33,144 nt of DNA, taken from the IMG/VR virus record IMGVR_UViG_3300032093_000500, positions 1 through 33,144 of that record; one strand, given 5' to 3'. Both the position numbers and the translations under genes were made by a program. Of the stretch, positions 1 to 33,144 are shown one piece after another. This DNA comes from a virus. Below the pieces are notes generated by a model. The model made no database searches, had not been told where the DNA came from, and saw only the letters and a list, made by a program, of their open reading frames with translations. Position 1 is the stretch's first letter; each line of letters begins with the position of its first letter.

Positions 1-671
1 AACCGGATAGGATTGTCTTTACTGGAGATTTAGTTCATTCAAAAAATCAACTAACACCAGAACTTATTGATATGGTTAGTTGGATATTATCAGAATGTGT
101 GAAAATTGCAAAAATTATCATTATTCCTGGAAATCACGACTTTCTTGTGAATAACACAGAAAGGCTTGACGCTTTAACGCCAATTATTTCTTCACTTGAT
201 AACCCAAATATTTACTACTACAAAGGTAGGGGTGTGTATGAAGATGAGAATATAAGTTGGTGTGTTTATTCACAGTATCAAGGGAACATTCCACCTGATT
301 TGAATGTTGCAACAGGGATTAAAGTAGGGTTATTTCATGGACCAATACAAGGAATGACGACAGATCTTGGATATGATTTCGGAGATCATGCGTATGATAT
401 GGAAAAATTTGATGGTCTTGATATTGTATTGTGTGGGGATATCCATAAAAGACAAGAGTTTAGTTTTAAAACAGGTAAAGGGTATATGATTGGATCAACA
501 ATACAGCAGAATGTTGGTGAAAGTATTGGAAGACATGGATATGGTATTTATGATGTGGAAACCAATCAGTACAGTTATGTTGACCTATTCAACCCAAGAC
601 CATTTTTGAAATTTTCCATAAAATCATTTGAAGATATTGAAAATGGAACCGAATTACTCAAAAATCTTTAG
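1..671 (+). CDS. SbcD/gp47-like recombination nuclease subunit (5' end outside window)
   Basis: The reading frame is open from the first bases of the window, so the start codon and the first phosphoesterase motif are missing; 222 codons are visible before the TAG stop. The visible part has the calcineurin-like metallophosphoesterase motifs in order: GDLVHSK (nt 24-44), GNHD (nt 129-140), a FHG segment near nt 333 and CGDIHK near nt 432. This is the pattern of SbcD/Mre11 and T4 gp47, which with an SbcC/Rad50/gp46 partner resects DNA ends for recombination-dependent replication. The partner lies about 1.4 kb downstream (2090-4471), separated by four small genes. The end overlaps the next gene by 29 bases. 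Family call is firm; the exact activity is inferred from the family. Confidence 0.9.
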   Translation, partial: PDRIVFTGDLVHSKNQLTPELIDMVSWILSECVKIAKIIIIPGNHDFLVNNTERLDALTPIISSLDNPNIYYYKGRGVYEDENISWCVYSQYQGNIPPDLNVATGIKVGLFHGPIQGMTTDLGYDFGDHAYDMEKFDGLDIVLCGDIHKRQEFSFKTGKGYMIGSTIQQNVGESIGRHGYGIYDVETNQYSYVDLFNPRPFLKFSIKSFEDIENGTELLKNL

Positions 672-1332
672 TAACAAAATAGTGCAGGCAGTGTCTGCAT
701 ATTGTAAACTCAATAATATTGAAGATGTTAACGGGTTTATAAAGAAATGTTTTGAATCAGGGTTCAATATTGAAAAGTATGGATTATTGGGAGAAACACT
801 TAATGAAGGTGAAAAACACTTAAAAATAGACGGGATTGAAGAAAAATGGGTGGAAAAAGAGGTAATAGTTGAAAAACGAGTGGAAATACCTGTTGAAGTC
901 ATCAGAGAGGTTGAAAAAATTGTTGAGGTTCCTGTTGAAGTGATTAAGGAAGTTGTTGTGGAAAAAGTTGTCACAAAAGTAGAATATATTTGTGACAAAA
1001 CAACAGAAGATGAACTTGGAAAAAAAGTTGCCGAATTGATGAATGAAATGTCTAAAAAGGATAAAGAATTAGACGAACTTAGACGTAATTTAGACATTCT
1101 TTTAGACAAACCACCGGTTGAGATCATTAAAGAAGTAGAAGTAATAAAGGAAGTGGAGAATAATGAAAAATTAAAAATGTTATCCGATACTTTACAGAAA
1201 TTGAGAAAAGAACTATCATTAAAAGAAGAAAAAATAAAAGAATTGGAAACAATAAATAAACAATTAGAATCAATTAAGGTAAGTCAAGGTGCAGTTTATC
1301 TTAAGGGGTCAAATTTAACACAAAGATTATAA
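643..1332 (+). CDS. Repetitive Val/Glu-rich coiled-coil protein
   Basis: No family recognised. The ATG at 643 gives 229 residues; a TTG at 628 in the same frame is possible but lies deeper in the upstream gene. Residues about 72-115 are a run of short degenerate repeats of the type VEVPVEVIKEVEK, with a shorter echo near residue 160, and the rest is Lys/Glu-rich with heptad-like spacing, suggesting an extended or coiled-coil protein. The N-terminal 60 residues look like a small globular part. It sits between the two recombination subunits and overlaps the upstream gene by 29 bases, so the two are probably co-transcribed. Function unknown. Confidence 0.75.
   Translation: MEPNYSKIFSNKIVQAVSAYCKLNNIEDVNGFIKKCFESGFNIEKYGLLGETLNEGEKHLKIDGIEEKWVEKEVIVEKRVEIPVEVIREVEKIVEVPVEVIKEVVVEKVVTKVEYICDKTTEDELGKKVAELMNEMSKKDKELDELRRNLDILLDKPPVEIIKEVEVIKEVENNEKLKMLSDTLQKLRKELSLKEEKIKELETINKQLESIKVSQGAVYLKGSNLTQRL
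855..1160 (+). repeat. Degenerate coding repeats (VEVPVEVIKEV type)
   Basis: Short imperfect in-frame repeats encoding variants of VEIPVEVIREV, VEVPVEVIKEV and VEIIKEVEVIKEV. They are diverged at DNA level, so they appear maintained as protein sequence rather than being a recent duplication. Confidence 0.6.
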
Positions 1333-1333
1333 T

Positions 1334-1693
1334 ATGACAATTAACATTTTAACATGGTTCATTTTAAGTTATGGGCTTATGAACATTATGGTTTTTTCCT
1401 CAATTTTTGCGGGATTAAGAAATTTTTTTAAAAAATGGGGAGAAAATGAATACGCCCCATTAAGACCATTTGGTGAATTTATATCTGGAATTCTATCTTG
1501 TCCTATGTGTTTTGGATTTCACGGAGGATGGTTTTTATCGTTGGTTATATTTTCACCAACATTTGATTTATTTGGAACACCAGTAGGTATTAGTTGGTTT
1601 TTTGATGGTATTTTATCATCAGGATCGGTATGGGCGATAAATGCAATAATAGAATGGTTTGAAGAAAATAGACCAAATAATAATGTTTTATAA
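1334..1693 (+). CDS. Small membrane protein with a CPMC motif (DUF1360-like)
   Basis: 119 residues, starting one base after the previous stop. It has a hydrophobic N-terminal segment (about residues 2-25), a polar stretch, then CPMCFGFHGGW near residue 56 followed by a second hydrophobic segment, and a third near the C-terminus. A CxxC followed by an aromatic/Gly stretch entering a membrane helix is typical of the small DUF1360-type membrane proteins, but I match this only by motif. Probably an inner-membrane protein of unknown role. Confidence 0.7.
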   Translation: MTINILTWFILSYGLMNIMVFSSIFAGLRNFFKKWGENEYAPLRPFGEFISGILSCPMCFGFHGGWFLSLVIFSPTFDLFGTPVGISWFFDGILSSGSVWAINAIIEWFEENRPNNNVL

Positions 1694-1703
1694 TTAAAAA
1701 AAA

Positions 1704-1814
1704 ATGGAAGAAAATTACATTGAAGTACAAGTTGGGGTAGGAATTAATCAGATATTTCCTGAAACGATTAAGATCGCCATTTCAAAAGAGGATGAGACCG
1801 AAGAAGAGGAATAA
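1704..1814 (+). CDS. Very small acidic protein
   Basis: A 36-codon frame from ATG 1704 to TAA 1814, encoding MEENYIEVQVGVG through a C-terminal EDETEEEEE-like acidic tail. It fills the gap between two same-strand genes almost exactly (10 bases after the upstream stop, 26 before the next start), has an A-rich leader and normal codon use, so it is probably translated. No function can be given. Confidence 0.5.
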   Translation: MEENYIEVQVGVGINQIFPETIKIAISKEDETEEEE

Positions 1815-1840
1815 TTTTTAAACAATCAAAAATAAAAACG

Positions 1841-2086
1841 ATGGGTAAGAAAACCAAAGAACACAGAAAAAAAGTTGCAAAAAGAAATCAAAGAATTTCT
1901 GAGGAAAAAACTAAAGTGCAAAGACAATTTAATAAACTCCTAAAGGAAGAAATGGACAAACTTCAGCAAAATGAGGAATTGAATATTCAAATGGGTGATA
2001 AACCATTGAACTTTGAATTTGTTGATGGTCAAGAAGAACAAACAACTGAAATTTCTGTAACAAACGAAGAAAGTGTTAATGAATAA
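1841..2086 (+). CDS. Small charged protein
   Basis: 81 residues: a very basic N-terminal third (MGKKTKEHRKKVAKRNQR), a Gln/Glu/Lys-rich helical middle and an acidic C-terminus. No family recognised. It ends three bases before the gp46-like gene and is likely in the same transcription unit. The charge asymmetry would fit a nucleic-acid or protein adaptor, but that is only an inference. Confidence 0.65.
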   Translation: MGKKTKEHRKKVAKRNQRISEEKTKVQRQFNKLLKEEMDKLQQNEELNIQMGDKPLNFEFVDGQEEQTTEISVTNEESVNE

Positions 2087-2089
2087 CAA

Positions 2090-4471
2090 ATGGATCTATT
2101 TAATCCACCAAAACCATTTAATTATAAAATTATGATAAACGATTTAGATTTTTCTGAATTTCAAAACCCAACAATACAAGTTGTATGGGAAGATATACAA
2201 GAAAATTTTACGCAAGACAAGATAAAAAGTGTAAAACAATATTTTCAGAAAAAGTACAACTCAACAAATGTAAATGTAGTAACTAAAGTTAAAAATGTTG
2301 AGCAAGATACTATGCAAAGTGTTGATGTATCCGTCAACATAATGGATAGTAATTATCAGATTGATCTACTTCGTGAATTTTTAAAATCAAAAGGATTTGA
2401 ATCTCAAACTGATGAGATATTATCAATTAATAATATTGTTGAAAATAAAGTTTCTGAATCCTATGATGAAGCAACATCATTCAAAAAATGGTATATTAAA
2501 AACATTGAGTTTTCTAATTTCCTATCTTATGGTGATAACCAAAAAATTGATTTTGACAAATGTAATGGTATAACTATTATTGAATCAAATCCACCAAATT
2601 TTGGGGGTAAAACGGTATTAAGTGTGGATCTACTAATGTTTTTATTCTTTAACGAAACAACAAAAACGACAAAGGCAGAGGAAATCTTTAATAGATTTAC
2701 AAACAAGGATAAGGTTGTTGTTAAGGGAGATGTTATTATTGATGGTGAAGAGTATATCATAGTAAGAAACATTGAAAGAAAAATGTCCAAAAAAGGTGAG
2801 TGGAATGTTAAAACTGAATTGGACTTTTTCAAAAAACTTGCGGATGGGAGTTTACAGAATTTTACTGGTGAACAAAGAAGAGAAACTGAAAACTTTATTA
2901 AGTCCTCAATCGGAACCAAAGAAGATTTTTTGATGACGATTCTAACCACCGCAACCAATCTTGAGGATCTCATTGACTCCAAGCCTACGGCTAGGGGTCA
3001 AGTCCTCTCAAGATTTATGGGTCTTGAATTCTTAAAAAGAAAAGAAGAAGTTGCAAAAACATTGTATTCGGACTTTTCAAAATCAATGTTATCAAATGTT
3101 TATAATACCGAACAATTAAAACAAGACAATAAACAGTATGAGGAAGACATTAATAATATTAATAATCAGATTAAAACTCTTAATGTTGAACTTGTTGATA
3201 TTGAAGAAAAATTAAAGGTGGGTAAAAATTATCGCGATGATATGTTGAGAAAAAAACATACAGATATTGATAATGAAATTGCGCAAACAAACCCAACCAA
3301 AGTTCAAGAAGAAATTAATTCATTGAATTATCAAAAAGATGAAGTTCTTAAAAAAATGAATGAAATAAATGTTATTGAACCATCTGAATATTATCACGAA
3401 GATAAACACGACGAAGCAAAAGAACAATATAACAATTTAAATAAAGAGTTGATCCAACTTGAAACAAAAATTGAAGAAATTGAAAAATTAAAAACTTCAG
3501 TTGAAGGTGGAATTAAATGTGAACATTGTGGAATTGAGTTAATAAACGCAGCGATCACCAATCAAAAAATTTCAGAACTTGATGGTTTTATCATGCAAAA
3601 AGATACAATTTGGACAACAATGCAGGTTTTAACAGGCATAGAACAAACATTTGTAAGGTTGAAAAAAGAATTTGATGAGTATGAAAAAAACAAACTTATC
3701 AGAGAAAAATACGAATTAAGTGTTGAAAGTTTTGATTTGAAGACCCAAAATCTCAATCAGAAAATGGAAAGATATAACCAACTTCTTGATAAAATTAAAG
3801 AAAATGAAAAAATTGAAGGTTTGTTGATTAAAGCTGGAATGAGAATTGATGATTTGGAAAGAGAAAAGGCAGATAAAAAAAATAAAATAACTTCAAACGA
3901 ATTTGAAATTAATAATCTTAGATCTAAAATAGAAACCAACTTGAGGACTATCATTAAAATAAATGAAGAGTCTGAAAAAGAAAAACTTTATAAGATTTAC
4001 TTGGAGGCTTTTGGTAAAAATGGTGTATCAAAAATTATTATGAAAACAATGATGCCTTTGATAAATTCTGAATTACAAAGATTAATGGAGGATAGTTCAT
4101 ACTTCAGATTAGAAATTAGGATTAATGATAAAAATGAGGTTGAATTCATTATGATAGATAATAGTACGGGTATTGAAAAACTAATGACATCAGGATCTGG
4201 ATATGAAAGAACAATTGCATCTTTGGCTTTGAGATCAGTTTTAAGTAAAATATGTTCTTTACCTAAACCAAATGTTGTTGTATTTGATGAGGTTTTTGGT
4301 AAAATATCAAATGATAATTTAGATATGGTATCTGAATTTTTCATTAAAATAAAAGAGTATTTTGAGAAAATTTTTGTTATCACCCATAATCCTATGATCA
4401 GTCAATGGGCGGATTCCATAATAAAAATCAAAAAAGAAAATAATATTTCAGAAATATATCAGCAAGTTTAA
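2090..4471 (+). CDS. SbcC/Rad50/gp46-like recombination ATPase with N-terminal extension
   Basis: 793 residues. The ATPase head begins only near residue 131, where WYIKNIEFSNFLSYG matches the usual start of SbcC/Rad50/gp46; the first 130 residues are an extra domain. The P-loop is PPNFGGKT (168-175), so the usual first Gly is Pro. Long coiled coils flank a zinc hook CEHC (477-480). The C-terminal head has the signature SGSGYER (701-707), Walker B VVVFDE (D733, E734) and the H-loop THN (H766). The family forms a complex with SbcD/gp47, encoded at the window start, to resect DNA ends. The separation from its partner by small genes is T4-like. The family is clear; the extension is not explained. 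Confidence 0.92.
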   Translation: MDLFNPPKPFNYKIMINDLDFSEFQNPTIQVVWEDIQENFTQDKIKSVKQYFQKKYNSTNVNVVTKVKNVEQDTMQSVDVSVNIMDSNYQIDLLREFLKSKGFESQTDEILSINNIVENKVSESYDEATSFKKWYIKNIEFSNFLSYGDNQKIDFDKCNGITIIESNPPNFGGKTVLSVDLLMFLFFNETTKTTKAEEIFNRFTNKDKVVVKGDVIIDGEEYIIVRNIERKMSKKGEWNVKTELDFFKKLADGSLQNFTGEQRRETENFIKSSIGTKEDFLMTILTTATNLEDLIDSKPTARGQVLSRFMGLEFLKRKEEVAKTLYSDFSKSMLSNVYNTEQLKQDNKQYEEDINNINNQIKTLNVELVDIEEKLKVGKNYRDDMLRKKHTDIDNEIAQTNPTKVQEEINSLNYQKDEVLKKMNEINVIEPSEYYHEDKHDEAKEQYNNLNKELIQLETKIEEIEKLKTSVEGGIKCEHCGIELINAAITNQKISELDGFIMQKDTIWTTMQVLTGIEQTFVRLKKEFDEYEKNKLIREKYELSVESFDLKTQNLNQKMERYNQLLDKIKENEKIEGLLIKAGMRIDDLEREKADKKNKITSNEFEINNLRSKIETNLRTIIKINEESEKEKLYKIYLEAFGKNGVSKIIMKTMMPLINSELQRLMEDSSYFRLEIRINDKNEVEFIMIDNSTGIEKLMTSGSGYERTIASLALRSVLSKICSLPKPNVVVFDEVFGKISNDNLDMVSEFFIKIKEYFEKIFVITHNPMISQWADSIIKIKKENNISEIYQQV

Positions 4472-4480
4472 TTTTTTAAT

Positions 4481-4488
4481 TATCTTTG
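4481..4488 (+). promoter_or_regulatory. Bacteroidetes-type promoter, -7 box TATCTTTG
   Basis: TATCTTTG lies just after the gp46-like gene and 17 bases before the start of the 4505 gene. It fits the TAnnTTTG box of Bacteroidetes primary sigma factors; no clear -33 TTTG is seen. It would drive the 4505 gene and the sigma factor behind it. Confidence 0.6.
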
Positions 4489-4504
4489 TAAGAAATAATA
4501 GAAT

Positions 4505-5050
4505 ATGAAGTATCTAATGTTCGTTTATGGATCAAGTGAATCCATCAATAGTGAAGACATCACAACAAAAATTGGTAAAGAACTACAACCAGTTACAACT
4601 GATGGATCAAGTATAAAATATGTTTTTGGTGATGAAAATGCTATTTTTCATTTTAATTCTGATTTGAGTTTTCAGGAAATGACAATTTATGCCGACATGG
4701 TAATTGATTCTTTCCCTGAATTTTTATTTGTATTATTACCTTTTAATGGAGAAATTTCATCTAACTTTGATGACGATAGGATGAAACATCTTTTGGATGT
4801 TGGTCTTGAAAAAAATAAGACAGATAAAAACAGAATTGAAATTGAAATAGATGAGGTTTTATTGAATGACGATGCGATTTTTGATGTGTTTATTGGAATG
4901 ATAAACGATACTAATAATTCTTTTGGCAAAAAAAAGAAAGAAGTTATTTGTGAAATGACATTGGATGAATTACTTGATAAGATTGCGGATCATGGTATTA
5001 ACTCATTAAGTGATATTGAAAGAAAAAAGTTGGAGGAATATTCAAAATAA
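4505..5050 (+). CDS. Unknown protein upstream of the sigma factor gene
   Basis: 181 residues, no family recognised over most of its length. The last 30 residues (TLDELLDKIADHGINSLSDI and what follows to EEYSK) resemble a short helical C-terminal motif common in Bacteroidetes proteins, of the type LDxILdKIxxxGxxSLtxxEkxxLxxyS. It has its own host-type promoter and ends six bases before the sigma factor gene, so the two form a unit; a role as a sigma partner is possible but not shown. Confidence 0.7.
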   Translation: MKYLMFVYGSSESINSEDITTKIGKELQPVTTDGSSIKYVFGDENAIFHFNSDLSFQEMTIYADMVIDSFPEFLFVLLPFNGEISSNFDDDRMKHLLDVGLEKNKTDKNRIEIEIDEVLLNDDAIFDVFIGMINDTNNSFGKKKKEVICEMTLDELLDKIADHGINSLSDIERKKLEEYSK

Positions 5051-5056
5051 ATATAT

Positions 5057-5857
5057 ATGAAAGAAAAGAACACAGGAGCACCTATTAATCAAGAAGAGAT
5101 ATCTCATTACTTGAAAGATATTAGAAGAATTAAAGTGATGACACCTGAAAGAGAGAAGGAGTTGTCAAAAATTATGATGTCTGAAAATTTGACAGAACGT
5201 CAAAGAAAGGAAGTTGAACATGAATTACTTATTGGTAATTTGAGATTCGTCATTACTGTGGCAAAACAATATCAAAATCAAGGTTTACCTCTACCTGATC
5301 TAATTAATGAAGGTAATTTTGGGTTGTTAAAGGCGATCAAAAATTTTGATTGGAGTAAAAATCTACGTCTTATTTCATATGCCGTTTGGTGGATTAAACA
5401 GTCAATCATTCAATCTCTTAATGATCATGCGAGAACTATACGACTACCGGTTAATGTGGTTCAAGAATTACAAAAATCTAAGAAGGAGATTGAAAACAAT
5501 GGAGGTAAATTATCCGATAAGTTTTCAACCTTACCTAGTACTATTGACTTGGATATGAATATCAATGAAGAGGGTGATACTTTGATTGATATGATTCCAA
5601 ATATGGATGCGGACGCTCCTGATTCCGCATTTAATACTAAAGATCTCCTAAAGGATAAATTGATGAAAACTTTGGATGTGTTAGATGAGAGAGAAAGAAT
5701 AATTGTTGAGGATTATTTTGGATTGACTGGTACACCAAGAACTTTAGAAGATATTGGTAGTGATTTTGGGCTTACAAAGGAAAGAGTTAGACAAATTAAG
5801 GAGAAAGCATTACGTAAATTAAGAAACGACTCTTCAGAATTATTTGAATATTTATAA
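5057..5857 (+). CDS. RpoD-like sigma factor (sigma-70 family), phage-encoded
   Basis: 266 residues with the layout of a group 1/2 sigma-70: region 1.2 (SHYLKDIRRIKVMTPERE, about 11-28), region 2.1-2.4 (NLRFVITVAKQYQNQG, about 57-72; DLINEGNFGLLKA; ISYAVWWIKQSI, about 102-113) and the region 4.2 helix-turn-helix (LEDIGSDFGLTKERVRQIKE from about 230). It is close to Bacteroidetes RpoD in regions 2 and 4, while region 3 is shortened and divergent. It should direct host RNA polymerase to a subset of promoters, plausibly late phage genes, as T4 gp55 does. It follows the 4505 gene by six bases and shares its host-type promoter. Confidence 0.93.
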   Translation: MKEKNTGAPINQEEISHYLKDIRRIKVMTPEREKELSKIMMSENLTERQRKEVEHELLIGNLRFVITVAKQYQNQGLPLPDLINEGNFGLLKAIKNFDWSKNLRLISYAVWWIKQSIIQSLNDHARTIRLPVNVVQELQKSKKEIENNGGKLSDKFSTLPSTIDLDMNINEEGDTLIDMIPNMDADAPDSAFNTKDLLKDKLMKTLDVLDERERIIVEDYFGLTGTPRTLEDIGSDFGLTKERVRQIKEKALRKLRNDSSELFEYL

Positions 5858-5865
5858 AAAAATAT

Positions 5866-5896
5866 TTTGCCAATTAAATAATATCCATTATCTTTG
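5866..5896 (+). promoter_or_regulatory. Bacteroidetes-type promoter (TTTG, 19 bp, TATCTTTG)
   Basis: TTTG at 5866-5869 and TATCTTTG at 5889-5896 with 19 bases between, the expected layout for a Bacteroidetes primary-sigma promoter. The next start codon is at 5921, giving a leader of roughly 15-20 bases. Confidence 0.7.
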
Positions 5897-5920
5897 TAAG
5901 ACAAACAAATAAGATAAGAC

Positions 5921-6313
5921 ATGACGGTAACAGAAAAAATCACAAAACTACAAGAGTTGACCAAAGAGATTAATTCAATTAAAAAAAACTTCAATATAGA
6001 TATGTTTAATTTCGTTATTGAGGAGTTTAAAAAAAGAGGATTTGTAACCGATCCACGAGGAAAAGACTTTGAAAGAGGTCTATACAACTCTGAACTGAAA
6101 GTGTCAGTTCGCATCGGTAATATTGGGACATCATATATTAGTATATCAGTGATTGATATGGTTAATAACGGAATGAATTGGGGTAGTGCGTATAATAAAA
6201 TACCTGGAGGCACTCAAATCAGATTTAATTACCTTAAAAATGATTTTGAGGGGTTCTACAACACAACTTTTACAAATCGTGTAAAAAAATTGGAAGAAAT
6301 TTTGGCAAAATAA
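5921..6313 (+). CDS. Unknown small protein with its own promoter
   Basis: 130 residues, soluble, with a helical N-terminal third (KITKLQELTKEINSIKKNF) followed by an apparent alpha/beta part. No family recognised. It is a monocistronic unit: a good host-type promoter is 25 bases upstream and another begins right at its 3' end (TTTG at 6301 overlaps its last codons), so it is probably an early gene. Confidence 0.7.
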   Translation: MTVTEKITKLQELTKEINSIKKNFNIDMFNFVIEEFKKRGFVTDPRGKDFERGLYNSELKVSVRIGNIGTSYISISVIDMVNNGMNWGSAYNKIPGGTQIRFNYLKNDFEGFYNTTFTNRVKKLEEILAK

Positions 6314-6331
6314 AAAAAATATATATCTTTG
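6301..6331 (+). promoter_or_regulatory. Bacteroidetes-type promoter for a small RNA
   Basis: TTTGG at 6301-6305 and TATCTTTG at 6324-6331, spaced about 19 bases. The expected transcription start is about 6337-6340. The only thing downstream before a terminator is the twin hairpin at 6346-6397. Confidence 0.7.
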
Positions 6332-6337
6332 TAAAAC

Positions 6338-6405
6338 AAACAAAAGTTCTTTATGTCAGAATACATTAAGAACAACCACGGTCAGAACACCGTGGTTTTG
6401 TTTTT
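6338..6405 (+). ncRNA. Candidate small RNA: two adjacent hairpins with near-identical loops
   Basis: Between a good promoter (-7 box 6324-6331) and a T-rich run (6396-6405) lie two back-to-back hairpins. Hairpin 1 pairs 6346-6356 with 6363-6373 (10 pairs and one T-T mismatch, loop CAGAAT). Hairpin 2 pairs 6374-6382 with 6389-6397 (9 perfect pairs, loop CAGAAC) and, with the T run, is an intrinsic terminator. Both loops are closed by the same pairs, giving GTCAGAAYAC twice. A short frame starts at ATG 6353 inside hairpin 1 but would run through the terminator, so I read this as a roughly 68-base non-coding RNA. The convergent gene ends at 6404, so the hairpin may also end that transcript. Class and target unknown. 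Confidence 0.6.
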
Positions 6406-6799
6406 ATACGAAAATTTGAAGTTGACCCTTACCAACAGTAAAGTCAGATTTTTTCATTACCGTGATAACGATCAGATTCCAATATGTGGACTCTATTTTT
6501 TCAGGATCTATAACAAGATTCAAGTTATCCCCTTTCTCTCTTGACACAATAAATCTTCTTTTGTGTCTAATATTACCGTCAATAATATTATATACAATTT
6601 CATCTGAAGCCTGTTTAAGTAGTTTAACAATATCAAAATCACTTATTTTATGTTCAGATCCATGTCTCCACTTTCTTTGTTGCGTATGACCATATTCATC
6701 ATGGTATAAATCAAAATCAAAAGTAATCTCATTACTTATCTCATGAAATTTCTGTTCCTGTAATAAAGTTTTTTTAATTAATCCCTCTAACGTTGACAT
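6404..6799 (-). CDS. Unknown phage protein, possibly BECR/RelE-fold
   Basis: 131 residues from ATG 6799 (an ATG 15 bases earlier is less likely). Its middle carries a HGSEHKISDFDIV segment with a conserved-looking His, followed by beta-strand-like RRFIVSRE and LIVITVMKK segments. This order (His, helix, several strands ending in a viTv strand) recalls phage-borne Barnase/EndoU/ColicinE5/RelE-fold nucleases and DUF4258-like proteins, but the resemblance is weak. It is one of few leftward genes here, converging on the twin-hairpin RNA. ATATTTAT lies four bases before its start on the minus strand. Confidence 0.65.
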   Translation of the reverse strand: MSTLEGLIKKTLLQEQKFHEISNEITFDFDLYHDEYGHTQQRKWRHGSEHKISDFDIVKLLKQASDEIVYNIIDGNIRHKRRFIVSREKGDNLNLVIDPEKIESTYWNLIVITVMKKSDFTVGKGQLQIFV

Positions 6800-6803
6800 A
6801 ATA

Positions 6804-6810
6804 ATAAATA
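6804..6810 (-). promoter_or_regulatory. ATATTTAT box before the 6799 gene
   Basis: On the minus strand GATATTTATT lies directly upstream of the start codon at 6799. It is one of a series of similar boxes near gene starts in this window (see findings). Chance occurrence in AT-rich DNA is not excluded. Confidence 0.3.
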
Positions 6811-6839
6811 TCATATTAACTTCTTTATTTTATTTTTTG

Positions 6840-6847
6840 ATATTTAT
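6840..6847 (+). promoter_or_regulatory. ATATTTAT box before the 6860 gene
   Basis: GATATTTATTGA lies 12 bases upstream of the start at 6860. Same box as at 11073, 16768, 24780 and others; candidate phage promoter element, unproven. Confidence 0.3.
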
Positions 6848-6859
6848 TGATTATAATTT

Positions 6860-7984
6860 ATGATTATGAAAGAGAAATTTTTACCTTGGTTTTTATTGTT
6901 CTGTGCATTAGGTTTATCGGGTGCTGCGGCATTTTATAGTGTTTATGGGTTATCAATAGTGTTTATTGGTGTTGCGATTCCTGTTATAGTAATGGGATCC
7001 TTTTTGGAGATATCAAAAATCGCAATTGCGACTTATCTTCATGATAAATGGAAAGAAACTTATGGTATTTTAAAAATATATTTAACAATTGCCCTTGTTA
7101 TATTATCCGTAATAACTTCAATGGGGATCTATGGATTATTGAGTAGCGGATTCCAACAGAACATTGCAAAACTTGAAATTAATAATAAGAAAATAAAAAA
7201 CATTGAGGTTAAAAAAGAAAGATTTGAGGAAATAAAAAAAGATATATCAAAAGAGAAAGGAACACTTGACGGAGACATAACAAACTTAAGGGATGGACTT
7301 TCAAAAAATACAACAACTCAAAGTGTTGATAGAACAACAGGACAATTAATAACAAGAGCAAATAATGCAAATAGAAAAACATTTGAGGATCAATTAAAAC
7401 AGGCACAAATAAGAAGAGATGAACTTGGAAATAAGTTTGATGCGATTAATGATAGTATTACCGAACTTGATGTTACGATACTTGATATGGAGTCTGAAGA
7501 AGTGTCATCAAGTGAACTTGGTGCTATAAAATATTTAAGTGAAGTACTTGGGTGGGATATAAAAAGAACCGCAAATCTTTTTATATTGATCTTAATATTT
7601 GTGTTTGATCCATTGGCGATAACTCTTGTTATTGCAACAAATCAAGCTTTTAAAGTAAAGAAAAAAGATGAAGAAACCCCTCAAGTAACCCCTAACCATC
7701 CCCCAAGTACCGACCAAGTAATTGATGAAAAAAGAGTTGAACAATTGACTGATTTACAGAAAGAATCAAAAAAGGTGTGGGATAATGTTCGTAGACTTAG
7801 AGAGGAAGGTAAATTACCTCCACCACCAACTGAAGAAGAAGTTTTAGAAGAACCAACCGCACTTGCGTTTACCCCATATGAAATTGAGAGTAAATCAGAT
7901 AATGAGGAATTTTTCCAAGAGGATGTATTTTTTCCTGAAGAAAAAAAAACTAAAAGATTAGTATACACAAAGAAAGATGTTTGA
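6860..7984 (+). CDS. Membrane protein with coiled-coil domain
   Basis: 374 residues (ATG 6866 is an alternative start). Three hydrophobic segments lie in the first 120 residues (about 8-27, 32-52 and 72-95), then a long Lys/Glu-rich helical region (about 105-215), a fourth segment LFILILIFVFDPLAITLVIA near residue 240, and a Pro-rich charged tail. This layout, with a DPLAI motif in the last helix, is one I associate with large marine phages, but I know no function. It overlaps the amidase gene by 8 bases, so it probably belongs to the lysis or envelope-related unit; a holin-like role is possible but the protein is much larger than usual holins. Confidence 0.75.
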   Translation: MIMKEKFLPWFLLFCALGLSGAAAFYSVYGLSIVFIGVAIPVIVMGSFLEISKIAIATYLHDKWKETYGILKIYLTIALVILSVITSMGIYGLLSSGFQQNIAKLEINNKKIKNIEVKKERFEEIKKDISKEKGTLDGDITNLRDGLSKNTTTQSVDRTTGQLITRANNANRKTFEDQLKQAQIRRDELGNKFDAINDSITELDVTILDMESEEVSSSELGAIKYLSEVLGWDIKRTANLFILILIFVFDPLAITLVIATNQAFKVKKKDEETPQVTPNHPPSTDQVIDEKRVEQLTDLQKESKKVWDNVRRLREEGKLPPPPTEEEVLEEPTALAFTPYEIESKSDNEEFFQEDVFFPEEKKTKRLVYTKKDV

Positions 7985-8573
7985 TATTATTGAATTTGGA
8001 AACTTCAAACCAACAGGTAAACAAAAGAAGAAAAAACAAATTATATTAACTCACACATCAAGAGAAGTTAATACATATTTGATGTCATTGAAATATAGGT
8101 ACAATGGAAGATACGATAAAATACCAAATTACATTGTAGATAGAGAGGGTAAAATAATAAAGTTATTGAACGATAACGAACATAGTAATTTCTTTCCAAC
8201 TCAAAACGTAAATAGGAATTCAATTGTCATATCATTGGAAAATTTAGGTTGGTTGGAAAAACAATCATTAAAAAATTCACACATTAACTGGATTGGTAAT
8301 ATTTATAATGAGAAGGTTTTTGAAAAAAAATGGAGAGACTATTTTTTTTGGCAACCATACACTGAAATACAGGTTATTCAAACCGCAAAATTGTGTAAAG
8401 AGCTAACAAATAAACTTTCAATAAATAAAGAATGTGTAGGTCACAACACTAGAGTTAATGGTGTTGAAAAATATGAAGGAATAGTCACTAGAAGTAATTT
8501 TAATAGTGAATACACTGATTTAAGTCCAGCATTTAATTTTGATGAATTTATAAATTATATAGAAAATGAGTGA
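7977..8573 (+). CDS. N-acetylmuramoyl-L-alanine amidase (Amidase_2 type endolysin)
   Basis: 198 residues. It shows the Amidase_2/T7 lysozyme pattern: ILTHTS with the first zinc His (H26), a RYNGRYDKIPNYIVDREGKI substrate-cleft region, VGHN with the second His (H156) and TDLSPAF with the third ligand position as Asp (D181) in place of the Cys of T7 lysozyme, a substitution common in this family. The enzyme cuts the bond between N-acetylmuramic acid and L-Ala in peptidoglycan. No signal peptide or extra wall-binding domain is seen. It overlaps both neighbours by 8 bases, so the cluster is translationally coupled. Confidence 0.85.
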   Translation: MFDIIEFGNFKPTGKQKKKKQIILTHTSREVNTYLMSLKYRYNGRYDKIPNYIVDREGKIIKLLNDNEHSNFFPTQNVNRNSIVISLENLGWLEKQSLKNSHINWIGNIYNEKVFEKKWRDYFFWQPYTEIQVIQTAKLCKELTNKLSINKECVGHNTRVNGVEKYEGIVTRSNFNSEYTDLSPAFNFDEFINYIENE

Positions 8574-9189
8574 TTACGAGCAAATACAAAAAATGTTAAA
8601 AACAACAAGATCTTTGTTGGGTGGTAATATCCTTCAAGAGCAAGTTTCTGACATTAAAAAAAGTCATGGATTAATTAATGAACAGGAAGGAGATGAAGAT
8701 GCCGAAATGATTAACCCAATTACAAAAATTAATCCGTTAAAAGATTTAGAAAAAAGAGCAGAATATGAAACCGCCGATTCTGATGAAAAGGAGACTTCAA
8801 AAAGTGAAAGAAAAAAGGCTTACAGAATATCTGGAGGTATATTGGTTTTACATGGGACAGATGAGGCTGATGTTCAGTTAACTACTGATGATAAAAGAGC
8901 ATTCCAAGAAAGTATGGATGAGTTTGTTGCTGAAGTGGCTGAGATTGTGGACTTCAATAAATTAAACGTTTACGATAATAATGTTGAGTGGTCGGGTAAA
9001 GTAACTGAACTTGATATTGAGTTTTTCTTGTCAATTGGAGAATCAAAAGGGGTATATATAAACGGAACGATGATCAAACTTGATGATGATTTTCTTGACT
9101 TTGTAAATAAATTACAAGTTTTCTATGAGAAGTTTAAATCAAAATGGTCAAAAGTTATTGCTGCTAAAAAGAAAACACCTGAGAAATAA
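8566..9189 (+). CDS. Probable virion-associated phage protein
   Basis: 207 residues. An N-terminal helical, acidic low-complexity part (about 1-85) precedes a compact domain beginning AYRISGGILVLHGTDEADV and continuing through DDKRAFQESMDEFVAEV and VEWSGKVTELDIEFFLSIGE to a basic helical C-terminus. I recognise this as a conserved protein type of large marine phages but cannot name a function; its length and the neighbourhood suggest a structural or assembly role. It overlaps the amidase by 8 bases and the next gene by 1 base. Confidence 0.7.
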   Translation: MSDYEQIQKMLKTTRSLLGGNILQEQVSDIKKSHGLINEQEGDEDAEMINPITKINPLKDLEKRAEYETADSDEKETSKSERKKAYRISGGILVLHGTDEADVQLTTDDKRAFQESMDEFVAEVAEIVDFNKLNVYDNNVEWSGKVTELDIEFFLSIGESKGVYINGTMIKLDDDFLDFVNKLQVFYEKFKSKWSKVIAAKKKTPEK

Positions 9190-9821
9190 TGAAATTTATT
9201 AAAAAATTAGATCTTAAAAGTTTAACAATCATAGGATTGGTGATTGTCTTATTGTTAATGAGGATGTGTACATCTACAGGTACGGGTAATAATCCAGACG
9301 ATAACATTAAAATAAACGGTAAAAAATATACAGTTATTAAGAGAGAGATTGATACCGTATATGTACCGACTCACGATACTATATTTAGACCAGGAAAGAC
9401 AATTTATGTTGATGTACCCATTTATGTCAATGTACCACCAAATGTTGACACTGCGGAAATATTGAAAGACTATTATGCTAAATATACATACAAAGATACT
9501 TTACGTCTTAAAGATAGTTTAGGGTATATTGCGATTAGAGACACAATATTTAAAAATAGAATTTTGAATAGACATTTTGATGTTAATGTTAATAAAATTA
9601 AGATAAAAGAAGTGGTTTATGTTGAACCTGTTAAAAGATTAGAATTTTATTTTGGTGGTGTAATAGGATTTGATAAAGTTGATATTATAAACTTTGCCGG
9701 ACCAACTTTAATGTTAAAAGATAAAAAAGATAAAGTATACTCATTAGGAATAGGTTATAATAACGCTAAAACACTTTCAATACAAGGAGGGATGTATTGG
9801 AAAATTAAATTTAAAAAATAA
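9189..9821 (+). CDS. Spanin-like membrane-anchored envelope protein
   Basis: 210 residues. One N-terminal transmembrane segment (about 12-28, TIIGLVIVLLLMRMC) is followed by a long extracytoplasmic part: a beta-rich VDVPIYVNVPP stretch, a charged helical middle (LKDSLGYIAIRDTIFKNRI), and a C-terminal part of alternating aromatic/Gly strands that ends in WKIKFKK, reminiscent of outer-membrane strands. A single anchor, helical linker and membrane-interacting C-terminus next to an endolysin would fit a spanin linking inner and outer membranes. There is no convincing lipobox. Spanin function is an inference from topology and position. Confidence 0.6.
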   Translation: MKFIKKLDLKSLTIIGLVIVLLLMRMCTSTGTGNNPDDNIKINGKKYTVIKREIDTVYVPTHDTIFRPGKTIYVDVPIYVNVPPNVDTAEILKDYYAKYTYKDTLRLKDSLGYIAIRDTIFKNRILNRHFDVNVNKIKIKEVVYVEPVKRLEFYFGGVIGFDKVDIINFAGPTLMLKDKKDKVYSLGIGYNNAKTLSIQGGMYWKIKFKK

Positions 9822-9823
9822 AA

Positions 9824-10069
9824 ATGGCACTTACTCAATCTGATAAAAAAGAAATTGAAACTATGATCAGAAAAGAAATAAAAGATTTCTTAGGATCAAC
9901 TACTGTCAAACAGTTTGAGGATAAATTAATGGATAAAATCTCAAAAGATGTAAAAAGAGGTAAACTTGAAAAAGACATCAAGGATTTAATCATAAAATCA
10001 TTCAGAGAGTTCTACACGATAATGTATCAACAAAGAAGTTTCTGGGAATCAAGATTCAAAGGAGTGTAA
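9824..10069 (+). CDS. Small helical charged protein
   Basis: 81 residues, almost entirely charged helix (KKEIETMIRKEIKDFLGS, KDVKRGKLEKDIKDLIIKSF) ending in an aromatic stretch YQQRSFWESRFKGV. It starts two bases after the spanin-like gene and shares its last base with the next start. The C-terminal aromatic peptide is reminiscent of short phage structural or scaffold-binding proteins, but no family was recognised. Confidence 0.65.
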   Translation: MALTQSDKKEIETMIRKEIKDFLGSTTVKQFEDKLMDKISKDVKRGKLEKDIKDLIIKSFREFYTIMYQQRSFWESRFKGV

Positions 10070-11070
10070 TGGAAACAAATATCATTGATCAATTTAAGAG
10101 TCAATTAGGAAGAGAATCCGCTTTAGCGGGTATTATGGGGTCTGATTTAACATCAACCAGAAAAGACTTTGCACCTCAGAATGAGAATGAGGATAAAGGT
10201 AATGATAAAAGAGAGTCTTCTTCTGATTATCTTAAAGATGGCGTTACACTTAAACAAGTCTATGAATTAGTTAAGAACAAAAAATTAAGTAATAATAAAA
10301 TTAAACAAGAAATAAAAAAATTACTTAAGAACTCTGAAGAACTCAATGATTTTTTAAAATCATTTATTAGAAAGGAAACCAATGAAGATGTGTCTTTAGA
10401 TGATACCGTTGGTAAATATACAGGATCCGTTTCAGGTGTTGTTGGTAGTAGAAATGAGAACAAGGAAGCGACGGCATCAGGAGGTGGAGTTGGTGCGTAC
10501 GATACTCCTTTATTCGGTGATATGAAAGAAGAAAAATTAAAAGGAGGAAAGGCAGATAAAAAAACTTTTACTGATTTAGTGAACAAAAACAAAATAAAAG
10601 GAAAAGATATTGGTGAGATTAAAAAAGAACTATTAAAACAACTTAATAAAGGTATTAAAGTTGAAACGGAACACACTGATGATGAATCTGAGGCTAAAGA
10701 GATTGCTTTGGATCATTTGTTTGAGGATCCTAATTATTATGACAAATTAAAGAAAGTTGAAACTAAAGAGGCAACATCTTCAGGTGCTGGAGTTGGTGCG
10801 TATGAAACACCCGCCGCTTGGGCAAAAACTACAAGTAAAAAACATTGGAGAGGAAAATCAAAAACACAAATACCTGGAGGAAAATTCGTTCAGGTTAAAA
10901 AAAAATGTAAACGTTTTCCATATTGTAATCAAGGGGATATTAAAGCTCTTAAAATTTTTGAAAATCAAACCTTAAATAAGGTTATTAATGAAATAAGTGA
11001 TAAATATGATATTCACAAAGATCTAATAATTGATATTATTTCTAATGAGTTTAAAAAATTGAATAAATAA
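10069..11070 (+). CDS. Virion-associated protein with duplicated GVGAY motif
   Basis: 333 residues, Lys/Glu-rich. Two copies of the segment KEATxSGxGVGAYxTP occur (about residues 132-146 and 237-251), each followed by a charged stretch with KxxKKTFTDLVNKNKIKG- or KKHWRGK-like sequence. The C-terminus carries a Cys-containing KKKCKRFPYCNQGD segment and a helical INEISDKYDIHKDLIIDII tail. The repeated Ser/Gly/Ala-Tyr-x-x-Pro motif is typical of large-phage structural or core proteins in my experience, but that is recall, not a search. It follows directly on the 9824 gene. Confidence 0.6.
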   Translation: METNIIDQFKSQLGRESALAGIMGSDLTSTRKDFAPQNENEDKGNDKRESSSDYLKDGVTLKQVYELVKNKKLSNNKIKQEIKKLLKNSEELNDFLKSFIRKETNEDVSLDDTVGKYTGSVSGVVGSRNENKEATASGGGVGAYDTPLFGDMKEEKLKGGKADKKTFTDLVNKNKIKGKDIGEIKKELLKQLNKGIKVETEHTDDESEAKEIALDHLFEDPNYYDKLKKVETKEATSSGAGVGAYETPAAWAKTTSKKHWRGKSKTQIPGGKFVQVKKKCKRFPYCNQGDIKALKIFENQTLNKVINEISDKYDIHKDLIIDIISNEFKKLNK

Positions 11071-11072
11071 AG

Positions 11073-11080
11073 ATATTTAT
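11073..11080 (+). promoter_or_regulatory. ATATTTAT box before the 11094 gene
   Basis: GATATTTATAATAAAAAACA ends shortly before ATG 11094. The box and the following AAAAAACAA are closely matched upstream of 16792 and 32413, which makes this the strongest group of such boxes in the window. Confidence 0.4.
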
Positions 11081-11093
11081 AATAAAAAACAAA

Positions 11094-12233
11094 ATGGGAA
11101 AAGATAAATATATTGATGATTTATTAAAAAAAGTTTTAAATGAAACTTTGGAAGATAAGGCAAACGAAATAATGGAAAAATTGAAATTTAATCCTCCTGG
11201 ATCTTCATTTGATTATGTACAAGAAGGTAGTGTTTGTGAACAATGTGGTGGTGAAGTTATGGAAGGTAGTGTTTGTGAACAATGTTCTATGAAAGAAGGT
11301 GAGGTGATGGAAAAACTTCATGGAAAACAAAGAAAACTTGATTTAAATAAGAATAACAAAATAGATGCGGGAGATTTCAAACTATTAAGAAAAGGTAAGA
11401 AATCAAGTATGGGTGAAAATGAAATGGAGGAAGGCAACGCTTTTACTGGAGCACTTTCAAGGGCGAAAAAAGAAGGTAAAGACACTTTTGAAGTTGATGG
11501 TAAAAAATATCACGTAAAAGAATCAAATGATGATGAGGTTTTATATAGATTAGAAAATATTGAGGATAGTGCTTTATTTACCGAAGATGAAATGGTTGAT
11601 ATTATTGAAAGAATTATTAAAGAAGAAAATAATATTAAAAATACACCAACACCGGCGGGATATACTTATTATGAAAAGGCTCATAAAGGGTCTGGTAAGG
11701 AAGAGGATGATTATATGAAACTTCTTGCAAAGAAAATGAAAGATTATCTAAAGGATGGATCTAAAGGAGATTTTGATATGAACCCTAAACATTTCCCAAA
11801 AGGAAACGGAGAACTTGAAAAAATGAAGGCTAAAAAATATACGATGTCTGATGACGGAAAAGAATTTTTGGATGATTTTATGAGACCAGGAATGGAAAAT
11901 CTTGATTATGATGAAATACATCCTGATGAAGATTGGATGAAAGATAATATTGAAGGATCGTCAAGAACCGGAAATAATCCTGAATGGGCAAACGCAGTTG
12001 AAACTGATTTAGGTGAAAAAATTAATAAGAAAAGAAAGGCCAATAAATACGCCAAAGCAAAAAGACAAGCTTATAGAAAATCAAAACAGCCTGTTACTGA
12101 TGGTGTTGGTGAAAATGCCGGTCAAGGTATTGACATTAAAGTAGAATCCATTGATGAAAAAAAGGGAATTAAACTTAATGAGGAATTTGATAGAATTAAA
12201 AACTTAATGTCTTACACCAAAAAAACTCAATAA
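11094..12233 (+). CDS. Large acidic phage protein with Cys pairs and EF-hand-like loop
   Basis: 379 residues. After a helical N-terminus two near-identical EGSVCEQC segments (about residues 43-62) supply two Cys pairs that could bind zinc. They are followed by LDLNKNNKIDAGDF (about 82-95), which fits the EF-hand/dockerin calcium-loop spacing D-x-N-x-N-x-I-D-x-x-D, and by GNAFTGALSRAKKEGKDTFE (about 114-133) plus VDGKKYHV, a motif seen in many large-phage proteins. The rest is acidic and low in complexity, ending in a helical EEFDRIKNLMSY tail. Possibly a scaffold or head protein; this is inference from composition and neighbours. Confidence 0.6.
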   Translation: MGKDKYIDDLLKKVLNETLEDKANEIMEKLKFNPPGSSFDYVQEGSVCEQCGGEVMEGSVCEQCSMKEGEVMEKLHGKQRKLDLNKNNKIDAGDFKLLRKGKKSSMGENEMEEGNAFTGALSRAKKEGKDTFEVDGKKYHVKESNDDEVLYRLENIEDSALFTEDEMVDIIERIIKEENNIKNTPTPAGYTYYEKAHKGSGKEEDDYMKLLAKKMKDYLKDGSKGDFDMNPKHFPKGNGELEKMKAKKYTMSDDGKEFLDDFMRPGMENLDYDEIHPDEDWMKDNIEGSSRTGNNPEWANAVETDLGEKINKKRKANKYAKAKRQAYRKSKQPVTDGVGENAGQGIDIKVESIDEKKGIKLNEEFDRIKNLMSYTKKTQ

Positions 12234-12261
12234 TTTACAAAAAAATATTGTGTATTATAAT

Positions 12262-12296
12262 TTCTCCATAGGTTAGTTTCTATGGAGAATTTTTTT
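12262..12296 (+). promoter_or_regulatory. Perfect hairpin covering the start codon of the 12282 gene
   Basis: TTCTCCATAG (12262-12271) pairs perfectly with CTATGGAGAA (12280-12289) across an 8-base loop; the right arm contains ATG 12282 and is followed by seven T (12290-12296). It has the form of an intrinsic terminator for the upstream gene, but its right arm and T run are also the first codons of the next gene, so it may instead or also hide that start codon. Confidence 0.6.
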
Positions 12297-12746
12297 AATT
12301 ACATTACAAAGCCAATGAACCAAGAAGATGTTGATATTTGGTTTAGAGTTAATAATATTATTCCTGAAAAAATGGAATTGTATTATGATTTTAGTTTTTC
12401 ATTATACCAATTAATAATTGAGACATATCTTGGTGATGATAATAACGGTGAGACTAAATTGTTATTAAATGATGAGGATAAGAAAAAACATTTTGAATGG
12501 TGTTGGGATCAAACAATCAAAAACTTTAAAAAAGAAGAAATTGTTTTTAATAAAAAAGGAGAACATTACGAGTATTTTTTAAATTTCTTTACTGATATAT
12601 TTTATAATCAAAATGAAATAAAAATAAAGAACTCAATAGGAACATTCTTCAAAGATCTATTTGATAGAAATAAATCCTTTACCAAATCTGATCTTGATAT
12701 GATAAGCGCAATATACAAATCATTAGATAAAAATATGAATCTATAA
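12282..12746 (+). CDS. Conserved-looking phage protein, function unknown
   Basis: 154 residues, soluble, aromatic-rich: MENFFNYITKPMNQEDVDIW at the start, a FSFSLYQLIIETYLG segment and repeated FEWCWDQ/YFLNFFTDIFY aromatic helices. No family recognised. Its start codon and first five codons form the right arm and T run of a perfect hairpin (12262-12296), so its translation is likely to depend on RNA structure. Confidence 0.65.
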   Translation: MENFFNYITKPMNQEDVDIWFRVNNIIPEKMELYYDFSFSLYQLIIETYLGDDNNGETKLLLNDEDKKKHFEWCWDQTIKNFKKEEIVFNKKGEHYEYFLNFFTDIFYNQNEIKIKNSIGTFFKDLFDRNKSFTKSDLDMISAIYKSLDKNMNL

Positions 12747-12770
12747 TCTTTACATTAACTATTTGTGGTG

Positions 12771-12778
12771 TAGATTTG
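12771..12778 (+). promoter_or_regulatory. Possible Bacteroidetes-type -7 box TAGATTTG
   Basis: TAGATTTG fits TAnnTTTG and lies 34 bases before the Hc1-like start at 12813. No -33 TTTG at the right distance, so weaker than the others. Confidence 0.4.
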
Positions 12779-12812
12779 AAATAACATAAATAAACTTTTT
12801 TTTATATTGAAC

Positions 12813-12986
12813 ATGGAAACAATAGAAAGAATTAAAACTCTTACAGAAGAACTTAGTGTTGATTTTACTAAATTTGAAAATGGTAACAAAAGCGCTGGAA
12901 CTCGTGTTAGAAAAACATCTCAAGAATTGAAATCACTTTTGCAACAATTAAGAGGTGAAGTTTTGGAAGCAAGAAAAAAGGATTAA
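12813..12986 (+). CDS. Histone H1/Hc1-like DNA-binding protein
   Basis: A 57-residue protein whose core DFTKFENGNKSAGTRVRKTS and following ELKSLLQQLRGEV match, from memory, the Hc1-like histone H1 family (PF07432) found in Chlamydia and widely in Bacteroidetes, where the signature is a GNKAAGxRVRK segment between two helices. The length is right for the Bacteroidetes members. These proteins bind and compact DNA. In a phage it could help condense phage DNA or alter the host nucleoid. The start at 12813 is the only ATG that gives the whole domain; the next gene begins one base after its stop. Confidence 0.8.
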   Translation: METIERIKTLTEELSVDFTKFENGNKSAGTRVRKTSQELKSLLQQLRGEVLEARKKD

Positions 12987-12987
12987 T

Positions 12988-13179
12988 ATGACTAGTATAG
13001 ACACAATATATTTATTCATTTTTGTCTTTTCATTGGTTGCTATTTTTAGATCTGTATTCAGGTTTATTATTTCCCTACTACAAGAGAACCCTGAAAAATT
13101 GGTTTTTAGTAGTAGGGAAACCATTTTTATGGGTTTATTTATTACTTACATAATAACTTATTTAATACAAACTAACTAA
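12988..13179 (+). CDS. Small two-helix membrane protein
   Basis: 63 residues from ATG 12988 (an upstream in-frame TTG at 12955 lies inside the Hc1-like gene and is less likely). Two hydrophobic segments (about 5-27 and 46-61) are joined by a polar loop SLLQENPEKLVFSSRET. Small, two helices, so a holin-like or phage membrane protein is conceivable, but nothing specific is recognised. The loop-coding DNA contains a long perfect inverted repeat (13070-13120). Confidence 0.6.
   Translation: MTSIDTIYLFIFVFSLVAIFRSVFRFIISLLQENPEKLVFSSRETIFMGLFITYIITYLIQTN
13070..13120 (+). repeat. 12-bp perfect inverted repeat inside a coding sequence
   Basis: TTTCCCTACTAC (13070-13081) and its exact reverse complement GTAGTAGGGAAA (13109-13120) are separated by 27 bases, within which AGAACC (13085-13090) can pair with GGTTTT (13101-13106, with a G-T pair), giving one long near-continuous hairpin. 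Confidence 0.7.
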
Positions 13180-13619
13180 TGGGGTTGTTCAACGAATTTA
13201 ACATATTATTTCCTTACCTACAATCTGTAAGGAAACTAAAAAACTATTTATCTTTTGATATACATTTTCCTGAAAATTGGAAATTACCAAAAAAATACGT
13301 TAATGAAAAATCTGTGGTAGAAAATGAAAAAAATACCGTAGGTTATAGATTTTTTTCGTTTGTTGCCGAATTTAACGAGCAATCTGTTAATGAAATAACT
13401 GATAGTATTAAGAATGTGATTGCTTATAATAAAGAGAGAGAAGAGAAAGACAGACTATTTCAATCAAAGGTAAATGAGTTAAAATCAATATTTGAAAGAC
13501 AAAATTTAAATAACCTACAATCTTTGAAGTTTGAGATGGGTGAAAATAAAATAGAGTTGGAAGATGATGAAGAAGACAGTGAGCCGCACGGAAGGGATGC
13601 AAGAGTGGTTGAGGAGTGA
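13179..13619 (+). CDS. Conserved-looking phage protein, function unknown
   Basis: 146 residues: FNILFPYLQSVRKLKNYLSF near the start, then SFDIHFPENWKLPKKYV, FFSFVAEFNEQSVNEITDSI and a helical KEREEKDRLFQSKVNELKSI followed by FERQNLNNLQSLKFEM and an acidic tail. I have seen this order of motifs in other large phages but know no function. Its first base is the last base of the previous stop. The 3' end overlaps the next gene by 56 bases. Confidence 0.65.
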   Translation: MGLFNEFNILFPYLQSVRKLKNYLSFDIHFPENWKLPKKYVNEKSVVENEKNTVGYRFFSFVAEFNEQSVNEITDSIKNVIAYNKEREEKDRLFQSKVNELKSIFERQNLNNLQSLKFEMGENKIELEDDEEDSEPHGRDARVVEE

Positions 13620-13770
13620 AATTGAAAAGGATAAGATTGATGTTGAAAAAGAAAAACTAAAATTTCTTAATGAGATCAAACAATTTAAAAAAGAAGATAT
13701 TGTCCAACCAGTAGTAAATAAACCTAAATTAACATTATGGGAGAAAATAAAGAAAATAATAGTGGGGTGA
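13564..13770 (+). CDS. Small charged helical protein, overlapping both neighbours
   Basis: 68 residues from the ATG pair at 13564; the internal ATG at 13597 would give 57 residues and a shorter overlap with the upstream gene (23 bases instead of 56). Mostly Lys/Glu helix (KDKIDVEKEKLKFLNEIKQF) with a Trp-containing amphipathic end LTLWEKIKKIIVG that could touch a membrane. Translational coupling to the upstream gene is likely. No family recognised. Confidence 0.55.
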   Translation: MMKKTVSRTEGMQEWLRSEIEKDKIDVEKEKLKFLNEIKQFKKEDIVQPVVNKPKLTLWEKIKKIIVG

Positions 13771-14060
13771 TTGAAAAATTAGCTCTAATTACAGATGGGT
13801 TACAAAACTTATTCCCAAATGGAAAAACTGCCATAATTATTGAGTTGGATTATAAAGAATATAAAAAAATACAAAAAAACTTCAGGGACGTGGATAGTAT
13901 GTATGAACAATTTAAGATTGATCTATCTGGTACTGAAATAATTTTTGTTTTAGAGAACACATTGGTTAAAGAAGAACCAAAAAAAATAGAACCAATTAAA
14001 AAGAGTATTTGGGATAGATTATTCTTTAGAAAAAGTGGTAAATCTTCGGTAAAGAATTGA
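13737..14060 (+). CDS. Small phage protein, overlaps a convergent gene
   Basis: 107 residues starting 34 bases before the end of the previous gene. A short helical start, then AIIIELDYKEYKKIQKNFRD and EIIFVLE strands and a basic C-terminal tail SIWDRLFFRKSGKSSVKN. No family recognised. The last 42 bases are antisense to the 3' end of the leftward gene that ends at 14019. Confidence 0.6.
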   Translation: MGENKENNSGVIEKLALITDGLQNLFPNGKTAIIIELDYKEYKKIQKNFRDVDSMYEQFKIDLSGTEIIFVLENTLVKEEPKKIEPIKKSIWDRLFFRKSGKSSVKN

Positions 14061-14657
14061 TTTAGAATAACCTTGAGATTCTAAAATATTGTATAAATAT
14101 TTTTTTTGTTCAATTGACGTATCTTTAACCCAAATTGTATCTATCCTACCTTGTTCCATAAAATATTGAGACATTAGATCAATAAATCTATCACAATCTT
14201 CCTCACTTTTTAATGAGAAAAGATCAATATTACTATCCTGTTGAACAGATATTTTATGATTTATTTTAGAAACTAATTTAACACCAACTTTAGGTAGGTA
14301 TTTTCTTAAAAATATTGATACTGGTATCCTCTTTGAATTTTTAATATCAAAAATATATTCTTCTTTTTTAAATGGAGATATTTCTAATATACTAAAATCA
14401 GGATCTTCAATCTCAATTTTAATCTGTCTACCAAATTCATCTCTCACGTATAGGTTACCTTCATTTGTTTTTTTACCTACTAATGTGATTTCATAATTAG
14501 ATGATTTACCATTTTCAGTTTTAACATCAAAAATAACGGATTTATTATCCTCTTTAATTTTATCAAAAAATTTTTTAGCATTATTAAAAGTTTTGAACTT
14601 CTTTATAATTCTTTTTTTTACTTTATTTTTAAAAAGTACAATTGTATAGTTGTCCAT
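14019..14657 (-). CDS. Unknown leftward protein
   Basis: 212 residues. Basic N-terminal half with beta-rich segments (YTIVLFKNKVKKRIIKKFKT, YEITLVGKKTNEGNLYVRDE), then a helical C-terminal half (EEDCDRFIDLMSQYFMEQGR, QKKYLYNILESQGYSKSILY). No family recognised. It is divergent from dnaJ, whose promoter lies just upstream on the other strand, and its end overlaps the convergent 13737 gene by 42 bases. Confidence 0.65.
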   Translation of the reverse strand: MDNYTIVLFKNKVKKRIIKKFKTFNNAKKFFDKIKEDNKSVIFDVKTENGKSSNYEITLVGKKTNEGNLYVRDEFGRQIKIEIEDPDFSILEISPFKKEEYIFDIKNSKRIPVSIFLRKYLPKVGVKLVSKINHKISVQQDSNIDLFSLKSEEDCDRFIDLMSQYFMEQGRIDTIWVKDTSIEQKKYLYNILESQGYSKSILYRRFTTFSKE

Positions 14658-14672
14658 TTTTTACTATATTTG
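14642..14672 (+). promoter_or_regulatory. Bacteroidetes-type promoter for dnaJ
   Basis: TTG at 14642-14644 and TATATTTG at 14665-14672, 20 bases apart. DnaJ starts at 14718, leaving a leader of about 40 bases. The -33 part lies inside the start of the divergent gene. Confidence 0.6.
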
Positions 14673-14717
14673 CAGTTGAATATCGTGAATTATAAATATA
14701 ATTTAATCAACAAATAA

Positions 14718-15650
14718 ATGAATACTGAAAATTATTATGAAATACTTGGTGTTGATGAAAACGCAACACAAGAAGACATAAAAAAAGCATATAGAAAATT
14801 AGCTAAAGAAAACCATCCTGATAAAGGTGGGGATGAAGAAACATTTAAAAAGATTTCAGTTGCTTATGACTCATTAGGAGATGAAAACAAGAGAAAAGAA
14901 TATGACTTCCAAAGAAAGAATCCATTTGGTCAAGGCGGAGGAGGATATAATGACTTATTTCAAAAAATGTATGATCAAGCATTTGGTGGTACAAGAGAAA
15001 GAAATAGAGTTCATGATTTAGTTATTGATACTCAAGTAAATGTTATAGAATCTTATTTGGGTTCAAACAAAAAGATTACATACAAAAGAAAAATAAAATG
15101 TGATCCTTGTAATGGTGGTGGAGGAGATAAGGTTGTTTGTAATGGGTGTGGAGGTCAAGGTCATACTATTAGACAAATGGGTTCAGGAATGTTTGTTCAA
15201 ATAGTTCAGGTTGCTTGTAATGTTTGTAATGGTACTGGTCAAATGATTATTAAACCTTGTTATAATTGTCATGGAAGTGGAACAAAAGACGAAATGAAAT
15301 CTGTTGAAATACAATTACCTCAAGGTATTGATGATGGTCAATTTGTAAGACTACAAGGTGTTGGTGATTTTAGGAATGGGATTTATGGTAATTTGGTTAT
15401 TAGAGTAAGGTTGATTCCATATAATAATTTTGAAAAATTAGGACAACATTTGGTTTACAATGCTTATTTTAATTATGAAGATCTTAAAAAAGATACTCTT
15501 GTAATACCACATCCTGATGGTGATTTATCTATTAAATTACCACAAGTATTTGATACAACAAAACCATTGAGAATTAAATCCAAAGGGTTTAAAAATGAAG
15601 TCATTGGGGATCTCCTAATTAATCAGCATGTAAGATTTGAAAGGGATTAA
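14718..15650 (+). CDS. dnaJ: DnaJ (Hsp40) co-chaperone
   Basis: 310 residues with the complete type I DnaJ layout: J domain (1-65) with HPD at 33-35, a short Gly/Phe linker ([13 protein letters not shown]), a zinc domain with four CxxC repeats (CDPC, CNGC, CNVC, CYNC, about residues 131-195) and the C-terminal substrate-binding part. It is shorter than E. coli DnaJ (376) mostly in the linker and C-terminal domain. DnaJ stimulates the ATPase of DnaK; no dnaK is in the window, so it probably works with the host chaperone in replication or capsid assembly. A host-type promoter lies upstream. Its stop overlaps the end of a convergent small gene. Confidence 0.93.
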
Positions 15651-15805
15651 AATAGGGAGTACACTAATTTTATTATTTCAATAGTTCCATATACCGATGT
15701 CCCAAATATGTATGAACCGATTATAACCATACCCCACTGATTTTTACTTAAACCTTTTTTACATACTCTACAACCTGTTACTTGAGTTGCTTTTTTCTTT
15801 TCCAT
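15647..15805 (-). CDS. Small CxxC membrane protein
   Basis: A 52-residue leftward frame from ATG 15805 to TAA 15647. It encodes a basic start ([18 protein letters not shown]) with one CRVC pair, followed by a hydrophobic segment [19 protein letters not shown] that could span a membrane. It fills most of the gap between dnaJ and the adenine methylase and has an ATATTTAT box 20 bases upstream on the minus strand. Its stop overlaps the dnaJ stop by three bases. Function unknown. Confidence 0.55.
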
Positions 15806-15889
15806 AGTAAGTAATAATATTTAAGATAAATATAAAAGTGAATTGATTTACCACTATAAATAAATTATAATTATAAGAAAAAATAAATT

Positions 15890-16741
15890 ATGTGTGTAAG
15901 TTATATAGGTGGTAAGTCAAAAATCGCCCCACAATTAATAATCCCTAATATCCCAAAAGATATTGAAACGTATGTTGAACCATTTAGTGGTCAATTTTGG
16001 ACATTTTTTAAAATGAACTTGGAAGACTACCCAAATTTAAAAACTGTCGTTTATAACGATTTTAATAAATTGAATTATAATATGTATCAATGCTTAAAGG
16101 ATCATAAACAACTCCTTCAGGAATGTGAGAAGTTGTTAATTCAAGAAAAAGGAGTTTACCCGACTAATCCAATTTGTGGAGAATTGTTCGCCAGGTTTCA
16201 GGCTGAAATATTTGATGAAAATTTCAGGGTTAAAGCTTATGATTATGAAACCGCAGCCAAATATGTTTATGTATTAACACAAGTATTTTCAGGATCTAAC
16301 CCTGCTAAATCTAAATTCATTGATTTAAAGGGTAAATATCACTCTAAATTCACATCATTTAAAAATAAGTTAAAAAATGAAAATTGGCAAAAAATGTTTG
16401 AAAGAATAGATTTTGTTGAAAATATGGACTTCCAAAACGTAATTGAAAAATATGATACCTCAACGACATATTTTTATGTTGACCCGCCTTATTATGTGGT
16501 TGGAGAAGGGAATTATTACTCAAATCACGACTTTGATAGAAATGATCATGAGAGATTAGCCAAAACATTACACAATATAAAAGGTAAGTTTAGTCTTTCA
16601 TATTATGACTTTGAACTACTTCACGAATGGTTCCCTGAAGATCAATACAGATGGGAAAAGAAACAATTTGCCAAGGCGGCATCGGCAAAAAAAGGTGAGA
16701 AACAAAACATGGGAGAAGAGTTACTCATAATGAATTATTGA
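15890..16741 (+). CDS. D12-class DNA adenine N6-methyltransferase (Dam-like)
   Basis: 283 residues. The N-terminus SYIGGKSK (4-11) and EPFSG (30-34) form the SAM-binding motif of the D12/Dam class, and DPPY (198-201) is the catalytic motif. The order motif X, I, target-recognition region, IV is the alpha/D12 arrangement. It would methylate adenine in a short DNA site, likely to protect phage DNA from host restriction or to mark replication. There is no restriction endonuclease partner next to it. The recognition sequence cannot be read from the sequence. Confidence 0.88.
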   Translation: MCVSYIGGKSKIAPQLIIPNIPKDIETYVEPFSGQFWTFFKMNLEDYPNLKTVVYNDFNKLNYNMYQCLKDHKQLLQECEKLLIQEKGVYPTNPICGELFARFQAEIFDENFRVKAYDYETAAKYVYVLTQVFSGSNPAKSKFIDLKGKYHSKFTSFKNKLKNENWQKMFERIDFVENMDFQNVIEKYDTSTTYFYVDPPYYVVGEGNYYSNHDFDRNDHERLAKTLHNIKGKFSLSYYDFELLHEWFPEDQYRWEKKQFAKAASAKKGEKQNMGEELLIMNY

Positions 16742-16767
16742 TTAGTTAAACATTTTTAATTTTTGTT

Positions 16768-16775
16768 ATATTTAT
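16768..16775 (+). promoter_or_regulatory. ATATTTAT box before the 16792 gene
   Basis: TATATTTATAGTAAAAAACA ends about 7 bases before ATG 16792. Box and following A-rich sequence closely match those before 11094 and 32413. Confidence 0.4.
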
Positions 16776-16791
16776 AGTAAAAAACAATCAA

Positions 16792-18636
16792 ATGGAATTA
16801 GTAAAAATTTTATCATCCGTAGTACAAGAAAAAGTTACCCCAAAGTTGAAGTTGACCGAGATATCAAATAAATTGATGAATCAACTAATTGTAAAGTTCA
16901 GTAAGGAAACTGAAGATGCTGAAGATCAAATTAAAACATATATTAACGACTTTGAAAAGATCAAAGCCGGATTACCAGCAGAAAAAAGAGATATTACAAA
17001 ATATAGTTATGAACAATTGGTTTCTACTATTAGGTCTAAAAGAATCAAGAAAGAAGAAGGGGAGTTGTTCAAAAAGTATATGCCAAAAGTAAAAGGATCT
17101 GATCAAAGAGTTGTAAAGAGATTGATCAAAAAGTTTTTGGAGATTAGAGATCTACTTCCTAAAGGTGAGAGAGATTTAATGAGATATTCATATTTAAGAT
17201 TAAGTGAATTAATTCAAAACAAATTCCCAACTCTAATTACAAAATATGCTTATGATAAGTTTAGAAAGGAAAGAAGTGACTTAACTAATGAGCAGATATT
17301 ATCATATGTGGAAAGATATATTGATCTGTATGATAGATTAGAACCAGGAACTCCACCAATTTTATTAATGTCATTTGATGATCTTGAGGCTGCGCTTGAC
17401 CATTTACCTGATGGTGATGATACTCAAACAAAGAAAACAGATGATTTTGGTGATATTGAAACTATCTATGATAAGGATAATTTATATATCTTTAAACCAA
17501 ACGGGAAAGAACAATGTATTAGATTGGCACATGGTAGACCTTGGTGTACATCAAGAATAGGTGGAGGTAACCTTTACTATAACTATCGTTTGGAGAACAA
17601 CCTAACACTTTATTATGTTATTGATAGAGATAAACCATATGATGATCTAAACTTTGCTGTTGTTATTCTTGTTGATACTTACGGTGGAAAAAGAATTGCT
17701 GACGGTAAAAATATGGCGGGAGGATTCTCAGGACATAGAGTTGAGAATTGGAGAACAATTTCAGAAAAAGTTCCTAAATTGGCAGATAAAGAATATTTGT
17801 TTACTCCAGATCCTCTAACTGATAGAGAAAAAGCGTTATTGAGAAAGTACAAAAATATCTCCATCCAAGATGATGCGGTTAAGGAACTTGGATCTGTTGA
17901 GGATGCTGAATTTTGGCTTGAAATATCAAGTCCAAATCTAACAAACAGACCTAATGTTTATATTAATTTACCTGTTGAACTTAAAAAGAAATACATTTCA
18001 TTGGGTATGGATTTAACTGGTGATATGATTAAGAACTCCGAACCTGAAGTTGTTAAATATTATTTGGCAAGAAAGATTGATTCTTTGAGAACAAAATCTT
18101 TATCACAACTTACAAGTGCGGATGTTACGTTGATCAATATGCCAACATTGAAAAACTTGAAAGAGGAATTAAAAGTTAAATATGCGGGTCAAGTAACAAG
18201 TGGAGGAGATTCAATAGTTGATATTAAGTATCCTAACGATGACAGCTCAAAATACATCGCATTGTTTGGTTTTGATGAGTTATTTAAAAATTTACCTGAT
18301 ACAATATCATATTTTACTTTGGTTAATAAATCAACAGATACTTTAAATTTGGATATACCACCATCAATTTCCAAGTTCAAAAACTTAATTGCGTTGGTTC
18401 TTGAAAATTGTGTTAAAACATTACCTGAAGAAATTGGACAAATAGATTCTTTAATGTTCTTAACTTTACAGAATAATCCTAATTTGGTATCTTTACCTGA
18501 ATCTTTGGCTGATCTTGATTTCTTGGAATTGATTTCATTGTCAGGATCAAGCCCGAATGTTCAAATACCGGAAAGACTTAGAAGAAAAATGATGGAAGAA
18601 GGAGACGGATTCTATCACATTGATCACGAATCTTAA
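16792..18636 (+). CDS. Large phage protein with C-terminal leucine-rich repeats
   Basis: 614 residues. The N-terminal 190 residues are helical with repeated KYSYEQL/RYSYLRL-type segments. A central region (about 220-345) contains CIRLAHGRPWCTSRIGGGNL followed by YYNYRLE and LYYVIDRDKPYDDLNFAVVI, a domain I recall from many large marine phages. The C-terminus (about 520-600) has leucine-rich repeats such as LPEEIGQIDSLMFLTLQNNP and LVSLPESLADLDFLELISLS. The leucine-rich end suggests protein binding; virion or host-interaction roles are possible. It has an ATATTTAT box upstream and is followed after 12 bases by the 18649 gene. Confidence 0.65.
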   Translation: MELVKILSSVVQEKVTPKLKLTEISNKLMNQLIVKFSKETEDAEDQIKTYINDFEKIKAGLPAEKRDITKYSYEQLVSTIRSKRIKKEEGELFKKYMPKVKGSDQRVVKRLIKKFLEIRDLLPKGERDLMRYSYLRLSELIQNKFPTLITKYAYDKFRKERSDLTNEQILSYVERYIDLYDRLEPGTPPILLMSFDDLEAALDHLPDGDDTQTKKTDDFGDIETIYDKDNLYIFKPNGKEQCIRLAHGRPWCTSRIGGGNLYYNYRLENNLTLYYVIDRDKPYDDLNFAVVILVDTYGGKRIADGKNMAGGFSGHRVENWRTISEKVPKLADKEYLFTPDPLTDREKALLRKYKNISIQDDAVKELGSVEDAEFWLEISSPNLTNRPNVYINLPVELKKKYISLGMDLTGDMIKNSEPEVVKYYLARKIDSLRTKSLSQLTSADVTLINMPTLKNLKEELKVKYAGQVTSGGDSIVDIKYPNDDSSKYIALFGFDELFKNLPDTISYFTLVNKSTDTLNLDIPPSISKFKNLIALVLENCVKTLPEEIGQIDSLMFLTLQNNPNLVSLPESLADLDFLELISLSGSSPNVQIPERLRRKMMEEGDGFYHIDHES

Positions 18637-18648
18637 AAAAACAATATT

Positions 18649-18948
18649 ATGGGAAATGTTGACGTTGAAATTTATCTATCGCAACTAATTAATTTCTTTG
18701 AGAATAATCCAAACGATCTAATGGAATTAATCGGAGAAGTTCAAAAGGATGACTTTTATAGGAAAGTTAAAGAGAAGTGTGAGGATAATTTGAAAAATGG
18801 CGAAGACATTAGTTTAACTAGAACCCAAATAGTTGATATTGTATTAGAACTTAAGTTTGGTGAAGTAGAGAGAGAAGGAAATGTTGTTGCACATAGTATT
18901 GATAAGTTTTTCCAAAAAACAAAGTTCGGATTAATAGGATTAAATTAA
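18649..18948 (+). CDS. Small conserved-looking phage protein
   Basis: 99 residues, helical, starting MGNVDVEIYLSQLINFFENN. Contains FYRKVKEKCEDNLKNGEDIS and ends in a DKFFQKTKFGLIGLN tail. It follows the 16792 gene by 12 bases and probably shares its transcript. The last four bases overlap the end of the convergent homing endonuclease gene. No function recognised. Confidence 0.65.
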   Translation: MGNVDVEIYLSQLINFFENNPNDLMELIGEVQKDDFYRKVKEKCEDNLKNGEDISLTRTQIVDIVLELKFGEVEREGNVVAHSIDKFFQKTKFGLIGLN

Positions 18949-19724
18949 TTAATATAAATAACTTTACCATTTTTTAAATAACGATAAATTGAAGTGTGAG
19001 AAATACCCATTCCTTCCATACATTCTTTTATTGATGTGTATGTTTTACCTGAATTTACGTCCATTACTTTTTTTGCGTTAGGACTTTTACCGCCTTTATT
19101 ATCCCTCATTAATGCTGATTGTCTTATTTTCTCAATAACTTCTGGGTTTTTAGTTGGATTATTAGTTAGGTTTCTCAACCTCAAATCTTCTCTAGGTTTA
19201 TTTTTTCTTGGATGATTTTCAGTCCCATTTAACCAAATGGATTTTTGTGATTCACTAACTTTTTTTTTGGTTTCATTATTTTTCATTGGATTATTTTTTT
19301 TCATTCTAATACTTTGTTTTATTTTATTATGTTGTAGTTTCATTGGATTGTCATCTGAACTCATCCGATTTTTTTGTATTGATTTAACTAATTCTGAAAC
19401 AATAACACCTTTAGATCCCTCACCACCATCTGTAAAATTAACTAAAGTCCCCTCATTTAAATCTTTCCTACCATACTTTTTTATGTATTTAATTTCTGAT
19501 AACATGGATTCATCCCAAGTTAAAAAATCCTCAATAATCTCAACCGACCAAGAAACTTTATTTGTTATTCTAATCCAATATTTATTATGTTTATGAATAG
19601 CATAAGCACGACTATATGTGTTGGTATCACATTTACCACTAGCTTTTATATTAACGGTTCCTCTACCAACATAAAAAACTTCATTATTGTCTAATCTTCT
19701 GTGTAAATAAACATAACATCTCAT
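18945..19724 (-). CDS. GIY-YIG homing endonuclease with DNA-binding repeats
   Basis: 259 residues from ATG 19724; the longer frame starting at 19760 adds residues upstream of the domain and is less likely. The domain begins CYVYLHRR and continues to FYVGRG (18-22), the GIY-YIG pair in its YVY-YVG form. Further on are NUMOD-type Asn/Lys/Pro-rich repeats (NNPMKNNETKKKVSES, NNPTKNPEVIEKIRQSA) and a C-terminal IENR-type helix-turn-helix (KKVMDVNSGKTYTSIKECM, then ISHTSIYRYL). Such enzymes cut DNA lacking the gene and spread by repair. It is free-standing and leftward, unlike its neighbours. Confidence 0.88.
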   Translation of the reverse strand: MRCYVYLHRRLDNNEVFYVGRGTVNIKASGKCDTNTYSRAYAIHKHNKYWIRITNKVSWSVEIIEDFLTWDESMLSEIKYIKKYGRKDLNEGTLVNFTDGGEGSKGVIVSELVKSIQKNRMSSDDNPMKLQHNKIKQSIRMKKNNPMKNNETKKKVSESQKSIWLNGTENHPRKNKPREDLRLRNLTNNPTKNPEVIEKIRQSALMRDNKGGKSPNAKKVMDVNSGKTYTSIKECMEGMGISHTSIYRYLKNGKVIYIN

Positions 19725-19786
19725 ATATATAAATATATGGGTTTGGTATAAACACCCCATAATTTTAAAATTTTTTTTGATGTTAG

Positions 19787-19816
19787 TTGGTTATTATAAA
19801 TTATTTACTATCTTTG
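19787..19816 (+). promoter_or_regulatory. Bacteroidetes-type promoter for the DUF932-like gene
   Basis: TTGG at 19787-19790 and TATCTTTG at 19809-19816 with about 19 bases between. It decides the start of the gene: ATG 19843 lies downstream of this promoter while the longer open frame from 19777 would run through it. Confidence 0.7.
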
Positions 19817-19842
19817 TTTTATACTTAAAAAAACAAAATATT

Positions 19843-20598
19843 ATGATCTACACACCAGAACTTATCAAATCAGTGGCACCCTCAATTTTTGCAACATCAG
19901 CGTCTAATAAGTTGTCTAATAAATACGTATTCGTACCTACAGACCAACTTATTGAATATTTTGATCGTGAAGGTTGGCAAATTTCAGATGTTAAACAAAC
20001 AGGAAAAGGAATTCACGCAACACACCAAGTAAGATTTCGCAATGGAGAACTTCCACCTGTAGGGGATACATTGGTTGAGGCAATCATTAAAAATTCTCAC
20101 AATGGAATGTCAACATTATCAGTTTCCGCAGGATTACACAGAGTATGTTGCTCAAACGGATTGACGGTTCCCACATCAGTTGCGGACAAATTCAACGTAA
20201 GACATAGCGGGTTTGAACTTGACGATGTAAAACGATTGATGGACGGGTTCTCAAAGAAATTACCATTGATCCAAGGATCTGTTGGACGAATGATGGAACG
20301 AGAACTCACAATTGATGAACAAATCCAATACGTTCAGAAAGCATCAAAAATCCGATGGGCGGAAGGGTCAATCCCAAGTGACAACCAACTCGTTGATATC
20401 CTTACACCAAATCGTGTGGAGGACAATAAGAACGACTTGTGGACAACATTCAACGTGGTACAAGAGAAGTTTGTACGAGGAGGTTTTGACTACCGAACTA
20501 ATACGGGTCGTAAATCAAAACTACGAGATCTTAAAAGTATTATGGCGGTTAATACAATCAACACAAAACTTTGGGAACTTGCCGAAGAAATGATTTAA
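19843..20598 (+). CDS. DUF932-like protein of phage/plasmid type
   Basis: 251 residues from ATG 19843, chosen because the promoter lies upstream of it. Segments such as GLHRVCCSNGLTVP and NDLWTTFNVVQEKFVRGG fit the DUF932 (PF06067) family common on phages and plasmids, whose biochemical role is not established. Its base and codon use stand out: most of its arginines are CGN (CGA, CGT, CGC) while neighbours use AGA nearly always, and it is visibly richer in G+C. It has its own host-type promoter and a terminator at 20606, so it is a self-contained cassette, probably acquired. Homing endonucleases lie on both sides of the island. Confidence 0.8.
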   Translation: MIYTPELIKSVAPSIFATSASNKLSNKYVFVPTDQLIEYFDREGWQISDVKQTGKGIHATHQVRFRNGELPPVGDTLVEAIIKNSHNGMSTLSVSAGLHRVCCSNGLTVPTSVADKFNVRHSGFELDDVKRLMDGFSKKLPLIQGSVGRMMERELTIDEQIQYVQKASKIRWAEGSIPSDNQLVDILTPNRVEDNKNDLWTTFNVVQEKFVRGGFDYRTNTGRKSKLRDLKSIMAVNTINTKLWELAEEMI

Positions 20599-20605
20599 AA
20601 ACAAC

Positions 20606-20631
20606 GGAGGGTTAATCACCCTCCTTTTTTT
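20606..20631 (+). terminator. Intrinsic terminator after the DUF932-like gene
   Basis: GGAGGGT (20606-20612) pairs with ACCCTCC (20618-20624) across a 5-base loop and is followed by seven T. Confidence 0.85.
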
Positions 20632-20637
20632 GGTAAT

Positions 20638-21027
20638 ATGAAAAAACAGAACATTATAATAAATTGGTTAAACAAGGAGTTTGGTAATTTAACTAAAGTA
20701 GTTAGAGGTGATAAAACATTTTACATTGATAAGGATAGATTACCGTTATTATTTTATTGTCATGATAAAAAAAATGGGTTTTTTTATGTGAGTTATAAAA
20801 GAATTTGGTTACTTTTTGAAACCATTTTTGGTATGGAATATCAACAAATACAGGATATCCTGAAGATATGGTTGGAGGAAACCTATAATTTGAGGGGACT
20901 CACACCCTACTATTTTCAGTATTCCTCTTATTCCACGTTGGAGGAAACCTATAATTTGAGGGGACTCACACCCTGCACAGACGAATCTCTTATTTACAGA
21001 AACTGTTGGAGGAAACCTATAATTTGA
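20638..21027 (+). CDS. Small phage protein whose 3' end runs into CRISPR-like repeats
   Basis: The open frame is 129 codons, but only the first ~78 residues look like normal protein (FGNLTKVVRGDKTFYIDKDR, GFFYVSYKRIWLLFETIFGM, then IQDILKIW). From residue ~79 the frame reads through the repeats at 20871-21027, giving LEETYNLRGLTP twice and then, in a shifted frame, CWRKPII. In the third repeat the original frame would read LEETYNLI followed by TAA, seven bases before the next gene. This suggests the ancestral gene ended there and that about 134 bases were inserted at its 3' end. It may now be an altered but still open gene. No family recognised. Confidence 0.6.
   Translation: MKKQNIIINWLNKEFGNLTKVVRGDKTFYIDKDRLPLLFYCHDKKNGFFYVSYKRIWLLFETIFGMEYQQIQDILKIWLEETYNLRGLTPYYFQYSSYSTLEETYNLRGLTPCTDESLIYRNCWRKPII
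20871..21027 (+). CRISPR. CRISPR-like mini-array: two 38-bp repeats, one truncated repeat, two unique spacers
   Basis: Two perfect 38-base repeats (20871-20908 and 20937-20974) begin GTTGGAGGAAACC and end GACTCACACCCT. A third copy (21005-21027) keeps only the first 23 bases and then diverges. The intervals, 28 bases (20909-20936) and 30 bases (20975-21004), are different from each other apart from a shared CTCTTATT. Start-to-start distances are 66 and 68, close to the 66 of a 36+30 array, and a degenerate last repeat is common in CRISPR arrays. Each repeat contains TATAATTTG, close to the Bacteroidetes -7 box. No cas gene, leader or convincing anti-repeat is in the window. The repeats also code in frame, so a coding tandem duplication or a mobile regulatory cassette is a real alternative. 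Confidence 0.45.
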
Positions 21028-21033
21028 TTTAAT

Positions 21034-21375
21034 ATGGAAAATAATGAAATAAAATATTTTAGTAGGGTTGAAGATTTCTTGAAATCCTTATTAACTAAAA
21101 CTGGTAAAGTATATAGTGTGATTGATTGTATGGATCCAATACCATTAACACCTGAACTTCTATTAACTAAAAAATTTACAACTGAATATTTAAATAGTAA
21201 GTCATATGGTGGTAGTTTAGTTCATTTAGATGGTATATTTAGACATCAATCAGGAATTTATATTTACCTATCAAAAACAGAAGTTGAAACTACTTATAAG
21301 ATAAAGATAATATACGATGTAATACAACTTGATGAGGTTATATTATTCATAAAAAATTTAATGAGATTAAAATAA
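21034..21375 (+). CDS. Unknown phage protein
   Basis: 113 residues, soluble, alpha/beta: EIKYFSRVEDFLKSLLTKTG, then SVIDCMDPIPLTPELLLTKK, ending KIIYDVIQLDEVILFIKNLM. No family recognised. It starts seven bases after the truncated third repeat; TATAATTTG within that repeat lies just upstream and could act as its promoter, which would leave almost no leader. Confidence 0.65.
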   Translation: MENNEIKYFSRVEDFLKSLLTKTGKVYSVIDCMDPIPLTPELLLTKKFTTEYLNSKSYGGSLVHLDGIFRHQSGIYIYLSKTEVETTYKIKIIYDVIQLDEVILFIKNLMRLK

Positions 21376-21393
21376 TATTATTTTTTACGCTAC

Positions 21394-21422
21394 TTGGTGA
21401 TAATTATAATAAAAGACACCAA
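21394..21422 (+). promoter_or_regulatory. Inverted repeat next to the homing endonuclease start
   Basis: TTGGTG (21394-21399) can pair with CACCAA (21417-21422); the right arm includes the first base of ATG 21422. A hairpin here could hinder initiation. The loop is 17 bases and the stem only six pairs, so moderate support. Confidence 0.4.
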
Positions 21423-22090
21423 TGAGCACACAAAAAGGACACATATATAAAATAACAAATCTAATAAACAAAAAAGAATATATTGGATGTACGATTAATT
21501 CTATAAATAAAAGATTTGAAGAACACGTTTACAGATGTTTAAAAACTGACTCTAATACTAAATTTTGTAATTCTATTAGAAAATATGGGGTTGAAAATTT
21601 TAATATAGAAATAATTGAAGAATGTAATGTATTAAATATTTATGAAAGAGAAAAATTTTATATTACCGAATTCAAAACGTATAAAAATGGATTAAATTCT
21701 ACATTTGGTGGTGAAGGGTGTTTAGGATATGTTCATTCGCCTGAAATAAGGAAAAAAATTTCGGAAAATACTAAAAATGGTAACTCACACAAAGGTAAAA
21801 CTTATGAAGAGTTATATGGGGACAAGGCGGACGAAGAACGAGAAAAAAGAAGATTATCAGTTAAAAAAGGTTGGGGATCAATATCAAAAGAAGAAAAAGA
21901 AAAACGAGTTAGTAAAATTTATGAAACTAAACAAAAAAACTCAAAATATGGGGTTGAATTAGTTAAGGAAATAAAACAAAAAATAAATGAGGGGATAAAA
22001 ATTAAACAATTAACAGAACTCTACCCGCAAATTAGAAAAGGTTTTTTCTATGAATTAAAAAATGGTAGAAGTTGGAAAAACGTAAATTAA
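21422..22090 (+). CDS. GIY-YIG homing endonuclease (seg/I-TevI type)
   Basis: 222 residues. GHIYKITN (6-13) and EYIGCT (19-24) are the GIY-YIG pair, followed by an RFEEH (catalytic Arg region) and an IREKF-like EREKFYI segment with the metal-binding Glu. A NUMOD3-type motif HSPEIRKKISENTKNGNSHK follows, then a basic helical C-terminus. It is free-standing, placed between the 21034 gene and thioredoxin with only five bases before the latter, and its start is next to an inverted repeat. It differs in sequence from the endonuclease at 18945-19724, so they are independent arrivals or old paralogues. Confidence 0.9.
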   Translation: MSTQKGHIYKITNLINKKEYIGCTINSINKRFEEHVYRCLKTDSNTKFCNSIRKYGVENFNIEIIEECNVLNIYEREKFYITEFKTYKNGLNSTFGGEGCLGYVHSPEIRKKISENTKNGNSHKGKTYEELYGDKADEEREKRRLSVKKGWGSISKEEKEKRVSKIYETKQKNSKYGVELVKEIKQKINEGIKIKQLTELYPQIRKGFFYELKNGRSWKNVN

Positions 22091-22095
22091 AAATT

Positions 22096-22410
22096 ATGGA
22101 AATTACAGGAGAAAAATTACTAGAAAAAATTAAAAATGGTGAAAAAATAATTCTAAAATTAGAAACGTCCTGGTGTCAACCCTGTCGGTCAATGAAACCA
22201 ATATTTGAAAGAGTTGCTGCGGAAAATACAACAGACGTTCAAATGTACTCAATGGATGTTGATCAAAATAGAGAAGTTGCAATGGCATTAGGGGTTAGGA
22301 GCGTACCAACAATTAAAGTATTCAACGGAGGAAATGTAACAAATACAAAAGTAGGAGTTCTACAAGAAAATGAAATAAAAGGTTTGGTTCAAGAATTAAT
22401 AAATGGATAA
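22096..22410 (+). CDS. Thioredoxin
   Basis: 104 residues from ATG 22096, the usual length for thioredoxin; a TTG 24 bases earlier lies in the previous gene. The active site is WCQPC (26-30) in place of the usual WCGPC, followed by RSMKPIFE, and the cis-Pro loop is RSVPTIKVF. It reduces protein disulfides and in phages commonly supplies electrons to ribonucleotide reductase or acts as a polymerase partner; neither partner is in the window. Overlaps glutaredoxin by 8 bases, so the two are co-translated. Confidence 0.92.
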   Translation: MEITGEKLLEKIKNGEKIILKLETSWCQPCRSMKPIFERVAAENTTDVQMYSMDVDQNREVAMALGVRSVPTIKVFNGGNVTNTKVGVLQENEIKGLVQELING

Positions 22411-22687
22411 GGTTGTTGTTTTATTCACAATGAAAGGATGTCCTTTTTGTGAAGACATGAAAGAAATGTTGGTAAAAGAAAATATTGATTTCGTTGATAG
22501 AGATATTGAAGAATATGAGGAAGAATATAATTTGTTTGTTGAAATAACAAACAATGAATATGTGCCAGCTTTCATATTAATAGAAGAACCTGAAACAGAT
22601 CCCAAAAGTGAATTGTTTGCCCCTGATAGAGATTTTGAGGATATCAATGAAGGTGTTAAAATAATAAAGAAATGGATTAATGGATAA
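22403..22687 (+). CDS. Glutaredoxin-like protein
   Basis: 94 residues. FTMKGCPFC (8-16) is the glutaredoxin CPFC active site, VPAF is the cis-Pro loop, and the spacing fits the fold. An acidic insertion (EEYEEEYN and EEPETDPKSELFAPDRDFED) makes it longer than the usual 80-85 residues. It would reduce disulfides with glutathione or a host thiol system and pairs with the overlapping thioredoxin, probably for ribonucleotide reductase. A bidirectional terminator follows. Confidence 0.88.
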   Translation: MDKVVVLFTMKGCPFCEDMKEMLVKENIDFVDRDIEEYEEEYNLFVEITNNEYVPAFILIEEPETDPKSELFAPDRDFEDINEGVKIIKKWING

Positions 22688-22691
22688 TAAA

Positions 22692-22722
22692 AATCCCCAC
22701 TCAAAAGGTGGGGATTCTTTTT
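22692..22722. terminator. Bidirectional intrinsic terminator
   Basis: AATCCCCAC (22692-22700) pairs perfectly with GTGGGGATT (22708-22716). T-rich sequence follows on the + side and A-rich sequence precedes it, so it can end both the redox genes and the convergent leftward gene. Confidence 0.85.
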
Positions 22723-23416
22723 AAAATAAAATTACGTGTTCCAATAGATCCTGTTTAAGATATGGTTTTTCACCATTCGGATCAAGTATATCGTCAATAA
22801 GATTATAATCCTTTATACGATCCTCAAATGAGGTTAAATCAAAATCAAAGACATCTAATATAAGAGATTTTATCCTTTCTTTGTGTATTTTAGAATCTGA
22901 AACAATTTTAATTTTAAAATCTTCCGACTCATCAATATCTGTATTGTAGAAAAACATAACCTCATCAACGTTCATTAAATTAAACATATGATTAAAAATA
23001 TAGTGAGAGTAATAGATAGCGGATCTACCACAATTTAAAGAGTAACCATATGGGAATTCTGAACTTATTGATAATTCACTTATTGGTTCGGGTTCCTCAA
23101 CAAACGGAGATTTATTTGTTTTAAACCAAACTTTAGAGATCGGATTAATTTCTTGACCATATTTGATAATATCAATCACATTAATCTGACCGTATTCAAG
23201 ATCCTTTAGTTGTTCATCAAATTTTTCAATGAATTCTAATTTTATATCCATAAGATCTAATTGAGTTTCACTTGTTGTTAGACCATTAACAACCATAAAA
23301 GATCCACAATCAGAAACTTGGATTATTGATTTATTTGTTTTGTCAATTTTAGAAAGAATGAAATCTGCAAATAGGTTGACAATACCTCTTCTTGAATTTT
23401 TGTTAATTAATCTCAT
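22721..23416 (-). CDS. Unknown leftward protein with faint MetK N-domain resemblance
   Basis: 231 residues. The N-terminal half (IVNLFADFILSKIDKTN, IIQVSDCGSFMVVNGLTTSE) recalls the start of S-adenosylmethionine synthetase (K-I-A-D-x-I-S-D-A ... VxGExTTS), but the catalytic HPDK start and later motifs are absent, so this may be no more than a similar fold. The C-terminal half is acidic. With the genes at 23465 and 24552 it forms a leftward block that converges on the redox genes. No safe function. Confidence 0.6.
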   Translation of the reverse strand: MRLINKNSRRGIVNLFADFILSKIDKTNKSIIQVSDCGSFMVVNGLTTSETQLDLMDIKLEFIEKFDEQLKDLEYGQINVIDIIKYGQEINPISKVWFKTNKSPFVEEPEPISELSISSEFPYGYSLNCGRSAIYYSHYIFNHMFNLMNVDEVMFFYNTDIDESEDFKIKIVSDSKIHKERIKSLILDVFDFDLTSFEDRIKDYNLIDDILDPNGEKPYLKQDLLEHVILF

Positions 23417-23464
23417 ATATTTTTTTTACAATTTGTATGAAATTAAATTAACATTATAAATAGT

Positions 23465-24487
23465 TTACATATAAAGACGATCAGGAAGCATTTCATTAAT
23501 GTATTGAGAAACCTTTGTATGATCAGCATAATCTGAAACACTAATTCTTAACCATTCATCGGCACTATACATATATTCCGTAACCATACTGGTGTATGTT
23601 AACATATCGGAATAAAGATTTTTATTTGTCCCCTTAAACTCAACTAAAAAATTTATTATATCACTACGTATGTCTCGTATTTTTATGTAAGGTGTATGTA
23701 TGGTTTTTTCGTTTTTTTTTGATTGAACCCAGTCGTGTCTACCAATGAATAATGTTGAAAGTTCGTTAAATACATCTTCATAAACCTCATCATTATATGC
23801 TTGATTATAAGCTTCATCACCCAACCAACGAAGTTGATTTTTTAAATCATATAGATCTCCTTTAAATAAAGAGTTCATAGAGTCCTTATCTCCAACTATA
23901 GACGCTATATTTGATTCGGTTATTATAAATCTACCATTGTTGTCAGATATATCCTTAAAATAAGGACTTGAATATTCATCCAAAGAAAATTCCTGATTAC
24001 CAACTATTTCAAGAACTCTTTCTTCTAGTAATTTAATATTTTTTTCATCAAGTTCTTTTATAATATCATCATAAACATCATAAACCGTATCTGAAAAAGG
24101 CTCCCACCAGTCCTCATCTAACGCTTTTTCAACAATATCCCTATCATTATAATCTATTGAATATTGATTGTCTTTGAAAAATTCAGATAGTTCGTTTAAA
24201 CGATCTAATCTTAGATAATACCCATCTGGACGAATTTGTACATCACCTAAACTATATTCAATTATTTCATTTATATATGATGGGTCATCGTTAATAAGAG
24301 CTAGCATTACAGAATTTACTAATTCAGGATCGTTATAATCAATCGTTTCTAAACTTATTCTATCTAATAAACCTCTTCTTTTAACTAACGATAAAAATTT
24401 GGAAACATCATTACCAAATGCCGATGAAAACTCATCCCAGTCACCATTATTAAATTGATTTATAAATTTTTCTAATCCTGTACTCAT
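23465..24487 (-). CDS. Large acidic leftward protein
   Basis: 340 residues, rich in Asp, Glu, Tyr and Asn, all helical by appearance (LEKFINQFNNGDWDEF at the start, DEDWWEPFSDTVYDVYDDII in the middle). It has no signal peptide, membrane segment or recognised motif. The style resembles large acidic phage proteins such as the one at 24793. A minus-strand terminator (24504-24531) separates it from the 24552 gene, and an ATATTTAT box lies four bases before its start, so it may be expressed on its own. Confidence 0.6.
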   Translation of the reverse strand: MSTGLEKFINQFNNGDWDEFSSAFGNDVSKFLSLVKRRGLLDRISLETIDYNDPELVNSVMLALINDDPSYINEIIEYSLGDVQIRPDGYYLRLDRLNELSEFFKDNQYSIDYNDRDIVEKALDEDWWEPFSDTVYDVYDDIIKELDEKNIKLLEERVLEIVGNQEFSLDEYSSPYFKDISDNNGRFIITESNIASIVGDKDSMNSLFKGDLYDLKNQLRWLGDEAYNQAYNDEVYEDVFNELSTLFIGRHDWVQSKKNEKTIHTPYIKIRDIRSDIINFLVEFKGTNKNLYSDMLTYTSMVTEYMYSADEWLRISVSDYADHTKVSQYINEMLPDRLYM

Positions 24488-24490
24488 ATT

Positions 24491-24498
24491 AATAAATA
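24491..24498 (-). promoter_or_regulatory. ATATTTAT box before the 24487 gene
   Basis: On the minus strand AATATTTATTAATATG: the box sits directly between the terminator of the upstream gene and the start codon at 24487. The position right after a terminator supports a promoter. Confidence 0.4.
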
Positions 24499-24503
24499 TT
24501 AAA

Positions 24504-24531
24504 AAAGGTGGAAACTAACGTAACCACCTTT
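24504..24531 (-). terminator. Intrinsic terminator of the 24552 gene
   Basis: AAAGGTGG (24504-24511) pairs with CCACCTTT (24524-24531) around a 12-base loop; on the minus strand the stem is followed by a T run. Confidence 0.7.
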
Positions 24532-24551
24532 AATTTCTTGGTAGAAATAAA

Positions 24552-24701
24552 TTATCTTTTGTTATAATACTTCTCAACAATTTTTTTAACGGACTCTTGA
24601 ACAGTGGCATTTTTTACTTGCTGAGGCTGTCCCTGAGCTGTTGATTGTTGAGTAGTGGTATTTCCACCGTTGTTCTTATTTTTGCATCCACACCCCATCA
24701 T
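24552..24701 (-). CDS. Small Cys-containing protein (MGCGCKNK type)
   Basis: A 49-residue leftward frame from the ATG pair at 24699-24701/24696-24698. It starts MMGCGCKNKNNGG, continues with a Thr/Gln-rich linker (TTTQQSTAQGQPQQ) and ends in a short amphipathic helix VQESVKKIVEKYYNKR. The MGCGCKxK start recurs in small phage proteins I have seen; function unknown. It has its own terminator and fills most of the gap between flanking divergent genes. Confidence 0.6.
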   Translation of the reverse strand: MMGCGCKNKNNGGNTTTQQSTAQGQPQQVKNATVQESVKKIVEKYYNKR

Positions 24702-24779
24702 CAATTGTTTTTAATGTGTTTATTTTAATATAAATATCACAACACAAGATAATATGTAAATAATTTTAATATGAATAAC

Positions 24780-24787
24780 ATATTTAT
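24780..24787 (+). promoter_or_regulatory. ATATTTAT box before the 24793 gene
   Basis: CATATTTATTGTATATG: the box ends five bases before ATG 24793, which would make the message nearly leaderless. Part of the series of similar boxes. Confidence 0.35.
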
Positions 24788-24792
24788 TGTAT

Positions 24793-26259
24793 ATGAAAAA
24801 AGTTGTAAAACTTACCGAATCAAAATTGATTAATATAATAAAAAATGTGATCAACGAACAAGAGGGGGAATATTATGAAATTCCCGCTAGCGAATATAAA
24901 CAATTGTTATCTGCCACAGGTTACAATGGTAGAGTGTTATCTAAAATAAAAAGATTTGAAGGTAAACCAATTAAAGTTCTCGGTAATTTGGATTTATCTA
25001 GTACTCCAGTTCAAGATTTAGGTAAATTATATGTTGTTGGTAATTTATTTTTGCAGCGTAGTAAAATACAAACTCTTGATGATGTTACGGTTACTGGTAA
25101 TATATCTCATTATAGTACACCATATCAGGATAAGTTAGATAGAATTGCAAGACAAAAAATAATTGATGAAGCTAATAGTAGGAGAGAAAATAATATATGG
25201 GATCCTGAAGATACTGATGAAGAAGGTTTAATGGCGAATATTGTTTTTAACTATGCGGTTAGAGAAGGCGAACTTAAAGCATTGTCTGATGAAGAAAAAG
25301 TTGAATTAGATAATTTGAAAGAAGAACTTGAGACTGTAGAATCAAGAATGGAAGTTGAAGACGATGAGGAACTTTACGATGAGTTAAGTGAAAAATATGA
25401 TGAGATCCAAGAAAGAATTGATGAGTTAAGTAAATACGTTGATGTTTATGATCTAATCCCAGGAAAATATGGTCATTATAGAATGAATGTTTTTGAATCA
25501 CTATCTGAAGGAATTGAATATGCGATTAGTAGTGAGGATGATGCTAGAAAATCATTATATGACTACAATGAAAATCTTATTGATGAAATTGGGTATGAAA
25601 GTTTTCATAGTTATATAGTTGAAGAATATATTGATAAAGATTCTCTCGCTGATTATCTTGAAGATATGTTTAGAGATGATATATATGAATCACCGGAAAG
25701 TTATGATGTAAAAAGAGAATTAAGTAGTTATCAAGAAGATGAGATTTGGCTTCTTAAAATGGAAAAATGGGTGTATGAAAAGGGTGGTGTTAGAGCCCCA
25801 ATACAATATCAAACCAGAGAAAGTGGGAATATCTTTGATTTTATGGATGAAGATGATAACAGATTCCAATTAAAATATGATGGAACAAGATGGGTATTAT
25901 ATAAAGATGGTTCTGTAGTACAACCAGGACAATTATATGATGATGAAGACACTGATGATCACCAAGATGATCGTGAAAGTAGAATTTCTGATATAGAATA
26001 TGAAATACAAGAAATTGAAGAAAATCCTGAAGGGGATTTGGATGAAGATTCGGTTGAAGAAATTGTTGAGGATAAAAAGGATGAAGTTAGAAACGATCCA
26101 TTGAGATGGATCAAAGATCATGGTTTGGAAATTAAATATTTTATTGACAAAGATGATTTTATAAGAGGTTTATCTAATGATGAGGATTATGGTAATTTAA
26201 ATGGTTATGATGGAACATATGATTATTATGATGGTTATATTGTTATGAGAATTGGCTAA
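24793..26259 (+). CDS. Large acidic phage protein with N-terminal helix and short repeats
   Basis: 488 residues from ATG 24793 (TTG 24787 is possible). It starts with a basic amphipathic helix KKVVKLTESKLINIIKNVIN, a start I recall from several structural or processed proteins of marine phages. Residues about 50-90 hold leucine-rich-like beta repeats (LGNLDLSSTPVQDLGKLYVV, then GNLFLQRSKIQTLDDVTVTG). The rest is strongly acidic and helical. The C-terminus is Tyr/Gly/Asp-rich (YGNLNGYDGTYDYYDGY). Possibly virion-associated; that is inference. The gene stands alone between divergent and downstream genes. Confidence 0.6.
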   Translation: MKKVVKLTESKLINIIKNVINEQEGEYYEIPASEYKQLLSATGYNGRVLSKIKRFEGKPIKVLGNLDLSSTPVQDLGKLYVVGNLFLQRSKIQTLDDVTVTGNISHYSTPYQDKLDRIARQKIIDEANSRRENNIWDPEDTDEEGLMANIVFNYAVREGELKALSDEEKVELDNLKEELETVESRMEVEDDEELYDELSEKYDEIQERIDELSKYVDVYDLIPGKYGHYRMNVFESLSEGIEYAISSEDDARKSLYDYNENLIDEIGYESFHSYIVEEYIDKDSLADYLEDMFRDDIYESPESYDVKRELSSYQEDEIWLLKMEKWVYEKGGVRAPIQYQTRESGNIFDFMDEDDNRFQLKYDGTRWVLYKDGSVVQPGQLYDDEDTDDHQDDRESRISDIEYEIQEIEENPEGDLDEDSVEEIVEDKKDEVRNDPLRWIKDHGLEIKYFIDKDDFIRGLSNDEDYGNLNGYDGTYDYYDGYIVMRIG

Positions 26260-26269
26260 TCAACAATTT

Positions 26270-26299
26270 ACAGATAACATAATCTGTGTTATATTTTTG
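26270..26299 (+). promoter_or_regulatory. Overlapping alternative hairpins and a TATTTTTG box
   Basis: ACAGAT (26270-26275) can pair with ATCTGT (26282-26287), or ATAACA (26274-26279) with TGTTAT (26287-26292) followed by TTTTTG. The two hairpins share bases and exclude each other. TATTTTTG at 26292-26299 also fits the TAnnTTTG box, five bases before ATG 26305. It could be terminator, operator or promoter. Confidence 0.4.
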
Positions 26300-26304
26300 T
26301 CTAA

Positions 26305-27093
26305 ATGACAAGAAAACGAAAAAATAAGAAGATAGAATTTCTAATGGATACCGATTGGTTATTTGAAGATCCGATAGATAGAGAACACAAAGAGTATAAA
26401 TTATTGAGTTATTTCCAAAAGATGGGAGAAAAGCTTGATAATATGGAATTATACCCTGGATTTATTGAGTTATCCCTTCATTTGGCGAATGTCCAAACTT
26501 TAATCAGAGAAAAAAAGTTAATCTACACTGACAAAAAATTTGACTCAATTGATGATGAGTTATTAGTTAGAGATCTCAAAATAAAAAAGATTCCCGAAAT
26601 GTCCCAAACCGAGAATGAGGAATTTGTTAAGATATTAACATTTACTGCACCCAGACTTTTGGAATACTTTAACATTGCCAAGTCAATATGGTCAATAGTA
26701 TTTGATACTATCGGGATCAATATAAAGAAAAACAAAAAAAATCTACAAACTAAAAAAGGGTATTTTTATTATAACGAGAAGAAATCCGGTAATCTTTATC
26801 TTTGGGAATATAATATTAAATCTGCGGCAAAAAAATCATCAGAAGAAAAGACATTAGTTAATTTAATATATTCTGAACCAAAACTAAAATTGACAATACC
26901 GAAAATAATAAATACATTTTCACAATGGAATGGTGAGGATGAAAGATCTTCATTACCTGTTTTTGAGATGACGTGTAGTGATATATTCCCCATTAATGAA
27001 ACCCTACTACCACTATTCAAAAGAAAGTTAATTAATACTATTCGTCAATCTCAATTTGATGAAGAAAAATTTGAAAATATTAAAATATTATAA
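26305..27093 (+). CDS. Phage protein, function unknown
   Basis: 262 residues. Very basic start (MTRKRKNKKIEFLMDTDWLF), a helical middle (EEFVKILTFTAPRLLEYFNI, AKSIWSIVFDTIGINIKKNK) and a beta-rich KKGYFYYNEKKSGNLYLWEY region. I recall similar proteins in large phages near tail or neck genes but cannot assign a function. It heads a tight cluster of same-strand genes (26305-29476) in which most neighbours overlap or abut. Confidence 0.65.
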   Translation: MTRKRKNKKIEFLMDTDWLFEDPIDREHKEYKLLSYFQKMGEKLDNMELYPGFIELSLHLANVQTLIREKKLIYTDKKFDSIDDELLVRDLKIKKIPEMSQTENEEFVKILTFTAPRLLEYFNIAKSIWSIVFDTIGINIKKNKKNLQTKKGYFYYNEKKSGNLYLWEYNIKSAAKKSSEEKTLVNLIYSEPKLKLTIPKIINTFSQWNGEDERSSLPVFEMTCSDIFPINETLLPLFKRKLINTIRQSQFDEEKFENIKIL

Positions 27094-27094
27094 A

Positions 27095-27253
27095 ATGGAA
27101 GAAAATTTGATTTTGTTAATTAAATATTTGGTTGAAAAAAATCCAAATGATTATGATTTAGGAAAAGAAGTTAGATCCTTAATCAATAAAATCAACAAAG
27201 AAGAAAACCAAGAAAAGATAAAGGAAGAATGGGGTTCAACAAACGGATATTAA
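27095..27253 (+). CDS. Very small helical protein
   Basis: 52 residues from ATG 27095, one base after the previous stop; an upstream in-frame ATG at 27056 lies inside the previous gene. Sequence is a single charged helical stretch (IKYLVEKNPNDYDLGKEVRS). The last 25 bases overlap the next gene. Function unknown. Confidence 0.5.
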   Translation: MEENLILLIKYLVEKNPNDYDLGKEVRSLINKINKEENQEKIKEEWGSTNGY

Positions 27254-27417
27254 AAAAAGAAAATATCATCAATAATCTACATAATCTTGAAACGTATCTC
27301 TCTGCGGATTGCATCATAATTTCTGATGAATTTTCAAAGGAAGTTTATAAGATGTATTGTGAGAATATTAACACGGATGAAATCATAAAATATATAAAAT
27401 TTAATATAAATGGCTGA
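27229..27417 (+). CDS. Very small helical protein
   Basis: 62 residues overlapping the gene before by 25 bases and the gene after by 8. Contains ETYLSADCIIISDEFSKEVY and a helical end. The nested overlaps point to translational coupling of three small genes. No family recognised. Confidence 0.5.
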   Translation: MGFNKRILKKENIINNLHNLETYLSADCIIISDEFSKEVYKMYCENINTDEIIKYIKFNING

Positions 27418-27805
27418 AAAAATAATTACCACAGACTTTAGAATGTATGAACCACTCAAAACAAATAGATGGTTGATTGAATTGGAAGGGATGGATATCA
27501 AACCATACCTTTTCAGGAAATATAAAATTTACAACGAAGGTGAAGACATCATTTTCACAACCGAGTTTGTTGAAACAACTGAGGATGTTGTTAATCCAAA
27601 AGAGTTTTTTAATATTGTTGGGGTAAAAATTCAATATTTAGATCCAACAGGTGCGGTAATCAATGGGTTAAAGTTTGACATAAAAGGGATGAATTTTGAA
27701 CAAAAAGTGTCATACGCAAAAGATAAATTTAAAATTACAAAATTAAGATTTATTGTTAAATCGGAAACAATACATCCATTATATATAATTGAAAAAAAAG
27801 ATTAA
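27410..27805 (+). CDS. Tail-tube-like or neck-like structural protein
   Basis: 131 residues, beta-rich: KTNRWLIELEGMDIKPYLFR near the start, then KYKIYNEGEDIIFTTEFVET, VKIQYLDPTGAVINGLKFDI and KITKLRFIVKSE. The pattern of a start with xNRWxIxxxG followed by PYLFRKYKxYNE and YLDPTGxVxNGxxFD matches what I recall of small gp19-like tail-tube-fold proteins of T4-related phages. It sits in a tight cluster next to DNA methylation genes. Structural role is inferred; the fold should be tested. Confidence 0.5.
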   Translation: MAEKIITTDFRMYEPLKTNRWLIELEGMDIKPYLFRKYKIYNEGEDIIFTTEFVETTEDVVNPKEFFNIVGVKIQYLDPTGAVINGLKFDIKGMNFEQKVSYAKDKFKITKLRFIVKSETIHPLYIIEKKD

Positions 27806-27806
27806 A

Positions 27807-28631
27807 ATGGAGTTATTAAAAGGAATGGTAGTTGGTTGCGGTGAAGGTAACATTAGTTGGTATCCCGAAAGAATGTACACCTTACAAGATCTTGTATATC
27901 AAACAAAACCAAAAAATATTATTGAGGTAGGTTTTAACGAAGGACATTCAATGAAGTTAATATGTGATTCATTGGTTAAACTCAAAAACGATGACCCAAA
28001 CTTTAATCAAGAACCAATTAGAATTTTAATCTTTGATGATTGCAAGCATGATAATGTGATTAATAACTTTGAAATTCTTGTTGAACATTATAAAAAATTT
28101 AACATACATTTGAATCTTATTCCCGGTAACTCACTTGAAGTTGTCCCAAGAGTTTTAGATACGGTAAAAAGTAAATTTGATTTTATTGAGATTGATGGGT
28201 GTCATTTTGAAGAATGTGTTAGGGGAGATTTAAATAATCTGATTAATTTTGTAAGTGATAATGGTATAATATATTTGGATGATTATAAATCCTCAAAAGA
28301 CCCAACAGAGGGGGTAAATAAAGTTGTTGATTCATTTGACTGGTATGGATTTAATACCTATTATATTGATGGAGTATTTTGGGCTCATAAAACAAACAAT
28401 AAAATGGAAAACAATAAAGAACAAGTTAATCACCCAAGTCATTATGGAGGATCGGATAATCTTTATGAAGCCATCAAGGTGATTGATGCGTGGGACTTAG
28501 GGTTCAGTTTGGGTAATACCGTAAAGTATATCTCAAGAGCAGGAAAAAAGAATAAGGATAAAGAACTTGAGGATCTAAAGAAAGCCTTATGGTACTTACA
28601 ACATCACATTGAAACATTAGAGAAAAAATGA
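27807..28631 (+). CDS. SAM-dependent methyltransferase fused to a DUF3310 nucleotide-kinase-like domain
   Basis: 274 residues from ATG 27807. Residues about 1-195 are a class I methyltransferase: IIEVGFNEGHSMKLIC (motif I), FDFIEIDGCHFEE (acidic loop) and GIIYLDDY (motif IV-like), of the Methyltransf_24 type. Residues 200-274 are a complete DUF3310 domain (VNHPSHYGG, then VIDAWDLGFSLGNTVKYISR, ending LKKALWYLQHHIE), the domain of T7 gp1.7 nucleotide kinase. An ATG at 28404, in frame at the junction, could also start a separate DUF3310 product. The last four bases overlap the next gene. Substrate of the methyltransferase is unknown. Confidence 0.8.
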   Translation: MELLKGMVVGCGEGNISWYPERMYTLQDLVYQTKPKNIIEVGFNEGHSMKLICDSLVKLKNDDPNFNQEPIRILIFDDCKHDNVINNFEILVEHYKKFNIHLNLIPGNSLEVVPRVLDTVKSKFDFIEIDGCHFEECVRGDLNNLINFVSDNGIIYLDDYKSSKDPTEGVNKVVDSFDWYGFNTYYIDGVFWAHKTNNKMENNKEQVNHPSHYGGSDNLYEAIKVIDAWDLGFSLGNTVKYISRAGKKNKDKELEDLKKALWYLQHHIETLEKK

Positions 28632-29476
28632 TAGAAACAGGAAGAATAATTAATGGGGATTGTATTGAGGTAATGAAAACATTACCTGAAGGTAGTGTGG
28701 ATTTAATTGTAACCAGCTGTCCTTATGGGGTTGGTATTGATTATGATGTACACGAAGATGATGTTGAGTTTGAGGAATACAAAGTGTTTAGTAAAAATTG
28801 GTTAACTGAAGCATATAATGTATTAAAAGACGATGGACGAATTGCTTTGAATATCCCATACGAAATCAACAGACAAAAGAAAGGTGGAAGAATATTCTTT
28901 GTATCGGAGATGTGGCAAATTATGAAGGAAATTGGATTTGGTTTCTTCGGTATTGTTGATTTGGAAGAAGAATCACCACACAGAAGTAAAACAACTGCTT
29001 GGGGATCTTGGATGAGTCCGTCTAGTCCCTACATATATAACCCAAAGGAGTGTGTAATACTTGCATACAAAAAACACCATATTAAAAAGGTTAAAGGAGA
29101 ACCTCAGTGGAAAGGGACACCTACTGAAATTGAACAGGAGGATGGAACCATAAAAAAGAAAGTTGTGTATGAAGAAACGGATAAGAAGGAGTTTATGGAG
29201 CTTGTTTTTGGTCAGTGGAATTACTTTGCAGATACTAAGTCACTCACCAAAGCAACGTTCTCAATGGACATCCCAACCAAAGCTATCAAGATTTTATCCT
29301 ACAAAAATGATGTAATTTTAGATCCATTTGCTGGTAGTGGGACTACATTGGTTGCTGCGGAAGTATTGGGAAGAAGATGGTTGGGAATTGAATTATCACC
29401 AAATTATTGTAATATTGCTAATACAAGAGTTAATTACTTCAAGACGTTGGAATTGATGAGGGATGATATTGTTTAA
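28628..29476 (+). CDS. Beta-class DNA methyltransferase (N4-cytosine/N6-adenine type)
   Basis: 282 residues. Motif IV comes first (DLIVTSCPYG, 25-34), motif I last (DPFAGSGTTLVAAE, from 232), with a long target-recognition region between, which is the beta arrangement of N6-adenine and N4-cytosine methylases. The catalytic tetrapeptide reads SCPY instead of SPPY or DPPY. There is no adjoining restriction gene. It overlaps the methyltransferase-DUF3310 gene by four bases (ATGA). Together with the D12 methylase at 15890 the phage has two DNA-methylase systems, likely for protection against host restriction. Confidence 0.88.
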   Translation: MIETGRIINGDCIEVMKTLPEGSVDLIVTSCPYGVGIDYDVHEDDVEFEEYKVFSKNWLTEAYNVLKDDGRIALNIPYEINRQKKGGRIFFVSEMWQIMKEIGFGFFGIVDLEEESPHRSKTTAWGSWMSPSSPYIYNPKECVILAYKKHHIKKVKGEPQWKGTPTEIEQEDGTIKKKVVYEETDKKEFMELVFGQWNYFADTKSLTKATFSMDIPTKAIKILSYKNDVILDPFAGSGTTLVAAEVLGRRWLGIELSPNYCNIANTRVNYFKTLELMRDDIV

Positions 29477-29490
29477 TAACTGATTTATAC

Positions 29491-29679
29491 ATGAGAAAAA
29501 AACCATTTGAAAAGTTCAAAGAAGAGTGTGGTAAGATTGCAATTACCATTGAGGGTGATTACACTATTATTATAGATAAAGGACTAAATAAGTTTAAATA
29601 CCATACAATGATCTATGATGTTCATATACATAATAAAAATGATATAATTACGATTTATGTTTATAAAAAATCATCTTAA
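29491..29679 (+). CDS. Very small basic beta-rich protein
   Basis: 62 residues from ATG 29491, 14 bases after the methyltransferase. Alternating strands (IAITIEGDYTIIIDKG, IYDVHIHNKNDIITIYVYKK) suggest a small beta fold. No family recognised. Confidence 0.5.
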   Translation: MRKKPFEKFKEECGKIAITIEGDYTIIIDKGLNKFKYHTMIYDVHIHNKNDIITIYVYKKSS

Positions 29680-29680
29680 A

Positions 29681-29688
29681 TATATTTG
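29681..29688 (+). promoter_or_regulatory. Bacteroidetes-type -7 box TATATTTG
   Basis: TATATTTG lies 35 bases before ATG 29724, just after the stop of the 29491 gene. No clear -33 element. Confidence 0.5.
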
Positions 29689-29723
29689 ACATAATCATTA
29701 ATAATACCTAAAATTGGATAGAA

Positions 29724-30200
29724 ATGAAAAGATTAATATTTAAAATTAAATTATTTTTTAAACGAGTAAAAACAAAAAACAAAATGATTGGAAAAAATGT
29801 AAAATTGGTTAAATGTACACCATCAGGAAAACCCTCATCGGGTAATCCTAACATTGGTAGTGATGGGTTATTTAGAATTAGTAGTAATTGGGTTACTGGT
29901 AACTGTTATAATGGATACGGTATTTGTAACTCTTTTGGTCACACGGCAGGATGGGTATACGAATATGAAATTGAAGGGGTACAAACAGTTCAAGACATCC
30001 AAAATGAGATCAAAGAAATGGAGGAAAAACTCTTTTGCCTTAAATCCAAAATAGAATGGATGAATGAGGTGGGTGCCACCGAATACGATGAGGATGAATT
30101 TAAGGTGTATGAAACCCTAAAGACTCTTCAGAATGACGGTTTGTCGATTAAAGATAAAACAAAATTAATTGCTTCTCTCATTAAAGGTAACAATTGTTAA
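29724..30200 (+). CDS. Unknown phage protein with Gly/Asn-rich start
   Basis: 158 residues from ATG 29724; an in-frame ATG at 29784 would remove a basic, possibly spurious 20-residue start and give 138. The rest has a Gly/Ser/Asn-rich beta-like domain (KLVKCTPSGKPSSGNPNIGS, then NWVTGNCYNGYGICNSFGHT and GWVYEYEIEG) with three Cys, then a helical, coiled-coil-like C-terminus. No family recognised. It has a promoter box upstream and a terminator downstream, so it is a one-gene unit. Confidence 0.6.
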   Translation: MKRLIFKIKLFFKRVKTKNKMIGKNVKLVKCTPSGKPSSGNPNIGSDGLFRISSNWVTGNCYNGYGICNSFGHTAGWVYEYEIEGVQTVQDIQNEIKEMEEKLFCLKSKIEWMNEVGATEYDEDEFKVYETLKTLQNDGLSIKDKTKLIASLIKGNNC

Positions 30201-30207
30201 AATATGA

Positions 30208-30234
30208 AACCCACCAATTAAAGGTGGGTTTTTT
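30208..30234 (+). terminator. Intrinsic terminator
   Basis: AACCCACC (30208-30215) pairs perfectly with GGTGGGTT (30223-30230) across a 7-base loop, followed by TTTTTT. Confidence 0.85.
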
Positions 30235-30258
30235 ATTTACATAAAATAAAACAATAAT

Positions 30259-30266
30259 ATATTTAT
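30259..30266 (+). promoter_or_regulatory. ATATTTAT box before the structured leader
   Basis: ATATATTTATTCC lies between the terminator of the previous gene and the structured leader that begins at about 30270, a sensible promoter position. Confidence 0.4.
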
Positions 30267-30269
30267 TCC

Positions 30270-30342
30270 TGAAACCTTGTTACTGGGTTCCGAGTGTCCT
30301 TGAGGCATTTGAGTTGGAGAGAGACCAACGATTCGGAGTTCA
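30270..30342 (+). ncRNA. Candidate structured leader RNA of the zinc-ribbon gene
   Basis: The 140 bases between a terminator and ATG 30372 contain a GC-richer island. I can nest these helices: 30270-30273 with 30339-30342; 30274-30277 with 30285-30288; 30289-30294 with 30332-30337 (TCCGA/TCGGA core); inside it CC/GG 30298-30299 with 30304-30305 extended by 30295-30296 with 30306-30307; and GTTGG 30313-30317 with CCAAC 30325-30329. This gives a compact, branched fold of 73 bases, with neither tRNA nor known riboswitch signatures. It would be at the 5' end of the transcript for the 30372 gene. The fold was drawn by eye. Confidence 0.45.
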
Positions 30343-30371
30343 ATAAACATAAAAAATAAAAATAAGGAAAA

Positions 30372-31358
30372 ATGTATTACAATCAAATCAGTGATAAGCC
30401 ATGTGCTTATATCACAAAAGGAAAACAAAGAATTAAACAATTCGGTCAGAATGTTTATCTAAAAGACGGATCAGAGTTTGAAATAGAACTTTACAACCCA
30501 TCAAGAAAAACCGTCCTATCAAAAATAAAAATCAATGGAGAGTTCATTACAGGTGGTGGTATTGTACTACGTCCAGGTGAGAGAGTATTTCTTGAGAGGT
30601 ACATTGATGTCCCCCACAAATTCAAGTATGAAACTTATACCGTAGAGACCACAAATGAAACCATGAATGCGATTGCAAATAATGGTGACGTTGAGATTCT
30701 ATTTTATGAGGAAGAGGACATTATTGATGTTAGAATAAATACCTTATCTTGGAATCCTACTTATACGACAAATAATTATAATGATATTATTGGCACATAT
30801 TTTAATACAAGTATAAATTACGATTCAAAATCCAATGTAGATGTAAATTTAACCAGTTTTAATGACACATTAGGTTTTAGTAACAATCCACGATCAAATA
30901 AATTTGAACAAAAACCAAGAAGTAGAGGTTTATTTAAAAAAACTAAATCGGTTGAAACAGGTAGAGTTGAAAAGGGATCATCAAGTGATCAAACATTCAA
31001 GACCGTAAATAAAAATTTTAACTCTTGGACTATATCAACATCAGTATGGAAGATATTACCGGAATCTCAAAAACCTGTTGAAAAAAAGGATTTAATTGAA
31101 AGATGCCCAAAGTGTTTAACAAAGATAAAAAAGTCATCTTGGAAATTTTGTCCTGAGTGTGGGAATGAATTGGTGAGGACAAAAACTGAAATTAACTACA
31201 TTGATTCAATTTATGTTGACCATAACGGTAAACGATATATGATGCAAGATTATAGAATGGAATTGGATAAATTCTTTGAATTACATAAAAATAAATTAAT
31301 TTATCTTAAAACCAGCTCAATCGGAAGAGACACGATCCGAGCGGTAGTAATTGACTAA
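30372..31358 (+). CDS. Phage protein with C-terminal zinc ribbon
   Basis: 328 residues. A beta-rich N-terminal part (about 1-115; KDGSEFEIELYNPSRKTVLS, then GGGIVLRPGERVFLERYIDV) looks like a small jelly-roll or structural domain. A Ser/Asn-rich linker follows, then a zinc ribbon with CPKC and CPEC (about 245-263), and a helical C-terminus that ends in SSIGRDTIRAVVID. It has an AAGGA sequence eight bases before ATG 30372, one of the few Shine-Dalgarno-like sites in the window, and a structured leader. Virion protein is plausible from the N-terminal domain, but not shown. Ends at a bidirectional terminator. Confidence 0.65.
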   Translation: MYYNQISDKPCAYITKGKQRIKQFGQNVYLKDGSEFEIELYNPSRKTVLSKIKINGEFITGGGIVLRPGERVFLERYIDVPHKFKYETYTVETTNETMNAIANNGDVEILFYEEEDIIDVRINTLSWNPTYTTNNYNDIIGTYFNTSINYDSKSNVDVNLTSFNDTLGFSNNPRSNKFEQKPRSRGLFKKTKSVETGRVEKGSSSDQTFKTVNKNFNSWTISTSVWKILPESQKPVEKKDLIERCPKCLTKIKKSSWKFCPECGNELVRTKTEINYIDSIYVDHNGKRYMMQDYRMELDKFFELHKNKLIYLKTSSIGRDTIRAVVID

Positions 31359-31387
31359 TAAAAATAACAACAAGGTTTCAAAATATT

Positions 31388-31414
31388 AAACCCACTTTTT
31401 GAGTGGGTTTTTTT
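31388..31414. terminator. Bidirectional intrinsic terminator
   Basis: AAACCCACT (31388-31396) pairs perfectly with AGTGGGTTT (31402-31410), 5-base loop, with a T run after it on + and A-rich sequence before it; it lies between convergent genes. Confidence 0.8.
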
Positions 31415-31964
31415 ATTTAAGAGATAACCATTTTGATTTATAATCCTTATTGGTAGAACAATATCTACCATAATCATTAACGATTGGGTAACCGGTATTA
31501 TAATAACCACAAGCAACACCCCAATTACCATATCTGTTATGTAGTTTTCTTAATAACTTCATACTTGTCTCAATATTCAGTTTTAGATCATTCATTATTT
31601 TATATTTGGAATAACGAACTTTATTAATATAAAGTGAAGTATTTGGCATAATTTGCATCGGGCCAAGAGCCCCAACACAAGAAGTTCTACTTGGATTATA
31701 CTTCCAATCAAAAGGCCCACGATAAGTTGTTTCTTTATATGCCACATTGTATGCAACATATTTTGGGACATTATATTTTTCTGAGTATTTCTCAATCAGT
31801 TCATACATCTGAATACATTTTGGTGATTTAATGTCAGATGGATCACCAACAAACATAGTGTTATCTGGTTCACTAAAAGTGTTATTCATACTTGAAAGAA
31901 ACCCAATAATTGAGACACATCCTACAAGATATGATAATTTAAGGATTGATGAAAACTTGAACAT
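31413..31964 (-). CDS. Membrane-anchored lytic transglycosylase (SLT type)
   Basis: 183 residues. A hydrophobic N-terminal segment (about 7-24) would anchor or export it. The catalytic domain starts near residue 50; the likely catalytic Glu is E78 in AYKETTYRG (usual form ESxF/Y), and GALGPMQIMP (98-107) matches the GxxGLMQIMP motif. NIETSMKLLRKLHNRYGNWG and ACGYYNTG are the later conserved helices. It cleaves glycan strands of peptidoglycan, either for DNA entry or at release. It is leftward and separate from the amidase cluster 23 kb away. It follows the 31971 gene on the minus strand with a 6-base gap. Confidence 0.85.
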   Translation of the reverse strand: MFKFSSILKLSYLVGCVSIIGFLSSMNNTFSEPDNTMFVGDPSDIKSPKCIQMYELIEKYSEKYNVPKYVAYNVAYKETTYRGPFDWKYNPSRTSCVGALGPMQIMPNTSLYINKVRYSKYKIMNDLKLNIETSMKLLRKLHNRYGNWGVACGYYNTGYPIVNDYGRYCSTNKDYKSKWLSLK

Positions 31965-31970
31965 AATTTT

Positions 31971-32288
31971 TTATTTTGAAACGTCAGAAAAAATATTTCT
32001 CGCATAGAGTTTAAATACGGAAACACCAATTGAATCTTGATATACGGTATAATCTCCCGTCTTCTTATCAATAATTATCAGGTGATTGTGTTCATCAAGA
32101 GCAAGATTGACTTGACTCCTGTTTACCTTTACGGTATGGATCGTAGGTTTCTGAGGCCCATACTTACTATTATAAGCTGAACCAATATAAAACCCTGCAA
32201 CCAAAGAAATGGAAACAAAGGATAAAAAAATAATGTTTTTGAATACTGGTTTTGATTTCTCAAAAAACTTTACAAACTTTTCTTTCAT
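31971..32288 (-). CDS. Small single-pass membrane protein
   Basis: 105 residues with a basic start, one transmembrane segment (about 19-39, NIIFLSFVSISLVAGFYIGS) and a short beta-rich outer part (QVNLALDEHNHLIIIDKKTG, then YTVYQDSIGVSVFKLYA). I recall similar small phage proteins but no function. It is first in a leftward unit with the transglycosylase and has a host-type promoter, so an envelope role is plausible. Confidence 0.65.
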   Translation of the reverse strand: MKEKFVKFFEKSKPVFKNIIFLSFVSISLVAGFYIGSAYNSKYGPQKPTIHTVKVNRSQVNLALDEHNHLIIIDKKTGDYTVYQDSIGVSVFKLYARNIFSDVSK

Positions 32289-32311
32289 AATTTTTAATTT
32301 TTAAATTTCTA

Positions 32312-32343
32312 CAAACATAGGGATTTTTAAACAATAAGACAAA
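32312..32343 (-). promoter_or_regulatory. Bacteroidetes-type promoter for the leftward membrane protein/transglycosylase unit
   Basis: On the minus strand TTTG (32340-32343) and TATGTTTG (32312-32319) are about 20 bases apart, with the start codon at 32288 following a leader of about 20 bases. Confidence 0.65.
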
Positions 32344-32387
32344 TGGTATTTACATTTTGATTTAGATGGATTAATTCAGATTACAAA

Positions 32388-32395
32388 GTATTTAT
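32388..32395 (+). promoter_or_regulatory. TATTTAT box before the DHH gene
   Basis: GTATTTATATGAAAAACAAT lies 17 bases before ATG 32413 and matches the boxes before 11094 and 16792, including the following A-rich AAAAACAA. Confidence 0.4.
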
Positions 32396-32412
32396 ATGAA
32401 AAACAATAATAT

Positions 32413-33144
32413 ATGACGACCAGTAAAAATAGACACGTCCTGGTTGAAAGTGGATTACGAGATATCACATCTCTCGCTAGAAGATACCCAAAAGCGAAAA
32501 TCTACTTTCACCAGGACCTTTGACTTGACGGAGTAACAACCGCATTGGCAATGAAACATTATCTTGAAAATAACGGGATTAAAGTTGTTGATGCTGAAAT
32601 AATACAATATGGTGATAAAGAATTTGCAATAAAAAAAATGGACGCAAATGGGGATGTAATGCCGGTTTTGGTTGATTTTGCCCATGGCCGTCCAATGTTT
32701 GTAATCCATACTGATCACCACGATACACAAGCTGGTGTTGAGCAAGGAACATCAACAAGTTTTAGATCCTCAAGGTCAAATGTTGAAACAATATCTCAAA
32801 TTATTTCCCCAAAAGAAATATTTTCACCTGAAGATATTCAGTTAATTTCAACAGTAGATTCTGCGGATTATGCAAGATTTGATATTACCCCCGAGGAAGT
32901 AATGAATTATCTTTTTAAACTTGATAAAGACAAATCATTACAAAGAAACAAAATGTTAATGGGGTTGGTTGTTAATAAATTATTGTTGGCTTATAAGAAC
33001 AAACCAGGTTTCTTGGATTCAATCGTTTTAAATGCGAAACCATCATTAATTAGTATATTAAATAACATTAGATCTCAAATTGCGGAAAAAGGATATGCTG
33101 GAGTTGAATCTTTAGAAAAACACAAGGAAGAGTATGTTCAAACA
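32413..33144 (+). CDS. DHH-family phosphoesterase with an in-frame TGA in motif I (3' end outside window)
   Basis: From ATG 32413 the frame is open to the window end except for one TGA at 32521-32523 (codon 37). Around it the protein reads FHQDL-stop-LDGVTTALA, so the TGA replaces the middle Asp of the D-x-D-x-D-G motif I of DHH phosphoesterases (RecJ/NrnA superfamily). Motif II (PVLVDFAHG) and the name-giving motif III (IHTDHHDT) are intact. These enzymes hydrolyse short RNAs, ssDNA or cyclic dinucleotides. Because the rest of the frame is well preserved on both sides, it is either a recent inactivation, a recoding site or a pair of compensating base-calling errors (CTTGAC to CTTTGA). TGA is a normal stop in other genes here. 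Confidence 0.75.

Follow-up and report, generated by a model that had tools for sequence, protein, structure and literature searches.

The gene at 30372–31358 of a 33,144-base virus record (IMG/VR record IMGVR_UViG_3300032093_000500, analyzed at its full length and called the window here) is preceded by an RNA leader built around a three-way junction. Computation supports the helices of this leader, its conserved junction, its association with one gene family and, across divergent leader groups, the complementarity of an outer helix, P0, that extends almost to the start codon. With moderate confidence, we interpret the leader as a cis-acting element that controls translation of a single viral gene by hiding the initiation region through P0. 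The leader family can be recognized by its architecture and about seven junction bases despite nearly complete drift of the sequence. It can serve to mark an uncharacterized viral gene family and to manipulate its regulation, and it opens a route to translational control in presumed hosts whose translation starts are mostly not led by Shine-Dalgarno sequences.

A one-gene unit with a three-armed leader

The gene and its leader form a one-gene unit bounded by two terminators (Table 1); terminator-like sites in the window numbered 4, compared to 0.7 expected. The promoter scan as a whole was not above chance (11 sites found versus 7.6 ± 2.4 expected); in relatives, TTTACA (TTCACA in L012) is visible by eye. 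The ATATTTAT box sits within TATATTTAT (30258–30266), and a TATANTTAT box is located upstream of 56 of the 114 anchored leaders, a count made without a control. Judging from the best promoter site and from relatives, the RNA would start at about G30271. Since the phage encodes a sigma factor–like protein (5057–5857; PHROG 351, E 1.5e-49), the promoter may be of a non-host type. Genes upstream of the leader often differ among relatives. No tRNA or tmRNA was found in the window.

Positions 30270–30346 (77 bases) constitute a three-way-junction RNA with helices P1, P2, and P3, and the leader element as a whole spans from the predicted RNA start, at about 30271, to 30367. P0 and P1 share two bases in the window, the outermost two of P1. 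A first-pass annotation of 30259–30371, made from the sequence alone, had described a terminator, the ATATTTAT box, and a GC-richer segment of 73 bases with TCCGA/TCGGA and GTTGG/CCAAC helices. The terminator, the box, and both helices were confirmed, and the 77-base core has a G+C content of 45% compared to 29.5% in the whole window. The two helices correspond to the inner half of P1 and to P3, respectively; the 73-base extent was too small, and P0 had been missed.

Table 1. Features of the leader and its transcription unit (positions in the window).
Feature	Position	Strand	Basis or remark
Intrinsic terminator of the upstream gene	30206..30232	+	Terminator scan; separates the upstream gene from the one-gene unit
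Promoter-like TTTACA-N16-TATATT	30236..30263	+	10/12 matches
P0 5′ strand, CCUUGUU	30275..30281	+	Close to the RNA 5′ end
P1 5′ strand, UUACUGGGUUCCGA	30280..30293	+	Covariation; C.A mismatch at the fourth base
P2 hairpin, GUGUC-CUUGA-GGCAU	30294..30308	+	Covariation; zero bases separate P1 from P2
J23, UUGA	30309..30312	+	Junction bases kept across divergent phages
P3 hairpin, GUUGG-AGAGAGA-CCAAC	30313..30329	+	Covariation
J31, GAU	30330..30332	+	Junction bases of the type RA[AU]
P1 3′ strand, UCGGAGUUCAAUAA	30333..30346	+	Covariation
P0 3′ strand, AAUAAGG	30361..30367	+	Ends 4 nt before the ATG; doubles as Shine-Dalgarno-like bases
Downstream gene, 328 amino acids	30372..31358	+	Predicted beta-rich N-terminal part and C-terminal zinc ribbon
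Terminator 3′ of the gene	31388..31410	+	Terminator scan; closes the one-gene unit

Sequence comparison, not folding energy, supports the structure

The first-pass annotation had proposed comparing the folding energy with that of shuffled sequence. No signal was obtained in any of the four segments assessed, with z-scores of −0.41 for 30259–30371, +0.13 for the 77-nt core, −1.06 for 30271–30374, and −0.85 for 30271–30377. The minimum-energy fold of the window sequence itself shows the inner arms differently.

It had also proposed a search for covariation and conservation in relatives, and here the outcome was positive. A protein search yielded 16 viral loci, 15 of which include the gene start, and the leader was present in all 15. 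In a ten-sequence seed alignment, 95.7% of pair cells were paired, and 4 pairs had two-sided changes. In 37 distinct rows (41 matches from 42 sources), 94.1% of pair cells were paired, with two-sided changes in 15 of the 23 pairs. The number of cells with two-sided changes was 122, compared to 37.1 ± 5.6 when the 3′ letters were shuffled and at most 29 when they were slid; these controls act as a counterweight to the bias of an alignment that was fitted to the structure. Judged by comparison and not by energy, the leader structure is more than chance.

The junction is kept across divergent phages

To describe the leader independently of its sequence, we used a strict descriptor consisting of P1 (at least 5 pairs), P2 (at least 4), U[UA]GA, P3 (at least 4), RA[AU], and the returning strand of P1. 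A scan for the gene family gave at least 583 relatives among the 597 stretches listed, of which 80 were kept, and loci were added from two more scans led by divergent family members and from five metagenome-assembled genome (MAG) contigs. Of the resulting 244 loci, 241 had at least 110 nt upstream of the gene, and these reduced to 144 leaders distinct over their last 100 nt, a set in which contigs recur between scans and some start codons are probably misassigned. The strict descriptor matched 83 of the 144 leaders (82 distinct cores): 42 of 51, 15 of 46, and 26 of 47 in the three scans. Only 1 of 2,880 dinucleotide-shuffled leaders matched. Upstream regions of other open reading frames gave 5 matches in 775, and all five proved to be real leaders left unmasked. 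Random 130-mers gave 2 matches in 2,927 (scores 28 and 42), after 73 of the 3,000 drawn had been removed for leader-typical letters. By eye, many of the 61 leaders without a strict match also follow this plan, but P2 contains a mismatch or P1 an internal loop.

When only the junction lengths were specified, 100 of the 144 leaders formed the junction, compared to 68 of 720 shuffled sequences. Among these junction formers, J23 was UUGA or UAGA in 85 of the 100 leaders versus 2 of the 68 shuffles; no letters had been demanded, and the junction letters thus emerge from the data. Across groups, only the junction bases are conserved, while the P2 and P3 loops differ in both sequence and length.

Nine named phage records were also assessed. 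Four of them match the strict descriptor: the Lak phages L257, L258, and L259 (Prevotella) and the 735-kb phage L506. In three more (L253, L254, and L255), a three-way junction forms with junction segments of other lengths; the descriptor did not match L256 and L260, where P1, P2, and P3 are seen by eye only. The structure in the L253–L260 records was first noticed by eye and tested afterward, and the seed model R1 gave no match in these eight records. Within the Lak phages, P1 is UCUAUUAGACU/AGUUUAAUAGA in A2 and C1 and UCUAUUAGACA/UGUUUAAUAGA in B5, a two-sided change.

Several variants of the plan were seen. An internal loop in P1 combined with an AU-rich P0 characterizes L309, L324, L326, L328, and L334, which the strict descriptor misses. 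By eye, the 5′ end of the leader forms an additional short hairpin in L312, L329, and their groups (AGAGCCUCGCUCU and CUAGAGGUUUCUAG). Some candidates were discarded. Two loose DNA patterns run over viral contigs returned at least 120 stretches each, most of which are chance occurrences according to the model searches. Weak R1 matches in L135, L215, and L248 (16 to 22 bits) were set aside, L135 and L215 being judged chance on inspection. Fourteen further weak R1 matches (11 to 18 bits) were likewise judged to be chance; several map to the opposite strand at the 3′ end of the gene.

An outer helix can cover the start region

RNAalifold, applied to twelve leaders, pairs CCUUGUU with AAUAAGG, i.e., the two strands of P0. 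In other groups, the same two places hold different complementary sequences, such as GUUAACU/AGUUAAU, UGCCUUU/AAAGGUA, and GGUGCC/GGUAUC, and further group-specific pairs are CUCGU/ACGAG, GCUGUUC/GAAUAGU, and AGCAUU/AAUGCU. The L309 group has GAUUUUA/UAAAAUU by eye. Within the window's own group, P0 is nearly invariant, and one relative (L276, on a contig shared with L106) loses a single pair (AAUAAUG).

To evaluate this complementarity, P0 scores of native leaders were compared with those obtained after permuting the strands between groups. The mean native score over 39 leader groups, several of which share CCUUGU/AUAAGG and are hence not independent, was 11.49 versus 6.16 ± 0.75 for permuted pairs, and none of 10,000 permutations reached it; 30 of the 144 leaders could not be anchored for this test. 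The result was 0 of 10,000 for all three choices of segments. A score of at least 13 was observed in 26 of the 39 groups and in 12.6% of swapped pairs; five groups scored zero. In an earlier version of the test, in which the 5′ segment ran into the promoter, 17 of 2,000 permutations reached the native value, and the narrower segments were picked after that result. In the scoring groups, the 3′ strand of P0 ends 0 to 11 nt before the AUG. By this test, a helix that covers the initiation region has been kept by compensatory change across the 39 groups.

Bacteroidota start translation mostly without Shine-Dalgarno pairing, and, judging from relatives and from general knowledge of such phages, Bacteroidota are the presumed hosts. 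A Shine-Dalgarno-like motif was seen in 3 of 40 genes picked by hand from the window, the gene at 30372–31358 included. The motifs of the other two fall inside the preceding gene, and that of the gene at 30372 is the only one at an intergenic start.

The leader is found once per searched record, upstream of one gene family

With model R1, a single strong match was obtained in 15 of 16 records; the remaining record contains only the end of the gene. Model R2 gave exactly one match per record in a set of 18 that comprised one MAG and 17 virus contigs (up to 318 kb); in 8 of these 18 records, scoring covered up to 150 candidates. In the records searched with R1 and R2, the leader was found directly upstream of one gene family only. 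R2 had no match in 395 genomes from the phylum to which the L340 MAG belongs, a set without a positive control, and among 286 genomes of the phylum of L341, only L341’s own MAG matched.

The comparison with Rfam suggested in the first-pass annotation returned no match over the leader. Release 15 had no match in the window; within 30180–30420, searched down to E 10, the best score was an E of 0.055, over the terminator and below the gathering threshold; and the three matches in 12 loci of other groups all lay outside the leader. Searches of open-access papers found no description of this RNA. The leader is apparently an uncatalogued RNA family of very large phages: Structured leaders controlling one gene are a known kind, and the family of this one appears to be new.

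Other RNAs were encountered among the loci. On the phage contig L305, a GOLLD RNA (545–945; 311.7 bits, E 2.4e-88) is located upstream of a member of the gene family. L342 carries a tmRNA and a tRNA (1070–1399 and 1764–1834, respectively); this contig is filed as a Firmicutes MAG and is also present in IMG/VR as a 410-kb virus.

The predicted fold of the downstream protein resembles proteins of large DNA viruses

The 328–amino acid product contains a zinc ribbon at residues 240 to 275 (Pfam NOB1-type, 25.4 bits against a cutoff of 24.9). Its predicted fold (mean pLDDT 74.7) had no match in the PDB at E ≤ 0.001 and 20 matches in BFVD at the same threshold, with modest TM-scores (0.26 to 0.51 by query). 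The first-listed match is a marine phage protein with a SHOCT domain. Further matches come from giant viruses, iridoviruses, nudiviruses, and nimaviruses and are nearly all uncharacterized proteins; they include the iridovirus immediate early protein ICP-18 and nimavirus Wsv390. An RNA-binding fold was not established in the predicted structure of the product.

The C-terminal module varies among members: zinc ribbon, SHOCT, or RING by name. Two phage relatives of the product end in a tail without a zinc ribbon. Since the L256 and L260 proteins lack the ribbon yet keep a leader of this kind (by eye), feedback based on the zinc ribbon would not be general.

A model for translational control by the leader

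The first-pass annotation had left the role of the segment open between a cis-regulatory RNA, a processing signal, and a separate RNA. Covariation, occurrence with one gene family, the single copy per record, and P0 all argue for the first, while nothing found supports a processing signal. In the model that we favor, transcription would begin near 30271, and the first ~75 nt would fold into the three-way junction. Its long closing helix, P1, would place the RNA's 5′ end next to the start region. There, CCUUGUU would pair with AAUAAGG, covering the bases just 5′ of the AUG and hindering loading of the 30S subunit. The junction would serve as the control site, with a bound factor stabilizing or opening P1 and P0. 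That P0 lowers translation, that the leader switches, and that a factor binds it is what we infer.

Because no gene family other than that of the encoded protein was found to carry the RNA, we tentatively put this protein first among possible factors; it would then regulate its own synthesis by feedback. The variability of the P2 and P3 loops likewise favors a protein reader over a small ligand. More speculatively still, the leader may be an ancient k-junction of megaphages that responds to the amount of a phage protein with structural relatives in giant and other large eukaryotic DNA viruses; feedback on translation of this protein would come from opening or closing a helix joining the 5′ end to the start site. 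If this is true, an RNA family has been kept from freshwater Bacteroidota-type phages to the Prevotella Lak phages and the 735-kb phage, the leader being retained while almost all of its sequence changed.

A riboswitch for a metabolite or ion, in which the k-junction aligns two arms to create a pocket for the ligand, would use the same kind of junction as the TPP riboswitch, and the helix over the ribosome binding site could serve as its expression platform. We consider it unlikely: There is no long conserved unpaired run outside the junction, the P2 and P3 loops vary, and the leader was found on a single viral gene family, once per record, with R2 blank in the control-free set of 395 genomes mentioned above. 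It is also rather improbable that P0 and P1 simply close the 5′ end and shield an abundant message from 5′-end attack without any switching. If the promoter call is correct, the RNA does begin at P0 or within a few bases upstream of it, as such a stabilizer would have it, but stabilization needs no specific pairing next to the AUG, where the 3′ strand of P0 is found in the scoring groups.

A Shine-Dalgarno-like motif is missing from 37 of the 40 genes checked but present here as AAUAAGG. This could mean that the fold presents the start region to ribosomes of hosts that in most cases do not use Shine-Dalgarno pairing, P0 being transient. We regard such an enhancer as quite improbable, since P0 covers AAUAAGG itself and its complementarity is kept in groups without Shine-Dalgarno-like letters, e.g., GUUAACU/AGUUAAU. 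Last, a separate trans-acting small RNA (regulator, decoy, or packaging RNA) sharing the promoter of the gene would account for strong structure at the start of the transcript, but it is very improbable, as the plus-strand scan found nothing resembling a terminator in the stretch from the RNA to the ATG and P0 links the RNA to the start codon.

Comparison with known systems

Translational control by the leader, as we propose it, has precedents in autogenous leaders, such as those of ribosomal protein genes and of T4 gene 32. Common to both are a structured 5′ leader, a single gene, one copy per record, and coverage of the initiation region; unlike in those systems, the product here is viral, and no cellular RNA target is known to be mimicked. 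Riboswitches and RNA thermometers that sequester the ribosome binding site are another known general kind. They share with the leader an initiation region placed inside a helix, but the leader comes without a ligand, evidence of a temperature response, or a known aptamer.

The junction itself can be compared with the k-junction. According to two papers (PMC4005666 and PMC10573300), its third helix lies on the nonbulged strand, A1n and A2b are near invariant among the tandem G.A/A.G positions, and A.A is tolerated at 2b-2n; in the TPP riboswitch, the k-junction has an architectural role and places two arms side by side. The NC and T helices of the leader are separated by three bases, compared to two in the k-junctions described there; from the TPP riboswitch, the leader differs in the first pair of P3, which is G-C in 68 of 83 leaders where TPP has C-G at 3b-3n. 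It also lacks the TPP pocket and an Rfam match. With the k-junction RNAs (the TPP riboswitch and the DUF-3268 RNA), it shares a third helix on the nonbulged strand and two abutting helices, P2 corresponding to the C helix, P3 to the NC helix, and P1 to the T helix. Also shared, at the level of letters rather than geometry, are the tandem G.A/A.G beside the third helix, with A.A allowed at 2b-2n. Among the 100 junction-forming leaders, G1b is present in 88, A2b in 95, and A1n in 92, compared to 7, 21, and 30, respectively, of the 68 junction-forming shuffles. The leader junction, U[UA]GA with RA[AU], probably folds as a k-junction and would be a further natural example with a candidate biological role.
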